Below, piece after piece: positions 1 to 62,241 of a DNA stretch of 62,241 bases (the stretch's first letter is position 1; each line of letters starts with the position of its first letter). The stretch lies in NCBI GenBank assembly GCA_012727955.1, contig JAAYGB010000016.1:1-62241 (forward strand), given 5' to 3'. The translations under genes and the position numbers were made by a program. The notes under the pieces are model-generated. The model searched no databases, was not told where the DNA came from, and saw only the letters and a program-made list of their open reading frames with translations. This DNA comes from Bacillota bacterium. Lineage in GTDB: Bacteria > Bacillota > Limnochordia > DTU087 > JAAYGB01.

Positions 1-114
1 CGCACCAGTACGACGCTAGACGTTTACGTTCACGAATTACGTAGCGCGGACAGGGCTGCCGCAGAAGTTATGGACGCGATTCTTGGGGCCACTTTGGGGT
101 CAAAGAACGCATAA
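1..114 (+). CDS. Tyrosine recombinase/integrase, C-terminal end (partial)
   Basis: The frame is open from the window edge to a TAA at 112-114 and gives 37 residues. The segment STTLDVYVHELRSADRAAAE resembles the last helix region of phage-type tyrosine recombinases, where a TLD-x-Y-x-H block carries the catalytic tyrosine (here Tyr in DVY) and is followed by an Ala/Glu-rich tail. The catalytic Arg/His residues would lie left of the window. The gene stops about 90 bases before the point where the neighbouring flavoprotein gene loses its homology, so it may mark the end of an integrated element. Only the tail is visible, so the family call is moderate. Confidence 0.6.
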   Translation, partial: RTSTTLDVYVHELRSADRAAAEVMDAILGATLGSKNA

Positions 115-124
115 TTGGCCCCAA
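83..124. repeat. Inverted repeat at the integrase end
   Basis: TTGGGGCCA at 83-91 is perfectly complementary to TGGCCCCAA at 116-124, and the stop codon of the recombinase lies in the spacer. No T-run follows on either strand, so it is not a convincing intrinsic terminator. It could be a recombinase arm site or chance. Confidence 0.35.
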
Positions 125-187
125 AAACACCTAATGGAACAAAATCCCAAATCCCGGAAAAGCCCATCAAAACGACATTACCGAACT

Positions 188-607
188 TCACCGAACCACG
201 CAAAACCGCCATTTTCTAGCTCCCAAATCTAAGGTATCGTTATGTTTCACTGCCACCGAGTCAAAGTCCCGGCCCACCTGGGCCCGCAGGAACCTCAAAG
301 CCGCGGGAGAACCATACACCTTCAGGTGAGGAGCCCGCTGCAGCAATTCCGATACAGCCCCAGAGTGATCGGGTTCCGTGTGATTGACAACTAAGTATTG
401 CAAATCGGCAAGATCGATGGCTGCCGTCAATTTCTCCAGGAACTCCTCGGTGAAATTGCCTTTGACGGTATCAATCAGGGTGGGTTTCTTGGCTTTGATC
501 AAATACGAGTTATAGGTTGTACCATATTCCGTGGGAATCACTACGTCAAAAACTCGCAGATCGGGGTCCAATACCCCGGTCCAAAGGACAGTGTCAGTCA
601 CCTGCAT
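188..607 (-). pseudogene. fprA: FprA-type flavodiiron protein, N-terminal fragment
   Basis: The 139-residue product matches the start of A-type flavoproteins (ROO/FprA), enzymes that reduce O2 or NO with a diiron centre and FMN. The metallo-beta-lactamase motif H-x-E-x-D-H is present as NHTEPDHSG near residue 76. Full-length proteins are about 400 residues with a C-terminal flavodoxin domain. Here family-like sequence ends after ARKWRF (near base 203), a few unrelated residues follow, and a TGA occurs at 188-190. Nothing resembling the rest of the metal site or the flavodoxin domain is found in bases 1-200. The start ATG (605-607) has a good AGGAGAGGTG site. The likely cause is integration of an element or an assembly chimera. 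It has its own Fur-type promoter. Confidence 0.8.
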
Positions 608-653
608 CTAGTGTCACCTCTCCTTGGCCATCGGCTGGCAACGCCCTCGCACC

Positions 654-668
654 TGAGAATGATTATCA
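654..668 (-). promoter_or_regulatory. Fur box upstream of fprA
   Basis: TGAGAATGATTATCA matches the 7-1-7 Fur consensus TGATAATnATTATCA with one mismatch, and the 19-base form at 655-673 also fits the classic iron box. It lies just downstream of the -10 element of the minus-strand promoter, where a bound repressor would block initiation. A related metalloregulator of the Fur family (PerR, Zur) is less likely from the sequence. Confidence 0.7.
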
Positions 669-679
669 TTAGCATATCC

Positions 680-708
680 ATTATCACCCGCCCAGAAGAA
701 AATGTCAA
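680..708 (-). promoter_or_regulatory. Sigma-A type promoter of fprA
   Basis: On the minus strand TTGACA (703-708) and GATAAT (680-685) are separated by exactly 17 bases. The expected start of transcription falls inside the Fur box. Confidence 0.65.
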
Positions 709-724
709 TAGATGTCATCTCCGG

Positions 725-757
725 CAAAAAAATAGTCGCAGGCAATAGGCCTGCGAC
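725..757 (-). terminator. Intrinsic terminator of addBA
   Basis: GTCGCAGGC (735-743) pairs with GCCTGCGAC (749-757) around a five-base loop. On the minus strand the hairpin is followed by a run of seven U. It sits 13 bases beyond the addA stop. Confidence 0.85.
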
Positions 758-769
758 GGGCGCAAGGAT

Positions 770-3700
770 TTAGGTTCGTGGAAGAATGGGCACCGGGAAG
801 TTGACTCCCGAAGTCAAGAAGGCCAAATATCCTGCCGCTACGGGGCTTTGGCGAATCCTGGTTAACCCTTGTGCGTAGTAGTTCACTTGAGCAAGATAGC
901 GTTGGGCATAATAGGGAACATCCTCTGGGGCCACATTATCGGTCTTAAAGTCCACAATCACCAGTCCCTGGGGCGATGGCAGGATCATGTCTATAATCCC
1001 CCGGACAACGATGAGATCTTCGTCACCCCAAGCGGTCTGCTCCGGTAAGGCCAAAGCAAAGGGAACCTCTCGCTCCACTTGGGTGCCGGCTGCGAGGATC
1101 ATCTGGCCCAAGTCTGTAGCAAAGAAGCGAGCTACCACCTCAGGATTGATGAGCTTGGCTTCCGCCGGTTGCAGTCTACCCTGAGCCGCCAGATCAGTGA
1201 TAACCTCCGCTACAATCCTGGAATCAGCCAGATCCTGTTCCAGGGAAACCAAGTGCAAAAAGCGGTGTACGGCGTTACCCCGCATTGCCCCTAGCCCCCG
1301 TTCCAACTCACCGGCCAAAAAGCTGGGCCGAGGAAGCTGTAGTGAAAACTTGGAGCCCCGTGGGGCTGCTGTGGTACTCTGCCGCTGAGCCGGGGACAAG
1401 TCCTCACTTTGTGCCAAGTCCGTTACAGCGTAACTTCTTCTTACCCTTTGCCACTTTGGATCGGGGTACCGCCAGTCTAGCAATTGGCTGTAATCTGCAT
1501 CCGGCAGTTCCCCTGGCTTCGGAAGGGGCTGTAGGCGGCGAAGATGGCCAGCGATCTCCAGATCATCCTGGGAGTCATCGTCGCCGGCCGAGACATCGAC
1601 TCTGCCCTGAGGTGTCTGGGGCTCAGGGCCAACACCGACATACCAATGACAGGGATACCCAGCTAACTCTACGTTAGCTGGAGCACTGCTGCACTCCGCC
1701 AACTGGCGCAGTGGGTGACCATCCCGATGCCGGATCACCGCCATACCGATCCAGTCCAACATACACCTAGCCTCCAGCAATTGCAGTGTAGGCAATTGCC
1801 TGTGGGGATGTGTCACCCCGTCGGTCCACCGAGAACACATCTGGGCGGGATTGGCACCGCTGCCCACCAGGATTAACTTCTCCCTGGCCCGGGTCATAGC
1901 CACATAGAGAACCCGCATTTCTTCAGCTAAGATTTTCCCCTTGATGGTATAGGCTGCTGCCAGAGAGCTAAGGGTAGACCACTTCTGCCGGGCATTGGTG
2001 TCCACATGCCGCAACGCGATCCCAATTTCACTGTCAAACTGAAGATCGCCGTAAACATCCGAGAGATTGAAGCGCTTTGCCAACCCCGCGACAAACACCA
2101 CAGGAAACTCCAATCCCTTGCTCTTATGGATACTCATAATCTTGACCGCGTTAGAGGCAAGATCCGTGAGCGACGTCTCTAAGCCCCCTTCACTGCGCAG
2201 CCTGGTCAAATGCCGAATAAAACCCGATAGCACCGGCAGATGGGTTCCTTCAAACTCCTCGGCTAACTGCACCACCTGTCTCAGCTTACGCAGCCTAAGA
2301 TCGATATCGGGAGCGTACTGGACAAATGCCCCCGGTCCCAACTCCCGCAGGAGATGGCGAATCAAGTAGGAGGGCCCCAACTGGCCAACTCGGCGCCAGT
2401 CAGCCAGTTTATCGAGAAAGTCCTTTACCTTCTCTCCCAGTGCAGATCCACTCTCACCATAGGCTTGGAGAGCGTCGGCAAGTTCTGCCTCAGGATGATC
2501 AGCTTTGATCTGGGCTATCTCTTCGACACTAAAGCCACCGATGGGGCTTAGCAACACGCTGGCCAGCTGGGGGCCCAAACGACCGTTATCGATCAGCTCT
2601 AACAAAGCTACCAGTAACCTGGTTTCCGGGCCGTCAAAGAGCTGACCACCAGCTAGGGATCGGGCAGGAATGCCCTGTTGCTGCAGTACCTGTCGCACCG
2701 TCTCGGCCGCTCTGGAGGGCGAGCGCAGTAAAATCGCAATATCGCCATACTCCAGGGGACGGGACTTCTTGGTCTTGTTATCAAAGACAAGATACCCGCC
2801 TTCGATCAGCTGATGGATTCTTCCGGCGATAAATCGTGCCTCTTGCTCCATCGCAGTGATGGCCACATCGCTGGATTCATCCTCTAGGGCAGTGGACTGG
2901 GCAGCTGAGGTATCCAAGAGATACAATTCTACGGGATTCTTCGAAGAAGGAGCCTGTCCATCCTCATACCACTGGGCTCCGCCGGTAAGGAAATCCCCTT
3001 CGGTGTAGTCGATCTCTGCGGCCTGCCGGGTCATCACCTGTTGAAAGACATAGTTAACTGCCTCCAGGACCTCTTTGCGAGACCGGAAGTTATGGGTGAG
3101 GGAAATCTGTCTCAATTTGGCATCGGGTTGATGACTATAGGTTCCCAGTTTGCTGACAAACAGTGTCGGATCTGCCAACCGAAACCGATAAATACTCTGC
3201 TTCACGTCACCAATTAGGATCCGATTGGGTAATCCCTCCTGAGGGCCTTCCGCAGCATCCCGGGAGATTAGATACAAGATTTCGTCTTGAATTTGACTGG
3301 TGTCTTGATACTCATCGATCAAGATCTCATCATATTCGTCCCTCAGGCGCTGAGCCAAAATGACCTTACCATCAACGATCGTGTTCAACAGCTCTAGTGC
3401 CAATCTTTCCAGGTCGGCAAAATCCACCACTCCTAGGCTCCGCTTCCTTCTGGTGTAGTCCCGGGCAAAGGCCTTGACCAAGTCCAGGATCGCGACAACT
3501 CGCTTACGGTCCTCGGGCAGATCCTGAGCAAAGCTATCGAGGCTGCGGGAGAAAACACCGCTTCTTAGTTCGTTAATCCTTTTTTTTACCTGATCCCTGA
3601 GCTGCTTGGCTGCCGCCTGAGCTTCTGGATCTACCTCCTTGCTGCGACTGCCCTTGAGTGTCGGAAAGCTCGGGAGAAGCCCAGGAACCTGCTGCCAGTT

Positions 3701-4504
3701 ACCGGCCTTAACGGCCTCTAGCGCAGCCAGGACCTCTGTCCAATCCTGGGTAAACTGAGGCAAATAATGCTGCGGGCCTCCTGGCTGATGGCAGATCTCC
3801 ACTGCCTTCTCTGTCTGCACCTTAGCCCATTCCAACTGAGCCTCAACCTGTTCCTTGAGAATCTGGAGCCACAAGTGCTCTGACAGTTCCCGCCCACTTA
3901 CCTCCCACAGAGCCACCACGTGATCCATCCAGGCCTCTGGGTCCGGTAAACTGGTGGTGAACTCATAGACCTTCAATACTATATCTCTGAGGCGATGATC
4001 TCCTAGCCCTCGACTGTAACTATCCAAAAGGTCAATAAACTGAGCATCGTCGGCTTCATAACGGGCGGCGAATAACTCCTCCAGGACCGCTGCTTGCAGC
4101 ACCGCAGCTTCGGTTGCCGGTATCACCGGAGGCGAAGGCTCCTGACCCAGCAGGTAGGCGTATTGCTGGATGATTCTGCGGCAAAAGCTGTGAATCGTGG
4201 AGATCTGAGCTGTGCCAACCTTATCCAATTGCTCCTGCAGGTGGCGATTCCTTGGCTGATCTGCCAGGGCTGCGACGAGACTTTGCCGGATCCGATCCCG
4301 CATCTCCTTGGCAGCGGCATCGGTAAAGGTGACTACCAGGAGCCGCTCCAGGTCCAAGGGGTTGTCACGATCTAGAATCCGGTTGACAATGCGATAGGTC
4401 AAAGTAAAGGTCTTGCCGGTCCCCGCCGATGCCGCCACCAATACTCCCCCGCTGCGAGCAGAAATCACTGCCGCCTGTTCAGGGGTGAAATTAGGGGCGC
4501 CCAT
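770..4504 (-). CDS. addA: ATP-dependent helicase/nuclease subunit AddA
   Basis: AddA is the UvrD-type helicase and second nuclease of the AddAB complex, which processes double-strand DNA ends for RecA-dependent repair. Visible motifs in order are Walker A AASAGTGKT (about residue 25-33), Walker B IDEYQDTSQ (about 395), GDVKQSIYRFR, HNFRS (about 472), SIHKSKGLEFPVV (about 795) and YVAMTRARE (about 870). A RecB-family nuclease core at the C-terminus has GIIDMILP and VIVDFKTDN (about 1170-1190). At about 1244 residues it is full length. The frame opens at a GTG (4513), but the ATG at 4504 has GGGGAGG at better spacing and is preferred. It overlaps the end of addB by 14 bases, which indicates translational coupling. 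Confidence 0.95.
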   Translation of the reverse strand: MGAPNFTPEQAAVISARSGGVLVAASAGTGKTFTLTYRIVNRILDRDNPLDLERLLVVTFTDAAAKEMRDRIRQSLVAALADQPRNRHLQEQLDKVGTAQISTIHSFCRRIIQQYAYLLGQEPSPPVIPATEAAVLQAAVLEELFAARYEADDAQFIDLLDSYSRGLGDHRLRDIVLKVYEFTTSLPDPEAWMDHVVALWEVSGRELSEHLWLQILKEQVEAQLEWAKVQTEKAVEICHQPGGPQHYLPQFTQDWTEVLAALEAVKAGNWQQVPGLLPSFPTLKGSRSKEVDPEAQAAAKQLRDQVKKRINELRSGVFSRSLDSFAQDLPEDRKRVVAILDLVKAFARDYTRRKRSLGVVDFADLERLALELLNTIVDGKVILAQRLRDEYDEILIDEYQDTSQIQDEILYLISRDAAEGPQEGLPNRILIGDVKQSIYRFRLADPTLFVSKLGTYSHQPDAKLRQISLTHNFRSRKEVLEAVNYVFQQVMTRQAAEIDYTEGDFLTGGAQWYEDGQAPSSKNPVELYLLDTSAAQSTALEDESSDVAITAMEQEARFIAGRIHQLIEGGYLVFDNKTKKSRPLEYGDIAILLRSPSRAAETVRQVLQQQGIPARSLAGGQLFDGPETRLLVALLELIDNGRLGPQLASVLLSPIGGFSVEEIAQIKADHPEAELADALQAYGESGSALGEKVKDFLDKLADWRRVGQLGPSYLIRHLLRELGPGAFVQYAPDIDLRLRKLRQVVQLAEEFEGTHLPVLSGFIRHLTRLRSEGGLETSLTDLASNAVKIMSIHKSKGLEFPVVFVAGLAKRFNLSDVYGDLQFDSEIGIALRHVDTNARQKWSTLSSLAAAYTIKGKILAEEMRVLYVAMTRAREKLILVGSGANPAQMCSRWTDGVTHPHRQLPTLQLLEARCMLDWIGMAVIRHRDGHPLRQLAECSSAPANVELAGYPCHWYVGVGPEPQTPQGRVDVSAGDDDSQDDLEIAGHLRRLQPLPKPGELPDADYSQLLDWRYPDPKWQRVRRSYAVTDLAQSEDLSPAQRQSTTAAPRGSKFSLQLPRPSFLAGELERGLGAMRGNAVHRFLHLVSLEQDLADSRIVAEVITDLAAQGRLQPAEAKLINPEVVARFFATDLGQMILAAGTQVEREVPFALALPEQTAWGDEDLIVVRGIIDMILPSPQGLVIVDFKTDNVAPEDVPYYAQRYLAQVNYYAQGLTRIRQSPVAAGYLAFLTSGVNFPVPILPRT

Positions 4505-7500
4505 GGGACTCACCTCCCCTGTGATTGGCTTCCATAAATAGGTATTCCTTAGCGGCCCTTCCCGTCAACACCCGTCCCTCACGGTATTCGTAACCGATGA
4601 TATTGGGGTCAAAGGGACAAACCCACCGATAATCACACCAATCGCAGGCGGTGTGACTACCCCGGCGATAGGGCTGGGGACAAGCATTCCCAGCAAGGAT
4701 GTCTCGGACCAGATTAACCATGTGCCCGCGAATCTGACCCAGCAGCAAGGGCCATTGCGACAAGTCCACTACCTTTGTTTCATCCTGGGAGTACACTTGC
4801 CCATCCTTCTTGAGCCGTAAGGGATAAAGGCCCCCTTCGGTTAGCTGGGAGTCCAGGGCCATGAGGACTCTGGTATCGGCGGCAAAGAGACCGGAAAGCT
4901 GATACTGTTTTTCCCACTCCTTGGCCCGCTTGTCCTCGGATACCGGGCCGCTGTCACTGGGCAGGAATCCATCGGCCACCCGGAAGTACTGCACCGCTCC
5001 TGGCAGCAGGGGCTTCCCATCAAGACCATGTTCGACTAATAACAGCAGATATCCCAGCAGCTGCAGAGCCAGACCATCGGCAATATCCATCAGATCTAGC
5101 CTTCGGCTTCCCAGCTTATAGTCCCAGACCCGAACCACTTTGGCATCAATTCCAGGAATTTCAGCCACATCTACACGGTCGATCTTGCCGCGAAGGTAGG
5201 CACACTCTCCTGCACCAAGGTCCAATTGCAGCGCCGGTATCGATCGATGGAATCCAAACTCCAGCTCCAAGGCCAGGGGTTTAAACTGGGATCGGCGCAT
5301 CTCAGTCAATAGGATGTCCACAGCATCGATGAGCCGAGTGCGCAATCGGGACTGCAGTTGCCGGTGCCGGCCATCGGAGTGAAGAATTCCCCCCTTGATG
5401 TTGGTTAAAATCCTCTCCAATACCCGATCAACGATCTGTCTGACCTCTTCCCCACCTACAGAATCTCCCCGTTGCTCAATCTCCAAAAGAACCTCCTTGA
5501 GCCCATGGTGGATAATTGTGCCAAAGTCCATCATCTCCAACTGGTACTGAGTCGGCTTCTGCACCCTGAGTCCGTACCTCAGCCAATGGGCCAAGGGACA
5601 GCGGGAATGCTGCTCCAATTGGCTGATACTGGTTACCAGGGGATAGCGATACAACTGCCGGGCCAAGGTGGCATCAAAGCGGTATTTTCCAGGATCGGCC
5701 AAGGGAATGATCTGCCTGGTTAGTGCCCTTCGTCCCCGCTCATCTTCCAGCATCCACCGATACAGATCAAGACGAGGGGCCAGCGTCTCTGGGTCTGAGG
5801 CCTCCAGGGCAACCTCAATGGAATGGGCCGCGGCCTCGAAGTTCGTTAACTGCTCCACCGGTATTGGCCCCTGGACAAATTCCCACTGACAATCGAAGCA
5901 GCTCTGGTCAACCATCGTCACCAAGGCATGGGGGTAACAGTCGGTATCTCCCCTTTGCTTTGGATAGCTGATCCACAGTTTCTCTGTCGCAGAGGTAATC
6001 ACATGGTGGCGGTACAGATCACGGGTCTGCCTCCACTGTTCAATCCTGGCGGGATAGGAAACCCCGGCCCTTTGACGTAGGCGAATTAGATCGCTACCGG
6101 GAAGCAAGCCCCTGGCCTCGGGAAGAGGATCAATTCCGCCCTCGATGCACCCAAGGACAAAGCTGAAAGGGTGGGACACCTCTAAAGTCTGCGCCGGGGA
6201 CAGAATCTGTACCTCGTCAACCATGGCCTGGGGGGTGGGAATTTGGATCTCGTCGATAGCTCCTCGCAATAGGGTCGACACCTGCCGCCAGTCCTTAACG
6301 GTTTCCGGCAGCAGCTGCCTCACCAGATCAAAGGCTTCCACCAATTGGGTCCAAAGGGCTGTAAAGACCGATTCCGATAGCAGATGGTTGATTGCTCCCC
6401 TGTCGATCCCATCACCTGTTTCCTGATCAGCCAGCAGGCACTGGGAATAATCCAGCTCCTCCAATACTGCCCAGAGGGCTCCCAGAATCTCTTCCCTTGC
6501 CAATCCCTGGACGGAGGAATCGCCGGTGAAAATCGGGGCCAGGCGCCGATACAGTCCTTCCAAGGGAGTTAAGATTTCTCTGGCCTTCTCCACCTGTGCC
6601 TGCAACTGAGCTTCGTTCTTGGCTTGCCATGGTTCCTCTTCCAGTTCCAGAGTTTGCCGATAGGGCCAGGGCTCCGGCGATATCCACAACTCACCGGAAA
6701 TTCCATTGGCCCGGGCATAAAGCTCAAGAAGGGACTTGTTGTCAAAGGTTCCCGGCCACAGGGGGGACTTGATCAAGTCCAGTACTGGCCCTTGGCCCAA
6801 TCTACTATCTACAGCTTCCAACAACAACAAAGCCCCTTGGATAAGCGGGTGAAATCCACCTCGACGGTAGGTTAGCAGACTATGGGGAATTCCATAGCTG
6901 GCAAAGGTCTCAGCAATTTCACGGCTGTAGGTCGCCTCATCACCTACAACTACACTGATGTCTTTCCAGCGGACCTTCTGATCTCGCACCAAGGTTGTGA
7001 TCAGCGCTGCCGTGTGAGCTATCTCCTCCCGCTCTCCCTCATAAACCCTGATCTTCACCGCGGGCAGCAAAGCAGGTTCTAAGCTTGCCTTGACCGACGG
7101 CACCTTGCAGACGGAACAACCCTTCTCCTGCAATCGCCCCATCCACTGCTTGAGGGCTGTGGGTGGATCTTGGCTAGTCTCCCCGTCACTCAAGACAATG
7201 GTCGTCTCAAAACAGGTCAACGCGACTTCCTCGAGGAGGGCAAGTTCCAAGGGAGTTGGAAGTGACAAACCCAGGATCCATACCCTAGCCTGTCTCCAGC
7301 TGCTCTCCCAGGAAGGAGAAATCTCTGACTGATTATCCCTCTCCAAGCGATTTAACACCAGACGAGCGCGAGCAAGAAGACTGAGGCTGTCATCTTTTTC
7401 CTGCATTCGCTGCTGATAGCTTTGGGCAACCAGGGCCAAATCCCTATGAAGTCCACTGGTAAAGCCCTCGGTGCCCACCAACTCAATAAATTCCTCTAGA

Positions 7501-7895
7501 CTGATCCCTAAGGATCGGATCTCCGCCAAAGTTTCACCTACGGCATTGGCAAATCCCTGGCGATGGGCTGCTTCTTTGAGATAGAAAAGCTGGTCTGCCA
7601 CATCGTCAATGGCAGCCCGCAGCAGCAGACGGCTTTCAAGCCCAGAGGCCACTTGGACGCAGTGACCCTGTTGTCGCAAAATCTCCAAGGCCAGCTGGGG
7701 CAAGGTCACGATCCGAAGCCGGTCAAATCCGGCACATTGAGCCAAGATTTCCCGCTCGGCCCGACCGACCAAATGGCTGGCGGTAATCAGGTACAAGGGT
7801 TGTCTGCTGGCCCCATCGAGGGCCGAAATGATCTCTTGGTAGCAGCTCCTGGCCCTTTCTCTATCGGTTCCACCCACTAAGACTCGCAGCTTCAT
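4491..7895 (-). CDS. addB: ATP-dependent helicase/nuclease subunit AddB
   Basis: AddB is the partner of AddA: a helicase-like protein with an iron-sulfur nuclease domain that cuts the 5' strand and recognises Chi. The 1134 residues match family length. The iron-sulfur ligands are visible as one Cys in RCPLAHWLRYG (about 766) and three in CDWCDYRWVC (about 1080-1090), with the nuclease Asp/Lys region VRVWDYKLG between them. The N-terminal position where B. subtilis AddB has a Walker A (GRSGSGKT) reads GGTDRERARS here, without the Gly-Lys-Thr core. ATP binding by this subunit is therefore probably lost. The ATG start has GGGGAGGG upstream. It is the first gene of the addBA operon. Confidence 0.93.
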   Translation of the reverse strand: MKLRVLVGGTDRERARSCYQEIISALDGASRQPLYLITASHLVGRAEREILAQCAGFDRLRIVTLPQLALEILRQQGHCVQVASGLESRLLLRAAIDDVADQLFYLKEAAHRQGFANAVGETLAEIRSLGISLEEFIELVGTEGFTSGLHRDLALVAQSYQQRMQEKDDSLSLLARARLVLNRLERDNQSEISPSWESSWRQARVWILGLSLPTPLELALLEEVALTCFETTIVLSDGETSQDPPTALKQWMGRLQEKGCSVCKVPSVKASLEPALLPAVKIRVYEGEREEIAHTAALITTLVRDQKVRWKDISVVVGDEATYSREIAETFASYGIPHSLLTYRRGGFHPLIQGALLLLEAVDSRLGQGPVLDLIKSPLWPGTFDNKSLLELYARANGISGELWISPEPWPYRQTLELEEEPWQAKNEAQLQAQVEKAREILTPLEGLYRRLAPIFTGDSSVQGLAREEILGALWAVLEELDYSQCLLADQETGDGIDRGAINHLLSESVFTALWTQLVEAFDLVRQLLPETVKDWRQVSTLLRGAIDEIQIPTPQAMVDEVQILSPAQTLEVSHPFSFVLGCIEGGIDPLPEARGLLPGSDLIRLRQRAGVSYPARIEQWRQTRDLYRHHVITSATEKLWISYPKQRGDTDCYPHALVTMVDQSCFDCQWEFVQGPIPVEQLTNFEAAAHSIEVALEASDPETLAPRLDLYRWMLEDERGRRALTRQIIPLADPGKYRFDATLARQLYRYPLVTSISQLEQHSRCPLAHWLRYGLRVQKPTQYQLEMMDFGTIIHHGLKEVLLEIEQRGDSVGGEEVRQIVDRVLERILTNIKGGILHSDGRHRQLQSRLRTRLIDAVDILLTEMRRSQFKPLALELEFGFHRSIPALQLDLGAGECAYLRGKIDRVDVAEIPGIDAKVVRVWDYKLGSRRLDLMDIADGLALQLLGYLLLLVEHGLDGKPLLPGAVQYFRVADGFLPSDSGPVSEDKRAKEWEKQYQLSGLFAADTRVLMALDSQLTEGGLYPLRLKKDGQVYSQDETKVVDLSQWPLLLGQIRGHMVNLVRDILAGNACPQPYRRGSHTACDWCDYRWVCPFDPNIIGYEYREGRVLTGRAAKEYLFMEANHRGGESHGRP

Positions 7896-8080
7896 GACTT
7901 ACCCTCCCCTGGGACCCCATTCCCTACCTTGAAATTGGCTGAAGGTGCCAATCTCTTTCCCTCATATCGGTTCTCCTCGATTCTTCTCCCTTTCCGTGGC
8001 TATTCCCTGTCAAGGGTCCCTTTGCTTCTAGGGAAGAAGCCTCCGGTGAAAGCCTTTATTAACTAGAGCGCCGGCACAGA

Positions 8081-8172
8081 ATTAATTGGGTTCTTTACAA
8101 AGTAACCCCAAGTAGCGGCAGGAACATGGCAGCAAAAAAGCGAACCTGTCTTAGGGAGCAGACCCAATTAAT
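8081..8172 (+). ncRNA. Extended stem-loop upstream of PFOR, unclassified
   Basis: ATTAATTGGGT (8081-8091) and ACCCAATTAAT (8162-8172) are a perfect 11-base inverted repeat. Nested inside are CCCcAAG with CTTaGGG, and GGCAGG with CCTGTC (one G-U), giving a long irregular hairpin of about 92 nucleotides. It lies in the 465-base gap (7896-8360) between addB and the PFOR gene and upstream of the candidate PFOR promoter, so it would not be part of that mRNA. I do not recognise it as SRP RNA, 6S RNA or a known riboswitch. A second hairpin, CCCCGGC with GCCGGGG, follows at about 8192-8219. A degenerate mobile repeat is an alternative. No gene was seen in the gap. Confidence 0.35.
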
Positions 8173-8236
8173 CAAGCAGTTTGTGACGATTCCCCGGCTA
8201 GTCAGACAACCCGCCGGGGCTTGACCGCGGCAAAAT

Positions 8237-8265
8237 TTGACAGGCCCGCCAGATAGTAGTAAATT
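8237..8265 (+). promoter_or_regulatory. Candidate promoter of the PFOR gene
   Basis: TTGACA (8237-8242) is followed after 17 bases by TAAATT (8260-8265, four of six consensus positions). A leader of about 90 bases would precede the ATG, which has an AAGGAGG site. Confidence 0.5.
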
Positions 8266-8342
8266 GGGGAAGGGTGTCACAAATTAACCCCTTTCGGGTT
8301 TGTTTCTATGTTCGTATGTGATTTTGTCAATAACTTGTCTGA

Positions 8343-11879
<3,537 letters not shown>

Positions 11880-11920
11880 GCAAAAACAAGGGATGACGAT
11901 ATAGTCTTACCCTTAGATAA

Positions 11921-11955
11921 TGAGGCGTCGGGTTTTCCCGACGCCTCAGCTTTTT
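11921..11955 (+). terminator. Intrinsic terminator of PFOR
   Basis: TGAGGCGTCGGG (11921-11932) pairs perfectly with CCCGACGCCTCA (11937-11948) around TTTT, followed by GC and five T. It may also stop minus-strand transcription coming from the mannosidase gene. Confidence 0.92.
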
Positions 11956-12013
11956 CATCGATGAACTTCTATGAGATTTCATGACCCATACTGGGCTCTG
12001 TAATGCTTCTTAG

Positions 12014-14446
12014 TTAGTCTGTAAGGGGCCGTTCCAAGAGGTCTGTCTCTGTCACTAATCCCTGGGATAGAAGGAAGGTCTTGATTTCGTGGGCCAGGAA
12101 TTTCGCTGTAAACCGGTATCCCATCACCGAGATGGCAACCGGTTCCGCCAAGTCCTGCCCGCTGGTTTCCCAAGCCCGGATCACAATGGCCTGTTGGCCA
12201 TCTTCCGCCTGCTTCACCACTGCCAGATGCACCTGGGGTTGCGAGGTGCTGCCAAAGGAGGCTTCCGGTGCCAAGGGACCACTGTGACGATAGTCCTCCC
12301 TGACCACCAAGGGGCTGTTTAGCTCAACACCGGCCCTTGGTGCGGAGAATTCTCCGGAACTAATTCCTCCCCGATGGGGCAACAGCCGGTAAGCGAAGCG
12401 CTGCTGTCCCTGGTCGATATACTCCACTTCATCGCCGGGCTCCAGCCGCCGGGGGATGTGGTGGGCGTAAGCGGGACTGCGCAATACTGTCATGCGAATC
12501 TCACTATCGGTGATATCAAAGCTGTACTTGCAGTCATTGGCCAAGGTCAGACCACAGGTGGTGCCACTAGCCCTGTGGGTGCCCGTCAAGTCTACCCAAC
12601 GTTGGCCCGGCTCCTCTTCCCCATCACAGGGGCGAGTAATGTGGCCGTAGGCAATCTCATAGGTAGCCGTAGGTTCAGTGACATTGACCGGGAAGGTTAG
12701 TTTCATCAGCTGGTGTTGTTCCCGCCAGTCGATAGTTGCCTGGCAGTCCAGATAGCGACAACCCGCCGCGAGGATGTAATCCTGGCGCAGAGTGGAGTTT
12801 TGGAACTTGGTGATGATACGAATCCTACCTCGAACAGGACCAGCCTCCATAATCCTCACTTCCGCCCCGTCAAACTGCCCCACCTGATTCGGGAAGGAGA
12901 AAACTCCATGGCTCCAAGTGTCGCTGTCATCGTCACAAACCACAGCCCGACCGGGGCTGGCCAGCATTTCCAGACCCAGCGTCTTGTCAAAGAGACTTAT
13001 GAGGGCTCCGGTGGCAACGTCAAACTCAACCCGCAGATACTGGTTCTCCATCCCGTTGGTACGTACTATTACTGCAGAAGGGTCATTGCCGGTGGTTCTC
13101 ACCTTGGGGACAGCCCAATAGCCCCGATATCCCAAGGCGGGAACGGTGGCAGGAAAGGCTATTTTCACCCGGGAGCCGGGGGCAATAGCTGCCTCTGGCG
13201 CCATCACCTGCGTGGGAATGGGGTTACCCTCTAGATCGACAACCTCAATTTCCTGCTCCCGCCACTGTAGTTCTGCGGTGACCACCTCGGTTCGGGGCCA
13301 GGAGGTGCTGTTCCACAGGATCAAAGGAACTCCCTCTTGCCTGGTGGTATCGATCTGGCCCGCAATGGCCTGTCGGGCAAACTCCCCGACTTCATCACCC
13401 AACTGCAAAGCATAACCGTGAAGATTCTTCGCCTGAATGTAAGCCGATTCCAGCGAAGTACCGGCCATGATGTCATGGAACTGATTGAACAGGACACCCT
13501 GCCAAGCGCGGGTCAGCTCCTGAGCTGGATAGGCATACTCTGTATTGGCCGCCGCGATTACAGCCCATTTTTCTGCCGCCTCTAAGGCCGCCTCAGCTTG
13601 GCGATTATCTCGCTTAATCTCGGAGTGAACAGAGTAACACCCGCTGGCATGGTGCTGCAGCTCGTTGGGATACACCGGAGGTGTGATTCCTAGTTTTCTG
13701 ACCCGAGCAAAGTACTCCTCGGGACTGCTAAACCGAAGGGATACTTCATCGCCCTTTTTCTTCTCATCTAAGAAAGCGATGCTGGCCTTAGTGGGACCTC
13801 CCCCATGGTTTCCCACCCCATAGAAGAGCATCATCGGTTGCTGGTCATTGGCTTCCTCGACGATATCCTCCCAGCGTTGGGCCAGTCTCTCGCCCTCTAG
13901 GTTGTACTGGTAGGGAATTTGAAAGGCTAAGACGCTACTGCCATCGAGACCTTCCCAACGAAAGAGGCGTCCGGGAATGTCAGGGTTTTCATGGGGACCA
14001 GGACGCATAAAGACATAACTGTCCATCCCGCTCTTGCGCAAAATCTGCGGCAGGCTCCAGCTGTGGCCGAAGCTGTCAACGTTATAACCAACGGTGGCAC
14101 AACGCCCGAACTTCTCTAGGAGATAGCGTTGCCCATAGAGGCTGTGCCGAACAAAACTCTCTCCCGAAGGGATATTGCAATCTGGCTGCAGCCACCATCC
14201 TCCCACCAGAACCCAACGTCCCTCTTCTACCGCCCTTTGAATCTCCCGAAACATCTGAGGATCGGTGATCTCAATCCACTGGTAAATCCCGGAACCGGCA
14301 CAGGTGAAAACAAATTCATCATGCTCAGCAATCCGATCTAAGGCCGACTGAAAGGTGGCCCTAGCTGCCTGCAGTCCCTCTCCCCACTGCCACAGCCACA
14401 CTGGATCCAAATGAGCATTTCCGACGGCAAAGATTTCCTTCTTCAT
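12014..14446 (-). CDS. Alpha-mannosidase, glycoside hydrolase family 38
   Basis: GH38 enzymes remove alpha-linked mannose with retention, using a zinc ion. The zinc ligands and nucleophile are visible: NAHLDPVWLW near the N-terminus, the catalytic Asp in YNVDSFGHS (about residue 125) and the later His in FHDIMAGTS. Length (810 residues) fits the bacterial family. No signal peptide is seen, so the enzyme should act in the cytoplasm on imported oligosaccharides. The frame is open to a TTG at 14494, but the ATG at 14446 begins directly before the conserved strand and has a GGGGAGGG site. It is the last gene of a run of six with transporters and a ROK kinase, which suggests alpha-mannoside or N-glycan use. 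Confidence 0.9.
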   Translation of the reverse strand: MKKEIFAVGNAHLDPVWLWQWGEGLQAARATFQSALDRIAEHDEFVFTCAGSGIYQWIEITDPQMFREIQRAVEEGRWVLVGGWWLQPDCNIPSGESFVRHSLYGQRYLLEKFGRCATVGYNVDSFGHSWSLPQILRKSGMDSYVFMRPGPHENPDIPGRLFRWEGLDGSSVLAFQIPYQYNLEGERLAQRWEDIVEEANDQQPMMLFYGVGNHGGGPTKASIAFLDEKKKGDEVSLRFSSPEEYFARVRKLGITPPVYPNELQHHASGCYSVHSEIKRDNRQAEAALEAAEKWAVIAAANTEYAYPAQELTRAWQGVLFNQFHDIMAGTSLESAYIQAKNLHGYALQLGDEVGEFARQAIAGQIDTTRQEGVPLILWNSTSWPRTEVVTAELQWREQEIEVVDLEGNPIPTQVMAPEAAIAPGSRVKIAFPATVPALGYRGYWAVPKVRTTGNDPSAVIVRTNGMENQYLRVEFDVATGALISLFDKTLGLEMLASPGRAVVCDDDSDTWSHGVFSFPNQVGQFDGAEVRIMEAGPVRGRIRIITKFQNSTLRQDYILAAGCRYLDCQATIDWREQHQLMKLTFPVNVTEPTATYEIAYGHITRPCDGEEEPGQRWVDLTGTHRASGTTCGLTLANDCKYSFDITDSEIRMTVLRSPAYAHHIPRRLEPGDEVEYIDQGQQRFAYRLLPHRGGISSGEFSAPRAGVELNSPLVVREDYRHSGPLAPEASFGSTSQPQVHLAVVKQAEDGQQAIVIRAWETSGQDLAEPVAISVMGYRFTAKFLAHEIKTFLLSQGLVTETDLLERPLTD

Positions 14447-14547
14447 GTCTGTTGAAGCCCTCCCCTGCTTGAGATTGAAATCCCCTGCGCCCAAGCTTCG
14501 CCTCCCAGTTCACTTTCCCTTTGGCCAAACTAGCCTAGGGTAGACAG

Positions 14548-15522
14548 CTAGGCCTCCAGCTGCTTCAGGCCGTAGAAGGCCGTGGCGATGGCGGCGATAT
14601 CCCCCACCTGCTCCCCTAATTTGGCCGGGACGATTTGGCATTGCGCCAGGGCCCCAGGAAGACACTCCTCCTCCAATACTTCCTTCACCACAGGGTAAAA
14701 CAGCGCTTCATTGCGGGCGTAGATACTGCCGATCACAATGATCTCGGGATTGAGTAAATCAATCAAAAGGGCCAATCCCCTGCCCAGGTATTTAGCCGAA
14801 GTCCCAATAATCTCCAGGGCATGCCTATCGCCCTCACTGGCAGCCTGGCACACTACCCTGGCATCTAGCGCGACAAGGGCCCCTTCATCGGGACAAAATC
14901 CCACCCGCTCCCCCTTGGCCCAGGCTTCTTGAATGTAAGTCGTGGCTAGGTTTTTCAGTCCGCCTCCACTGCAAAAACCCTCGAAAGAGCCGGCCTTGCC
15001 ATACCCCATGGGTCCTGATTCCGCCAAACGGATATGACCCACCTCGCCAGCCAAATCATTGGTGCCGGTGTACAGCTGGTTGTTCAGGATCAGCCCTGCT
15101 CCCATACCCGTTCCGAAGGTCAAGAAGATGGCATTGGCATAACCCCGGGCCGCACCAAATTGCCATTCTGCCAAAGCGCAGGCATTGGCGTCGTTCATCA
15201 AAAAGGCCCGGCCGGAAAACCGTTTCTCCAAGAGCTCTGTGATGGGAATCCCATCCCACCCTGGCAGATTTGGCGGTGACAGCACCAAGCCCCGCTTGCT
15301 GTCCAGGGGCCCGCCACAGGAAATCCCAAACACGGGATCAGCTAGGGACCCGGGATAGGCTGCTCCTAGAGTCTCTACACCCTGGTAGATCCTTTCCAGG
15401 GTGTGATCCACGCCCTTGTCGGTCTCCGTGGGAAACCTGATTTTGTCCAAAATATTGCCTTGGTGATCGCCAAGGGTCACCGCGGTCTTAGTCCCCCCGA
15501 TATCAACTCCAAAGATCGCCAC
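14548..15522 (-). CDS. ROK-family sugar kinase
   Basis: ROK proteins phosphorylate glucose, mannose, fructose or N-acetyl-hexosamines, or act as repressors. This one has no DNA-binding domain (it starts at once with GVDIGGTKTAV), so it is a kinase. The second phosphate motif is LTFGTGMGAGLIL, and the substrate residues follow in AGEVGHIRL. The usual zinc motif C-x-C-G-x-x-G-C-x-E is missing and is replaced by GYGKAGSFEGFCSGGG, a variant seen in some ROK branches. The 324 residues are full length. The start is GTG at 15522. It lies between the mannosidase and an AEC transporter, so a hexose released by the mannosidase is the likely substrate. Confidence 0.88.
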   Translation of the reverse strand: MAIFGVDIGGTKTAVTLGDHQGNILDKIRFPTETDKGVDHTLERIYQGVETLGAAYPGSLADPVFGISCGGPLDSKRGLVLSPPNLPGWDGIPITELLEKRFSGRAFLMNDANACALAEWQFGAARGYANAIFLTFGTGMGAGLILNNQLYTGTNDLAGEVGHIRLAESGPMGYGKAGSFEGFCSGGGLKNLATTYIQEAWAKGERVGFCPDEGALVALDARVVCQAASEGDRHALEIIGTSAKYLGRGLALLIDLLNPEIIVIGSIYARNEALFYPVVKEVLEEECLPGALAQCQIVPAKLGEQVGDIAAIATAFYGLKQLEA

Positions 15523-15567
15523 TACCTCACCATCCCCATCGCAGTACTTCTCTCCCCAGGGGCTTTC

Positions 15568-16485
15568 CTAAAGCAGCACCTTCGCCCACAGGGGCAGCAT
15601 CACTATCGCCAAGATCGTCGAAATCACGATGCTGGTGGTTACCGTGTCTTGGTCGAAGTCAAAATAGCTGGCTAAGACAGGAACAACGGTCGCCACCGGC
15701 ATAACCCCTTCGATCCGGACCACCGCAGCTGACAATTCATTCAGGTTCAAGACCACCGCTACAATCCACCCGACGATGGCCCCGAGTAGAGAACGAGCCA
15801 AGGAGATGCCAATCCCCAGCTTGTACAGGGCTCCCAGACGATCCAGCCGCATCTGCAGCCCCACGGAAAAGAGAATTAAAGGCACCGTCATACCGCTGAA
15901 ATCTGCCACTGTCTTCTCCACCGGCCCGGGAAGACTCCAAGGGGCCAAATTGACCCCAAGTCCCACCAGGACAGCAACAAGGGTTGGCAATGTCCCCAGG
16001 GAAATTTTCCTGAGCATCCCCCGATCTAAGGACTTCAAGTTTCCATCGGTGCCAACAAAGGCACCAACCAAATAGAAGATAGGCCACCAGAACAACGTAA
16101 AGAAAATGGCCTGGGTCAATCCCGCGGTGCCGAGAAAGCTCTCCACCACTGCCCAGCCGATCCAACCGTAATTTCCAAAGGCGATGGCCAGGACCACCGC
16201 TCGTTTCTTGGCTACACTCAAGGGGAGCCAGCGAGTTCCGATGAGAGCCAGCACCGCCATCAGCACTGTCATCAAGAACAAGGCCACTACCATCGTCATC
16301 ATTTGGGGTAACTGACTCAGGTTGCTGGTATACATTGAATAGAAGATCATCAGGGGTACAGAAAACTTGACGACAAAATCCCTGAGGACCTCCTCTTCCC
16401 GCGCCCCAAAAACCTTGGCCCTTTGCATCACAAACCCCAAGAGGATCGGTAACATCACTTCAATAATTGCAGTATTGGCATTCAC
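15568..16485 (-). CDS. AEC-family (auxin efflux carrier type) transporter
   Basis: The 305-residue protein is almost entirely hydrophobic, with about ten membrane segments in two halves, the layout of the AEC/bile-arsenite-riboflavin superfamily. The N-terminus (IIEVMLPILLGFVMQ), FSVPLMIFYSMY and the C-terminal VEGVMPVATVVPVLASYF-like region (here IEGVMPVATVVPVLASYF) are typical. Bacterial members move carboxylates such as malate or malonate; the substrate here cannot be read from sequence. The start is GTG at 16485 with an AGAGGA site. Its place between the permeases and the ROK kinase is unusual and suggests export or import of an acid product of the same pathway. Confidence 0.85.
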   Translation of the reverse strand: MNANTAIIEVMLPILLGFVMQRAKVFGAREEEVLRDFVVKFSVPLMIFYSMYTSNLSQLPQMMTMVVALFLMTVLMAVLALIGTRWLPLSVAKKRAVVLAIAFGNYGWIGWAVVESFLGTAGLTQAIFFTLFWWPIFYLVGAFVGTDGNLKSLDRGMLRKISLGTLPTLVAVLVGLGVNLAPWSLPGPVEKTVADFSGMTVPLILFSVGLQMRLDRLGALYKLGIGISLARSLLGAIVGWIVAVVLNLNELSAAVVRIEGVMPVATVVPVLASYFDFDQDTVTTSIVISTILAIVMLPLWAKVLL

Positions 16486-16557
16486 AAAGGATTTCCTCTC
16501 TGTAGAAATTCTCTAGGCGGTAAGTACTAAGACCACTTGCCCATCTTACTGCCAGGT

Positions 16558-17562
16558 CTAGCGAACTAACTTGGGGTCAAGGGCATCCCTGAAGCCGTCT
16601 CCCAGGAGATTAAAGGCCATTACCGTAATCACGATAGCCAACCCGGGAAACAGCGCCATCCAGGGCGAGATGGCTAGGTACTCCTGACCTCGGTTGAGCA
16701 TCACTCCCCAACTGGGATTAGGAGGTTGAGTTCCCAACCCCAGGTAGCTGAGACCAGCCACCGTGAGAATGGTTGAGCCAATCCGCAAGGTGGTTAGCAC
16801 AATGACCGGAGCTAGACAATTGGGCAGGATGTGGCGGACAATAATGACCCCATCTCGCACTCCCACCGCCTTGGCCGCCTCGACATATTCCTGGTTTTTC
16901 TCACCGATTACCGCCGAGCGGACGATCCGGGTAAAGTCCATCAGTCCAGTAATTCCCACCACGATAATCAGATTCAGGGTACTGGCGCCAAGGGCAGCGA
17001 TAAGAGCAATTGCCATCAGTACGAAGGGGATCGAACTGTAAATCTCTATCCCCCGCATAATCACATTATCGACTTTGCCACCGAAATAGCCGGCAATCAT
17101 CCCCAGCGTTACGCCCAGGAAAATGTTCAGCGATACCGCCGCCACTCCCACAGCTAGAGCTTCACGGCTGCCATACATTACCCGACTGAGAACATCCCGT
17201 CCCATCTCATCGGTGCCAAACCAGTGCTTTGCCGAGGGAGCTTGGGAAAGACTCATAAAATCTAGTTCATAGGGGGAGTATGGTGCCAGCATGGGAGCTA
17301 AAATCGCTAGATAGCAGGTGGCAACCACAACCACGAGACCTAGACAAGCACCCCTACTGGCCAGAAGTTTGCGGCGAATGAGATTGAAGTTGGTATGGGG
17401 ATCCCTTCGGCTAGCCCGATAGATCCAAATGCCGATGATGGTAAACAGTCCTACCCCACACACCCCCACAACTCGTTCCCAGGGGAGAATGTAGGGCTTA
17501 TCCACTAGAAGAGCCAAGGCCAGAGCACCGACGTTGAACAAGATAAATACTGGAAACAGCAA
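16558..17562 (-). CDS. ABC transporter permease, DppC/OppC type
   Basis: An inner-membrane permease of the peptide/oligosaccharide/nickel class. The OppC_N region is followed by about five more membrane segments. The family signature EAAKAVGVRDGVIIVRHILPN lies about residues 225-245, and the WGVMLNRG and GDGFRDALDPK motifs sit at the C-terminus. The N-terminus is extended by two membrane segments compared with the shortest members. The start is TTG at 17562, with GGAGG about ten bases upstream. It pairs with the permease encoded just upstream. No ATPase gene is present in this cluster. Confidence 0.9.
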   Translation of the reverse strand: MLFPVFILFNVGALALALLVDKPYILPWERVVGVCGVGLFTIIGIWIYRASRRDPHTNFNLIRRKLLASRGACLGLVVVVATCYLAILAPMLAPYSPYELDFMSLSQAPSAKHWFGTDEMGRDVLSRVMYGSREALAVGVAAVSLNIFLGVTLGMIAGYFGGKVDNVIMRGIEIYSSIPFVLMAIALIAALGASTLNLIIVVGITGLMDFTRIVRSAVIGEKNQEYVEAAKAVGVRDGVIIVRHILPNCLAPVIVLTTLRIGSTILTVAGLSYLGLGTQPPNPSWGVMLNRGQEYLAISPWMALFPGLAIVITVMAFNLLGDGFRDALDPKLVR

Positions 17563-17626
17563 TAGGCTTCGCCTCCTGTCCTGACAGACTAGTCAGCACC
17601 TCTTCCGACCCCCTGCCCCGCTGGCA

Positions 17627-18565
17627 CTAGTGATAGGTCACCCTGGGGTCAACTACCACATACAGAAGGTCAACGATGAGGTTAGTGATCACATAGATCG
17701 CCGACAGAAAGAGTACCGTCCCAAAAACCAAGGGGTGATCTCGATGAAACACCGCATCCACCGCCAACCGCCCTACTCCCGGCCAGGAAAACACCGTCTC
17801 AGTCAACACGGCACCACCGAGAACTTCCGCCAATTGATTACCCAAGTTGGTCAATACCGGCAACAAAGCATTGCGAAAGGCATGTTTCAGTACCACTACT
17901 CTATCGGCTAGCCCCTTGGCTTTCGCCGTGCGCACGTAGTCGGACTGCAATACCTCCAGCATCGATGAGCGAGTCAGCCGACTGGTGCTGGCCATCAACA
18001 CAGTACTCAAGGCTACACCGGGCAAAAGGATGTGGCGCAAACCCGATGCGGTCCAAATCCGTCCCCCATATCCCGATGACGGCAGGAGATTCCAGTAAAC
18101 CGACAACAAATACATCAAAATGACTCCGGTGAAAAAAACCGGTACCGATACTCCCACCAGGGCCAGCATCATTCCGATGTAATCCAAGGGGGTATTTTTC
18201 TTGACCGCAGCCACAATCCCGATGGGTAAGGAGACAGCTGCGGCAATAAGCATAGCAAAGAGTCCCAACTCGATTGTAGCCGGCATCCGTTGGCTAATTT
18301 GGTCGAGCACTGAACTCTTATAGTAGATTGATTGGAGCTGTCCCGTAAACAAGTTGCGCATCAAGCGGAGGTATTGAATGTGTAAGGGATCATTCAACCC
18401 ATAAATCTCCCTCAGCTTAGCCACTACTTCCTGATCGGGATTTTGTCCCAAGAGAAGGGTAGCGGCGTCTCCTGGGGTCAATTGTAAGACGATGAACAGG
18501 ATCACCGAGATGCCTAAGAGCACCGGTATCAACCACAACAAGCGTTTTAGCGCATACCTAAGCAC
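17627..18565 (-). CDS. ABC transporter permease, DppB/OppB type
   Basis: The first permease of the same system, 312 residues with six membrane segments. It starts with the usual RYALKRLLWLIPVLLGISV and has the EAA-loop signature DYVRTAKAKGLADRVVVLKH at about residues 200-220. The C-terminus LYVVVDPRVTYH is typical of the family. The start is GTG at 18565 with GGGGGAGG eight bases upstream. The gap of 64 bases to the next permease is consistent with one operon. Confidence 0.92.
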   Translation of the reverse strand: MLRYALKRLLWLIPVLLGISVILFIVLQLTPGDAATLLLGQNPDQEVVAKLREIYGLNDPLHIQYLRLMRNLFTGQLQSIYYKSSVLDQISQRMPATIELGLFAMLIAAAVSLPIGIVAAVKKNTPLDYIGMMLALVGVSVPVFFTGVILMYLLSVYWNLLPSSGYGGRIWTASGLRHILLPGVALSTVLMASTSRLTRSSMLEVLQSDYVRTAKAKGLADRVVVLKHAFRNALLPVLTNLGNQLAEVLGGAVLTETVFSWPGVGRLAVDAVFHRDHPLVFGTVLFLSAIYVITNLIVDLLYVVVDPRVTYH

Positions 18566-18648
18566 AGGTTTACCTCCCCCCAGATAGGCAGTGACCCTCG
18601 CCGACTACGCGGGAGGGCCATTGCCTTCAACACAACTAAATCCTAGGG

Positions 18649-20190
18649 TTATTCGACTACATCGACATTGGCAATTGGGCTCATCAACAGGATGTGTCCA
18701 GGGAACCCGGCTCTCAGTCCTGTGACTCGCTTGTTGTACACCAGTGTATCATTGAGGAAAGCGTAGGGAATGTGGATATAGTCCTCGGTCAACGCCCGCC
18801 TCAACACCTGTTTGTACAACTCTCCCCGCTGTTCTTGATCGGTGACCGCTCGGGCCTCATCTAACCACCGATCCACATCGGGATCAGCATACTTTGAGAA
18901 ATTGAGGGAGCCTTCGGAATGGAACCAGCGATACAACCAGAAATCTGGATCCGCATCGGAACCAAACCCGAAGAAATAGACCCCGGTCTCCTCTGCAGCC
19001 ATCTTATCCATCAAGGTGCCAAATTCAATGACCTGGGTCCTGGCTCTAATGCCAATTTGCTGCAAAGAGGTGACCATGATTTCCGCCAACCGCAGTTGCG
19101 GTCCTGAGGAGGATGCCACCCAAACGTCTACCACAAAATCATCGGCCACAACCCCTTCGGCCTTCAACTGCTCATACAATCGCTTTGCTTCCCCGGGATT
19201 ATACTCCAGCGCGTGGGCCTTCATATACTCCGAGTCATCGGGCCAAAGCATTGGGGAAATCCAAGAATAGCCCCGAACCCCAATGTTGTTGTACATCGAG
19301 GGCACAGCTTGAGTGAAGGGGGTTGCCATATAAAGAACACGCCTCAGATCTACGTTGTCATAGGGAGGCAGCGTGTTCATAAACCCGATGAAATCCAGGG
19401 AGGTTCCTGGAGCCGAGACGACCTCAAACCTCGAATCCGCTGACAACTCCTCAAGCTGAGGCACTCCCAGGTGGGTGGCGACATCAATTCCACCGCTTTT
19501 CAGTTCGATGGCCTGGACCGTGGGCTCGGAAATGGGTCGAATGACTACGGTATCCAAATTGGGCTTACCCAAGTAGTAATCGGGGTTAGCCGCCAGAACC
19601 ACTCGATCCCCTGAGCGCCATTCCGTCAGTTTGAAGGGTCCGGAACCAATGGGGTTGCGAGCAAAGTAGTCTCTGCCCACTTCAGTCACATAGTCCTTGG
19701 GGACGATCCCAAAGGTCATCGCCAACAGGAACGGAGAATAGGGCTCCTGCAGGTAGAAGCGGACGGTGTACTGGTCAATCACTTCGATCCTGTCAATCAA
19801 CTGCACCTTGGCTCGCTGTCCGGAGCCGGCATCGGGATCAAGGATTCGTTCAAAGGTAAACTTAACATCCTCTGCCCTTAGGGGCTGTCCGTTGTGAAAG
19901 GTAATTCCCTCACGGAGATAAAAGGTGTAGATGGTGCCATCTTCACTGATCTCCCAGGACTTAGCCACCCCAGGAATTAGCTCTAAACCTTCACCGTACT
20001 CCACCAGGCCATCGAAGATCAGGTTGATCACCTTTTCGTTGACCGCGATGGTGGAACCAAAACCAGGGTCCAAATCACTGAGTTCATCTTGGAGTGCAAT
20101 AGTTAGGGTCTTAGCGTTGACTGCGGTAACTCCCATGGTCACAATAGCAACCAGCGTCAATACCATTAAGGTCAAAAATCGCTTTCGCAC
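18649..20190 (-). CDS. Extracellular solute-binding protein, family 5
   Basis: The binding protein for the DppBC-type permeases. Family 5 members bind peptides, nickel or oligosaccharides. Features include KTLTIALQDELSDLDPGF at the mature N-terminus and the GLVEYGEGLELIPGVAKSWE and ITFHNGQPLRAEDVKFTFER segments, with 513 residues in all. The signal peptide ends at about AVNA/KTL and has no lipobox Cys, so the mature protein is soluble. In a single-membrane cell it would be lost to the medium; it fits a periplasm. The genomic partners (mannosidase, ROK kinase) favour an oligosaccharide ligand, but sequence alone does not show it. The start is GTG at 20190. It is the first gene of the six-gene run. 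Confidence 0.9.
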   Translation of the reverse strand: MRKRFLTLMVLTLVAIVTMGVTAVNAKTLTIALQDELSDLDPGFGSTIAVNEKVINLIFDGLVEYGEGLELIPGVAKSWEISEDGTIYTFYLREGITFHNGQPLRAEDVKFTFERILDPDAGSGQRAKVQLIDRIEVIDQYTVRFYLQEPYSPFLLAMTFGIVPKDYVTEVGRDYFARNPIGSGPFKLTEWRSGDRVVLAANPDYYLGKPNLDTVVIRPISEPTVQAIELKSGGIDVATHLGVPQLEELSADSRFEVVSAPGTSLDFIGFMNTLPPYDNVDLRRVLYMATPFTQAVPSMYNNIGVRGYSWISPMLWPDDSEYMKAHALEYNPGEAKRLYEQLKAEGVVADDFVVDVWVASSSGPQLRLAEIMVTSLQQIGIRARTQVIEFGTLMDKMAAEETGVYFFGFGSDADPDFWLYRWFHSEGSLNFSKYADPDVDRWLDEARAVTDQEQRGELYKQVLRRALTEDYIHIPYAFLNDTLVYNKRVTGLRAGFPGHILLMSPIANVDVVE

Positions 20191-20252
20191 AATACCCCTC
20201 CCAAGATTTTGGTACCTGATAAGTCAAACCTACCTGGGGCTACAAACTACAC

Positions 20253-20262
20253 CGTGTACACG
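20253..20262. promoter_or_regulatory. Palindrome upstream of the mannoside cluster
   Basis: CGTGTACACG is a perfect 10-base palindrome about 65 bases before the binding-protein start, at the place expected for an operator. No regulator gene lies nearby, and no clear -10/-35 pair was found around it. Confidence 0.3.
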
Positions 20263-20276
20263 ATAAATAAGGAATA

Positions 20277-20300
20277 CGGGCCTGGCAGACGCCAGACCCG
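20277..20300 (-). terminator. Hairpin after the sugar-binding protein gene
   Basis: CGGGCCTGGC (20277-20286) pairs with GCCAGACCCG (20291-20300) with one mismatch. On the minus strand only a loose T-rich stretch follows, so termination is probably partial. It separates the ribose-type ABC operon from the mannoside cluster. Confidence 0.55.
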
Positions 20301-20331
20301 TTCCCAATCCTCCTAGCACGTAGGGCTACCC

Positions 20332-21300
20332 TTAGAAAACGGAATCTGGGAAGTAGTAATCTTCTGCATTTTCCTGGGTAATCAACTCAGCAGCCAGGAT
20401 AATCCGAGCTGGAATTTCCTGCTGATAGAAGCCTGGCAGCGGCTCCCCGGAAGCCCCATATACCGCTAGAGAAATACCAGAGGCGATCATTGAGGGTGGA
20501 TAGGTAACGTTGGCTTGGACCAACTCATCACCATCGAGAATCATCTTGACGATATCCTTCGACCCGGCACCGCCAAAGAAGTACTTGATATCTCTGCGAC
20601 CAGACTCACGGTAAGCTTGGAGTGCTCCCTTGAGCACGTCGTCGTCACCGGTCCATACCGCGTCGATCTCAGGATACTTCTGCAGGTAGTTCTCCATCAC
20701 TTCTAGACCCCGCTGGGTCGACCAGTATGCCGGCTGCGAGTCTAGGATCTCGATTCCGGGATAATCAGCCATGACCGCGTTGAAGGCATCAACGCGCTCA
20801 CTGTTAATTACGCCAGGAATCCCTTCCAAAACCACGATTTTGCCCTTGCCGTTAAGCTTTTGGGCCAGCCATTGTGCCGCATTCCGTCCCATTCCCGGAT
20901 TGTCACCGGCAATATAAACGTTCTGCACATCCTTGGTTAGACCTCGGTCAACGGAAACAACGTAGATACCCTCTTTTCTGACTTCCTCAACAATTGGAGT
21001 CAAGGCAGCCGATTCATGGGCCAGGATGACTAGGGCATCGATACCCTTAACCATCAAGTCCTCCACTTGACCAACCTGCTCAGCGGCAGAGTTGGCAGTA
21101 ACCAGCGAGAACCGCAGATCTGGGTTCTTCGCTTCCCAATCTGCAATGGCCTTCTGTGCCCAATAGACCACGCCTCCGGTCCATCCGTGGTCAGCCGATG
21201 GGATCGCGACCCCGATGTGCAGACCTTTGGCAAAGGCTCCAGCACTCAACGTGAGAAATACTACTAGGAAGAGAACTAATACAGAGCTAAATCTTCTCAT
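20332..21300 (-). CDS. Sugar ABC transporter substrate-binding protein, ribose/xylose type
   Basis: A periplasmic-binding-protein type 1 fold (RbsB/XylF-like). The mature chain opens with GLHIGVAIPSADHGWTGGVV, followed by VEDLMVKGIDALVILAHES and a VYIAGDNPGMGRNAAQWL hinge region. The signal peptide ends near AFA/KGL and has no lipobox Cys, as in the family 5 binding protein in this window. The 322 residues match the family. The ATG has GGGAGGCGG upstream. It is the third gene of an ATPase-permease-binding protein operon. The exact sugar (ribose, xylose, allose, rhamnose or other) cannot be read from sequence. Confidence 0.92.
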   Translation of the reverse strand: MRRFSSVLVLFLVVFLTLSAGAFAKGLHIGVAIPSADHGWTGGVVYWAQKAIADWEAKNPDLRFSLVTANSAAEQVGQVEDLMVKGIDALVILAHESAALTPIVEEVRKEGIYVVSVDRGLTKDVQNVYIAGDNPGMGRNAAQWLAQKLNGKGKIVVLEGIPGVINSERVDAFNAVMADYPGIEILDSQPAYWSTQRGLEVMENYLQKYPEIDAVWTGDDDVLKGALQAYRESGRRDIKYFFGGAGSKDIVKMILDGDELVQANVTYPPSMIASGISLAVYGASGEPLPGFYQQEIPARIILAAELITQENAEDYYFPDSVF

Positions 21301-21407
21301 TCTAATCCGCCTCCCGTACTTTTCAATTACTCGTAGAACCCGGTTTTAAGATCTCTCCGCAGAGTGAATCCATCGCCTCCTTTAGGTGAGATATTTCTTG
21401 ACAAGGC

Positions 21408-22364
21408 TCAGCGTTTCTTACGCTGGATCAAGACAGCGCCGATGATCACCAAGCCCTTGACTGCGCCTTGGAGGTAGGGAGAAACTCCCAACATGTTGAG
21501 CATGTTGTTGATAATCCCCAAGATAACAGCACCGATCACCGTGCCACTGATGGTACCGACACCTCCAGACATGGCGGTGCCGCCGATGACCACCGCAGCG
21601 ATGGCATCCAGCTCATAGTTGAGACCTGCGTTAGAGGAGCTCACTGAGTTAAGCCGTGAACTCAGTAAGATGGCGGTGATCCCCACACTGATTCCGGTAA
21701 TGATATATGAAATCAATTTGACCCGATCAACGTTGATCGCGGCGTATTGGGCCACCCTCTCATTGGATCCCACGGCACAGACATACCGCCCGTACCGGGT
21801 CTTGTTCAGAATTACAGCATACAAAACAGCTAGCAGAAGAAAGATCCAAACAGGAACCGGTAGACCCCATATGTATCCCATCCCCAATTGGGGATAGAGA
21901 TTACTGGTAGAACGAAATTCCCCGGCACCACTGATGTACAGGGTGATGGAACGAAACAGCGACATCGTTCCCAGAGTGACGATAAAGGGAGCCACTTTAC
22001 CCTTGGTGATGATCAGTCCATTGATCGCTCCCAACACTGCTCCAAAGAGCAGTCCAATGATACCGGCAAGAACAATTGCCGACACCCCGCCCCCAAAATG
22101 GTTGAGAGCGAGAATGATCACTCCACCCACCAGCGCGGTCATTGACCCCACTGACAGGTCTATGCCCCCGGAGATAATCACAAAGGTCATACCCAATCCA
22201 ATAATACCGGTATAAGAAACCTGTCGCAGAATGTTCAGGAGATTTCGGGTTCGAAGAAAGTATGGACTCGCTAGTGCTGAGATGATAAATAAGACTGCTA
22301 AAGCAAATAACGCTCCATACTTCTCCACGTCGATTCTGCGAAGAAAGCTGCGAGCCTTTTCCAT
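21408..22364 (-). CDS. Sugar ABC transporter permease, RbsC type
   Basis: A 318-residue inner-membrane permease with eight to ten membrane segments. Family marks are GLGMTFVIISGGIDLSVGSM (about residue 57-76) and YELDAIAAVVIGGTAMSGGV (about 247-266), both diagnostic of the ribose/xylose/galactose class. Its ATG overlaps the ATPase stop codon (TAATG), which implies translational coupling. It works with the ATPase and binding protein on either side. Confidence 0.94.
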   Translation of the reverse strand: MEKARSFLRRIDVEKYGALFALAVLFIISALASPYFLRTRNLLNILRQVSYTGIIGLGMTFVIISGGIDLSVGSMTALVGGVIILALNHFGGGVSAIVLAGIIGLLFGAVLGAINGLIITKGKVAPFIVTLGTMSLFRSITLYISGAGEFRSTSNLYPQLGMGYIWGLPVPVWIFLLLAVLYAVILNKTRYGRYVCAVGSNERVAQYAAINVDRVKLISYIITGISVGITAILLSSRLNSVSSSNAGLNYELDAIAAVVIGGTAMSGGVGTISGTVIGAVILGIINNMLNMLGVSPYLQGAVKGLVIIGAVLIQRKKR

Positions 22365-23860
22365 TAGGCAACTCCCTCCTTCAAACCCGTGGCATAGAGC
22401 ATGATATTCTCTTCACTGAGTTCGTCTCGGTCTAAGATACCGGCGATTTTCCCCGATCGCATCACCACCACCCGGTGACACAGTCCCAGAATCTCCTCCA
22501 TTTCCGAAGAAATGAGAATACAGGAAATTCCGGTAGCGACCAATTCAGCGATAAATCGATAAATCTCCCGTTTGGCATTGACGTCGATGCCCCGGGTTGG
22601 CTCATCGATAATCAGAATCTGCGGGTCGGTATCAAGGCACTTGGCCAAGGATACCTTCTGTTGGTTCCCGCCGCTGAGGTGCTCCAATTTGTCCCGCAGG
22701 GAATTAATCCGGATATTGAAGGTATCGACATAAGATTGTGCCGTTTCCCTTTCCTTCCGGTGATTGATCAGCACCTTGACATACTTTTCCAGGGACGCCA
22801 AGGTGGTGTTACTGGTGACATCAAAACCGGTGAGAATCCCCGTTCCCTGCCGGTCCTCCGATAGGTAGGCTAATCCGTTGCTGACAGCCTGAGCCGGTGA
22901 GTGAATCACCCTCTCCCTACCGTCGATGACGATGCGACCCTTTGATACTCGCCGCAGCCCCATCAAGGCCTCAGCCATCTCCGTCCGTCCCGCTCCCACC
23001 AACCCAGCAAAGCCCAGGACTTCGCCTCGATGCAGGGTAAAGGAAATGTCCTCGATAACTCCTGGAACGGTCAGCCCTGCAACGGACAATGCCTCTTCCT
23101 GACCCGGTGTACCTTTAGCGGGGAAAATCTGCGAGAGTTCTCGCCCCACCATTCTGGTAGCCATCTCGTGTTCCGTAAGGGATTTCGTGGAATCAATACT
23201 GACTACCTCGCCATCCCGCAGGATCATCACCCTATCACAGATCTCCTTGACCTCATCGAGCTTGTGGGAGATATAAATAATAGTAACTCCTGCATCCCGC
23301 AGCCTTTTCATCAACCTAAATAGGATCTCGATTTCGACAGGGGTCAAAACGGTCGTAGGCTCATCCATAATTAGAAGCTTTGAGTCATAGGCTATCGCCT
23401 TGGCAATTTCCACCATCTGCTTCTGGGCGACGCTGAGATTCTCGATCCTCTCTTCGGGATCAATGACTGTGTTCAGCTCCTGCATCAGCTCCTGGGTACG
23501 GCGAACCATTGCTTTCTTGTCCAGGAACCACCCCTTGCGATACTCCTTGCCCAAAAAGATATTCTCGTACACAGTAAGGTGGTTGATTAGGTTGAATTCC
23601 TGGGGAATCGTGCTGATGCCAATGGCCTGGGCCATTGCGGCACCACTGATATTTACCCTTTTCCCCTCAAAGAAAACCTCACCTTCCGTGGGGCGATGGG
23701 TTCCATTGAGAATCTTGATGAAGGTTGATTTTCCCGCTCCGTTCTCACCGATCAGTCCGAAAATCTCTCCCCGGTAAATCTCGACACTAACATTATTGAG
23801 GACCCGGACTCCCGAGAACTCCTTACTGATTCCCTGAGTTTTCACCAATACTTCTGCCAC
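22364..23860 (-). CDS. Sugar ABC transporter ATP-binding protein, RbsA type
   Basis: A fused double ATPase (498 residues) that drives the ribose-class permease. The first half has Walker A GENGAGKST (about residue 38), signature LSVAQKQ and Walker B LLIMDEPTTVLT. The second half has the degenerate Walker A GLVGAGRTE normal for this family, signature LSGGNQQKVSLAKCL and ILIIDEPTRGID. The start is GTG at 23860 with AGAGG upstream. It heads the three-gene operon; the 100 bases upstream contain no clear promoter or known operator. Confidence 0.95.
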   Translation of the reverse strand: MAEVLVKTQGISKEFSGVRVLNNVSVEIYRGEIFGLIGENGAGKSTFIKILNGTHRPTEGEVFFEGKRVNISGAAMAQAIGISTIPQEFNLINHLTVYENIFLGKEYRKGWFLDKKAMVRRTQELMQELNTVIDPEERIENLSVAQKQMVEIAKAIAYDSKLLIMDEPTTVLTPVEIEILFRLMKRLRDAGVTIIYISHKLDEVKEICDRVMILRDGEVVSIDSTKSLTEHEMATRMVGRELSQIFPAKGTPGQEEALSVAGLTVPGVIEDISFTLHRGEVLGFAGLVGAGRTEMAEALMGLRRVSKGRIVIDGRERVIHSPAQAVSNGLAYLSEDRQGTGILTGFDVTSNTTLASLEKYVKVLINHRKERETAQSYVDTFNIRINSLRDKLEHLSGGNQQKVSLAKCLDTDPQILIIDEPTRGIDVNAKREIYRFIAELVATGISCILISSEMEEILGLCHRVVVMRSGKIAGILDRDELSEENIMLYATGLKEGVA

Positions 23861-23961
23861 AGACCTTACCTCTCTTCCGGCAGATCATAGCCACCATAGT
23901 ACTACCACACTCAAAGAGGAAAACCTCCACAATTGGCAAGATTGCCCAGCATCATCCTTTT

Positions 23962-25113
23962 CTAGATGGAGCCCTTGGGTGTAGGCTCTTCCCGCAGGAC
24001 CACATCCACCAGCAGCGATGGAGCCCCCTCCGATAGATCGATTAATTGAACCTGGTAGATTTCAAACTCCGTGGGGGCAATACCCTGATTCCGCAGGAAA
24101 TTCACTATCACCCGGCCTAGCAACTCGTCATCGGTTTCCGGAGTATGGTCGAAGGGTGGGTTGGGGATTTGAATTTGAATGAGATATCCCCGATAAGACA
24201 TCACCCCATCGGAACCTAGGTTTGGCCGAGGCGGAAAGAATCGGACATTGTCTCCGAAAATCAAGCGATCAAGTCGGCGCCGCTCCGCCGCCGGCAATGA
24301 CAAGGCCCTCAAATTAGCGGACACAAAATGGTCGTTGGGATTTAACACCAGGGCCCGACGATAGATCAAATAGGCTCCGCTGAAATCACCGATTGAGGCC
24401 AAATAGGAGCCGTAGTTGAGCAACACCATCCCGTCATCGGGCCGCAGCTCCAGCATAATCTGCAGTGCTGCACCGGCAATATCCCGCTCCTCCCCTGTCC
24501 ATTCGTGGGTCAGACCTGCCAGGTAGTGAATCTGCTCCCACAGGTAATAGTACCGATCGTCGGCAAAAACCCCTGGTTCCAGGCGATAGGCACAATACAT
24601 TGCATCAAAGGCCTCTTCTGCCAAGGACTCTTCCAGATACAGCGCGCCCAGCACCACCCAATCCATGGGTTCCTTTGGGCTGGCATGCTCCTCCAGCCAT
24701 TCCCGGGCTGAGACATTGGTCTGGGGCAAGCAGCCAAATACTAAATCCGACATGGTAATTGGCAGCTGGTCACTGGCCATGTTTTCATTGCGCAGCAGAA
24801 TTGCCACAGAGCCCTTGATGGCAGCCTTACGCACCTCTGCGTTGCTATCGGACAGTAAAGGATACAGGGCAGATAAATCAGCCAGCTGCCCGATTTGCCC
24901 CAGGGCCGTTGCTGCCATCTCCCTGACATACCATTTTTCTTCCTGTAAAGCTTTATCTAGGACAGGTCGAACCTCATCACCCCGCCGGAGAATCTCGTCA
25001 AGGATAGCGGTTCGCTCTCTTTTCTCACAGCTATTTATTCGTTGCCACAATTGTATCGATGACTCCGTCAGCGTCAATCCCTCCAAAAACTCCAAGCAGT
25101 AGCAAGCTGCCAA
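23962..25113 (-). CDS. HEAT-repeat/TPR-type protein of unknown function
   Basis: No enzyme motif is seen. Residues about 30-115 form HEAT-like helical pairs (WYVREMAATALGQIG, SNAEVRKAAIKGSV). Residues about 150-275 look like tetratricopeptide-type pairs (MVLLNYGSYLASIGDFSGAY, YRRALVLNPNDHFVSANLR). The C-terminal 90 residues are beta-rich and end in a charged tail. Such proteins are scaffolds for other proteins. The frame starts at a TTG (25113) with GGAGAG eight bases upstream; no in-frame ATG is available there, and a second TTG after GGAGGGA is possible, so the start is uncertain. There is no signal peptide. It lies between DegV and the sugar ABC operon and may be transcribed with either. 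Confidence 0.6.
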   Translation of the reverse strand: MAACYCLEFLEGLTLTESSIQLWQRINSCEKRERTAILDEILRRGDEVRPVLDKALQEEKWYVREMAATALGQIGQLADLSALYPLLSDSNAEVRKAAIKGSVAILLRNENMASDQLPITMSDLVFGCLPQTNVSAREWLEEHASPKEPMDWVVLGALYLEESLAEEAFDAMYCAYRLEPGVFADDRYYYLWEQIHYLAGLTHEWTGEERDIAGAALQIMLELRPDDGMVLLNYGSYLASIGDFSGAYLIYRRALVLNPNDHFVSANLRALSLPAAERRRLDRLIFGDNVRFFPPRPNLGSDGVMSYRGYLIQIQIPNPPFDHTPETDDELLGRVIVNFLRNQGIAPTEFEIYQVQLIDLSEGAPSLLVDVVLREEPTPKGSI

Positions 25114-25201
25114 AGATTGCTCTCCATACGATAAGCAGAAGAGTCTTGCCTAGAAACCTAAATAGAGTTCATTACCTCTAAAACAAAATCCTGCCCACAG
25201 C

Positions 25202-25237
25202 AAAAAAGAGCTACCTCACAGGAGGCGGCTCCTCTTT
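25202..25237 (-). terminator. Intrinsic terminator of degV
   Basis: On the minus strand GAGCcGCCTC pairs with GAGGtaGCTC and is followed by at least six T. It lies about 30 bases after the DegV stop. Confidence 0.75.
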
Positions 25238-25267
25238 GGCCCCTTCGACTATCTCAACAACAACTCC

Positions 25268-26143
25268 CTAGGCCTGACGATCCTGCCCATAGAAGAACAC
25301 TGCCAGGGTGCCTGGTCCAGCATGAGCGCCAATAACGGGACCGATCTGGCTGATAAACACTCTGTCCACTTGGGCCTTTTCTTGGATCAAGGCAGCCAGC
25401 TGCTGGGCATCATCGGGGCAATCGGCATGGCTAATGCCAATCTCCTGTCCCGCAAGATCGACGCCTCGAGCCACCACCTCATCGGCTAGAGCCGAGATAG
25501 ACTTCTTCCGACCCCTGACTTTGGATACCGGAATCAAGTGTCCTGCGTCATCCACATGAAGGATAGGTTTGACGTTGAGTATAGCGCCAACTGCAGCCTT
25601 CAGAGCCGACAACCGGCCTCCTCTCCGGAGATACTCCAAATCCTCGACCGTAAACCAGTGATTAAGTTTTAGTCGGTGCTCCGTCAGCCACTGGGCCGTC
25701 TCTTCCCGAGACTTACCCTCCATTCTCAGCCGCTGGGCCTCCTTCACCAACAAGCCCTGACCTAAGGACGCCGAGAGAGAATCGACCACGCTGATCCCGG
25801 CATCTGGATATTCCTCTAAGACCGTCTGCCGAGCCAACAAGGCAGTATTATATGTACCACTTAGGCCCGAGGATAAACACAGGTATAATACCTCCTGTCC
25901 ATCGGCAGCGTAAGAGCGAAACAGATCAATGAGGGTAGATGCACTGGCTTGAGAAGTGCGGGTCATCGCCCCATTCCTCATGGCATCGTAGAAGGATCTG
26001 TGATCCTGGGAGCGACCAAAATCATCAAAGTACTCTTGATCATCGAGGGCGTAGACCAGACTCACCGTTGCGATATCGTTGGACTCAATAAAACCGGCCG
26101 GTAAATCACAACCAGAATCGGTGATCAGTACGAAATTAGCCAT
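25268..26143 (-). CDS. DegV family protein (fatty-acid-binding, FakB type)
   Basis: DegV/FakB proteins bind a fatty acid and present it to the FakA kinase for phosphorylation before phospholipid synthesis. Visible marks are LITDSGCDLP at the N-terminus, the TSQAS element (about residue 63-67), LCLSSGLSGTYNTA (about 88-101), VDSLSASLGQGLLV, and EDLEYLRRGGRLS (about 168-180). The 291 residues are full length. The ATG at 26143 has GGAGGAG upstream. No FakA homologue lies in the window. It is monocistronic, with its own terminator. Confidence 0.93.
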   Translation of the reverse strand: MANFVLITDSGCDLPAGFIESNDIATVSLVYALDDQEYFDDFGRSQDHRSFYDAMRNGAMTRTSQASASTLIDLFRSYAADGQEVLYLCLSSGLSGTYNTALLARQTVLEEYPDAGISVVDSLSASLGQGLLVKEAQRLRMEGKSREETAQWLTEHRLKLNHWFTVEDLEYLRRGGRLSALKAAVGAILNVKPILHVDDAGHLIPVSKVRGRKKSISALADEVVARGVDLAGQEIGISHADCPDDAQQLAALIQEKAQVDRVFISQIGPVIGAHAGPGTLAVFFYGQDRQA

Positions 26144-26308
26144 ACTAGCTCTCCTCCTTTATCTATCGATAGTTTAACTGCTTTTTTCCCCATTATCAAC
26201 CAAAGCGAGGATTCTTTATTTCAAATTGTCAGGCAGGGAAACTCCCCATTTTTGTGGAAGGAACATCAAGCTTAACTAACGGGTTTCCCGAAATCACAAT
26301 ATCATATT

Positions 26309-26520
26309 ATTGGTCCGCCGGTGCCCCAGGTTTTCAACCATGGGGAGAATAGGGAATTCGGTGCAAATCCGAAACGGTCCCGCCACTGTGATCAGTCTGG
26401 CCCTCTCTAAGACAATCCACTGTCGCCAAAGCGATGGGAAGGAAAGGGAGGGTTGCTTCGGCTGTAAGTCAGGAGACCTGCCGGCGGATGGGCACCACGC
26501 TCTTCGGGTGAAAGAGAGGT
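26309..26520 (+). ncRNA. Cobalamin (B12) riboswitch
   Basis: All main marks of the adenosylcobalamin class are present: GGTGCC at 26320, GGGAATTCGGTGCAAATCC, the CGGTCCCGCCACTGTGA block, and the B12 box GTAAGTCAGGAGACCTGCC at 26464-26482. Two mutually exclusive pairings are visible: TCCGCCGG (26314-26321) with CCGGCGGA (26481-26488), and GGTGCCC (26320-26326) with GGGCACC (26490-26496). GAGGT near 26516 can also pair with ACCTC at 26561, competing with the terminator. B12 binding would stop transcription of btuFCD. Confidence 0.96.
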
Positions 26521-26560
26521 GAAGTTTCCTTATTTCAAGGTTCAATGTTCCTTGAACTCT

Positions 26561-26592
26561 ACCTCCTTGCCTATAGGCGGGAGGTATTTTTT
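26561..26592 (+). terminator. Riboswitch-controlled terminator before btuF
   Basis: ACCTCC with GGAGGT, extended by TGCC/GGCG around TATA, is followed by six T (26587-26592). It is the expression platform of the B12 riboswitch. Confidence 0.9.
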
Positions 26593-26658
26593 GTCCCAAC
26601 AGTGCAGAATGAATTGAGGGGAGGATAGGCACGCTCACCCGTTACCGTGCCGCTGACT

Positions 26659-27567
26659 ATGAAAAATCCTTGGATGAAGTTCCTGCTGTTACTGGCAATC
26701 CTAGTCCTTTTCCCAGCGACGATTGCTGCTGGCAGTCCCGCTTCAATCAGAATCGTCGATGACCTGAATCGAGAGGTGATCCTGCCGCGCCCCGCAACAA
26801 GAATCGTCAGTCTGGTACCCAGTCATACCGAGATCTTGTTTGCCCTGGGAGCCGATGACCAAGTCGTGGGCGTTGATGAGTACAGTAATTGGCCAAAGGC
26901 CGCACAAAGCAAGCCTCAGGTGGGAAATCTTAACGGTATCAACTATGAAATGATCTTAGCTCTGCAGGCGGATCTGGTTCTGGTCCTTACCAGTCATCAG
27001 AACCAAGGGGTAATTGAGCGCTTAACGGATCTAGGGATTCCGGTGCTGGCCCTGGAAGCCCAGAGCATGGCAGAGACCTACGAGACTATTGCGACTTTGG
27101 GAACCGTTACCGGATGCGATGCCCAGGCAGAAGAGCTGATTTCGCAGATGCAAGCCAGAGTTGCCGCGGTCATCGAGGCAACCAGTGGTCTGCCAGCGGT
27201 TCCCGTGTTTTATGAAGTGTGGCACGATCCCCTAATGACCGCGGGTCCCGGTAGCTTTATTCAGGAATTGATTGAGCTGGCCGGTGGCCGCAACATCGCC
27301 GAGGATGCAGCCAGTGCCTGGCCCACCTTCAGTCTTGAAAGCCTGATCCAGCGAGATCCCCAGGTGATCATTACTTCCTTTGAGCAAACTATTGCGGACC
27401 TGGACAGCGGGGCCCGCCCCCAATGGCAGACCCTTTCTGCGGTTAGAAACGGAAGGTATTATCTCATCGATCCCGACATTATCGGCCGGCCTGGACCTCG
27501 CATCGTCGACGGCCTCGAAGCCATTGCAGCTATGATCCATCCAAAGGCGTTGGAGGCTCATGAGTAA
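26659..27567 (+). CDS. btuF: Cobalamin ABC transporter substrate-binding protein
   Basis: A helical-backbone (FecB/BtuF class) binding protein that delivers corrinoids to BtuCD. It has a signal peptide (KFLLLLAILVLFPATIAA) without a lipobox Cys. Next comes the fold signature IRIVDDLNREVILPRPATRIVSLVPSHTEILFALGA-like segment (start at about residue 30), then VVGVDEYSNWP and the C-terminal GPRIVDGLEAIAAMIHP. A GTG at 26647 in the same frame is an alternative start; neither has ideal Shine-Dalgarno spacing, and a stop codon at 26626 excludes longer forms. Its position directly after the B12 riboswitch supports corrinoid rather than heme or siderophore transport. Confidence 0.92.
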   Translation: MKNPWMKFLLLLAILVLFPATIAAGSPASIRIVDDLNREVILPRPATRIVSLVPSHTEILFALGADDQVVGVDEYSNWPKAAQSKPQVGNLNGINYEMILALQADLVLVLTSHQNQGVIERLTDLGIPVLALEAQSMAETYETIATLGTVTGCDAQAEELISQMQARVAAVIEATSGLPAVPVFYEVWHDPLMTAGPGSFIQELIELAGGRNIAEDAASAWPTFSLESLIQRDPQVIITSFEQTIADLDSGARPQWQTLSAVRNGRYYLIDPDIIGRPGPRIVDGLEAIAAMIHPKALEAHE

Positions 27568-28624
27568 ATCAATCAATTTCAACCTAGTAACCTTGTTTCG
27601 CTCCCATAGTCTGGCAGTCTTGCTAATTGTGTTGGCAATCTCGATGGCCCTGGGACTGGCCATCGGTTCCGTCTACTTACCCCTTGACGAGATAGTCAAG
27701 ATTCTGCTAAATACCATACCCGGCATCCAGGGAGAACCGACCTGGCCGGCCTGGCACGAGGTGATCCTTCTCCAGGTACGGTTGCCCCGTGTTCTCTTGG
27801 CAGGCCTAATCGGTGCCTGCCTTGCCCTGTCGGGGACCGTGTATCAAGGGATTTTCCGGAACCCAATGGCTGATCCCTATGTGATTGGAGTCAGCTCTGG
27901 GGCTGCCCTCGGCGCCGTGGCTGCGATGATGCTATCCCTGCGGCTTCCCTTTTTTGGGATGGGACCGATAGTGCCAATGGCCTTTGCCGGAGGCATTGCC
28001 ACGATGCTTTTGGTCTATAAGGTGGCAGGAGTCAACGGTCGTTTACCCATCCTGCCCCTCCTCTTGACTGGGATTGCCGTTTCCGCGTTCTTGTCAGCCC
28101 TGGTCTCGGCGTTGGTCCTATTTAGCGAGGAGAGGCTAAGGGGTATCATGTTCTGGATGATGGGTGGACTTTCCCATGCCAGTTGGAGCTATGTGAAATT
28201 GGTAGCCCCCTATGTGACCATCGCTGCCGGCCTAGCCCTTGTCTTTGCTCGAGACTTAAACGCCCTCCTTCTCGGGGAGGAAGCTGCCCTCCATCTGGGA
28301 GTGCCCGTGGAGTCTAGAAAGGTGCTGTTTTTGACCATCAGTTCTTTACTGGCGGCCTGTGCCGTGGCAGTCAGTGGAATGATTGGATTTGTCGGACTGA
28401 TTATCCCCCACATGGTGCGGCTGCTGCAGGGACCGGATCACCGCCGACTGGTGCCCGCGGCCCTAGTGGCAGGAGCCGCCTTCCTAATCCTTGCCGACAC
28501 CTTGGCCCGCTCCCTGCTGGCGCCTGTGGAGATCCCCGTGGGAGTGGTGACCGCTTTCTTTGGCGGACCCTTCTTCCTCTTTATTCTCCGGCAACGTCGG
28601 CGTAGTTTTGTCGAAGGAGATTGA
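27560..28624 (+). CDS. btuC: Cobalamin ABC transporter permease
   Basis: A FecCD-class permease of 354 residues with about ten membrane segments. Family marks are VRLPRVLLAGLIGACLALSG and the YQGIFRNPMADPYVIGVSSGA block (about residue 95-115), with GLIIPHMVRLL (about 278) contacting the ATPase. The ATG overlaps the end of btuF by eight bases, and GGAGG precedes it. Co-transcribed with btuF and btuD. Confidence 0.94.
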   Translation: MSKSINFNLVTLFRSHSLAVLLIVLAISMALGLAIGSVYLPLDEIVKILLNTIPGIQGEPTWPAWHEVILLQVRLPRVLLAGLIGACLALSGTVYQGIFRNPMADPYVIGVSSGAALGAVAAMMLSLRLPFFGMGPIVPMAFAGGIATMLLVYKVAGVNGRLPILPLLLTGIAVSAFLSALVSALVLFSEERLRGIMFWMMGGLSHASWSYVKLVAPYVTIAAGLALVFARDLNALLLGEEAALHLGVPVESRKVLFLTISSLLAACAVAVSGMIGFVGLIIPHMVRLLQGPDHRRLVPAALVAGAAFLILADTLARSLLAPVEIPVGVVTAFFGGPFFLFILRQRRRSFVEGD

Positions 28625-28626
28625 AT

Positions 28627-29424
28627 ATGCTGCAGGTAACGGATCTGACGGTAGAACTAGGTGAAGCCCTAGTCCTGAAGGAAGTTAATTTCGCCATGCC
28701 CCAGGGCCAGTGGCTGGGGATTATCGGTCCCAATGGAGCCGGAAAAACCAGCCTGTTGCGAACAATATCCCGGGCACTGCCTCCCCGGGCCGGTCAAGTG
28801 GTGGTCAATCACCGGGATCTATACAGAGAGATGACTGCCGGCACCTCGGCCCAGATGATGGCCGTCGTTCCCCAACAGACAATACTATCCTTCGACTTCA
28901 CGGTGGCGGACTTTGTCCTGATGGGACGGCTTCCCCACCTGGGGCGCTTTGCCCGGGAAACGAAAAGGGATCTGGCCATCGTGGACCACGCTTTGAGCCT
29001 GACGGGGACCAAGGACTTGGCCCGCCGCAGCTTTCGCACCCTCAGCGGCGGTCAGCAACAGCTGGCAGCCATCGCGAGAGCCTTGGCCCAGGAGCCCAAG
29101 CTGCTGCTCTTGGACGAGCCCACCAATCATCTGGATATCAACCACCAAATCCAAATTATGGACGTGATCAAGCAGCTGAATCAAGAAAGTAATTTGACCG
29201 TTGTCTCTGTTCTCCACGACCTGAACCTGGCAGCGTTATATTGCGACCGGGTGATCCTGTTAAGGCAGGGCCGGCTGCAGGCCCATGGCAGCGTGGAGGA
29301 TGTGTACCAGCTTCCGGTTTTGCAACAGGCCTATGGCTGTCCCTTGGTAATGGGTCGCCACCAACTGACCGGAAAGCCTCAGGTTCAGCCCGTTCCCCGT
29401 TATGCTCTGACAAATCCTTCGTAG
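28627..29424 (+). CDS. btuD: Cobalamin ABC transporter ATP-binding protein
   Basis: A single ATPase domain of the FepC/BtuD class. It has Walker A GPNGAGKTS (about residue 35-43), the Q-loop VVPQQT, signature RTLSGGQQQLAAIARAL, Walker B LLLLDEPTNHLD and the switch His in VLHDLNLAALYC. The frame is open from a TTG at 28621, but the ATG at 28627 is eight bases after AAGGAGA and is preferred. The SD sequence lies in the last codons of btuC, so translation is coupled. Confidence 0.94.
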   Translation: MLQVTDLTVELGEALVLKEVNFAMPQGQWLGIIGPNGAGKTSLLRTISRALPPRAGQVVVNHRDLYREMTAGTSAQMMAVVPQQTILSFDFTVADFVLMGRLPHLGRFARETKRDLAIVDHALSLTGTKDLARRSFRTLSGGQQQLAAIARALAQEPKLLLLDEPTNHLDINHQIQIMDVIKQLNQESNLTVVSVLHDLNLAALYCDRVILLRQGRLQAHGSVEDVYQLPVLQQAYGCPLVMGRHQLTGKPQVQPVPRYALTNPS

Positions 29425-29434
29425 TAATGCAGTA

Positions 29435-29468
29435 GGCGCCTTTGGCAATCTATTTTGCCAAAGGCGCC
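29435..29468. terminator. Strong hairpin after btuD
   Basis: GGCGCCTTTGGCAA (29435-29448) pairs perfectly with TTGCCAAAGGCGCC (29455-29468). Neither side has a T-run, so it may act as a 3' end stabiliser or factor-assisted stop between the convergent btuD and gnd genes. Confidence 0.65.
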
Positions 29469-29537
29469 CTCACTATGTCCTAACCTATTTTGATCCCCTC
29501 GCTAGGCACCACAGTCCCACAGCTTGGATCGTTGACA

Positions 29538-30953
29538 CTACACCCATTCCGTATGGAAATCCCCGTCTTTATCCAACCGCCGGTAAGTATGGGCACCGAA
29601 ATAATCTCGCTGCGCCTGAAGCAGGTTGGCCGGCAGTCTCCCGCGACGATAGGAGTCGTAGTAAGCCAGGGACGAGCTAAAGCCTGGGACTGGAATCCCC
29701 GCTTCAGCGGCAAGACTTACTACCTTGCGCCATCCTGTTTGAGCTTCTTCTAAAGCGGTTTTGAAGTAGGGATCCAGCATCAAGTTAGCCAAATCTGGGT
29801 TGAGCTCATAGGCTTCGTTGATCCGATTGAGGAATTGGGCCCGAATAATACAGCCACCTCTCCAAATCAGGGCAATCTTCCCTAGATCCATGTCCTTCCA
29901 GCCATATTCCTGACCAGCTTCCCTCAGGAGCGCAAAACCTTGAGCGTAGGAGCAAATCTTGGAGGCGTACAAAGCATCAAAGATCCACTCAATCAACTGT
30001 TGTGGATCGCCAGAATAACTGGGCTCCGGTCCAGTAAGGATCGAGGATGCGGCAATTCGCTCCTGCCGGATCGCGGACATGGACCGGGCAAAGACAGCTT
30101 CGGCAATGGTCGGAGCAGGAATCCCTAGTTCTAAAGCCTCTTGGGCCGTCCATTTGCCGGTACCCTTTTGTCCCGCTTCATCAACGATGAGATCTACCAA
30201 GGGACGATTGGTTTCCGGGTCCATCCGGGTCAAGATGTCAGCGGTGATCTCAATCAAATAGGACTCTAATTCCCGCTCATTCCACTGTTGGAAAACCTCA
30301 GCCATCTCCGGAGCCGACATCCCCAGAAGCTGCTGCATCAGATAATAGGCCTCTCCGATCAGCTGCATATCACCGTACTCAATCCCATTGTGCACCGTTT
30401 TCACAAAGTGACCCACCCCATCGGTGCCTAGATAGGTGCAGCAGGGCGAACCATCAGCGGTCTTGGCTGAAATGTCGAGGAAAATCTGGCCCACCATATC
30501 CCAGGCTTCCTTAGGACCCCCGGGCATGATACTGGGACCATGTAACGCCCCCTCTTCTCCCCCGGAAACTCCGACCCCCATGTACAGAATTCCCTTTTCC
30601 CGCAGCTTTCGGTCACGACGGATAGAGTCCTCAAAATAGGAGTTACCACCGTCGATAATCAAATCTCCTTCATCCAAAAGGGGCACCAGTTGCTCGATGA
30701 CGCCGTCGACGGGGGCACCGGCTTTAATCATCAACATGATCTTGCGCGGCCGCTTCAAGGATTGCACCAGCTCTTCCAAAGTTTTTGCCCCGATTACGGG
30801 CTTACCTGCCGCCCTCTCGGCGACAAATTGCTCCATAGTGCCCTGGCTGCGGTTCCACACCGCCACACTGTAGCCTTTGTTCATCATGTTTAGCGCCAGA
30901 TTTTGCCCCATCACCGCCAATCCGGCTAAGCCAATATCTGCTTTTTCGACCAT
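29538..30953 (-). CDS. gnd: 6-phosphogluconate dehydrogenase, decarboxylating
   Basis: Converts 6-phosphogluconate to ribulose 5-phosphate and CO2 with NADP(H) in the oxidative pentose phosphate pathway. The nucleotide-binding segment is IGLAGLAVMGQNLALNM. The substrate-binding GGNSYFEDSIRRDRKL and the C-terminal domain with EYGDMQLIGEAYYL follow. The open frame extends 42 residues upstream, but that part has no family character. The ATG at 30953 has GGAGAGG just upstream and gives 471 residues, the usual length. No zwf or pgl gene is adjacent. Confidence 0.94.
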   Translation of the reverse strand: MVEKADIGLAGLAVMGQNLALNMMNKGYSVAVWNRSQGTMEQFVAERAAGKPVIGAKTLEELVQSLKRPRKIMLMIKAGAPVDGVIEQLVPLLDEGDLIIDGGNSYFEDSIRRDRKLREKGILYMGVGVSGGEEGALHGPSIMPGGPKEAWDMVGQIFLDISAKTADGSPCCTYLGTDGVGHFVKTVHNGIEYGDMQLIGEAYYLMQQLLGMSAPEMAEVFQQWNERELESYLIEITADILTRMDPETNRPLVDLIVDEAGQKGTGKWTAQEALELGIPAPTIAEAVFARSMSAIRQERIAASSILTGPEPSYSGDPQQLIEWIFDALYASKICSYAQGFALLREAGQEYGWKDMDLGKIALIWRGGCIIRAQFLNRINEAYELNPDLANLMLDPYFKTALEEAQTGWRKVVSLAAEAGIPVPGFSSSLAYYDSYRRGRLPANLLQAQRDYFGAHTYRRLDKDGDFHTEWV

Positions 30954-31092
30954 AGTAATCCTCTCCATTCTAAAATCCCGACCCCGATCACATGCAATAT
31001 ACCCCAAGGGTTGCAAAAATAACATTCTATCCAGGATTTCCCTAGAAACCCTGACACCATTTCTAGGTCGAGAAAGCAAAATCCTCTACCGG

Positions 31093-31118
31093 AAACGGAC
31101 GGGAGAACCCGTCCGTTT
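31093..31118. terminator. Bidirectional terminator between SASP and gnd
   Basis: AAACGGACGGG (31093-31103) pairs perfectly with CCCGTCCGTTT (31108-31118). T-rich sequence follows on the plus strand and short T runs on the minus strand. It ends the SASP transcript four bases after the stop codon. Confidence 0.8.
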
Positions 31119-31121
31119 TCA

Positions 31122-31307
31122 CTAACTAGAGTCAGTCTCCCCTGCTAGCATACGTTCAGCCCGCTGAATCGCAGCCCGAACCAAGGAGCCTGCCTCTCTG
31201 GTTGTGATGTTACCCCAGTCACCGTCCTTGACCTTGTCATAGAACCCGAGTTCTTGGGCCAACTCGTACTTCAATCGGTCAGACATGACTTTACGCCTCC
31301 GCGGCAT
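31122..31307 (-). CDS. Alpha/beta-type small acid-soluble spore protein
   Basis: A 61-residue protein with the SASP signature: RLKYELAQELGFYDKVKDGDW followed by the GNITTREAGSLVRAAIQRAE helix. SASPs coat and protect DNA in dormant spores and are expressed in the forespore. This form, with an insertion between helices (FYDKVKDGDWG), resembles the SspF-like group of clostridia. Three possible starts exist (31316 GTG, 31307 ATG, 31286 ATG). GGGAGTG is best placed for 31307, and GGAGG for the inner ATG. Its presence indicates an endospore former. It lies 57 bases after xylA on the same strand. Confidence 0.85.
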   Translation of the reverse strand: MPRRRKVMSDRLKYELAQELGFYDKVKDGDWGNITTREAGSLVRAAIQRAERMLAGETDSS

Positions 31308-31363
31308 GAACATCACTCCCAGGTCTAGTGTCCCCTCTGAGAGGGATAACTAACTGCCCAATC

Positions 31364-32686
31364 CTAGACCTCCAGGAGATACCGGTTGAGAATGATCTCC
31401 AACAGCTCCTGTCGTCCAGAGGCGTTGGAAATCTGATCATTTTGCAGCGCATATTCCTCTAGTTCACTAAAGCCAACCTCTCCATTGACGATTCTCTGAC
31501 CGATGCCCGTAGAATAGCTGGAGTATCGTTTAGCAACAAACTCTTCCAGTTCTCCGCTCTCCAAGAGTTTGTGGGCCACCTTCAGACCCCGGGCAAAGCT
31601 ATCCATACCGGCGATGTGGCCGTAGAACAGATCGATGGGTTCAAAGGAGCCTCGCCGCACCTTGGCATCGAAGTTTAGACCACCCGGTGCCAGGCCACCG
31701 GCCTTGAGGATCTCGTACATGGCCAAGGTTGTGGTGTACAGGTTGGTGGGAAATTGGTCGGTGTCCCAACCCAGGAGCATATCCCCTTGATTGGCGTCCA
31801 CGCTACCCAACATCCCGTTGATCCTGGCCATCGCCAGTTCATGCTGGAAGGTATGACCTGCCAAAGTGGCATGGTTTGCTTCAATGTTGATCTTGAAGTA
31901 GGGATCAAGCTTGTACTTGCGCAGGAAAGCCAAGACACTGGCAACATCAAAGTCATACTGGTGCTTGGTAGGCTCCTTGGGCTTGGGTTCAATCAAGAAC
32001 TGACCGGTAAACCCAATCTCCTTGGCATAATCTACCGCCATGTGGAGAAACCGGGCAAAATTGTCCAGTTCCAGTTCCATGTCGGTGTTTAGCAGGGTCT
32101 CATAGCCCTCTCTGCCGCCCCAGAACACGTAATTTTCCCCGCCTAGCTGCTTGGTCACTTCCATCGCCTTTTTCACCTGAGCAGCAGCGTAGGCGAAAAC
32201 ATCGGCGTTAGGTGAGGTGGCAGCGCCGTGAACAAAGCGGGGATGGTTAAAGAGATTTGCCGTTCCCCACAACAGCTTGATTCCCGTTTCCTCCATCAAC
32301 TCTTGGATTAGGGCGACAATCTCATCGAGGTTAGCGTTGGTTTCCTCCAAGGTGGCGCCTTCCGGCGCAATGTCCCGGTCATGGAAACAAAAGTAAGGAA
32401 CATCAAGCTTATCCATGAACTCAAAGGCAGCTCTGGCCACCGTCTTCGCCCTTTCCATGGGAGATGTCACATCGCTCCAGGGACGAAGCATCGTGCCGGC
32501 ACCAAAGGGGTCCACTCCCTCGGCGGTAAAGGTGTGCCAATAGGCTACGGAAAACCGGAGATGCTCCCGCATAGTCTCCCCGCCAATCACCTCGTCGGGG
32601 TTGTAGTACTTAAAGGCCAATGGGTTAGTGGAATCCTTTCCTTCGTACCGAATCTTCTGTGGGACCTCCGGGAAAAACTCAGTCAT
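31364..32686 (-). CDS. xylA: Xylose isomerase
   Basis: Interconverts D-xylose and D-xylulose (and glucose/fructose) with two divalent metals. The 440 residues correspond to the long class II enzymes. The catalytic His is in [12 protein letters not shown] (about residue 100), metal ligands are in [18 protein letters not shown] (about 232) and in [17 protein letters not shown] (about 268-284), and KVRRGS and [10 protein letters not shown] follow. The ATG has GAGAGGTGAGG upstream. No xylulokinase or xylose regulator lies next to it. The fumarylacetoacetate-hydrolase-type gene is 42 bases upstream on the same strand, so the two may share a transcript. Confidence 0.97.
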
Positions 32687-32728
32687 TTGTCCTCACCTCT
32701 CTAGTATTTTTCCGACCAATTGGGCCTA

Positions 32729-33619
32729 TTACTTCACAACGTTACGCAGGGTTCCCAGCCCTTCAATGCTGCACTCAACAACATCGCCGGGTCTTAAGTA
32801 TGTGGGGGGATCCATTCCCATGCCCACTCCTGCAGGGGTGCCGGTGGCAATGATGTCCCCAGCCTCTAGGGTCAATCCCGCCGACAGCTCGCTGATCAGA
32901 GTGGGAATGTCAAAGATTAGGTGTCTAGTATTCGAATGCTGGCGCAGCTCGCCGTTAACTTTGCTGCAGATCTCAAGCTCCAGGGGCAAGGGCACGGCGG
33001 AACTATGGAGAATGTAAGGCCCCATGGCTGCGAAGGTATCCAGGCTCTTTCCTTTTAGCCATTGTCCATGTCGCCGCTGCAAATCCCTAGCTGTGATGTC
33101 ATTAAACACGGAGTATCCGAAAATGTAATCGGCAGCCTCTTCCTTGGGAATATTGCTCCCGGACTTACCGATGACAATCGCCAGTTCCACCTCGTAATCC
33201 AGTTCGGAAGTGATATCCCTGTGGCTGTCGATTTCCCCATCGGGCCCGATGATCTTGGTGGCCAATTTGGTGAAAAACACCGGAGCTGACGGTAGTTTTG
33301 ACTTATCAGCCACAGACTGAGATTCTGCCACATGCTCCTTGTAGTTTAATCCCAAACAAATAATGTTTCGCAAGGGTCTCGGGATGGGAGCGCACAACTC
33401 CACCTCCGATAGCGACAGGAATTGATTCTGGGATTCCCCCTTGGTCAAATATGCATTGATGATACCGATGGCGTCACTGTTAAAGCCGCGAATAAAATCC
33501 AGCATCCCCTCAGGAATATCCAGCTCAGATACCGCCGTCAAGGGAAGTATTTTCTGCCGCTGGGGACAATACACCCCAATGCGCTCACTGCCTTCGTACC
33601 GATATGTCAAGAAATACAA
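32729..33619 (-). CDS. Fumarylacetoacetate hydrolase family protein
   Basis: The FAH fold covers hydrolases, decarboxylases and 2-keto-3-deoxy sugar acid dehydratases. The C-terminal 210 residues hold the family core: IICLGLNYKEHVAES, metal ligand region PVFFTKLATKIIGPDGEI, DYEVELAIVIGKSGSNIP, YSVFNDITARDLQ and DIIATGTPAGVGMG. The N-terminal 70 residues are the usual small cap. The frame is longer, but GGGAGG sits seven bases before a TTG at 33619, which gives 296 residues. With galactonate dehydratase and xylA nearby, a role with 2-keto-3-deoxy sugar acids is plausible but unproved. Confidence 0.88.
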   Translation of the reverse strand: MYFLTYRYEGSERIGVYCPQRQKILPLTAVSELDIPEGMLDFIRGFNSDAIGIINAYLTKGESQNQFLSLSEVELCAPIPRPLRNIICLGLNYKEHVAESQSVADKSKLPSAPVFFTKLATKIIGPDGEIDSHRDITSELDYEVELAIVIGKSGSNIPKEEAADYIFGYSVFNDITARDLQRRHGQWLKGKSLDTFAAMGPYILHSSAVPLPLELEICSKVNGELRQHSNTRHLIFDIPTLISELSAGLTLEAGDIIATGTPAGVGMGMDPPTYLRPGDVVECSIEGLGTLRNVVK

Positions 33620-33680
33620 CTTGTGACCTCCCCACCAATATTGTGGCCCAGGACCCGAGCCCAGCATCTGCAAGATCGGG

Positions 33681-33984
33681 AGTAATTACCAGCGACTTAG
33701 TTGGATAGTAACGAAGTTGCCGGGCACAATACCAGTGAGGTCAGATCCGGCAAACTCCTTCCAAAGTCCAGTCCTTTGGAAGCGTATCCGAACACAGGTA
33801 ACCACGGAATTAGGGTTCTGCCGCCACTTCCGGCGGTATCGTGGTTACGCCCACTGACGGATGATCGGTTTTCACAAGGATGTGAACCGAGATGAGTGCC
33901 AAATCACCGGATCTGGCCTCTTTTTTGCCCTCGATGAGCTTCCTTCCGACTCCACCCTTACCCCAAGCAAATTAGGAAAAAGGC
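33681..33984. repeat. Tandem repeat unit, copy 1 (304 bp)
   Basis: The unit starts with AGTAATTACCAGC and runs to the start of copy 2 at 33985. The inner 200 bases are nearly identical to copy 2, while the first 40 and last 60 bases have diverged much more. No gene is seen in it; the open frames across it are structure-driven and not conserved. It is too long and too few-copied for a CRISPR array. Confidence 0.9.
33737..33926 (+). ncRNA. Structured RNA candidate, copy 1
   Basis: The closing helix P1 pairs 33737-33750 (GAGGTCAGATCCGG) with 33907-33920 (14 pairs, one G-U) and runs straight into six T at 33921-33926. Inside are P2 (33758-33766 with 33774-33782, nine pairs), P3 (33798-33806 with 33840-33848, nine pairs) carrying P3a (33821-33825 with 33832-33836), and P4 (33866-33876 with 33881-33889, with a two-base bulge). 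Wobble pairs such as 33741-33916 and 33820-33837 are G-U only if the plus strand is the RNA, which together with the T-run sets the strand. I cannot match it to a known class. It may be a stand-alone RNA or a leader element of the small ORF at 34364. Confidence 0.6.
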
Positions 33985-34290
33985 AGTACTTACCAGCCCA
34001 TCGGCTGCATACTAGCGAAGCCGCCGGGCACAATACCAGTGAGGTCAGATCCGGCAAACTCCTTCCAAAGTCCAGTCCTTTGGAAGCATATCCGAACACA
34101 GGTAACCACGGAATTAGGGTTCTGCCGCCACTTCCGGCGGTATCGTGGTTACTCCCATTGACGGATGATCGGTTTTCACAAGGATGTGAAGACCGAAATG
34201 AGTGCCAAATTACCGGATCTGGCCTCTTTTTTTGCCCTCGATGAGCTTTCTGCCGATTTCGCCCTTGCCCACGGAAAATAGGAACAAGAG
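33985..34290. repeat. Tandem repeat unit, copy 2
   Basis: Starts with AGTACTTACCAGC at 33985, directly abutting copy 1. The 3' end is diffuse: similarity to the tail of copy 1 fades around 34290 (shared GCCCTCGATGAGCTT and an AATAGGAA block). Confidence 0.9.
34041..34233 (+). ncRNA. Structured RNA candidate, copy 2
   Basis: Same architecture as copy 1: P1 34041-34054 with 34213-34226, followed by seven T (34227-34233). Substitutions relative to copy 1 lie in linkers between P2-P3, P3-P4 and P4-P1. A two-base insertion (GA) in the 3' arm of P4 turns the bulged helix of copy 1 into an 11-pair helix (CGGTTTTCACA with TGTGAAGACCG). One linker change (CACT to CATT) keeps possible pairing with AGTG as G-U. 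This pattern argues for selection on folding. Confidence 0.6.
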
Positions 34291-34292
34291 AC

Positions 34293-34323
34293 TATATCAA
34301 CCTACCCGCCCAGGCATATCGTA
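34293..34323 (+). promoter_or_regulatory. Candidate sporulation promoter (sigma-E/sigma-K type)
   Basis: CATATCGTA at 34315-34323 fits the sigma-K -10 pattern CATAnnnTA and most of sigma-E CATACAnT. TATA at 34293-34296 is at a sigma-E-like distance of about 18 bases. A GTAAC...GTTAC inverted repeat follows at 34321-34339. It precedes the small spore-type ORF. Confidence 0.35.
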
Positions 34324-34363
34324 ACAGTGATACAGTTACTCTTGACACAGGGAGGTGTGCGCT

Positions 34364-34462
34364 GTGGTAGAAGCCAAGGGCAAGGGCATCTACGACGGGT
34401 TTACCTTTATCATCTTCTTGATTCTAATTCTGCTCCTGTTGGGCACGTTTGCTTACTACTAA
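34364..34462 (+). CDS. YjcZ-like small hydrophobic sporulation protein
   Basis: A 32-residue ORF starting at GTG with GGAGG eight bases upstream. A short polar head (MVEAKGKGIYDG) precedes a single membrane helix (FTFIIFLILILLLLGTFAYY). This head-helix-aromatic-end layout is that of the YjcZ family of tiny sporulation proteins (typical FALIVVLFILL core). It is followed by an intrinsic terminator and preceded by a sporulation-like promoter and the tandem RNA element. The family call rests on a short sequence and is moderate. Confidence 0.6.
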   Translation: MVEAKGKGIYDGFTFIIFLILILLLLGTFAYY

Positions 34463-34475
34463 ACACCTCCGGCGC

Positions 34476-34500
34476 GCCTCACAATGTGAGGCCGCTTTTT
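34476..34500 (+). terminator. Intrinsic terminator of the YjcZ-like gene
   Basis: GCCTCAC (34476-34482) pairs with GTGAGGC (34486-34492), then CGC and five T. Confidence 0.85.
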
Positions 34501-34520
34501 GTTTGTCCTACTGCCCAACT

Positions 34521-35669
34521 TTACCACTCGGCGACGGTACCGTCGTGACGCCGCCATACGGGGTTTCTCCAATTGTGCCCTTCCTTGGCTGCGGCCCTGA
34601 CTCGCTCTTCATTGACCTCGATCCCCAGGCCAGGACCTTCTGGGATTTGCACATATCCACCACTGTAACGGAATACCGCGGGATCCATTAGGTAATCTAA
34701 TAGGTCGCTGCCCTCATTATAGTGAATACCCAAGCTCTGTTCCTGAATGAAGGCATTGGGGCTGCAAGCATCCACTTGGAGACAGGCGGCAAGGGCAATG
34801 GGCCCCAAGGGACAGTGAGGGGCCAAGGCCACGTCGTAGGCTTCGGCCATAGCAGCAATCTTTCGCACTTCTAGGATTCCTCCGGCATGGGACACGTCCG
34901 GTTGAATGATATCGACATATCCTTGGGCCAACAAATGCTTGAAATCCCACCGGGTAAACATCCGCTCACCGGTAGCGATAGGAATGGAAGTCAAGTTGGC
35001 GATATCCCTCAGCGCCTCGTTGTTTTCTGGAAGTACGGGCTCCTCAATGAACATCGGGTGCAGAGGTTCAAGCTCTTTGGCCAATACCTTCGCCATCGTC
35101 TTAGTCACCCGACCATGAAAGTCGATGCCGATCCCCAGATCCTTTCCACCAACCTCCCTAACCGCTGCTACCCGATCTACTACCTCCTGCACCTTGGCGA
35201 AGGAATCGACATAATGCATCTCTTCTGTCGCATTCATCTTCACCGCGGTGAATCCCGCGGCAATTTGTTCTTGGGCTTCCTTCGCCACTGCCGAGGGACG
35301 ATCCCCACCGATCCAATTGTATACTTGTATTTTGTCCCGAGCTTTGCCTCCCAAAAGCTCGTAAATGGGGGCGTTGTAGAACTTTCCCTTAATATCCCAC
35401 AGGGCCTGCTCTATCCCCGACAGGGCGCTGGTCAGTATCGGTCCACCACGGTAGAACCCTCCTCGATACAACACCTGCCAGTGATCTTCAATAGGCCGCG
35501 GGTCCTTACCAATTAAGTACTCCGACAGCTCCTGAACCGCAGTTTCCACCGTCGCCGCTCTCCCTTCAACGACGGGTTCCCCCCATCCCACTAACCCGGT
35601 ATCTGTCTCAATCCGCAAGAACAACCAACGGGGCTTAACCAAGAAGGTTTCCATTTTGGTGATTTTCAT
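34521..35669 (-). CDS. dgoD: D-galactonate dehydratase
   Basis: Enolase-superfamily enzyme that dehydrates D-galactonate to 2-keto-3-deoxygalactonate. The N-terminus [20 protein letters not shown] and [18 protein letters not shown] are typical of DgoD. Metal ligands are the Asp in GIDFHGRV (about residue 183), Glu in FIEEPV (about 209) and Glu in ATGERMF (about 235), and the catalytic His follows in APHCPLGP (about 285). The 382 residues are full length. The ATG has AGGAGG upstream. No galactonate kinase or aldolase gene is adjacent, so other sugar acids are possible substrates. Confidence 0.9.
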
Positions 35670-35900
35670 CGAAAAGCACGCCTCCTGCCAACTAGTGGAA
35701 TATCCTCTAGCTTCGCTGTTTGTTGCTGCTCTCCTTTCCCCGATAGCCTCTTCATTGGCGACAGGGATCCCATCTTGTCTAAAAAGTCAGGGAACGGGGC
35801 CCAAGCCTGGTGCAATGCCCCAATAAACGGTACAATGAACATGGTAGCTGTTGGAGAAGTTATGCCATGGGTATGATCCATGGTCGGGGAGGTTGTGTCA

Positions 35901-36563
35901 TTGGCCAATATCTTTGAAATCATTGGGCCCACTATGGTTGGTCCCTCCAGCTCCCATACGGCCGGCGCAGCGAGGCTGGGGAAAATAGCGCGGGTGATTT
36001 TAGCCGACATACCAGCGGTGGCCCATATTCGCTTACACGGTTCCTTTGCCCGCACCTATCGGGGACACGGTACCGACAAAGCTCTCATCGGTGGTCTTTT
36101 GGGCTACGACTCCGATGATCTACGGATCCGGGACAGCCTAAGGGCAGCCCAGGATGCGGGATTAGAATACCACTTTGAACCGACGGATCTAGGGGACTTC
36201 CATCCCAATACTGCCCTAATTGAGCTAACTGGTAGAGGGGGGAAATCCGTCCGAGTCCTTGGTTCCTCCGTGGGCGGCGGCAAGGTGCGGATCCTCCGGG
36301 TTAACGACCTTGATGTAGACTTTACCGGAGAATATACTACCCTGTTGGTTCCCCATCGTGATGCTCCCGGGGTAGTGGCCGCTGTCACCAGTTTGTTGTC
36401 CCAACACCGAATCAACATTGCCCAGATGAAGGTCTACCGGGCCGGACGGGGCAAACAGGCAATGATCGTACTGGAAACCGATGAGGGGATCGACAATACT
36501 TTGCAGGAACAGATTGACAGGCTCGAACACGTCACTAGATCAGTGGTAGTCAATCCCGTTTGA
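35901..36563 (+). CDS. sdaAB: L-serine dehydratase, iron-sulfur-dependent, beta subunit
   Basis: The small subunit of the two-chain enzyme that deaminates L-serine to pyruvate. It has IIGPTMVGPSSSHTAGAARLG at the N-terminus (substrate loop), the HGSFARTYRGHGTDKALIGG block and a C-terminal ACT domain (about residue 150-220). The frame opens at an ATG (35880), but GGGGAGG lies eight bases before a TTG at 35901, which gives the usual MANIFEIIG-type start. The alpha subunit gene follows 18 bases later. The pair would feed pyruvate to PFOR. Confidence 0.92.
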   Translation: MANIFEIIGPTMVGPSSSHTAGAARLGKIARVILADIPAVAHIRLHGSFARTYRGHGTDKALIGGLLGYDSDDLRIRDSLRAAQDAGLEYHFEPTDLGDFHPNTALIELTGRGGKSVRVLGSSVGGGKVRILRVNDLDVDFTGEYTTLLVPHRDAPGVVAAVTSLLSQHRINIAQMKVYRAGRGKQAMIVLETDEGIDNTLQEQIDRLEHVTRSVVVNPV

Positions 36564-36581
36564 TTAGGGGGTAATCTCAAA

Positions 36582-37460
36582 GTGCAATTTACTTCTGTAC
36601 AGGAACTCATCGAATTAGCAGAAAATTCACAGCAGACAATTGGCCAGATCGTTTTGGCCCAGCAAGTCGAAGAACTCGGAAGCTCCTCGGAGGAGATCTA
36701 TCAGCGGATGGCAGGTAAATTGGCTACCATGCGCCAGGCGGCCAGCGAGGGAAAAGCCCTGACACAGCGCTCACCCAGCGGACTGAGCGGCGGCGATGCC
36801 AACAAGATGGACGCGGCCCTGCGGGCCGGGAAGACCGTCGGCGGGAGGGTGCTGGGAAAGGCATTGGTCACTGCTCTGGCAGTAACGGAGGTTAACGCCT
36901 GTATGGGGCGAATTGTCGCTTCGCCCACCGCCGGAGCCTGCGGCATTCTACCCGCGTCCATCTTGACTATCCTTGAGGAGCAGGATTTGCCGCTAGAAAA
37001 AGGAGTAATGGGCCTGTTTACCGCGGGAGGAATTGGCATGGTCATCGCCTCCCGAGCCACTATTTCCGGCGCGGAAGGCGGATGCCAGGCTGAATGCGGC
37101 AGTGCCGCTGCCATGGCCGCAGCGGCATTGGTGGAAATGATGGGTGGAACCCCAACCCAAGCGGGACATGCCTGTGCCATCGCCTTGAAGAACATCCTGG
37201 GCTCAGTCTGTGATCCAGTAGCCGGCCTGGTAGAGGCTCCCTGTATCAAACGCAACACCATCGGTGTTGCCAACGCTTTGGTGGCAACGGATCTAGCCCT
37301 AGCCGGCATTACCAGTGTTATCCCCGTTGATGAAGTCATCGATGCCATGGGCTCCGTGGGCCAATTAATGTCCGCGGCTCTGCGGGAAACGGCAGAAGGT
37401 GGACTGGCCGCTACGCCAACGGGTCGAAGAATCGCTCAGGAAGTTTTTGGCGACAGATAG
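36582..37460 (+). CDS. sdaAA: L-serine dehydratase, iron-sulfur-dependent, alpha subunit
   Basis: The catalytic subunit with an oxygen-sensitive 4Fe-4S cluster. The cluster Cys residues are seen in SPTAGACGILPAS (about residue 122), GGCQAECGSAAA (about 165-172) and GSVCDPVAGLVEAPC (about 207-218). The 292 residues are full length. The start is GTG at 36582, preceded by GGGGG. It forms an operon with sdaAB and is convergent with coaW, with a gap of only 12 bases. Confidence 0.94.
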   Translation: MQFTSVQELIELAENSQQTIGQIVLAQQVEELGSSSEEIYQRMAGKLATMRQAASEGKALTQRSPSGLSGGDANKMDAALRAGKTVGGRVLGKALVTALAVTEVNACMGRIVASPTAGACGILPASILTILEEQDLPLEKGVMGLFTAGGIGMVIASRATISGAEGGCQAECGSAAAMAAAALVEMMGGTPTQAGHACAIALKNILGSVCDPVAGLVEAPCIKRNTIGVANALVATDLALAGITSVIPVDEVIDAMGSVGQLMSAALRETAEGGLAATPTGRRIAQEVFGDR

Positions 37461-37472
37461 CCCAAGGTAGGC

Positions 37473-38282
37473 TCACAGCCTGTCCTGGGGCTGGTTACAC
37501 AACAGGATTGCACCCATGGCTCCGAAATAGGGGCCATGGTCGAGGATAGTGAAGTCGTGCCCCAGTTGCCGCCCCACTCCCACTAGTCCATCCTTGATCA
37601 GCGGATTCTTTGTAGGAGATCCGGCGATAAGTATATGTTCAGTGCCACAGGTCTTGGCTGCTTGGATTGACAACAGGGACACCGTCTCCATTACAAGCTG
37701 CAGGATTGCCGCGGCAAGGTCTGGCGGTGTTGCGGCAGCAATTGCTGTGTTACCGAAATTAGCCGCGGTCAGGGAGCTTAGTACCGGCGAATCCTGCGCG
37801 TCGGGATACAAGTCTGACACCATCAAGTCCACCCGGCGCCGGTCTCCCCTCCTGGCCATCTCCACAACTTGGGCAAAATCCCTGGTTCCAAGGAGTAAGG
37901 AGGCCAGACCAGTGATGGTTCCGCCGCCCACCGCTGTGCCGGTAACTCGATGACTTCCCTCATCAGAGACCAAGAAAATGGATGTGCCGGTCCCAAGACT
38001 GGTCAGGATATAGGGCTGCTTCCAAGCCAGCTGACCAGCATAGTAGCGAGAACCGGTGCAGAAGCTCACCAGTTCATCGGTGATAGTTACCCTGTCGGGG
38101 TACTTAGCTTGAAGTAGCGGTGCGCCGCAGCCTGTGGCGCAAATAGGCGTGTTGGGATACTGCTCCAGCAGCTGATCCAGACCCTCGTCTTGCTGCGGTT
38201 CAAAGGTAAAGTACTGATTATCCCTTTCATCTACCAAAACAACCTTAGTCAAAGAGCCACCTACGTCTATTCCCAGTTGCAC
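37473..38282 (-). CDS. coaW: Type II pantothenate kinase
   Basis: Phosphorylates pantothenate in the first step of CoA synthesis. It has the actin-like ATPase fold with phosphate 1 LGIDVGGSLTKVVLVDE at the N-terminus, the FCTGSRYYAGQ region and phosphate 2 SLGTGTSIFLV with GTAVGGGTITGL (about residue 108-145). The adenosine part HILIAGSPTKNPLIKDG lies near 225. Type II kinases are common in bacilli and clostridia and are not inhibited by CoA in the classic way. The start is GTG at 38282. It stands alone on the minus strand. Confidence 0.9.
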   Translation of the reverse strand: MQLGIDVGGSLTKVVLVDERDNQYFTFEPQQDEGLDQLLEQYPNTPICATGCGAPLLQAKYPDRVTITDELVSFCTGSRYYAGQLAWKQPYILTSLGTGTSIFLVSDEGSHRVTGTAVGGGTITGLASLLLGTRDFAQVVEMARRGDRRRVDLMVSDLYPDAQDSPVLSSLTAANFGNTAIAAATPPDLAAAILQLVMETVSLLSIQAAKTCGTEHILIAGSPTKNPLIKDGLVGVGRQLGHDFTILDHGPYFGAMGAILLCNQPQDRL

Positions 38283-38483
38283 TCGTCCATCAGTCCTTCT
38301 GCGTCATTTGGCCCTTAGGAGGAACCCCTTCACTCAATGCCGAATTATTATAGCAGGAGAATATGCCTACACAATGTCCTCGAGTCCTTCTATTTTTCAA
38401 CGTGGACAAGGCAATTCCCTGTTGCCTGGCTGACAAGTACTTTGCAGGCAGTCGACTCTCGGCTGAGTGAGAGGGGGAAAGGG

Positions 38484-39071
38484 ATGGCTCTCTACTATCT
38501 ATTGCTTAGCTATTTAGTAGGCTCAATTCCCTTCGCATATGTGTTCACTAAACTGAGCTCCGGCTCCGACATTCGCCGGATCGCTTCCCAAAACGTTGGC
38601 ACCACTAACGTAATGCTCAATGTTGGCTGGTTGCCTGGATTGCTGACCATGATTGGCGACGTTGGCAAAGGGGTAGCCGTTGGGCTACTTGCCGATCTGT
38701 GCCCCATTCGCTGGGTGCGAGCCCTAATGCCTGCGGTGGCCATCGTCGGTCACAATTGGCCCATTTGGCTCAAATTCAAGGGCGGTGGAGGCTTAGCTAC
38801 CTTCATCGGTGGTAGTTTGGCTACCAGGAATTTCTCGGGAACAATTATTGCCGTCCTGATTTGGGGCCTATCCTTCCTACTGATCAAGGACCATGATCGT
38901 AGTGCCTTGGTGGCCTGTATTGCCGCTCCCCTAGCTTTTTTGCTGTTGGGTGTCTCCAGCCCCTCTTTAGTGTTCTACGGAACTTCCAGTGTGGCCATCG
39001 GCGCCCGCAGGATCCAAAGCATCCTAGAGAAGCGATTCAGCCATCGGAGGCAGAGACAGGTGCCTGTGTAG
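38484..39071 (+). CDS. plsY: Glycerol-3-phosphate acyltransferase PlsY
   Basis: A membrane acyltransferase that moves the acyl group of acyl-phosphate to glycerol 3-phosphate at the start of phospholipid synthesis. The family motifs are GSIPFAYVFTKL at the start, SQNVGTTNVMLNVG (motif 1, about residue 40) and HNWPIWLKFKGGGGLAT (motif 2, about 92-108). Five membrane segments are predicted. The open frame extends 49 residues upstream, but the ATG at 38484 follows a GAGAGGGGG site and gives the normal length of 195 residues. A GGGG replaces the common GGKG in motif 2, so a more distant paralogue is possible. It has its own terminator. Confidence 0.87.
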   Translation: MALYYLLLSYLVGSIPFAYVFTKLSSGSDIRRIASQNVGTTNVMLNVGWLPGLLTMIGDVGKGVAVGLLADLCPIRWVRALMPAVAIVGHNWPIWLKFKGGGGLATFIGGSLATRNFSGTIIAVLIWGLSFLLIKDHDRSALVACIAAPLAFLLLGVSSPSLVFYGTSSVAIGARRIQSILEKRFSHRRQRQVPV

Positions 39072-39102
39072 CTATACCATAGGTTGAATTTAGATTGGAT
39101 CC

Positions 39103-39141
39103 GGGACAGCGGCCTAGCGAGCTGCTGTCCCCTTTGTTTTT
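39103..39141 (+). terminator. Intrinsic terminator of plsY
   Basis: GGGACAGC (39103-39110) pairs with GCTGTCCC (39124-39131), extended inward by three more pairs with one G-U, and a T-rich run follows to 39141. Confidence 0.87.
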
Positions 39142-39234
39142 CGCTAGAAGGGTCAGCGGATTTGCAAAGGTATCTTCCCTTCCGTGGGTAACCATGTATT
39201 AGGATTCAGATTGATCAATTGAGAGGTGGTTACC

Positions 39235-40302
39235 ATGGTACAAAGGGTGGCGATCATTGGGCAAGGACGCAGCGGACGGGATATCCATGCCTATTCCCTG
39301 GGAAAAATGCCGGACAAATACCAGGTTGTCGCTGTAGTCGACCTCCTCGAGGAACGGCGAATTCGGGCTAAAGAGGAACTGGGATGTGACGTCTACGCTG
39401 ACTACAGAGAGCTTTTCCAGCGGGACGACATCGATCTGATCATCAACGCCAGCTATAGCCACATGCATGTTCCCATTACCCTCGACTGTCTCAACCACGG
39501 ATACCATGTCCTGTGTGAAAAACCCCTAGCTCGAAGGGCGGCAGAGGTCGATACACTAATTGCCGCCGCCCAAGAAAACGACAAAATCTTGGCGATCTTT
39601 CAACAGTCTCGCTATGCCCCTGCCTTTCGAAAGCTAAGGGAAGTAATCGATTCCGGGGTCTTGGGTAGAATCGTCCAGATTAGTATTGCCTACAACGGCT
39701 TTGCCCGCCGCTGGGACTGGCAAACCCTCCAGGAGTATAACGGTGGCAATCTGCTCAACACCGGTCCCCACCCCGTCGATCAGGCTCTGCAGCTCTTTGG
39801 AACCGACATCATGCCACAGGTGACCTGTATTATGGATCGGGCCAACACCTTCGGTGATGCCGAGGATTATGTCAAGCTCCTGCTTCACGGTCATGGCCGG
39901 CCCACCATCGACGTCGAGATCTCCTCCTGCTGTGCCTACCCCAGCTTCACCTATAATGTGCAGGGAACCTATGGTGGGCTCAAGGGCACCACTACTCACT
40001 TAGAGTGGAAATATTACCTACCCTCAGAAGCGCCGGAACAGCGCCTTATTCGGGAGCCCATCTCCAAACCCGATGGCACCCCGGCATATTGCCGAGAGGA
40101 ATTGATCTTGCATGAAGATTGCTGGGATGTTCCCCAGGAGCAACAACGAGACCTATTCCATACCATGGCCCAATCCTTCTACGAGATGTTGTACAAAACC
40201 CTGACGGAAAATGTCCCCTTGGAGATCACACCCCAGGAAGTACGGCAGCAAATCGCAGTGATGGAGGAATGTCACCGGCAAAACCCCCTTCCCATCCTCT
40301 AA
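39235..40302 (+). CDS. Gfo/Idh/MocA family oxidoreductase
   Basis: An NAD(P)-dependent sugar or cyclitol dehydrogenase. The Rossmann start is RVAIIGQGRSGRDIHAYSL. The lysine of the catalytic triad is in HVLCEKPLARRAAEVD (about residue 93), and the GGNLLNTGPHPVDQAL block (about 180-195) carries the Asp/His pair. The 355 residues are full length. A GTG nine bases upstream is in frame, but the ATG at 39235 has GAGAGGTGG at better spacing. It is alone on the plus strand; the substrate is unknown. Confidence 0.9.
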   Translation: MVQRVAIIGQGRSGRDIHAYSLGKMPDKYQVVAVVDLLEERRIRAKEELGCDVYADYRELFQRDDIDLIINASYSHMHVPITLDCLNHGYHVLCEKPLARRAAEVDTLIAAAQENDKILAIFQQSRYAPAFRKLREVIDSGVLGRIVQISIAYNGFARRWDWQTLQEYNGGNLLNTGPHPVDQALQLFGTDIMPQVTCIMDRANTFGDAEDYVKLLLHGHGRPTIDVEISSCCAYPSFTYNVQGTYGGLKGTTTHLEWKYYLPSEAPEQRLIREPISKPDGTPAYCREELILHEDCWDVPQEQQRDLFHTMAQSFYEMLYKTLTENVPLEITPQEVRQQIAVMEECHRQNPLPIL

Positions 40303-40313
40303 GAGAATCTAAA

Positions 40314-40356
40314 GGGTTGCCCAGCAAGGAATTAACCTAATCTTGCCGGGCAACCC
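40314..40356. terminator. Hairpin between convergent genes
   Basis: GGGTTGCCC (40314-40322) pairs perfectly with GGGCAACCC (40348-40356), with GCAAG/CTTGC inside. On the minus strand TTT follows. It probably stops both the oxidoreductase and the ABC-F transcripts. Confidence 0.75.
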
Positions 40357-40378
40357 CCTTGGGCTTCCCTTCCTGTTC

Positions 40379-42142
40379 TTACCCTTTTCTCAGCTTCCTC
40401 GATAGCTCCAGAAATTCTGCCTCCAGCTGCGAATACTCCGGATCTGCCCTATCCATAAAGGCCAACTGAGAATTCAGGGTTGCCAGGCGGTTCTGCCACA
40501 ACAGCCTCTCCTCGACAGAGATCTCAGGATCCGACTCACCGCCATTACCCTTTGGCTCCTCTGTCCTGTTCCGGCTGGCATGGTACTGCTCAAATCCTTG
40601 ATCATAGGTATGGATCCTGCCGCTCTCGATGGCTAGGATCTTGGTGGCAACTCGGCGGAGCAGATAGCGATCATGGGAGATCAACACTAAGGTTCCGGAG
40701 TAGTCCACCAGGGCATCCTCGAGCCTTTCCCGTGAAGGTAAATCCAGGTGCTCCGTTGGTTCATCGAGGATGAGGAGGTTATACTCCGACAGCAGCAAGC
40801 GCAGCAGCGCCACCCGTTTCCTCTCTCCGGTACTTAAGATCGCGATGGATTTTTCCAGATCCTGCGCAGCAAACAGGAATCCAGCCAGCATCGTTCTTAC
40901 CCAAGTGATAGTCTCCGGAGTCTGCTGGGGAAACACCTCCAGCACCCCTTCCAGAATGGTAGCCGTGGGATCGAGGGTCTCCAGTTCCTGGTCCAAGTAC
41001 CCGATGTGAGCCCCCGGCGACACCCACAACTCTCCCTCGGTCTGCTGTTCTTCTCCTAGAATCATCTTAGCCAGGGTAGTCTTACCGGCGCCGTTGGCGC
41101 CAACCACGCCTACCTTGTCCCCCCGCAGGATAGTGAAGTCGCTGGCGGTGAACAATTCCTTGGCAAAGGACTTTGCCAACCCTCTGCCCAGGATCATTCT
41201 TCTGCCCCCGGCACTCTCTTGAAAATTCAGTGCAGCAATGGACCTTTCTCTTTGGGGCTTCTCCACTTGGGTCTCCTTCATCGCTTCCAGCCTCTTGATG
41301 GTAGATTTTGCCCTCCGGGCCATCCCCTTGGCCTTCTTGCGATAGTATTCCTTGACTCCCATCCGACCCTCGCCTTTTTTCCGGGAATCACGGTGAGCCC
41401 GATCAGCCCATTCCATCTGCCGCGAGATGGCGGCCTCAATCCGCTTAACTTCCTTTTGCGCCGCCTCGTATCTGGCCAACTGCTGCTGATAGGCAGCTGC
41501 CTTTGCCTGGCGGTAATCACTGTAGGTTCCGACAAACTCCTTGGCACCCTTAGGGGTTAACTCCACGATTCTGTCAACTACCTGATCTAGAAAGTAGCGG
41601 TCATGGGAGACTACTACCACTGTACCGGGGTAGTCCTTGACAAATCCCTCCAGCCAGGCTAGTCCCTCCTGATCCAAGTGATTGGTGGGCTCGTCAAGCA
41701 ACAGGAGTCCAGGACAGGACAACCACGCTTGAGCCAGGCTCAGCCTGGTTCTTTGTCCGCCGCTGAGATTGGCGATCAAAAGAGCCTTTTCACTCTCAGC
41801 AAAGCCAAAACGACTTAGGGTTTCTAGGACCCCAGCCTGTGCCGCCGCACCCAGCCTCTCACAGCGGTGAGTCAGTAATTGCTGCGGTGTTAGCTCACCG
41901 GGAAAAACCGGGTTTTGGGGAACGTATTCAATCTGCAGCAAATCTTGGTAATAGATGATAGACCCTTTAGAGGGTGTATCTTCTCCAGCGATAATTTTGA
42001 GCACTGTGCTCTTGCCGACGCCATTGGCACCGACAAATCCAATCTTCTCCCCTTCTCTAATGAGCCAATCTACATTGGTAAAAATCTGATGGTAGCCAAA
42101 ATCCTTGGATAAGCCGGTAATTTGCACTAATGGTCTGGACAC
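40379..42142 (-). CDS. ABC-F family ATPase (ribosome-associated)
   Basis: ABC-F proteins have two ATPase domains and no membrane part; they bind the ribosomal E site, and many displace antibiotics. Domain 1 has Walker A VGANGVGKST, signature NLSGGQRTRLSLAQ and LLLLDEPTNHLD. A basic linker of about 85 residues (about 240-325) is the interdomain region. Domain 2 has VGANGAGKTT, a variant signature LSTGERKRVALLR and ILDEPTEHLD. The C-terminus has a short charged coiled coil. The frame extends upstream, but GTG at 42142 directly precedes the conserved start; GGGGGA is upstream. A leader peptide and terminator lie in the 5' region, the pattern of drug-inducible ABC-F resistance genes. Confidence 0.88.
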   Translation of the reverse strand: MSRPLVQITGLSKDFGYHQIFTNVDWLIREGEKIGFVGANGVGKSTVLKIIAGEDTPSKGSIIYYQDLLQIEYVPQNPVFPGELTPQQLLTHRCERLGAAAQAGVLETLSRFGFAESEKALLIANLSGGQRTRLSLAQAWLSCPGLLLLDEPTNHLDQEGLAWLEGFVKDYPGTVVVVSHDRYFLDQVVDRIVELTPKGAKEFVGTYSDYRQAKAAAYQQQLARYEAAQKEVKRIEAAISRQMEWADRAHRDSRKKGEGRMGVKEYYRKKAKGMARRAKSTIKRLEAMKETQVEKPQRERSIAALNFQESAGGRRMILGRGLAKSFAKELFTASDFTILRGDKVGVVGANGAGKTTLAKMILGEEQQTEGELWVSPGAHIGYLDQELETLDPTATILEGVLEVFPQQTPETITWVRTMLAGFLFAAQDLEKSIAILSTGERKRVALLRLLLSEYNLLILDEPTEHLDLPSRERLEDALVDYSGTLVLISHDRYLLRRVATKILAIESGRIHTYDQGFEQYHASRNRTEEPKGNGGESDPEISVEERLLWQNRLATLNSQLAFMDRADPEYSQLEAEFLELSRKLRKG

Positions 42143-42220
42143 AAAAAATCCCCCTTCAGACAAATTGGGGGTGAGACATACCGATTGAGACAGAGCCGTC
42201 CTGCCGGTAACGACAAACAC

Positions 42221-42253
42221 AAAAAGCGCGCTGACTAACGCCAGTCACCGCGC
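42221..42253 (-). terminator. Attenuator terminator in the ABC-F leader
   Basis: On the minus strand GCGCG-G-TGACT (42253-42243) pairs with AGTCA-G-CGCGC (42236-42226) and is followed by five T. It lies between the leader ORF and the ABC-F start, about 80 bases before the GTG. A further hairpin (CGAAGG/CCTTCG, 42300-42325) sits between leader ORF and terminator and could take part in a switch. Confidence 0.75.
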
Positions 42254-42371
42254 CACCAACGGGCAAAGCCCACGAAAAAATTAGCAGTTGTCAATAGTTC
42301 GAAGGAGGGTTTTCCCGCCCCTTCGCGAGAACCGCATGCGCGTAGATAGACGGCAACCTGTCAGTCTCACC

Positions 42372-42413
42372 TTAGCATGTAACTAGGTTATCGGTCGCAG
42401 TCTGAATTCGCAT
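42372..42413 (-). CDS. Leader peptide of the ABC-F gene
   Basis: An ORF of 13 codons (MRIQTATDNLVTC) with a strong AAAGGAG site six to ten bases before its ATG. It is the first translatable ORF of the transcript that leads to the ABC-F gene. Such short leaders sense ribosome stalling by antibiotics in several Firmicutes ABC-F and erm genes. This is inferred from layout; the sequence itself matches no leader I know. Confidence 0.55.
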   Translation of the reverse strand: MRIQTATDNLVTC

Positions 42414-42490
42414 GTTCGTCTCCTTTCAAGAATCCCTTCGGAAATGGCTGTAAAGCCCAGCAAAGAACAATATCTCCCTGCTGCACCCTT

Positions 42491-42519
42491 AGTATACCGG
42501 ATTTTCCGCCTCATCACAA
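42491..42519 (-). promoter_or_regulatory. Promoter of the ABC-F transcript
   Basis: Minus-strand TTGTGA (42514-42519) and TATACT (42491-42496) are 17 bases apart. A transcript starting near 42484 would contain the leader ORF and the attenuator. The rest of the 42414-42754 gap shows no gene and no clear promoter for the plus-strand gene at 42755. Confidence 0.65.
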
Positions 42520-42754
42520 GTTCCATGAGTACTTTGGTCTTAAGGATGAATTCGAGGCACACGGCCTAGGGCCAATCATCTATCCCTAGCTCTTGTTCTC
42601 CTTGGAGCCCGAACCTACAATCCTGATTAAAAAAGGACCGCAATGGCAAATACCTTCATGCCCCAGGTGATCACCTAACTTCTTGGCAGGGCCAATCCCC
42701 CCTTGTGTGGAAGAAATATGCAGGACAGGCTTACCCTGGGAGGTGTGAAGGGAA

Positions 42755-44617
42755 ATGAATGGACGTGACACCAACTACATCTACGCTTTGGATATCGGGA
42801 CTCGGAAAGTGGCAGGAATTCTCCTAGGCAACGCCGCTGAAGCACCGGAGATTGTCGATGCCGTAGTGCTTGAGCAAGGCGTAGGTTCCATGGAAGATGG
42901 TCAAATCCACGACATTTCCGGGGTCAGCAACGTAATCAAAGAGGTTACGCAGAAGATTGAGAACCAAAGGGGCCTCAAGCTCACCTCCGCCGCCGTAGCA
43001 GCTGCCGGTAGAGCCCTGCGTACGCAGTTAGGAACGGCTTCTTTGGAGGTATCACCGCTGGATCCCATTGATCAAGAACTGATCCACAGTCTTGAAATGG
43101 AAGCAGTGATGGACGCCAGAAACCAACTGCGGCAACAAAATCGGACCTCCTTTACCGTCGGCCCCAACCCCTATATGTTTGTTGCCTACTCCGTCACCAA
43201 ATATGAGCTTGACGGAGATCGCATTGCGTCCCTAGTTGGCCAGCGGGGGAACCGAATCGGTGTCGAGGTGATCGCCACCTTTCTGCCCCGAGTGGTGGTG
43301 GACTCCCTATCGGCGTCCTTAGCCGCTGCCGGCCTAAAGATGAGCTCCTTGACTCTGGAACCCATCGCTGCCTTGCACGTCGCCATTCCCCCCAGTATGC
43401 GGGCCCTGAACTTGGCCTTGGTGGACGTCGGTGCCGGTACCTCGGACATCGCCATCACCAAAAATAAGTCCATCGTCGCCTATGGAATGGTCACTGCGGC
43501 AGGCGATGAAATTACCTCCCTGATTATGGAGCGATACCTCCTGGATTTTCCCGAAGCGGAGCGGGTAAAAAGGCAGCTGGTAGCGACAGAGGTAATTGAG
43601 TTTGTCGATGTCCTCGGGCTAACCCATTCCCTACCGGCCACGGAGCTCTGCCGAGAAATTGCCCCAGTGGTGAACCAATTGGCGGAGCAACTGGCCCAGG
43701 AAATCCTGAGGCTCAACCATGACACCTGTCCCCAAGCGGTGATGTGTGTCGGTGGAGGATCACTCACCCCCGGGTTAACGAAGCAGCTGGCCAAGCACCT
43801 GGGCCTGCCCGAAAATCGCGTGGCCCTTCGAGACCGCACCGGGGTGTCGAAGATTGCGGGATGCGAAGAAGAGCTCTTTGGTCCCGCCTCCGTTACCCCC
43901 TTGGGCATTGCCCTGCTGGCCAGCAGTGAGAATGCTTCGCCCTTTCTTGATCTCACCATTAATGGCCGCCAAGAGTACAAGTTACTAAAAAGCGCTACTC
44001 GTACTGTGAAGGATGCCGTCATCGGCGCTGGAATCAGCCTGACGCGACTGTTGGGAATCCCCGGGGAATCCTTAACGGTGACCATCAATGGCAAGAAACG
44101 GGTCTTTCCCGGCAGTATGGGACAGCCAGCCCAAATCACCAAGAATGGCATCGAGTGCAGTCTACAGGATCCCGTCGCTTCAGGGGATCACCTGGAGATC
44201 TCCGAGCCCATTAACGGCTCCCCACGGGAAGTCACCGTCGCCGATCTATTACGAGAGGAGCCTGCGTTGCAGCCCGATGCTCAAGTGCTGGTCAATGGCA
44301 GACCCGCGGGTCCCTCAACGAGGTTGCAAAATGGCGAAGAGATTCTCATCGAGGCGCCAAGGGAAAGGGAGAGGAAGTCGGAACCACAAAAGCAGCTGCA
44401 TTCCATCACCGTTACCGTCAACGGTACCCCCTTGATCTTGGAGGCCAAGACCTCGCAGCGGAAACATCGTTTTATCGTCAGTGACATCTTCCCCCATCAC
44501 AATCCCGCGGAGCAGCGGCGCAAGAACGGCACCTTGACCATCCAGGTAAACGGGGAGATTGCTGGATTTGTCACTCCAATAGTTGACGGCGACGATATTC
44601 GCTTTCTCTGGAGATAG
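42755..44617 (+). CDS. FtsA/PilM-like ATPase with beta-grasp-like C-terminal repeats
   Basis: Residues about 10-390 form an actin-like ATPase of the FtsA/PilM group: phosphate 1 YALDIGTRKVAGIL, phosphate 2 ALVDVGAGTSDIAI (about residue 225) and adenosine motif VMCVGGGSLTPG (about 330). After an amphipathic linker (about 410-435), three segments look like ThiS/ubiquitin-type beta-grasp units: SLTVTINGKKRVF; EVTVADLLREE...VLVNGRPAG with LQNGEEILI; and SITVTVNGTPLIL...LTIQVNGEIAG with DGDDIRFLW. Normal FtsA (about 420 residues) ends in a membrane-binding helix, which is absent at this C-terminus. The ATG has GGGAGGTG upstream. No ftsZ is adjacent, so it is probably not the main divisome FtsA. 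Function unknown. Confidence 0.78.
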   Translation: MNGRDTNYIYALDIGTRKVAGILLGNAAEAPEIVDAVVLEQGVGSMEDGQIHDISGVSNVIKEVTQKIENQRGLKLTSAAVAAAGRALRTQLGTASLEVSPLDPIDQELIHSLEMEAVMDARNQLRQQNRTSFTVGPNPYMFVAYSVTKYELDGDRIASLVGQRGNRIGVEVIATFLPRVVVDSLSASLAAAGLKMSSLTLEPIAALHVAIPPSMRALNLALVDVGAGTSDIAITKNKSIVAYGMVTAAGDEITSLIMERYLLDFPEAERVKRQLVATEVIEFVDVLGLTHSLPATELCREIAPVVNQLAEQLAQEILRLNHDTCPQAVMCVGGGSLTPGLTKQLAKHLGLPENRVALRDRTGVSKIAGCEEELFGPASVTPLGIALLASSENASPFLDLTINGRQEYKLLKSATRTVKDAVIGAGISLTRLLGIPGESLTVTINGKKRVFPGSMGQPAQITKNGIECSLQDPVASGDHLEISEPINGSPREVTVADLLREEPALQPDAQVLVNGRPAGPSTRLQNGEEILIEAPRERERKSEPQKQLHSITVTVNGTPLILEAKTSQRKHRFIVSDIFPHHNPAEQRRKNGTLTIQVNGEIAGFVTPIVDGDDIRFLWR

Positions 44618-44650
44618 CTTGCAAGGGACCTGACATCCCCTTCGTGACGC

Positions 44651-45409
44651 CTATCCCTTCTCTAGCTGATCATGATAGTAGACTTCCGCCAGAAATAGCC
44701 CTTGCGGCGGTACGGTAAACCCCGCCTCCCGCCTATGTCCCGCGAGAAAGATTTCGTCGACATACTCGGGAGGCTCCTTGCCCAACCCCACCTCCAGCAA
44801 GGTACCTACGATAATCCTTACCATGTGGCGTAAGAACCCGTTACCAACAATGCTGATTGTCACCCAAGGGCCCTCCCGTTCAATGTCAACGCGGTCAATG
44901 TGGCGAATTGTGGACTTTCTCCGCTTTTTTAGGGAGGAAAAGGCGATAAAGTCATGGGTTCCCACCAGCTTGGCGGCAGCCTGGCGCATTGAATCAAGGT
45001 CAAGGCGTTGAGGCACGTGGTAGCTATAGCGCCGCTCGAGAGCCGATGGCACCCGGTGATTCCAGATGCGGTAAACATACCTGCGACCCTGGGCGTTGTG
45101 GCGTGCGTGAAACCGGTCCTCAGCCTCTTCTAACTCCTTCACTACGATATCCTCGGGCAAGTAGTGATTGAGATATTCCTGGATCTCCTCCAAGGTCCAA
45201 TCGGTGTCCAGCCGGCAATTGGCCACCTGACCCAGGGCATGGACTCCAGCGTCGGTGCGTCCCGAGCCAACGACCTCAACCGGGACTCCCACCATTCTCG
45301 ACAGGACAGCTTCTATTTTCCCCTGGATAGTTCGCTCCGTTTTGTTCTGGCGCTGCCACCCCAAATATCTTCCGCCATCGTATTCGATGATCAATTTCAG
45401 ATTGCGCAT
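44651..45409 (-). CDS. truA: tRNA pseudouridine(38-40) synthase TruA
   Basis: Isomerises uridines 38-40 in the anticodon arm of many tRNAs. The catalytic Asp is in VGSGRTDAGVHALGQV (about residue 53). YDGGRYLGWQRQ at the start and FLRHMVRIIVGTLLEVG near residue 205 are family marks. The 252 residues are full length. The ATG at 45409 has GGAGGG upstream. It is usually linked to ribosomal protein and ECF genes in Firmicutes; here it is displaced from that cluster, so it may be a second copy. Confidence 0.94.
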   Translation of the reverse strand: MRNLKLIIEYDGGRYLGWQRQNKTERTIQGKIEAVLSRMVGVPVEVVGSGRTDAGVHALGQVANCRLDTDWTLEEIQEYLNHYLPEDIVVKELEEAEDRFHARHNAQGRRYVYRIWNHRVPSALERRYSYHVPQRLDLDSMRQAAAKLVGTHDFIAFSSLKKRRKSTIRHIDRVDIEREGPWVTISIVGNGFLRHMVRIIVGTLLEVGLGKEPPEYVDEIFLAGHRREAGFTVPPQGLFLAEVYYHDQLEKG

Positions 45410-45465
45410 ACCAGCCCTCCACCCCTAATCCTTTCCATCCCAGAACCGGGAGACATCCTTGCTTG

Positions 45466-46449
45466 CTATTTCACCAAGGGAGCCAGCCTATCAATGCGGT
45501 TAGTCCAAATTCCTCCGCTATAACCCTTGGGAATCCGGGCCAGATCCTCGGCACTATCAAAGCCTTCCGAGAATTTACCGCTCCCGGCCACCAGAATTAT
45601 TCGAGTATCGACGGCCTCCATCCGCTGAAGAAACCGATGGGGCCAGCCCCAAAGAAAGGGCGCAAATTTCTCAGGAATGTGCAGTTGGGTATTTCTCATC
45701 GCGGCGGGAACATACCCACTCCACCCAACGGCCAGATATGATAACAAAGCCCGCTTTAGCGTGGCCATGGACATCACCCGCAGCTGGGGTATCGCCTCTT
45801 TGAGAGCGGCAATGGGTTCATCGCCACCATAGACCGCCAAAGTTTCCAACCGCTCCGAGGGCAGTTGAAGCAAGAACTCTGCCAATCTAGCTCCTTCCTC
45901 CGGATCATTGCTCTTAATGTTAAGCAGCAACTGCCGATCGGGGAAGGCATCTAGAACCTCTGACAAGGAAGGAAGCAGCCCCACGCCCTTTCCTCGAAAG
46001 GGGTAGGTTTGGCCTCCATCGGCAGTATAGCCGTAGCCAATGTCTAACTCCTTCAGCTCCGCCAGAGTGTGCTCCCGGGTAACCCCCTGACCATCGGTTC
46101 GACACTCCAAGGTCCAGTCGTGAAACACTGCAAACTCATTGTCCGCTGTCAGCTGGATATCAAGCTCGACGATGTCTGCACCATGGTCAAAGGCTGCTTG
46201 CATAGATGCAATAGTATTTTCCAGGTACGGATGCTCCGGTGGATAGATGCCTTTGGCAGTACAAGTTTCATTGGTAATACCAGCCATGGGAAAGGTCTGC
46301 GCCAGTCCCCGATGGGCCAACAGGAAGGGCTTCTTGTCCCCCGTTCTCACCAACCAAGAAGCATTGATGAGGTAGATCACTAAAATTAGGGAGAGGATTA
46401 CCCAAAACCTCTTCCGAGCAATTAAGCGCCGAAAATACTTCAACTTCAT
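45466..46449 (-). CDS. Glycerophosphodiester phosphodiesterase family protein, membrane-anchored
   Basis: Hydrolyses glycerophosphodiesters to glycerol 3-phosphate and an alcohol. One membrane segment (FWVILSLILVIYLINASWL, about residue 14-32) puts the catalytic domain outside the membrane. Active-site marks are LAHRG (about 44), ENTIASMQAAFDHGADIVELD with its metal ligands (about 77-96) and FHDW (about 109). An insertion (about 50-75) separates HRG from the ENT motif, longer than in standard enzymes. It could recycle phospholipid head groups or teichoic-acid-like polymers. The gene stands between truA and a sugar isomerase. Confidence 0.88.
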   Translation of the reverse strand: MKLKYFRRLIARKRFWVILSLILVIYLINASWLVRTGDKKPFLLAHRGLAQTFPMAGITNETCTAKGIYPPEHPYLENTIASMQAAFDHGADIVELDIQLTADNEFAVFHDWTLECRTDGQGVTREHTLAELKELDIGYGYTADGGQTYPFRGKGVGLLPSLSEVLDAFPDRQLLLNIKSNDPEEGARLAEFLLQLPSERLETLAVYGGDEPIAALKEAIPQLRVMSMATLKRALLSYLAVGWSGYVPAAMRNTQLHIPEKFAPFLWGWPHRFLQRMEAVDTRIILVAGSGKFSEGFDSAEDLARIPKGYSGGIWTNRIDRLAPLVK

Positions 46450-46568
46450 CCCGCCTTTACAGGACTAGACTTCCGACGGTGCCTCGACTTAAGCACCTAC
46501 CTAATTGTCTGCAGGACCATGGATTCTTGCGGGGAAGTGCTAGTTCCTTCAGATTGCACAAACGGAGA

Positions 46569-46599
46569 GAGCACGAAGGAATGGGCCCCCTTCGTGCTC
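46569..46599 (-). terminator. Hairpin after the sugar isomerase gene
   Basis: GAGCACGAAGG (46569-46579) pairs perfectly with CCTTCGTGCTC (46589-46599). Only a weak T content follows on the minus strand. It ends the Gfo/Idh-isomerase operon. The rest of the 46450-46648 gap holds no gene. Confidence 0.65.
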
Positions 46600-46648
46600 C
46601 ACCAACCAAAGTCCCCATTGGATTTGAGGGGACGTTAAGCTCTCAAGC

Positions 46649-47455
46649 CTACTTGATGTGCTGCCGGACCCACTCCAGGCCCTTGCGGTACCCTTCCGCG
46701 GAGTCGGTCTTACCTTCATACTCCACACACCAAACCCCATCATACCCAACATCCTGCAGACACTTGACGGCCCAGTGAAGGTCTATTTCACCTTCACCGA
46801 GGGCAGTGCCCACGTAGTCTGCTAAACTGCCCCGTCCGTCTTTTAAGTGACAGTGCAGCACGTAGGGAGCGATGGTGGCATAGAACTCATTAACCTTGTC
46901 TAAGGAGTGACCAGCCCAGCGATAGTTCATTGTATCCAAGTTGGCACCGATACTGTCGCTGCCCAGCTCTTGAAAGAGCCTGACCTGCAAGTCCGCGTCA
47001 TTGGTAACCAAACCATGGTTATCCAAAGCCATGAGCAAGCCCTGCCTCTCGGCCGCCGGCAAACTCCGAGAAAATCCCTCCAGCATCAGATCAAACCACT
47101 GGGATTCCTCAACGCCTTCCTTGGGCCAACCACCGTCGACCCGCAGGATCTTCACCTCGAGAAGCGAAGCTAAAGCCCCCACTTGCTCCATCCGCTCTAC
47201 TTGGCGGGTCATCTCCTCTGGGCTGGTAACGAGGAAATCGTTTTGGGCGGCAAGGGCGGAACACCTCATCCCTCGTTCCGCCAGCATTTCCTTGACTCGA
47301 CGGGCTTGAGCCTCCGCCTCGGCATAGGATGCATCCCCGGCCCAAATATCTGAGGCCATCAGTTCCGTGTACTCAAACCCAGTCTCAGAGGCATAGGTCA
47401 AGAATGTCTCCAAGTCACCGGGAAAGTTGTAATGCACCAAGCCTAACTTAACCAT
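46649..47455 (-). CDS. Sugar phosphate isomerase/epimerase family protein
   Basis: A TIM-barrel protein of the xylose-isomerase-like/AP endonuclease 2 superfamily (268 residues). Barrel-end motifs with metal ligands are FEYTELMASDIW, ILRVDGGWPKEG, LMALDNHGLVTND, IGANLDTMNYRW and HCHLKDGRG near residues 30, 115, 150, 180 and 210; VWCVEYEGK (about 250) gives the final Glu. The ATG at 47455 has AGGAGGG upstream. It lies 43 bases after a Gfo/Idh/MocA gene; such pairs commonly handle inositols or keto-sugars. Confidence 0.87.
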   Translation of the reverse strand: MVKLGLVHYNFPGDLETFLTYASETGFEYTELMASDIWAGDASYAEAEAQARRVKEMLAERGMRCSALAAQNDFLVTSPEEMTRQVERMEQVGALASLLEVKILRVDGGWPKEGVEESQWFDLMLEGFSRSLPAAERQGLLMALDNHGLVTNDADLQVRLFQELGSDSIGANLDTMNYRWAGHSLDKVNEFYATIAPYVLHCHLKDGRGSLADYVGTALGEGEIDLHWAVKCLQDVGYDGVWCVEYEGKTDSAEGYRKGLEWVRQHIK

Positions 47456-47498
47456 CCTCAGGCCCTCCTTTGCCCGTACTTATCGCCTTCCTTAGCAG

Positions 47499-48599
47499 TT
47501 AGCCAATGCACCAATTGATGTCGTTAACCAACTCGACCTTTCCAGAATCTGCGGAGCGAATTCCCGCATCCAACAGAGCCATGGCATCGAGGTTAAGGGG
47601 CAGATCCAAGGTAGGATGCAAGGGCTCACCGGTCCTCAAGTGGTGAAGCATTTCCTCGGCAATGTCAGCCCGGCCCTCCGGTAGGGTCATATCTTCGAAT
47701 ACTTGTGTGGGCTCCTTGCTGCCTCGCTCAGTGTAAACCAAGAGCCGATTGCCACCATCGATAACTAAGGTACCCTTTTCACCATAGATGATGGGTCCTG
47801 TTGGAATTCCGGTATGGAAGGTGGTCCAGGTACCCTCCAGGATCGCGATGGCCCGAGAAAAACGTGCGGTGATGACTGCATTATCATCGGCATCGCCATA
47901 GTGGGAGAGCAGATTAGCCCGAATACCAGTGGCCGCCACTGCCCGCTCACCTAGGAACCAGCTGGACAAGCAAGCACCATAGCAGCAGTAGTCCAAAAGT
48001 GCTCCACCACCGGGCTTGCGTTGATGCCACCACTCGGCGCCCTTCTCCTCGTCGGTGACCTGCTGACCGTAGGACAGGGGTCCCATGGAGGGGCCATTAC
48101 GCCACTTGACCTCCCAAACGGTGCCGATCTCGCCAGCGTCGATTAATTCCTTCGCTTTGCGAACTGCCGGCCACCAGGTAGCGGGCCAGTTGACCACCAA
48201 TTTGACGCCAGCATTCTTAGCGGCGCGAACCATCCGCAGCGCCTCAGACAAACTAGCAGCCATGGGTTTTTCCGTCAACATGTGGATCCCCTTGGCAGCG
48301 ATGGCCTCGGCAACTTCCCCGTGCCGCGCGTTCTCGGGACAGAAAATGATGATATCAAACTCTTCCTTTTCCAACATCTCCCGGTAGTCGTCATAGGCCT
48401 TGGGAATTCCGGTGTCCTCCAGGGCCCGCTCCAGGTTAGCGCGACGAGTGCCCGGCTCAACGGACAATGAAGGAACTAGGGGCACTGTATCGGCACAGGC
48501 CACCCATTCTACGTCATCCCTCTTGGCAAAGGAATCAATTAACCCGTTAACGTGCATGTGGGCAAATCCTATTACCCCCACCCGGTACTTGTTGCTCAC
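47499..48599 (-). CDS. Gfo/Idh/MocA family oxidoreductase
   Basis: A second member of this family in the window, not closely similar to the one at 39235. The Rossmann start is YRVGVIGFAHMHVNGLIDSF, in which His replaces the usual Gly-x-Gly pattern; the catalytic Lys is in HMLTEKPMAASLSEAL (about residue 112). GGALLDYCCYGACLSSW (about 200) replaces the common GG-x-L-x-D-x-G-x-H motif, so the usual His is missing. The 366 residues are full length. The start is GTG at 48599. It forms an operon with the sugar isomerase behind the palindromic promoter at 48646-48682. Confidence 0.88.
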   Translation of the reverse strand: MSNKYRVGVIGFAHMHVNGLIDSFAKRDDVEWVACADTVPLVPSLSVEPGTRRANLERALEDTGIPKAYDDYREMLEKEEFDIIIFCPENARHGEVAEAIAAKGIHMLTEKPMAASLSEALRMVRAAKNAGVKLVVNWPATWWPAVRKAKELIDAGEIGTVWEVKWRNGPSMGPLSYGQQVTDEEKGAEWWHQRKPGGGALLDYCCYGACLSSWFLGERAVAATGIRANLLSHYGDADDNAVITARFSRAIAILEGTWTTFHTGIPTGPIIYGEKGTLVIDGGNRLLVYTERGSKEPTQVFEDMTLPEGRADIAEEMLHHLRTGEPLHPTLDLPLNLDAMALLDAGIRSADSGKVELVNDINWCIG

Positions 48600-48645
48600 A
48601 ACTGATCAACTCCTTGATGTATTAAGTAGCTTCGGACTGCATTTG

Positions 48646-48682
48646 ACTGTAACGTTGTTGCAACCATTGTCTAATTTAGACA
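48646..48682 (-). promoter_or_regulatory. Promoter with two palindromes before the Gfo/Idh-isomerase operon
   Basis: Minus-strand TAGACA (48668-48673) and TACAGT (48646-48651) are 16 bases apart. TGTCTAATTTAGACA (48668-48682) is a perfect 7-1-7 palindrome covering the -35. TGTAACGTTGTTGCA (48648-48662) has matching TGnAAC/GTTnCA arms over the spacer, like a LacI-type operator. Both are well placed for repression. Confidence 0.5.
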
Positions 48683-48689
48683 GTCTTGG

Positions 48690-49877
48690 TCAGTCTCCTT
48701 GTTGATTGTCCACTTTCTTTGCCGCTGCTGCCATTCTCTCCAAAGCTTCCTGCAGGATCGGACGGGGGCAAGCAAAGTTAAGTCGCAGGTAATTATCCCC
48801 GCCGGGCCCAAAGTACTGACCATCATTCAATACCACACCGGCCTCCTCGACAAAATAACGATGAAGTTTATCCGGGGCCAAGCTCAATTGACTGCACTCC
48901 AGCCAACTTAAGTAGGTTCCCTCGGGCTGCATGACCTTGATCCCAGGGATGTACTCTTCTATGTAAGCTGCGACGAAATCTCGGTTTTCCTGTAGATACT
49001 TCAGCAATGCCTCCAGCCAAGGCTCGCCATGGCGATAGGCCGCCTCCATGGCCACAATGCCAAAGAGATTGGTGGGCGCGCCAACGGCTTCCATCCTATT
49101 GGCAAAGGTCTGTCGAAGCTTTGGGTTTTCAATAATTACCGCTGCCGTCGACAGGCCGGCAAGGTTAAAGGTCTTACTGGGCGCCATACAGGTGACGGTA
49201 AACTGCGAGATTTCCTCGGACAAGGAGGCAATGGGAGTGTAGCTATGACCTGTGTAGACAAAATCGGAATGAATGTCGTCGGACACAATAATTACTCCAT
49301 GCTTTGCACACAGCTGGGCCAAGGCTTCCAGTTCCCTCTTGGTCCAGACCCGACCGCCGGGATTGTGGGGGTTGCAGAGAAACAGCAATTTGGTTCTTCC
49401 GTCAATCTTTTTCTCCAGGTCCTCCAAGTCCATCACGTAGCGACCCGCCTCGAGTTTGAGGGGATTGGTCACCACATGACAGCCGTTAGTGGTAATCGCC
49501 TGGTAAAAGGGCCTGTACACCGGGGATTGGACAATGACCTTGTCTCCGGGGTTGGTAAAGGCCATAACGGCTAAGGCTAGTCCATCCACGACACCGCCCA
49601 AGAGCTGCACCCACTCGGCTTCAACCTTCCACTGATGTCTTTTCCAGATCCAGTCCACCAGGGCAGCAATCGCCTCTGTCGGCGCCAGTGAATACCCGTA
49701 GACTGGATGTTGGATTCTCTTGAGCAGCGCCCGGGTCACTTCCGGTGGCGCCACAAAATCCATGTCAGCTACCGATAGGGGGATCAGGTCCTCCCGTCCG
49801 TAAAGCTGCCGAGGAGAATCCCACTTGACGCACCGAGTTCCAACGCGTTCAATAACCTGGTCGAAATTGAACTCCAT
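48690..49877 (-). CDS. patB: PatB/MalY-type pyridoxal-phosphate C-S lyase
   Basis: A fold-type I aminotransferase-like enzyme; the MalY/PatB group cleaves cystathionine or cysteine conjugates to release a thiol, pyruvate and ammonia. Marks are YGYSLAPTEAI, QSPVYRPFYQAI, CNPHNPGGRVW (about residue 172), VSDDIHSDFVYTGH (about 200) and the PLP lysine in APSKTFNLAGL (about 235). The 395 residues are full length. A TTG two codons upstream opens the frame, but the ATG at 49877 has GGAGG seven bases upstream. It sits upstream of the Gfo/Idh operon on the same strand. Confidence 0.9.
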   Translation of the reverse strand: MEFNFDQVIERVGTRCVKWDSPRQLYGREDLIPLSVADMDFVAPPEVTRALLKRIQHPVYGYSLAPTEAIAALVDWIWKRHQWKVEAEWVQLLGGVVDGLALAVMAFTNPGDKVIVQSPVYRPFYQAITTNGCHVVTNPLKLEAGRYVMDLEDLEKKIDGRTKLLFLCNPHNPGGRVWTKRELEALAQLCAKHGVIIVSDDIHSDFVYTGHSYTPIASLSEEISQFTVTCMAPSKTFNLAGLSTAAVIIENPKLRQTFANRMEAVGAPTNLFGIVAMEAAYRHGEPWLEALLKYLQENRDFVAAYIEEYIPGIKVMQPEGTYLSWLECSQLSLAPDKLHRYFVEEAGVVLNDGQYFGPGGDNYLRLNFACPRPILQEALERMAAAAKKVDNQQGD

Positions 49878-49996
49878 CTCCAAACCTCCACCTCATCTAG
49901 GTATATTATAGCAAGAGCTGTCTCGGTACATCCGAAACAGCTCCCTTCTAGCTCAGCTATGGCCCAGGCACTCCCGGCAGCAGGTCCGGCTTGACC

Positions 49997-50467
49997 TTAT
50001 TTCTCGTGGACAAATTGGCATCCCTGACATCCTGGAGCAATGGTCAATTCCTGGGCATCAGCGTAGGCCACCACAGAGTAGGTGTAGTCCTGTGCCCCAA
50101 AGTATTTCGTACAGTAGTTAAAGGAGACAGCAATGACAAAGCCAGCGATGATATAAGCCCACCAGGAGCTATCGGCAGCCAGCAGACTATTACTAATCAG
50201 ATAGGCTGCCAGACCCGCCAACAAGGGAAAGAGGTAGATGCCAAAGGCTGCCTTGAGAGCTAGACTACTGTCGTACTCAATATCCACCCAGTCCCCCACG
50301 GCAGCGTTAATATCATTGGTGGCTGTCAAAGTCAACTCACTGTTGGTCGGTCCAAAGATTTGGCCGTGGGCGCAGTTACCCCCACAACCCCCCTGACGGT
50401 AGATTTGCACCAATACATGCCCCGTCGGTTCTAGGGATACGATCTGTCCCGTCTTTCTTTGCGCCAT
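49997..50467 (-). CDS. RseC/MucC family protein (SoxR-reducing system type)
   Basis: A small membrane protein of 156 residues. An N-terminal beta domain has a Cys cluster (GGCGGNCAHG, about residue 27-36). Two membrane helices follow (AFGIYLFPLLAGLAAYLI and WWAYIIAGFVIAVSF). The C-terminus ends in a Cys pair (GCQGCQF). RseC proteins act with the Rnf-like complex to reduce SoxR in enterics, and clostridial members often sit next to rnf genes. No rnf gene is seen here. The frame starts at a GTG (50476), but the ATG at 50467 has GGAG at the right distance. Confidence 0.78.
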   Translation of the reverse strand: MAQRKTGQIVSLEPTGHVLVQIYRQGGCGGNCAHGQIFGPTNSELTLTATNDINAAVGDWVDIEYDSSLALKAAFGIYLFPLLAGLAAYLISNSLLAADSSWWAYIIAGFVIAVSFNYCTKYFGAQDYTYSVVAYADAQELTIAPGCQGCQFVHEK

Positions 50468-50604
50468 CAAGTTCACTCCATATATACATAATCTGTTGTC
50501 TTCATCGCACTCCTATAATACTTCTGTATCGATGCCCGTAATCCTAGCCCACAAGCCCAAGAGCAGCTTTTTTCTTGGGGCGGCAATATGAGGGAGCAAG
50601 CTCC

Positions 50605-53600
50605 CTATTGCTGGGCCTTCGCTCCCTCACCCCGATCCTTATGAACGGTGATAGTATTTTGGGCCAAGGCATCAAAGGCGTCATCATGACTGATCACAAA
50701 CAACTGATTGAATCCTTTGGTACACTCTCCGATGGCCTGGGCCAAACTGTGGCGTCTTTCTTCATCAAGATTGGTGGTAGGTTCGTCAAAAAAACCAATC
50801 TTGACGTCGGACAGAACCTGCATCAAAGCCAGACGGACGGCTAGCGCTGCCGCCATCTGTTCACCGCCGGACAATTGCTTGAAGACTCTCACCCGCTCCC
50901 TACCCTGGAACATGTCTGTCAACTGAATATCGTATTCCTCGGCCCAATCCAAGCGGACATTCTCATTGGTGATTTGCCGAAAAATTTGGTTGGCCAAATC
51001 CGATAAGTGGGCTCGGTAAACTTGAGCGATGGGATCCGCTGCCTCCCGAAGAACCTGCCGGATACTGACAGCCAACTCCCTGGTCTTTTCCTTCACCCGT
51101 AGGTTGCGCCGGACGATTGCCAGCGCCTCCTCTTTTTCCTGCAGTTCCTTGCGTGCTTGGGTCAACCGCTCAACGTCATCGGCCAGATGTTTGATGCTCA
51201 CCCCAACGGACTGGGCCTGTCCATAGACTTCCTGCAGTTGCGCCTTCACCTCAGCATGGACCTTAGGGTCATACTCCTTTTCCAGCTGCGCAATTTCACC
51301 TTGCAAAGTCTTCAGATGCTGCTGATTAGCCTCCATCTCTGCCTGGAGCTGACGCAGCTCCTCGGTGATTCCCTCTAGTTTCTGTGCCGCCTGGAGATGG
51401 GCGCTATAGGCTTCGTAACCGGCTTGGGTTGTCTGCAAGGCGGATCGCAGCTGAGCCAGTTGCTGGTCTAGATCCTGCCATTGCTGCAAAGCCTGAGTCA
51501 ACTCAATCGCCTTGGCCTCACTGTCCTGTAACTGACGGCGCCAGTTCTCTATCTCCTGCCTCCGGGTGGCTAAACTCTTCTGGCGCACTTGACAATGGCG
51601 CAGCTGCTCCTGGGCGGTCTTTGCCTGGGTCTGTACCTCTTTGCGCTGCAGACTCAAGGTCTGCAGGCATTGGTCAAACCAGGCCTGCACCCCTTCAAGA
51701 TCCGACACCGCCCCTTGGGCCCAGGCCTTCACCCCGGCAGCCGTTACTTCCCATTGGCCCATCCACTGAGTAAGCCAGTGGATGATTGCCTCCCCTTCCT
51801 GGGACGGGGCTTCCCCTGACAGCACCCTTGGGACGTCGGTGTTGCCGACCTGTGGGCAGGTTACCTCCTCACTTGCCCAGGGTCTTTCTTTCATCCAGCT
51901 GCCTGCGGCTGAAAGAATATCTCCAGCTGACCCCTTTACCTTCTGGCCAGCTGCCAGCAATGCACGGAGGGTCTTAACCGGAAACTGGGCCGCGGTCTGG
52001 GCCGCCGCCTGCAGAGCTTGATGACAGCGGACGTGCTCCCCTTCGATCTCGGTAAGGCCTAACTGAGCACCTTGAATTTCCTCTCGCAACCGCTGCCAGC
52101 GGTCCTGCTTTTCCCGTTCTCGGCGCTCTCGTACCTCAATTTCCGCGATTTGTTGTTCAAACTCAGCCAGCTGTTGGGACAGAAACTGATTCAGATCACC
52201 GGCTACTTTCTTGCTGGGGCAGGTATCCTGCACAATGGGACAAATCCCCTGCCGCAGGTGGGCTGCATTCTGCAAGAGGGCTTGCCTGCTGGCTATAACC
52301 GCGGCCTTCTCACTTAAGACTTCCTCTAACTGCAGCTCCTTTTCGGCGGTCTCTAGTGCTCCTTGCCCCTTGACAATCTCCAACAGCTGGGTCCTGCGAG
52401 TTTCAAGCTGCCGCAAACGATTGACGGCATCGGACAAAACTCTAGATACCTCAAAGGCAGAGCGTTCCCAGGTATCAATCAGGGTCACAGCCTGTTGAAA
52501 GGGCACCGCTGCCTCCCTCAGATCTTGGCGCCAACTATCCAGCTGCTTGGCGTCCTCCACCAAGGCGGTCGCCTTCTCATCCGCTGTCCTTAAGGCCTTA
52601 GTGGCTGCCTCGATTTCTTGTTGAAGCTGAGTTTGGGACTGGATCCAGTCCTTTTCGGCGGTCTCGATGGTGGCCTGCAAACTAGCCTGTCTGGTTCTCA
52701 CTTCCTGCAACCGCCGCTGCACCTGTTCTTGCTTGGCCTTCTCCCTTTCCACCCGCTGCAGCCGATCCGAGGCCTGCTTATAGGTTTGAAAGGCAGGCAA
52801 ATTGGCCTCCACTATCTGGCGAGCCCGATGGGCTTCCTCGGCTTGCTTGGCAAGACTGGCTATCATCCTCTCTTGCCCGGCGATAGTAGACTGCAACCGC
52901 TCCCTTTCACCGCGCCTAGCCAGCAAGGCAGTTTCCAGTTGAGCCAGTCTTGTCTCTGCCTGCCTATGGCCTGCAAATTCCCTTTGCAGCCGGGCCAAGG
53001 TCTCCCTTTCATCCTTCAGCCTTGCCTTAGCCAAAGTCAACTCCTCTTCCACTTGGGGCAACCGGGCGACGGTCTCCTCCAGACCAGCGATCTCTGCCTG
53101 CAGCCCATTGATCTCCCCTTCGATATACCGAACTAGTGAGAGGGTTTGGGAAAAGGCCCGGCGATAGGCCTCTACCTTGAGAATATCTTCAAAGACATCC
53201 CGGCGCTTGGCTGGAGTTTCCAAGAAAGGGGCAGAAAAGAGTCCCTGCTCCACCGCGATCACCTGGCTAAAGACCTTGCCTAGGTCATCGCTGGGGTCAA
53301 TTCCGATGTGCTCTTTGATCCACAAAGATACATCCGCCGCCCCATGCAACTGACTTAACTCCGCCTTGGTTTCCTCATCGTACACTTCCCATTTGACACT
53401 TCTGGCGGTGCGGCTAAACTTGCGGATCACCCGATACACCCGCTCATCCTTAGCCTCAAAGACCACCTGAATCTCACCGCTTTGCGCCCCCTCTCGCACA
53501 AACTGCCGAGCGGAATATGGAAGATAGTCAAAGAGCGCAAAGCCAATGCTTTCGATTACCGTTGTCTTACCGGCTCCATTCACACCGGAGATGAAGTTAA

Positions 53601-53673
53601 CACCGGGCTGAAAGGTGATGGTTTCATCCCCATAGCTCTTGACGTTGATCAAGCGCACCGATAGAATTCTCAA
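50605..53673 (-). CDS. sbcC: Nuclease SbcCD subunit C (Rad50-like ATPase)
   Basis: SbcC is the SMC-like ATPase that opens DNA ends and hairpins for the SbcD nuclease. Walker A is SGVNGAGKTT (about residue 31-40); two long coiled-coil arms rich in Gln/Glu/Leu flank the centre. Signature QLSGGEQMAAALAVRLAL (about 930) and FFDEPTTNLDEE end the chain. The central hook reads GICPIVQDTCPSKK (about 476), which is C-x6-C rather than the usual C-x-x-C zinc hook. The 1022 residues fit the family. The start is TTG at 53673, overlapping the sbcD stop by four bases (TTGA). Confidence 0.93.
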   Translation of the reverse strand: MRILSVRLINVKSYGDETITFQPGVNFISGVNGAGKTTVIESIGFALFDYLPYSARQFVREGAQSGEIQVVFEAKDERVYRVIRKFSRTARSVKWEVYDEETKAELSQLHGAADVSLWIKEHIGIDPSDDLGKVFSQVIAVEQGLFSAPFLETPAKRRDVFEDILKVEAYRRAFSQTLSLVRYIEGEINGLQAEIAGLEETVARLPQVEEELTLAKARLKDERETLARLQREFAGHRQAETRLAQLETALLARRGERERLQSTIAGQERMIASLAKQAEEAHRARQIVEANLPAFQTYKQASDRLQRVEREKAKQEQVQRRLQEVRTRQASLQATIETAEKDWIQSQTQLQQEIEAATKALRTADEKATALVEDAKQLDSWRQDLREAAVPFQQAVTLIDTWERSAFEVSRVLSDAVNRLRQLETRRTQLLEIVKGQGALETAEKELQLEEVLSEKAAVIASRQALLQNAAHLRQGICPIVQDTCPSKKVAGDLNQFLSQQLAEFEQQIAEIEVRERREREKQDRWQRLREEIQGAQLGLTEIEGEHVRCHQALQAAAQTAAQFPVKTLRALLAAGQKVKGSAGDILSAAGSWMKERPWASEEVTCPQVGNTDVPRVLSGEAPSQEGEAIIHWLTQWMGQWEVTAAGVKAWAQGAVSDLEGVQAWFDQCLQTLSLQRKEVQTQAKTAQEQLRHCQVRQKSLATRRQEIENWRRQLQDSEAKAIELTQALQQWQDLDQQLAQLRSALQTTQAGYEAYSAHLQAAQKLEGITEELRQLQAEMEANQQHLKTLQGEIAQLEKEYDPKVHAEVKAQLQEVYGQAQSVGVSIKHLADDVERLTQARKELQEKEEALAIVRRNLRVKEKTRELAVSIRQVLREAADPIAQVYRAHLSDLANQIFRQITNENVRLDWAEEYDIQLTDMFQGRERVRVFKQLSGGEQMAAALAVRLALMQVLSDVKIGFFDEPTTNLDEERRHSLAQAIGECTKGFNQLFVISHDDAFDALAQNTITVHKDRGEGAKAQQ

Positions 53674-54989
53674 TCCTGCTTCTCCCCCTCCACCTCGATC
53701 CCCGCGGCAGTCTGCGCCTGGCCTTGCTGCACCGCCACTAGGCCTGCCTCCTCTTTCGCTACCAATTGCTGGGCCAATTCCTCGATGGCTCTAGCCAATT
53801 CAGCATCATCGGCCTGGCTAGCCGTTGCTTCCTTCAGGGTCAGGGCCAAGTCCACCAAGGTCGACTGAGCACCTTTGAGGTGGGGATCCTGGGCAAAGAG
53901 ACCGGCCAGCACCTGGCGCTCTAGAACCTCTCGGCTCAATTGGCTGCCTTCACTGCCGCTGAAGCTGACCTGCTCTGCCCAACAGTTGTTTTCAATCTCT
54001 ACCACGAGGCAGCAAGTCAGCGCCCGTACCTTGGACTCAATATGGGCTAAATCGAGCGCCAAGGGGTTAAAGGGTAAGCTTCCCTGCAGAGTTAACCGGA
54101 GCATGGCCCCGGATTCCGCTGGCAGAGCCAGCTGCGCCGCTGCCCCTATGCAGCGTTCATAGACCTCTTCCGGCGACTGACAACTAGCCACCTCGACGGT
54201 GATGGTCTTAGCCAGCCTTCTCCGGCTGGGTATAAATCGTACCTGAGCTGCCTTGCTCTCCTCAGGCCAGATCACATGGTAAAATCCCTTTTCCGCCTGG
54301 CTTTCCCCCAAATCCCAGCACTCCGGGGCCCCAGGGTTGAATATCCAGCCATCCTCTTCGTAGCGACGATGAATATGTCCCATAGCAACATAATCCACCC
54401 GGGAGCGCAAAGGCGCGATATCTTCCCAGGCAATCCCGCCCAAATGCATCATTCGGGCCAGGGCGGAATGTAACAGCAGAACGGTAATTCCCGGGAACTC
54501 CTCCAGCTGCTCACTTAGCTCCTGCAACCGCCGGGGCATCATTGAGCCCTGATATCCCAACCCAACAAACCGAATTCCCGGAAACTCCAGCACACTACCC
54601 GAACCACGGATATGATCGTAGGGCGTGAGGGTCAGACAACCGTCGACAAAATCCGGTTGGAGCAGATGCAAATATCCCTGCTGATTCAAAAACCACATCC
54701 ATGAGTCTTGTTCACCGTAGGGAGCCTTATCGTGGTTTCCCTCGATGGCAATCACCGAAATCCCCGCGTCCCGCAGGCGCCGGAGCAAGGTTATCGCTTG
54801 GTTTAGGGTGCGAGAGTTAATGTTTCGCTTATTAAACAAGTCTCCCGCAATGAGAAAATAGTCTACTTGGTGGCAAATCGCGTAATCAATAATATCGGCA
54901 AAGACCCGCCCAAAGTCGGCAAACCGAGTTTCTTCTCCGTACTGGGCAAACCCCAGATGCAGATCACTGCAGTGAACAAAGCTAATCAA
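53670..54989 (-). CDS. sbcD: Nuclease SbcCD subunit D (Mre11-like)
   Basis: The manganese-dependent exo/endonuclease partner of SbcC. Phosphoesterase motifs are in order: FVHCSDLHLG (about residue 4-13), IAGDLFNKRN (about 48), IEGNHDKAPYG (about 82), LLLHSALA (about 175) and VAMGHIHRRYEEDGWIFNPG (about 200-220). The C-terminal third is the capping and SbcC-binding region. The 439 residues are slightly long, with an acidic Ala/Glu-rich tail. The start is TTG at 54989. It is the first gene of the sbcDC operon. Confidence 0.94.
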   Translation of the reverse strand: MISFVHCSDLHLGFAQYGEETRFADFGRVFADIIDYAICHQVDYFLIAGDLFNKRNINSRTLNQAITLLRRLRDAGISVIAIEGNHDKAPYGEQDSWMWFLNQQGYLHLLQPDFVDGCLTLTPYDHIRGSGSVLEFPGIRFVGLGYQGSMMPRRLQELSEQLEEFPGITVLLLHSALARMMHLGGIAWEDIAPLRSRVDYVAMGHIHRRYEEDGWIFNPGAPECWDLGESQAEKGFYHVIWPEESKAAQVRFIPSRRRLAKTITVEVASCQSPEEVYERCIGAAAQLALPAESGAMLRLTLQGSLPFNPLALDLAHIESKVRALTCCLVVEIENNCWAEQVSFSGSEGSQLSREVLERQVLAGLFAQDPHLKGAQSTLVDLALTLKEATASQADDAELARAIEELAQQLVAKEEAGLVAVQQGQAQTAAGIEVEGEKQD

Positions 54990-55212
54990 TTGGCACAGAC
55001 TCCCCTTCTCCCCTTGGTGACAAGCCTAGTCAAACTTCGCTTCAGCCAGAGCCTCCTCCTGCCTAGGGGCAGCGAGGCTTACCCTTCGTGGTTTTTCGAT
55101 TTTGTTCGTTCTTTTTTCTTTAGCTGTTGCATATCTTGAAATACCAGTCATTGGTGATTATTCCGCGGCTTGGAAGGACAAGTTCACAACTTGACGCAAA
55201 GAGGTGCTAGCG

Positions 55213-55311
55213 ATGAAGCTCAAGTTCCTGGCTCGGTGGCGGCAACGCCAACGGGTCAAGAAGATTACCGCCTGTCTATCCCGCTCCCTGTTAGTGATAG
55301 ACCGGAAATAG
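55213..55311 (+). CDS. Small basic ORF, unknown
   Basis: A 32-residue ORF (MKLKFLARWRQRQRVKKITA and a further 12 residues) with GAGGTG about eight bases upstream and an intrinsic terminator 17 bases after its stop. About a third of the residues are Arg or Lys. It sits alone in the 410-base gap between the divergent sbcD and glnS ends. No family is recognised; it may be a nucleic-acid-binding or membrane-active peptide, or the mRNA part of a small regulatory RNA. The rest of the gap (54990-55212) shows no gene. Confidence 0.4.
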   Translation: MKLKFLARWRQRQRVKKITACLSRSLLVIDRK

Positions 55312-55327
55312 CCTGACCCCTAAAAGG

Positions 55328-55368
55328 AAAAGAGCCTGCGCCCGTTAGCGAAGGCTCTTTTCTCTTTT
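55328..55368. terminator. Bidirectional intrinsic terminator
   Basis: AAAAGAGCCT (55328-55337) pairs perfectly with AGGCTCTTTT (55352-55361), followed by CTCTTTTT on the plus strand; A-rich sequence on the other side gives a T-run for the minus strand. It serves the small ORF and glnS. Confidence 0.9.
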
Positions 55369-55399
55369 TGGATGTATCTCCCAGCTTATCGTCGCTGCC

Positions 55400-57061
55400 T
55401 CATAGCTTAAAGGAGCTTTTTAGCGGAACAATCTCATTAAACACCAGTTTGTCGCTGGTACTGAGCTTGGGATCGACGCTGAAATATCCCTGGCGCATGA
55501 ATTGGAAGCGATCGTAGGGTTTGGCCTCGCCCAGCTGCGGCTCCACCAAGGCCTCCAAAACTTCCATGGAGTTGGGATTAACTCGAGACATGAAGTCTTC
55601 CGCGGAAGCTTCCTCATCCTCGGATTCATCCAGCAACAAGGACTGAATCAATCGAACCTGTGCCGGCACAGCACTGTTTGCTTCCACCCAGTGCAGCGTT
55701 CCCTTCACTCGGCGAGTGGATTGGCCAGAACCGCTCTTGGTCTCGGGATCATAGGTGCAGCGCAGTTCAACGACATTGCCGGCCTCATCCTTGATGACCT
55801 CTTCACACTTGATGATGTAGGCCTGCATTAACCGCACTTCTGCACCCGGCGACAATCGGAAGTACTTCTTCGGTGGATTTTCCATGAAGTCCTCCTGCTC
55901 GATGTAGAGCTCCCGGGAAAAGGGAATCTGGCGAGTTCCCATCTCTGGGTTCTCCCGATTGTTCTCAATTTCTAACATCTCCACCTTACCCTCGGGGTAG
56001 TTGGTGATTACTACCTTCAGGGGGCGCAAGACTGCCATCATTCGTGGAACCCTGAGCTTGAGATCCTCCCGCACGAAATGCTCCAACATCTGAACGTCGA
56101 CTACGCTTTCGTTCTTCGACAGACCAATAGCTCGGCAGAACTCACGAATGGCCTCGGGGGTGTAGCCTCTACGTCGCAATCCCCGTAGAGTGGGCAGACG
56201 GGGATCATCCCATCCGTCCACTACCCCAGCCTCGATTAGCTGCCGCAGGTATCTCTTGCTCATGACGGTGTTAGTCAAGTTCAGGCGGGCGAACTCAATC
56301 TGCTGGGGAACACTTTCCATTTCGCATTCCTGAACTACCCAATCATACAAGGGACGATGCTCCTGAAACTCCAAGGAGCACAGAGAATGGGTAATTCCCT
56401 CAATGGCATCCTCCAAAGGATGGGCATAGTCGTACATCGGATAAATGCACCACTCATCGCCGGTGTTGTGATGGGTGGCGTGGAGGATCCTGTACAGTAC
56501 TGGATCTCGCATGTTCAGATTCGGCGAACTCATGTCAATCTTCGCCCTGAGCACTCGGCTCCCATCGGGAAACTCGCCCTTCTTCATCCGCTCGAAAAGA
56601 TCCAGGTTTTCCTCCACCGATCGGTTTCGGTAGGGACTATCCTTGCCCGGTTCCGTTGGGGTACCGCGATACTCCCGAATCTCATCGGGACTGAGATCAC
56701 AGACGTAGGCTTTCCCCTTTCTGATCAACAGCTTGGCCCGTTCATACATCTCATGGAAATAGTCGGATGCAAAATATAGAGCATCCCACTCAAAACCAAG
56801 CCATTGAATATCTTCCTTGATCGCCTCTACGTACTTTTGATCTTCCTTCAAGGGATTGGTGTCATCGAAGCGTAAGTAGGTCTTGCCACCAAACTCATCT
56901 GCCAACTCGAAGTTTACAGACAAGGCCTTCGCATGTCCGATGTGAAGATACCCGTTGGGCTCTGGAGGAAAACGGGTAATGATCTGGTCGTGTTTGCCGG
57001 ACTCGAGATCTTCAATCATGATGTTCCGAATAAAGTTAGACGGTGTCGGCTTCTCTGTCAT
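55400..57061 (-). CDS. glnS: Glutaminyl-tRNA synthetase
   Basis: Charges tRNA-Gln with glutamine. Class I marks are [17 protein letters not shown] (about residue 32-48) and the KMSKS-equivalent VMSKRYL (about 268). Gln-specific [26 protein letters not shown] (about 205-225) and the C-terminal beta-barrels with YFSVDPK follow. The 553 residues are the normal bacterial length. Most Firmicutes lack GlnRS and use GluRS plus GatCAB, so this gene is likely an old transfer. The ATG has AAAGGTGAG upstream. Transcribed alone. Confidence 0.95.
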
Positions 57062-57375
57062 CTGCGCTCACCTTTCTATTTCTATTAGACTTTCTTTTCC
57101 CCGCCTGCGATATACTTATATTAGTCCCCGTTGCCCTTCTATCGACAACTCTCGGAGAGTAAAAGACCCAAACCTTGCCGTGTCTACGCGCCTCCGGGGG
57201 GATGAAGACCATTGCCATTCCAACCCCATATTTTCCCACTGTGCGTCTATAAATAGGTTTTCTTTACCATCTTGGCATTTACCTGCCCACTACGCCGTTA
57301 GGGGTTTAACTCCCGGCATTTTGAGGTAGAAAATATTGGAAATACCACACTACTAACCTGGAGGTGGCTGCTGCC
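57062..57375. other. Divergent intergenic region glnS/zupT
   Basis: About 310 bases without a convincing gene. On the minus strand TTGTCG with TAATAT about 19 bases later is a weak glnS promoter candidate. On the plus strand TATAAAT near 57248 could be a -10 for the ZIP gene, but no matching -35 or Zur box was found. Confidence 0.4.
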
Positions 57376-58200
57376 TTGGAACTAGATAATGCGTTACTTG
57401 CCTTTGCCCTTACCCTCTTTGCCGGTGTCTCCACGGGGATTGGCAGTGCCTTGGCCTTTTTTACCAAACGTACTAATACCGCTCTTCTCTCCGTTGCGCT
57501 GGGTTTTTCCGCCGGCGTGATGATCTATGTATCTATGATCGAAATCTTTGTCAAGGCCGAGACCGCACTAATCAGTGAACTGGGACCGGTGGTCGGGCGT
57601 TGGGTCAACGTTGCCGCGTTTTTTGGTGGGATGGCACTAATTGCCCTGATCGACCGGTTTGTCCCGGAACATGGCAACCCCCACCAACCCCGGACCGTTG
57701 AGGAAATGGAAGAAGAGGCCACACCTGTCGAGAACAATTCCAAACATGATCCCCTGATGCGAATGGGGATTCTAGCCGCGATATCTATTGCCATTCATAA
57801 CTTTCCCGAAGGGCTGGCAACCTTCACCGCGGCCCTCAAGGACCCTAGCCTCGGCGTGGCCATCGCCATCGCAGTTGCCATTCACAACATCCCTGAGGGA
57901 ATCGCCGTAGCAGTCCCAATCTTTTATGCCACTGGCAACCGAAAAAAGGCCGCAGGGTACTCCTTTCTGTCAGGACTTTCGGAACCCTTGGGGGCATTGG
58001 TTGGATATGTGTTTCTAGCCCGTTTTTTCACCGATACTCTCTTTGGTCTCCTCTTTGCCTCGGTGGCGGGAATTATGGTGTTCATCTCCTTGGACGAACT
58101 GTTACCGGCAGCTAGAGAGTATGGTCGCGCCCACTTGGCAATCTATGGGGTTATCGGCGGCATGGCCGTCATGGCCTTGAGCCTATTGCTGTTGGGCTGA
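57376..58200 (+). CDS. zupT: ZIP family metal transporter (ZupT type)
   Basis: Imports zinc and other divalent metals. The 274 residues have eight membrane segments. The two metal motifs are present: HNFPEGLATF in segment 4 (about residue 135-145) and HNIPEGIAVAVP in segment 5 (about 174-185). A short cytoplasmic loop (about 100-125) carries His and acidic residues. SGLSEPLGALVGY is also typical. The frame opens at a GTG (57364) that overlaps GGAGG; the TTG at 57376, eleven bases after that site, gives the usual ELDNALLAFALTLFAG-type N-terminus. Confidence 0.93.
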   Translation: MELDNALLAFALTLFAGVSTGIGSALAFFTKRTNTALLSVALGFSAGVMIYVSMIEIFVKAETALISELGPVVGRWVNVAAFFGGMALIALIDRFVPEHGNPHQPRTVEEMEEEATPVENNSKHDPLMRMGILAAISIAIHNFPEGLATFTAALKDPSLGVAIAIAVAIHNIPEGIAVAVPIFYATGNRKKAAGYSFLSGLSEPLGALVGYVFLARFFTDTLFGLLFASVAGIMVFISLDELLPAAREYGRAHLAIYGVIGGMAVMALSLLLLG

Positions 58201-58237
58201 CAATGACGGCAGCCACACTACACCGCAGAATAAGGGA

Positions 58238-58275
58238 CCAACCCGCTGACCAGTACAGAAGGCAGCGGGTCTTGG
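58238..58275. terminator. Hairpin between zupT and the EEP gene
   Basis: ACCCGCTG (58241-58248 region, within 58240-58248) pairs with CAGCGGGT (58263-58270), extended by CCA/TGG past a two-base bulge. No long T-run is present. It separates two convergent genes. Confidence 0.6.
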
Positions 58276-58279
58276 CCAT

Positions 58280-59062
58280 CTAGTTTTCCTTCCATTCTAT
58301 CCGAGCGAAGATCGGGTAGTGATCACTGACATATACCCCATCGGGTCTGTCCTCAATTACTTGATAGGAACTGGCCTGTAACTCCCCCGTTGTAAAGATA
58401 TAGTCAATCACCTGGCGTTCTTCCACTCGCCCATATCCGTGGAAAGTTCCCTTTCCGCCATCGGGAAAGCCGGCGGCAGCATTGATCCAAGAGCCTGTTC
58501 TACCCTCGAGACCGTTGCCTCCGACAAAGAAGCTAATCGGTGAACTGTCGGGGGTATCGTTCATATCTCCGGTAAGTACCGCCGGTAGTCCGTATTCCTC
58601 CACAAATCTGTCAATGGCCACCGCGCCCTTCTCCCGAGCATTCAAGGATTCGTGATCTAAGTGGGTGTTTACTGCCAGGAGCTCCTTACCGCTTGCACAA
58701 TGACGAACCCGAGCATAGGTTACCATTCTCACACAGTTATTACCCCAATGGCGGCTGCCGGGAACATCGGGGGTATCGGATAGCCAGAAATCACCGTGCT
58801 CAATTATCTCCAGGGTGGCTTTCTTCAGATACAATGCGACATGTTCTCCCCCATCGACATCTCGGCCGCGACCTACCCGCTGATACTCAGGGAGGAATTC
58901 CTCGAGATAGGCCACCTGATGGGGTAACCCCTCCTGAATGCCCAAGATATCGGGACTGTACTTCTTGATGACGGCCACTACCGCCTCCCGCCGAAAGGGC
59001 CAGCTGTTGGTGCCATCCTTCTCCGTGTCCATCCTCAGGTTGAAGCTCATTACCGCAATCAT
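58280..59062 (-). CDS. Endonuclease/exonuclease/phosphatase family protein
   Basis: A DNase I-like metal-dependent phosphoesterase of 260 residues. Motifs are VMSFNLRMD, the catalytic Glu in DILGIQEGL (about residue 43), NTHLDHES (about 148), TGDMNDTPDS (about 180) and the final His in VSDHYPIFARIEW (about 245-258). Related bacterial proteins act on sphingolipids, inositol phosphates or other phosphodiesters. No signal peptide is seen. A TTG two codons upstream opens the frame; the ATG at 59062 follows GGCGAGGGA. It is 68 bases after rhaB on the same strand, and may share its transcript. Confidence 0.9.
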   Translation of the reverse strand: MIAVMSFNLRMDTEKDGTNSWPFRREAVVAVIKKYSPDILGIQEGLPHQVAYLEEFLPEYQRVGRGRDVDGGEHVALYLKKATLEIIEHGDFWLSDTPDVPGSRHWGNNCVRMVTYARVRHCASGKELLAVNTHLDHESLNAREKGAVAIDRFVEEYGLPAVLTGDMNDTPDSSPISFFVGGNGLEGRTGSWINAAAGFPDGGKGTFHGYGRVEERQVIDYIFTTGELQASSYQVIEDRPDGVYVSDHYPIFARIEWKEN

Positions 59063-59130
59063 GTCCAAATCCCTCGCCTCAAAATTGAAATGTGATTATC
59101 GCCTAATCAGTGTTGCCATTGATAAATCCA

Positions 59131-60579
59131 TTAACTGTCAAGCTGCTTCGCAGCCGGCAGATACTCCCGAATCGACACCGAGCGACGAATGAGCTCTCGG
59201 CCCTGCTCCAGATTGTCGAGCTCTCCCAGGCCGATGAGCTGCACCAGCATGTTGCCCATGGCGGTGGCCTCGACGGGACCGGTGACCACTCTTCTGCCGG
59301 TAATATCCGCGGTGATCTGACACAACAGCTCAGCCTGGATGCCTCCACCCACCATATTGATAGTATCAATGCTTTGACCCGTCAACCTTTCCAACACTGC
59401 CAGATTCTCCCGATAGCTAAAGGCTAAGCTCTCATAGATTCCCCGAGCCATCTCGCCGGGACCGGTGGGAATTGGCTGACCGGTTTCCCGACAGAAGGCC
59501 TCTATCTCCTCCACCATATTCGTTGGGCCGAGGAATCTCGGATCGTCGGGATCCACCCTAAACAAGAAGCTTCGGGCTTGCTTTGCTTGGGTGGCAATTT
59601 CATCATAGGATAGGTCCTGACCCTCCAGCTGCCAGATTCGGCGACATTCCTGAAGTAACCACAATCCACTAATATTCTTCAAGAACCGAATGGTATCCTG
59701 TACACCCGCTTCATTAGTGAAGTTGGCGGCCAAAGAATCCGGTGTGATAATCGGGTCGGCAATCTCCATGCCCAACAACGACCACGTCCCACTGCTGAGA
59801 AAGGCAGCGGTTTTCCCTGCTTCCAAGGGTGTAGCAGCCACTGCCGATGCGGTGTCATGGCTTCCCACCACCATGACCATCAGGTCTCTCTTCAGGCCAC
59901 ATTCCTCGGCCACTTCAGGAAGGACAGTGCCCAGGGCCTGTCCCGGTTCCGCGATGTCCTGCAGGATTGTGTCATTGATTCCTAACCGTTGCAATAGGTC
60001 CCTTGCCCATGTCCCGGAGGTTGCATTTAGAACCTGCGATGTGGAGGCAATGGTCTTCTCGTTTGCTTTCTGTCCAGTGAGGAAGTAATTCAGTAGATCA
60101 GGGATAAACAACAGGGTTTCAGCCTGCTCCAGCGTCCAAGGCCGGTATTGCAGGTCTGCGTACAGCTGAAATAGGGTGTTAAATTGCATAAACTGGATCC
60201 CGGTGAGCCGATAGATTTCTTCCCTGGTCACCTGCTCCCACACCTTCGGCATCACATCGTCGGTGCGCTTGTCCCGGTAATGGTAAGGGTTAGACAACAG
60301 CTGGCCGTTCTTATCCAACAGCCCGTAGTCCACTCCCCAAGTGTCGATTCCCAGGGCATCAAGTTCAATCCCTGCCCGGGCCGCCTTTTGCAGGCTGACC
60401 TTGATCTCAGCCCACAGCCGCAGGATGTCCCAATACATATGTCCTCTCACTCTTTGGGGACCATTGGCAAACTTGTGAAGGGGTTGAAGGACAAGTTTCT
60501 CTCCGTCGAAGGTTCCCAAAATGGCTCTCCCACCCGATGCTCCCAGATCAACTGCCAAAAGGCGCAATGCCGCTCCCAT
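59131..60579 (-). CDS. rhaB: Rhamnulokinase
   Basis: An FGGY-family kinase that phosphorylates L-rhamnulose. RhaB-specific features are the start LRLLAVDLGASGGRAILG, HRFxN-like HKFANGP, and IDTWGVDYGLLDKNGQLL (about residue 75-92). The catalytic Asp is within VVGSHDTASAVAATPLEAG (about 240), and the ATP-binding VGGGIQAELLCQITADITG follows near 400. The 482 residues from the ATG at 60579 are full length; the frame upstream has no family character. L-fuculose or another ketose is possible. No rhamnose isomerase or aldolase is adjacent. Confidence 0.92.
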   Translation of the reverse strand: MGAALRLLAVDLGASGGRAILGTFDGEKLVLQPLHKFANGPQRVRGHMYWDILRLWAEIKVSLQKAARAGIELDALGIDTWGVDYGLLDKNGQLLSNPYHYRDKRTDDVMPKVWEQVTREEIYRLTGIQFMQFNTLFQLYADLQYRPWTLEQAETLLFIPDLLNYFLTGQKANEKTIASTSQVLNATSGTWARDLLQRLGINDTILQDIAEPGQALGTVLPEVAEECGLKRDLMVMVVGSHDTASAVAATPLEAGKTAAFLSSGTWSLLGMEIADPIITPDSLAANFTNEAGVQDTIRFLKNISGLWLLQECRRIWQLEGQDLSYDEIATQAKQARSFLFRVDPDDPRFLGPTNMVEEIEAFCRETGQPIPTGPGEMARGIYESLAFSYRENLAVLERLTGQSIDTINMVGGGIQAELLCQITADITGRRVVTGPVEATAMGNMLVQLIGLGELDNLEQGRELIRRSVSIREYLPAAKQLDS

Positions 60580-60698
60580 TTTGCACACTCTCTCCTTCCC
60601 TTCACTCTTACTTGTCAATTTCAATATCTACCAGGGATTTCCTCGATGAAATCCAGGACAATCCTGATCACCAAAGGGATTCATCGGGGGAACAGAAA

Positions 60699-60742
60699 GG
60701 GACTGTGAATATGATCTGCCCTGCAGTCATATCCACAGTCCC
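60699..60742 (-). terminator. Terminator of the aldo/keto reductase gene
   Basis: 60699-60714 (GGGACTGTGAATATGA) pairs with 60727-60742 at 15 of 16 positions. On the minus strand TTTCTGTT follows. It lies 24 bases past the stop codon. Confidence 0.8.
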
Positions 60743-60765
60743 CATCTAGTTTCAAGTTCAATTAG

Positions 60766-61905
60766 TTAGACAGAGAGTGCTTCCTGAGCCCGTTTCAGAT
60801 CCTCGATAATCGGCAGATTCTGTGGGCACACGGATTCACATTCGCCGCACTCAATGCACTTACTGGCATCGGTCCCTTCCTCCACTAGGTTTTTATACCA
60901 GCGCTTGGGATCCTCCACCTGATACATGGATAACTCGTTGAACAAGCCAAAAATCCTCGGAATCTTAACATCGTTGGGGCAAGGCTGACAGTACTCGCAT
61001 TCCGTACAGTCTACAGCAATCCGCTGCCGATAGATATTTTTGACCTCTTCAATGACCTTCAGCTCCGCCTCGCTCATTGCCAGGGGCTTGGCGTCCTCGG
61101 CAGAGGCAGAGGCCAGATTGTCCTCCAATTCCTCCATGGCACCCATTCCACTTAGCACCGTGGATACCTCGGGGAAGTTCCACAGCCACCGCAGTGCCCA
61201 ATTGGCAGGACTACGGTCGGCGCCATAGGCATCGAAGGCAGCCTTGACCTCGGCAGGAACGTTTTTCGCCAACTTGCCGCCCCGCAGGGGCTCCATGATC
61301 ACCACTGCAATACCCTTGCCACCGGCGTATTTCAAACCTTCGACGCCAGCTTGATACTCTTCATCCATGTAGTTTAGCTGAATCTGACACATATCCCAAT
61401 CGTAGCCGTCGATGATCTCTTTAAACACATCCAATGAGTCATGGAAGGAGAAGGCACGGTGTTTGATCCTTCCGTCGGCTACCGCCTGATCCAGCCATTC
61501 TAGGATTCCTAGCCTCTTGGCTAGCTCCCACCGTTCCCGATTCAAAGCGTGGAGTAGGTAGAAGTCGATGCAGTCGGTCTGAAGTTTCTCCAGCTGCTCG
61601 TTAAGGAGTCTGTCACAGTCCTCCCGCTCCTTCACTAACCACATCGGCAGCTTAGTAGCCAGCTTCACCTTGTCTCGGTAGCCGTCCTGCAAAGCCTTAC
61701 CAACTAAGATCTCACTTTGTTCCTGATGGTAGCCATAGGCGGTGTCCACGTAATTAACTCCGTTGTCAATTGCATGCCGAATCAGTCCGATGGCTTCCGG
61801 CTCGTTAATCTTACCCGCGTCTTCGTCTATGATTGGCAGACGCATGCAACCATAGCCTAGAGCAGATACGGTAAAGTCAAGACTTCCACACTTACGATAC
61901 TGCAC
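60766..61905 (-). CDS. Aldo/keto reductase with C-terminal ferredoxin domain
   Basis: Residues about 1-265 form an aldo/keto reductase barrel with the catalytic set Asp-Tyr-Lys-His: YVDTAYGYHQEQSE (about residue 51-60), KLATKLPMW (about 80) and FYLLHALN (about 113). The C-terminal 110 residues hold two cluster-binding sets, CTECEYCQPCPNDV (about 300) and CIECGECESVCPQNLP (about 345). This two-part form is common in anaerobic Firmicutes; electrons may pass between NAD(P)H and ferredoxin, but the substrate is unknown. The start is GTG at 61905. It is monocistronic. Confidence 0.92.
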   Translation of the reverse strand: MQYRKCGSLDFTVSALGYGCMRLPIIDEDAGKINEPEAIGLIRHAIDNGVNYVDTAYGYHQEQSEILVGKALQDGYRDKVKLATKLPMWLVKEREDCDRLLNEQLEKLQTDCIDFYLLHALNRERWELAKRLGILEWLDQAVADGRIKHRAFSFHDSLDVFKEIIDGYDWDMCQIQLNYMDEEYQAGVEGLKYAGGKGIAVVIMEPLRGGKLAKNVPAEVKAAFDAYGADRSPANWALRWLWNFPEVSTVLSGMGAMEELEDNLASASAEDAKPLAMSEAELKVIEEVKNIYRQRIAVDCTECEYCQPCPNDVKIPRIFGLFNELSMYQVEDPKRWYKNLVEEGTDASKCIECGECESVCPQNLPIIEDLKRAQEALSV

Positions 61906-62056
61906 GGTGAAACATCATTCCTTCCTCCGGTTTTTGCGTTCCATCAGGCAGGCAGACTAACTCACTATGTATACCTAATAGTGAGTTGATAAGTAATGAA
62001 GATTTCCACTAGTCCTACCTATACCATACATTTAGCCACAACCCTTGATTTTCCTG

Positions 62057-62241
62057 TCAACCATTTCCTTTCGTCTGCTTCAACCAATAGAGCTTAGCGT
62101 ATTTCATTAAAGTATAATGGGCATGGACCCCAGCAAAGACCAATCCTGGAATCCCGTCAAACACGCCACCCTTCAGTACATAGAACTTCAGAAAGTCAAT
62201 GACAGGACGCAGAAACAGGTCCCAATACCCACACTTCCTCC
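62057..62241 (-). CDS. Glycosyltransferase family 2, C-terminal end (partial)
   Basis: The frame is open from the window edge to a TGA at 62057-62059 and gives about 61 residues. YWDLFLRPVIDFLKFYVLKG, followed by VFDGIPGLVFAGVHAHY and MKYAKLYWL, matches the C-terminus of WaaE/KdtX-like family 2 glycosyltransferases, which add sugars to LPS core or related surface glycans. The catalytic N-terminal domain lies outside the window. Confidence 0.7.
   Translation of the reverse strand, partial: RKCGYWDLFLRPVIDFLKFYVLKGGVFDGIPGLVFAGVHAHYTLMKYAKLYWLKQTKGNG

Follow-up and report, generated by a model that had tools for sequence, protein, structure and literature searches.

The locus described here lies in a 62,241-nucleotide stretch of DNA (the window) from a Bacillota bacterium and consists of two abutting units. 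An earlier note had presented them as a tandem 304-bp repeat, and the boundaries that we obtained agree with this description (Table 1). Upstream of the repeat, on the minus strand, are encoded an FAA hydrolase, a xylose-isomerase-like protein, a SASP and a 6-phosphogluconate dehydrogenase. Downstream, a 32-aa ORF begins on the plus strand about 130 nt beyond the second U tract, and the minus strand carries a gene resembling mandelate racemase. Since SASP genes are present in the genome, one of them inside the window, we take the organism to be a spore former. The 32-aa ORF is tied to the repeat by position alone and matched no family in Pfam or NCBIfam. One weak paralogue is encoded in the genome (L036, about 1501-1593, minus strand), and the RNA model described below matched nothing around it; by eye, these two tiny single-helix proteins resemble YjcZ-type sporulation proteins. 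Elsewhere in the window, a Cobalamin riboswitch (Rfam RF00174, 121.7 bits; 26302-26499, plus strand) is located just 5' of same-strand genes starting from 26647, and the translations at 27560 and 28621 beyond it resemble the permease and the ATPase of an ABC importer.

Table 1. Positions of the features of the twin units and of two nearby genes, numbered from the first base of the window.
Feature	Position	Strand	Remarks
Repeat unit 1	33678-33981	+	304 bp
Repeat unit 2	33982 to about 34290	+	abuts unit 1, spacing 304
Forespore-like (sigmaG/F) promoter candidate, copy 1, TGGATA-N17-CACAATA	33702-33731	+	consensus match only
Forespore-like (sigmaG/F) promoter candidate, copy 2, TGCATA-N17-CACAATA	34006-34035	+	consensus match only
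Predicted RNA 1, ~190 nt	33737-33926	+	P1 5' arm through U6 end
Predicted RNA 2, ~190 nt	34041-34233	+	P1 5' arm through U7 end
Candidate intrinsic terminator, copy 1 (P1 3' arm + U6)	33907-33926	+	pairs with 33737-33750
Candidate intrinsic terminator, copy 2 (P1 3' arm + U7)	34213-34233	+	pairs with 34041-34054
P1, copy 2	34041-34054/34213-34226	+	14 bp, one G-U
P2, copy 2	34058-34061/34200-34203	+	
P3, copy 2	34062-34070/34078-34086	+	9 bp
P4, copy 2	34089-34094/34162-34167	+	
P5, copy 2	34101-34110/34144-34153	+	
P6, copy 2	34123-34129/34136-34142	+	
P7, copy 2	34169-34180/34185-34196	+	perfect 12-bp stem owing to GA
Candidate CsrA site, copy 1, ACAAGGATGT in P7 hairpin	33874-33883	+	SELEX consensus
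Candidate CsrA site, copy 2, ACAAGGATGT in P7 hairpin	34178-34187	+	GGA unpaired, probability 1.0
SASP-type small spore protein gene	31122-31316	-	PF00269, E 2.9e-8; about 2.4 kb from the RNAs
32-aa single-helix ORF, GTG start	34364-34462	+	own GGGAGG site

Each core folds into a structure in which a closing helix, P1, encloses a short P2, a 9-bp P3, P4 (itself enclosing P5 and P6) and P7. P1 comprises 14 bp with one G-U and continues directly into six U in copy 1 and seven in copy 2, which is the geometry of an intrinsic terminator. Compared to dinucleotide shuffles, the plus-strand fold reached z scores of -5.95 (copy 1) and -8.05 (copy 2), against a mean of -0.36 and a minimum of -3.7 for 193-nt segments taken elsewhere in the window. 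A P1-type helix with 14 of 14 pairs followed by at least six T was encountered at just the two RNA sites when both strands of the whole window were scanned. The shared multi-helix fold and the closing helix running into a U tract, both put forward earlier, are thus beyond chance. The minus strand folds almost equally well at the twin copies (z of -5.2 and -7.7), so that folding energy alone is undecisive, and it is the U tract, the position of the promoter candidates and the 4-6 G-U pairs that favour the plus strand. In the predicted fold several loops are accessible, namely UCCAGUC, AACACA, ACUUCC, CCCAUUGA and GCCAAAUUA. We consider it very probable that the twin units encode structured RNAs.

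Alignment of the two copies revealed 5 substitutions over the 198 aligned bases of the core, together with one 2-nt indel and one U-tract base, as against 28 substitutions over the 106 aligned bases of the flanks (Fisher p = 5e-10); the outer bases are indeed more diverged than the core. The block that is kept extends from the -10 element to the U tract, which are functional boundaries. This contrast implies that the core is either constrained or homogenised by gene conversion: if a single duplication gave rise to core and flanks alike, selection acts on the core, the alternative being local gene conversion. The substitutions had been assigned to linkers, which holds for the four of five that fall in unpaired columns, an excess over chance (about p = 0.06, an estimate) that is too weak to be used as evidence. 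The fifth, G to T at 33849, lies at the outer end of P5, where a non-pair becomes a G-U pair, in accordance with the G-U option that had been recognised there. The indel is a GA in the 3' arm of P7 (the P4 of the earlier note) of copy 2 and, as claimed, gives full pairing, with a 12-bp stem instead of the 5+5 bp with a bulge of copy 1. Because this indel and the difference in U-tract length put all frames out between the copies, a conserved peptide is unlikely and a coding repeat was discarded; a 27-aa ORF starting 3' of P7 in copy 2 is likewise frameshifted in copy 1. The stretches just 3' of each U tract (33927-33972 and 34234-34279) are partly kept too, GCCCTCGATGAGCTT being identical. On their minus strand several differences fall at third codon positions, probably by chance, and a search of them for a conserved frame or start found neither.

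Forespore sigmaG-type promoters follow the consensus TGNATA (-35) and CATANTA (-10). Both promoter candidates agree with 10 of its 11 specified positions, and their predicted +1 falls at the start of P1 in both copies; the consensus was picked after the sequence had been seen, so this match can serve as a lead but does not amount to a test. Background rates for the promoter, and for the hairpin discussed below, were established on about 385 kb of the genome (770 kb counting both strands). Matches at 10 or more of the 11 positions occur elsewhere about once per 10^5 bases, and TGNATA-N17-CANANTA is matched exactly six times in the genome, twice at the twin RNAs and four times elsewhere. One SASP gene of the same genome scored merely 8/11 with the same matrix, which leaves the local sigmaG consensus uncalibrated. 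A search for a sigma-70-type promoter for the RNAs found none. The idea of a spore RNA, raised in the earlier note, gains indirect support from the promoter candidates and the SASP genes, and on such consensus matches forespore expression of the twin RNAs appears evenly balanced.

Rfam 15 gave no match to the twin RNAs at gathering threshold, and relaxing the cut-off to an E of 10 added only two matches, both at chance level and on the wrong strand, in keeping with the earlier impression that no known RNA class is represented. Within the genome this locus was the sole match to the unit. No homologue was found by DNA search of the genomes of the order and class (73 class genomes), nor by covariance-model search of the order, the class and a 398-genome sample of the phylum. 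The model was built from two nearly identical copies, and genome searches with it go through a loose first look. A 17-mer scan of ~85,000 GTDB species returned four matches, none credible against the RNA model and all taken as chance (the two that were inspected resemble coding sequence). One IMG/VR match, L017, L022 of G173 and L048 were also taken as chance, with no credible full match to the model, and IMG/VR patterns, phages and plasmids yielded no credible match to the twin RNAs. The window's family is represented by this one genome and its order by 12, a sampling in which a fast-evolving RNA could be missed. The term 'conserved' used earlier therefore applies between the two copies and not to homologues in the genomes searched. 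The RNA is a new sequence family, ordinary in kind, with its match confined to one genome among those searched.

A canonical CsrA is encoded next to FliW in the same genome. SELEX has given RUACARGGAUGU as the consensus for CsrA, its GGA being placed in a hairpin loop (PMC7652899), and the P7 RNA of both copies, ACAAGGAUGU, matches the last 10 nt of this consensus exactly. In the predicted fold of each RNA the GGA within P7 is entirely unpaired, and the other four GGAs are paired wholly or mostly. A SELEX-like ARGGAU hairpin loop and a csrA gene thus occur together in this genome, which by sequence makes each twin RNA a candidate CsrA-binding RNA. The flagellin leader (L054:1456-1500, contig C14) carries the hairpin GUCC[AAGGAU]GGAC followed by ACAAGGAGG at the ribosome-binding site. 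In B. subtilis, hag has two CsrA sites, with an overlap between one of them and the ribosome-binding site (PMC7652899), and by analogy the flagellin leader is likely a two-site CsrA-controlled leader; the AAGGAU loop of P7 therefore recurs at a plausible CsrA target. In 770 kb of strand we counted 15 ARGGAU hairpins whose stems had 4 bp or more, which amounts to a chance of about 0.004 per 190-nt RNA before correction for motif hunting. The 12-bp stem of P7 in copy 2 is longer than the stems of most SELEX ligands (PMC7652899). With one accessible site per RNA an efficient CsrA sponge is doubtful, and a CsrB-like multi-site sponge, for which several GGA motifs in hairpin loops are required, was rejected. 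Binding of CsrA by the twin RNAs seems to us a serious possibility that falls somewhat short of probable.

These data taken together, the units are probably twin tandem, duplicated, independently started and self-terminating genes for ~190-nt orphan sRNAs; we infer their transcription, sigma factor, CsrA binding and function. Each copy would be transcribed from its own promoter, possibly with the help of sigmaG or sigmaF, the sigma factors of the forespore. The 5' and 3' ends of the RNA would pair as P1, which with the U tract would act as intrinsic terminator and leave a compact RNA with closed ends. CsrA may bind the AAGGAU loop of P7 and be either titrated from mRNAs, for instance from the flagellin leader, or employed to assist pairing of the RNA with target mRNAs. 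The full combination of a forespore-expressed and CsrA-binding duplicated sRNA, with a regulatory role in titrating or recruiting CsrA alongside FliW, is rather unlikely as a whole. Similar cores could be accounted for by gene conversion, which counts against this explanation, as does, for its CsrA part, the fact that FliW already supplies CsrA control.

Nearly as likely as its opposite is a role of the same structured sRNAs that does not involve CsrA, either in base-pairing or in scaffolding proteins, with the match in P7 due to chance. The RNAs offer several accessible loops for such a role and the background rate of ARGGAU hairpins is not negligible, but both copies show the SELEX match, exact over 10 nt and in the proper register of the hairpin, csrA is present in the genome, and the loop recurs unchanged in the flagellin leader. 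A tandem cis-acting leader, i.e. a riboswitch or attenuator pair controlling the 32-aa ORF through the P1 terminators, was another suggestion of the earlier note, which the tandem arrangement 5' of a same-strand ORF would suit. The P6 segment GCCACUUCCGG (34125-34135) partly complements the 3' arm of P1 (34213-34226) and might form a weak antiterminator at -16.1 kcal/mol; P1 itself, far stabler at -26.8 kcal/mol, is however the terminator. The distance from the second U tract to the ORF also argues against a leader, as does a GGGAGG site belonging to the ORF itself. No riboswitch class of Rfam matched, so that known riboswitches found no support, and the one alternative pairing observed is weak. 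Because both RNAs have a promoter-like element to themselves and are closed by a terminator helix, we consider a tandem leader improbable and separate sRNAs more likely.

The mobile structured element proposed at the same time was not supported, this locus being the sole match in the genome. A MITE-like mobile or repeated element, or a recent duplication that gene conversion has homogenised, in either case without RNA function, would account for tandem, near-identical units, and gene conversion is possible with two copies. This reading is nevertheless highly improbable in view of the single locus, the lack of any credible match among phages, plasmids and IMG/VR patterns, and a kept block that coincides with functional boundaries.

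The twin sRNA genes can be compared to three known systems. CsfG and Bvs196 of Bacillus are structured, independently transcribed forespore sRNAs under sigmaF/sigmaG (PMC9147052); a similar promoter type is the candidate here, whereas the twin RNAs lie in tandem, are closed by their own terminator helix, occur in a single genome among those searched and match no Rfam family. With CsrB/CsrC/RsmX-Y-Z they share a GGA in a hairpin loop and a SELEX-type sequence (PMC7652899), but they have one accessible site each instead of many, lack an Rfam match and belong to a genome with FliW. In B. subtilis, CsrA promotes the pairing of the sRNA SR1 with ahrC mRNA, and the twin RNAs may similarly be regulatory RNAs assisted by CsrA, in a genome that is of a Gram-positive type and encodes FliW (PMC7652899). 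Unlike SR1, they hold no peptide ORF kept between copies. SR1 also differs from them in architecture. New in this analysis are the forespore-like promoter candidates and the candidate CsrA site in P7. Functional studies exist for few forespore sRNAs (PMC9147052), and the locus provides a concrete candidate for an orphan sRNA from a poorly sampled spore-forming lineage. According to a 2020 review, joint modulation of CsrA by FliW and sRNAs remains to be determined in any species (PMC7652899), and this locus is a candidate for it. If true, a Csr-type regulatory RNA alongside FliW would link CsrA to spore development.
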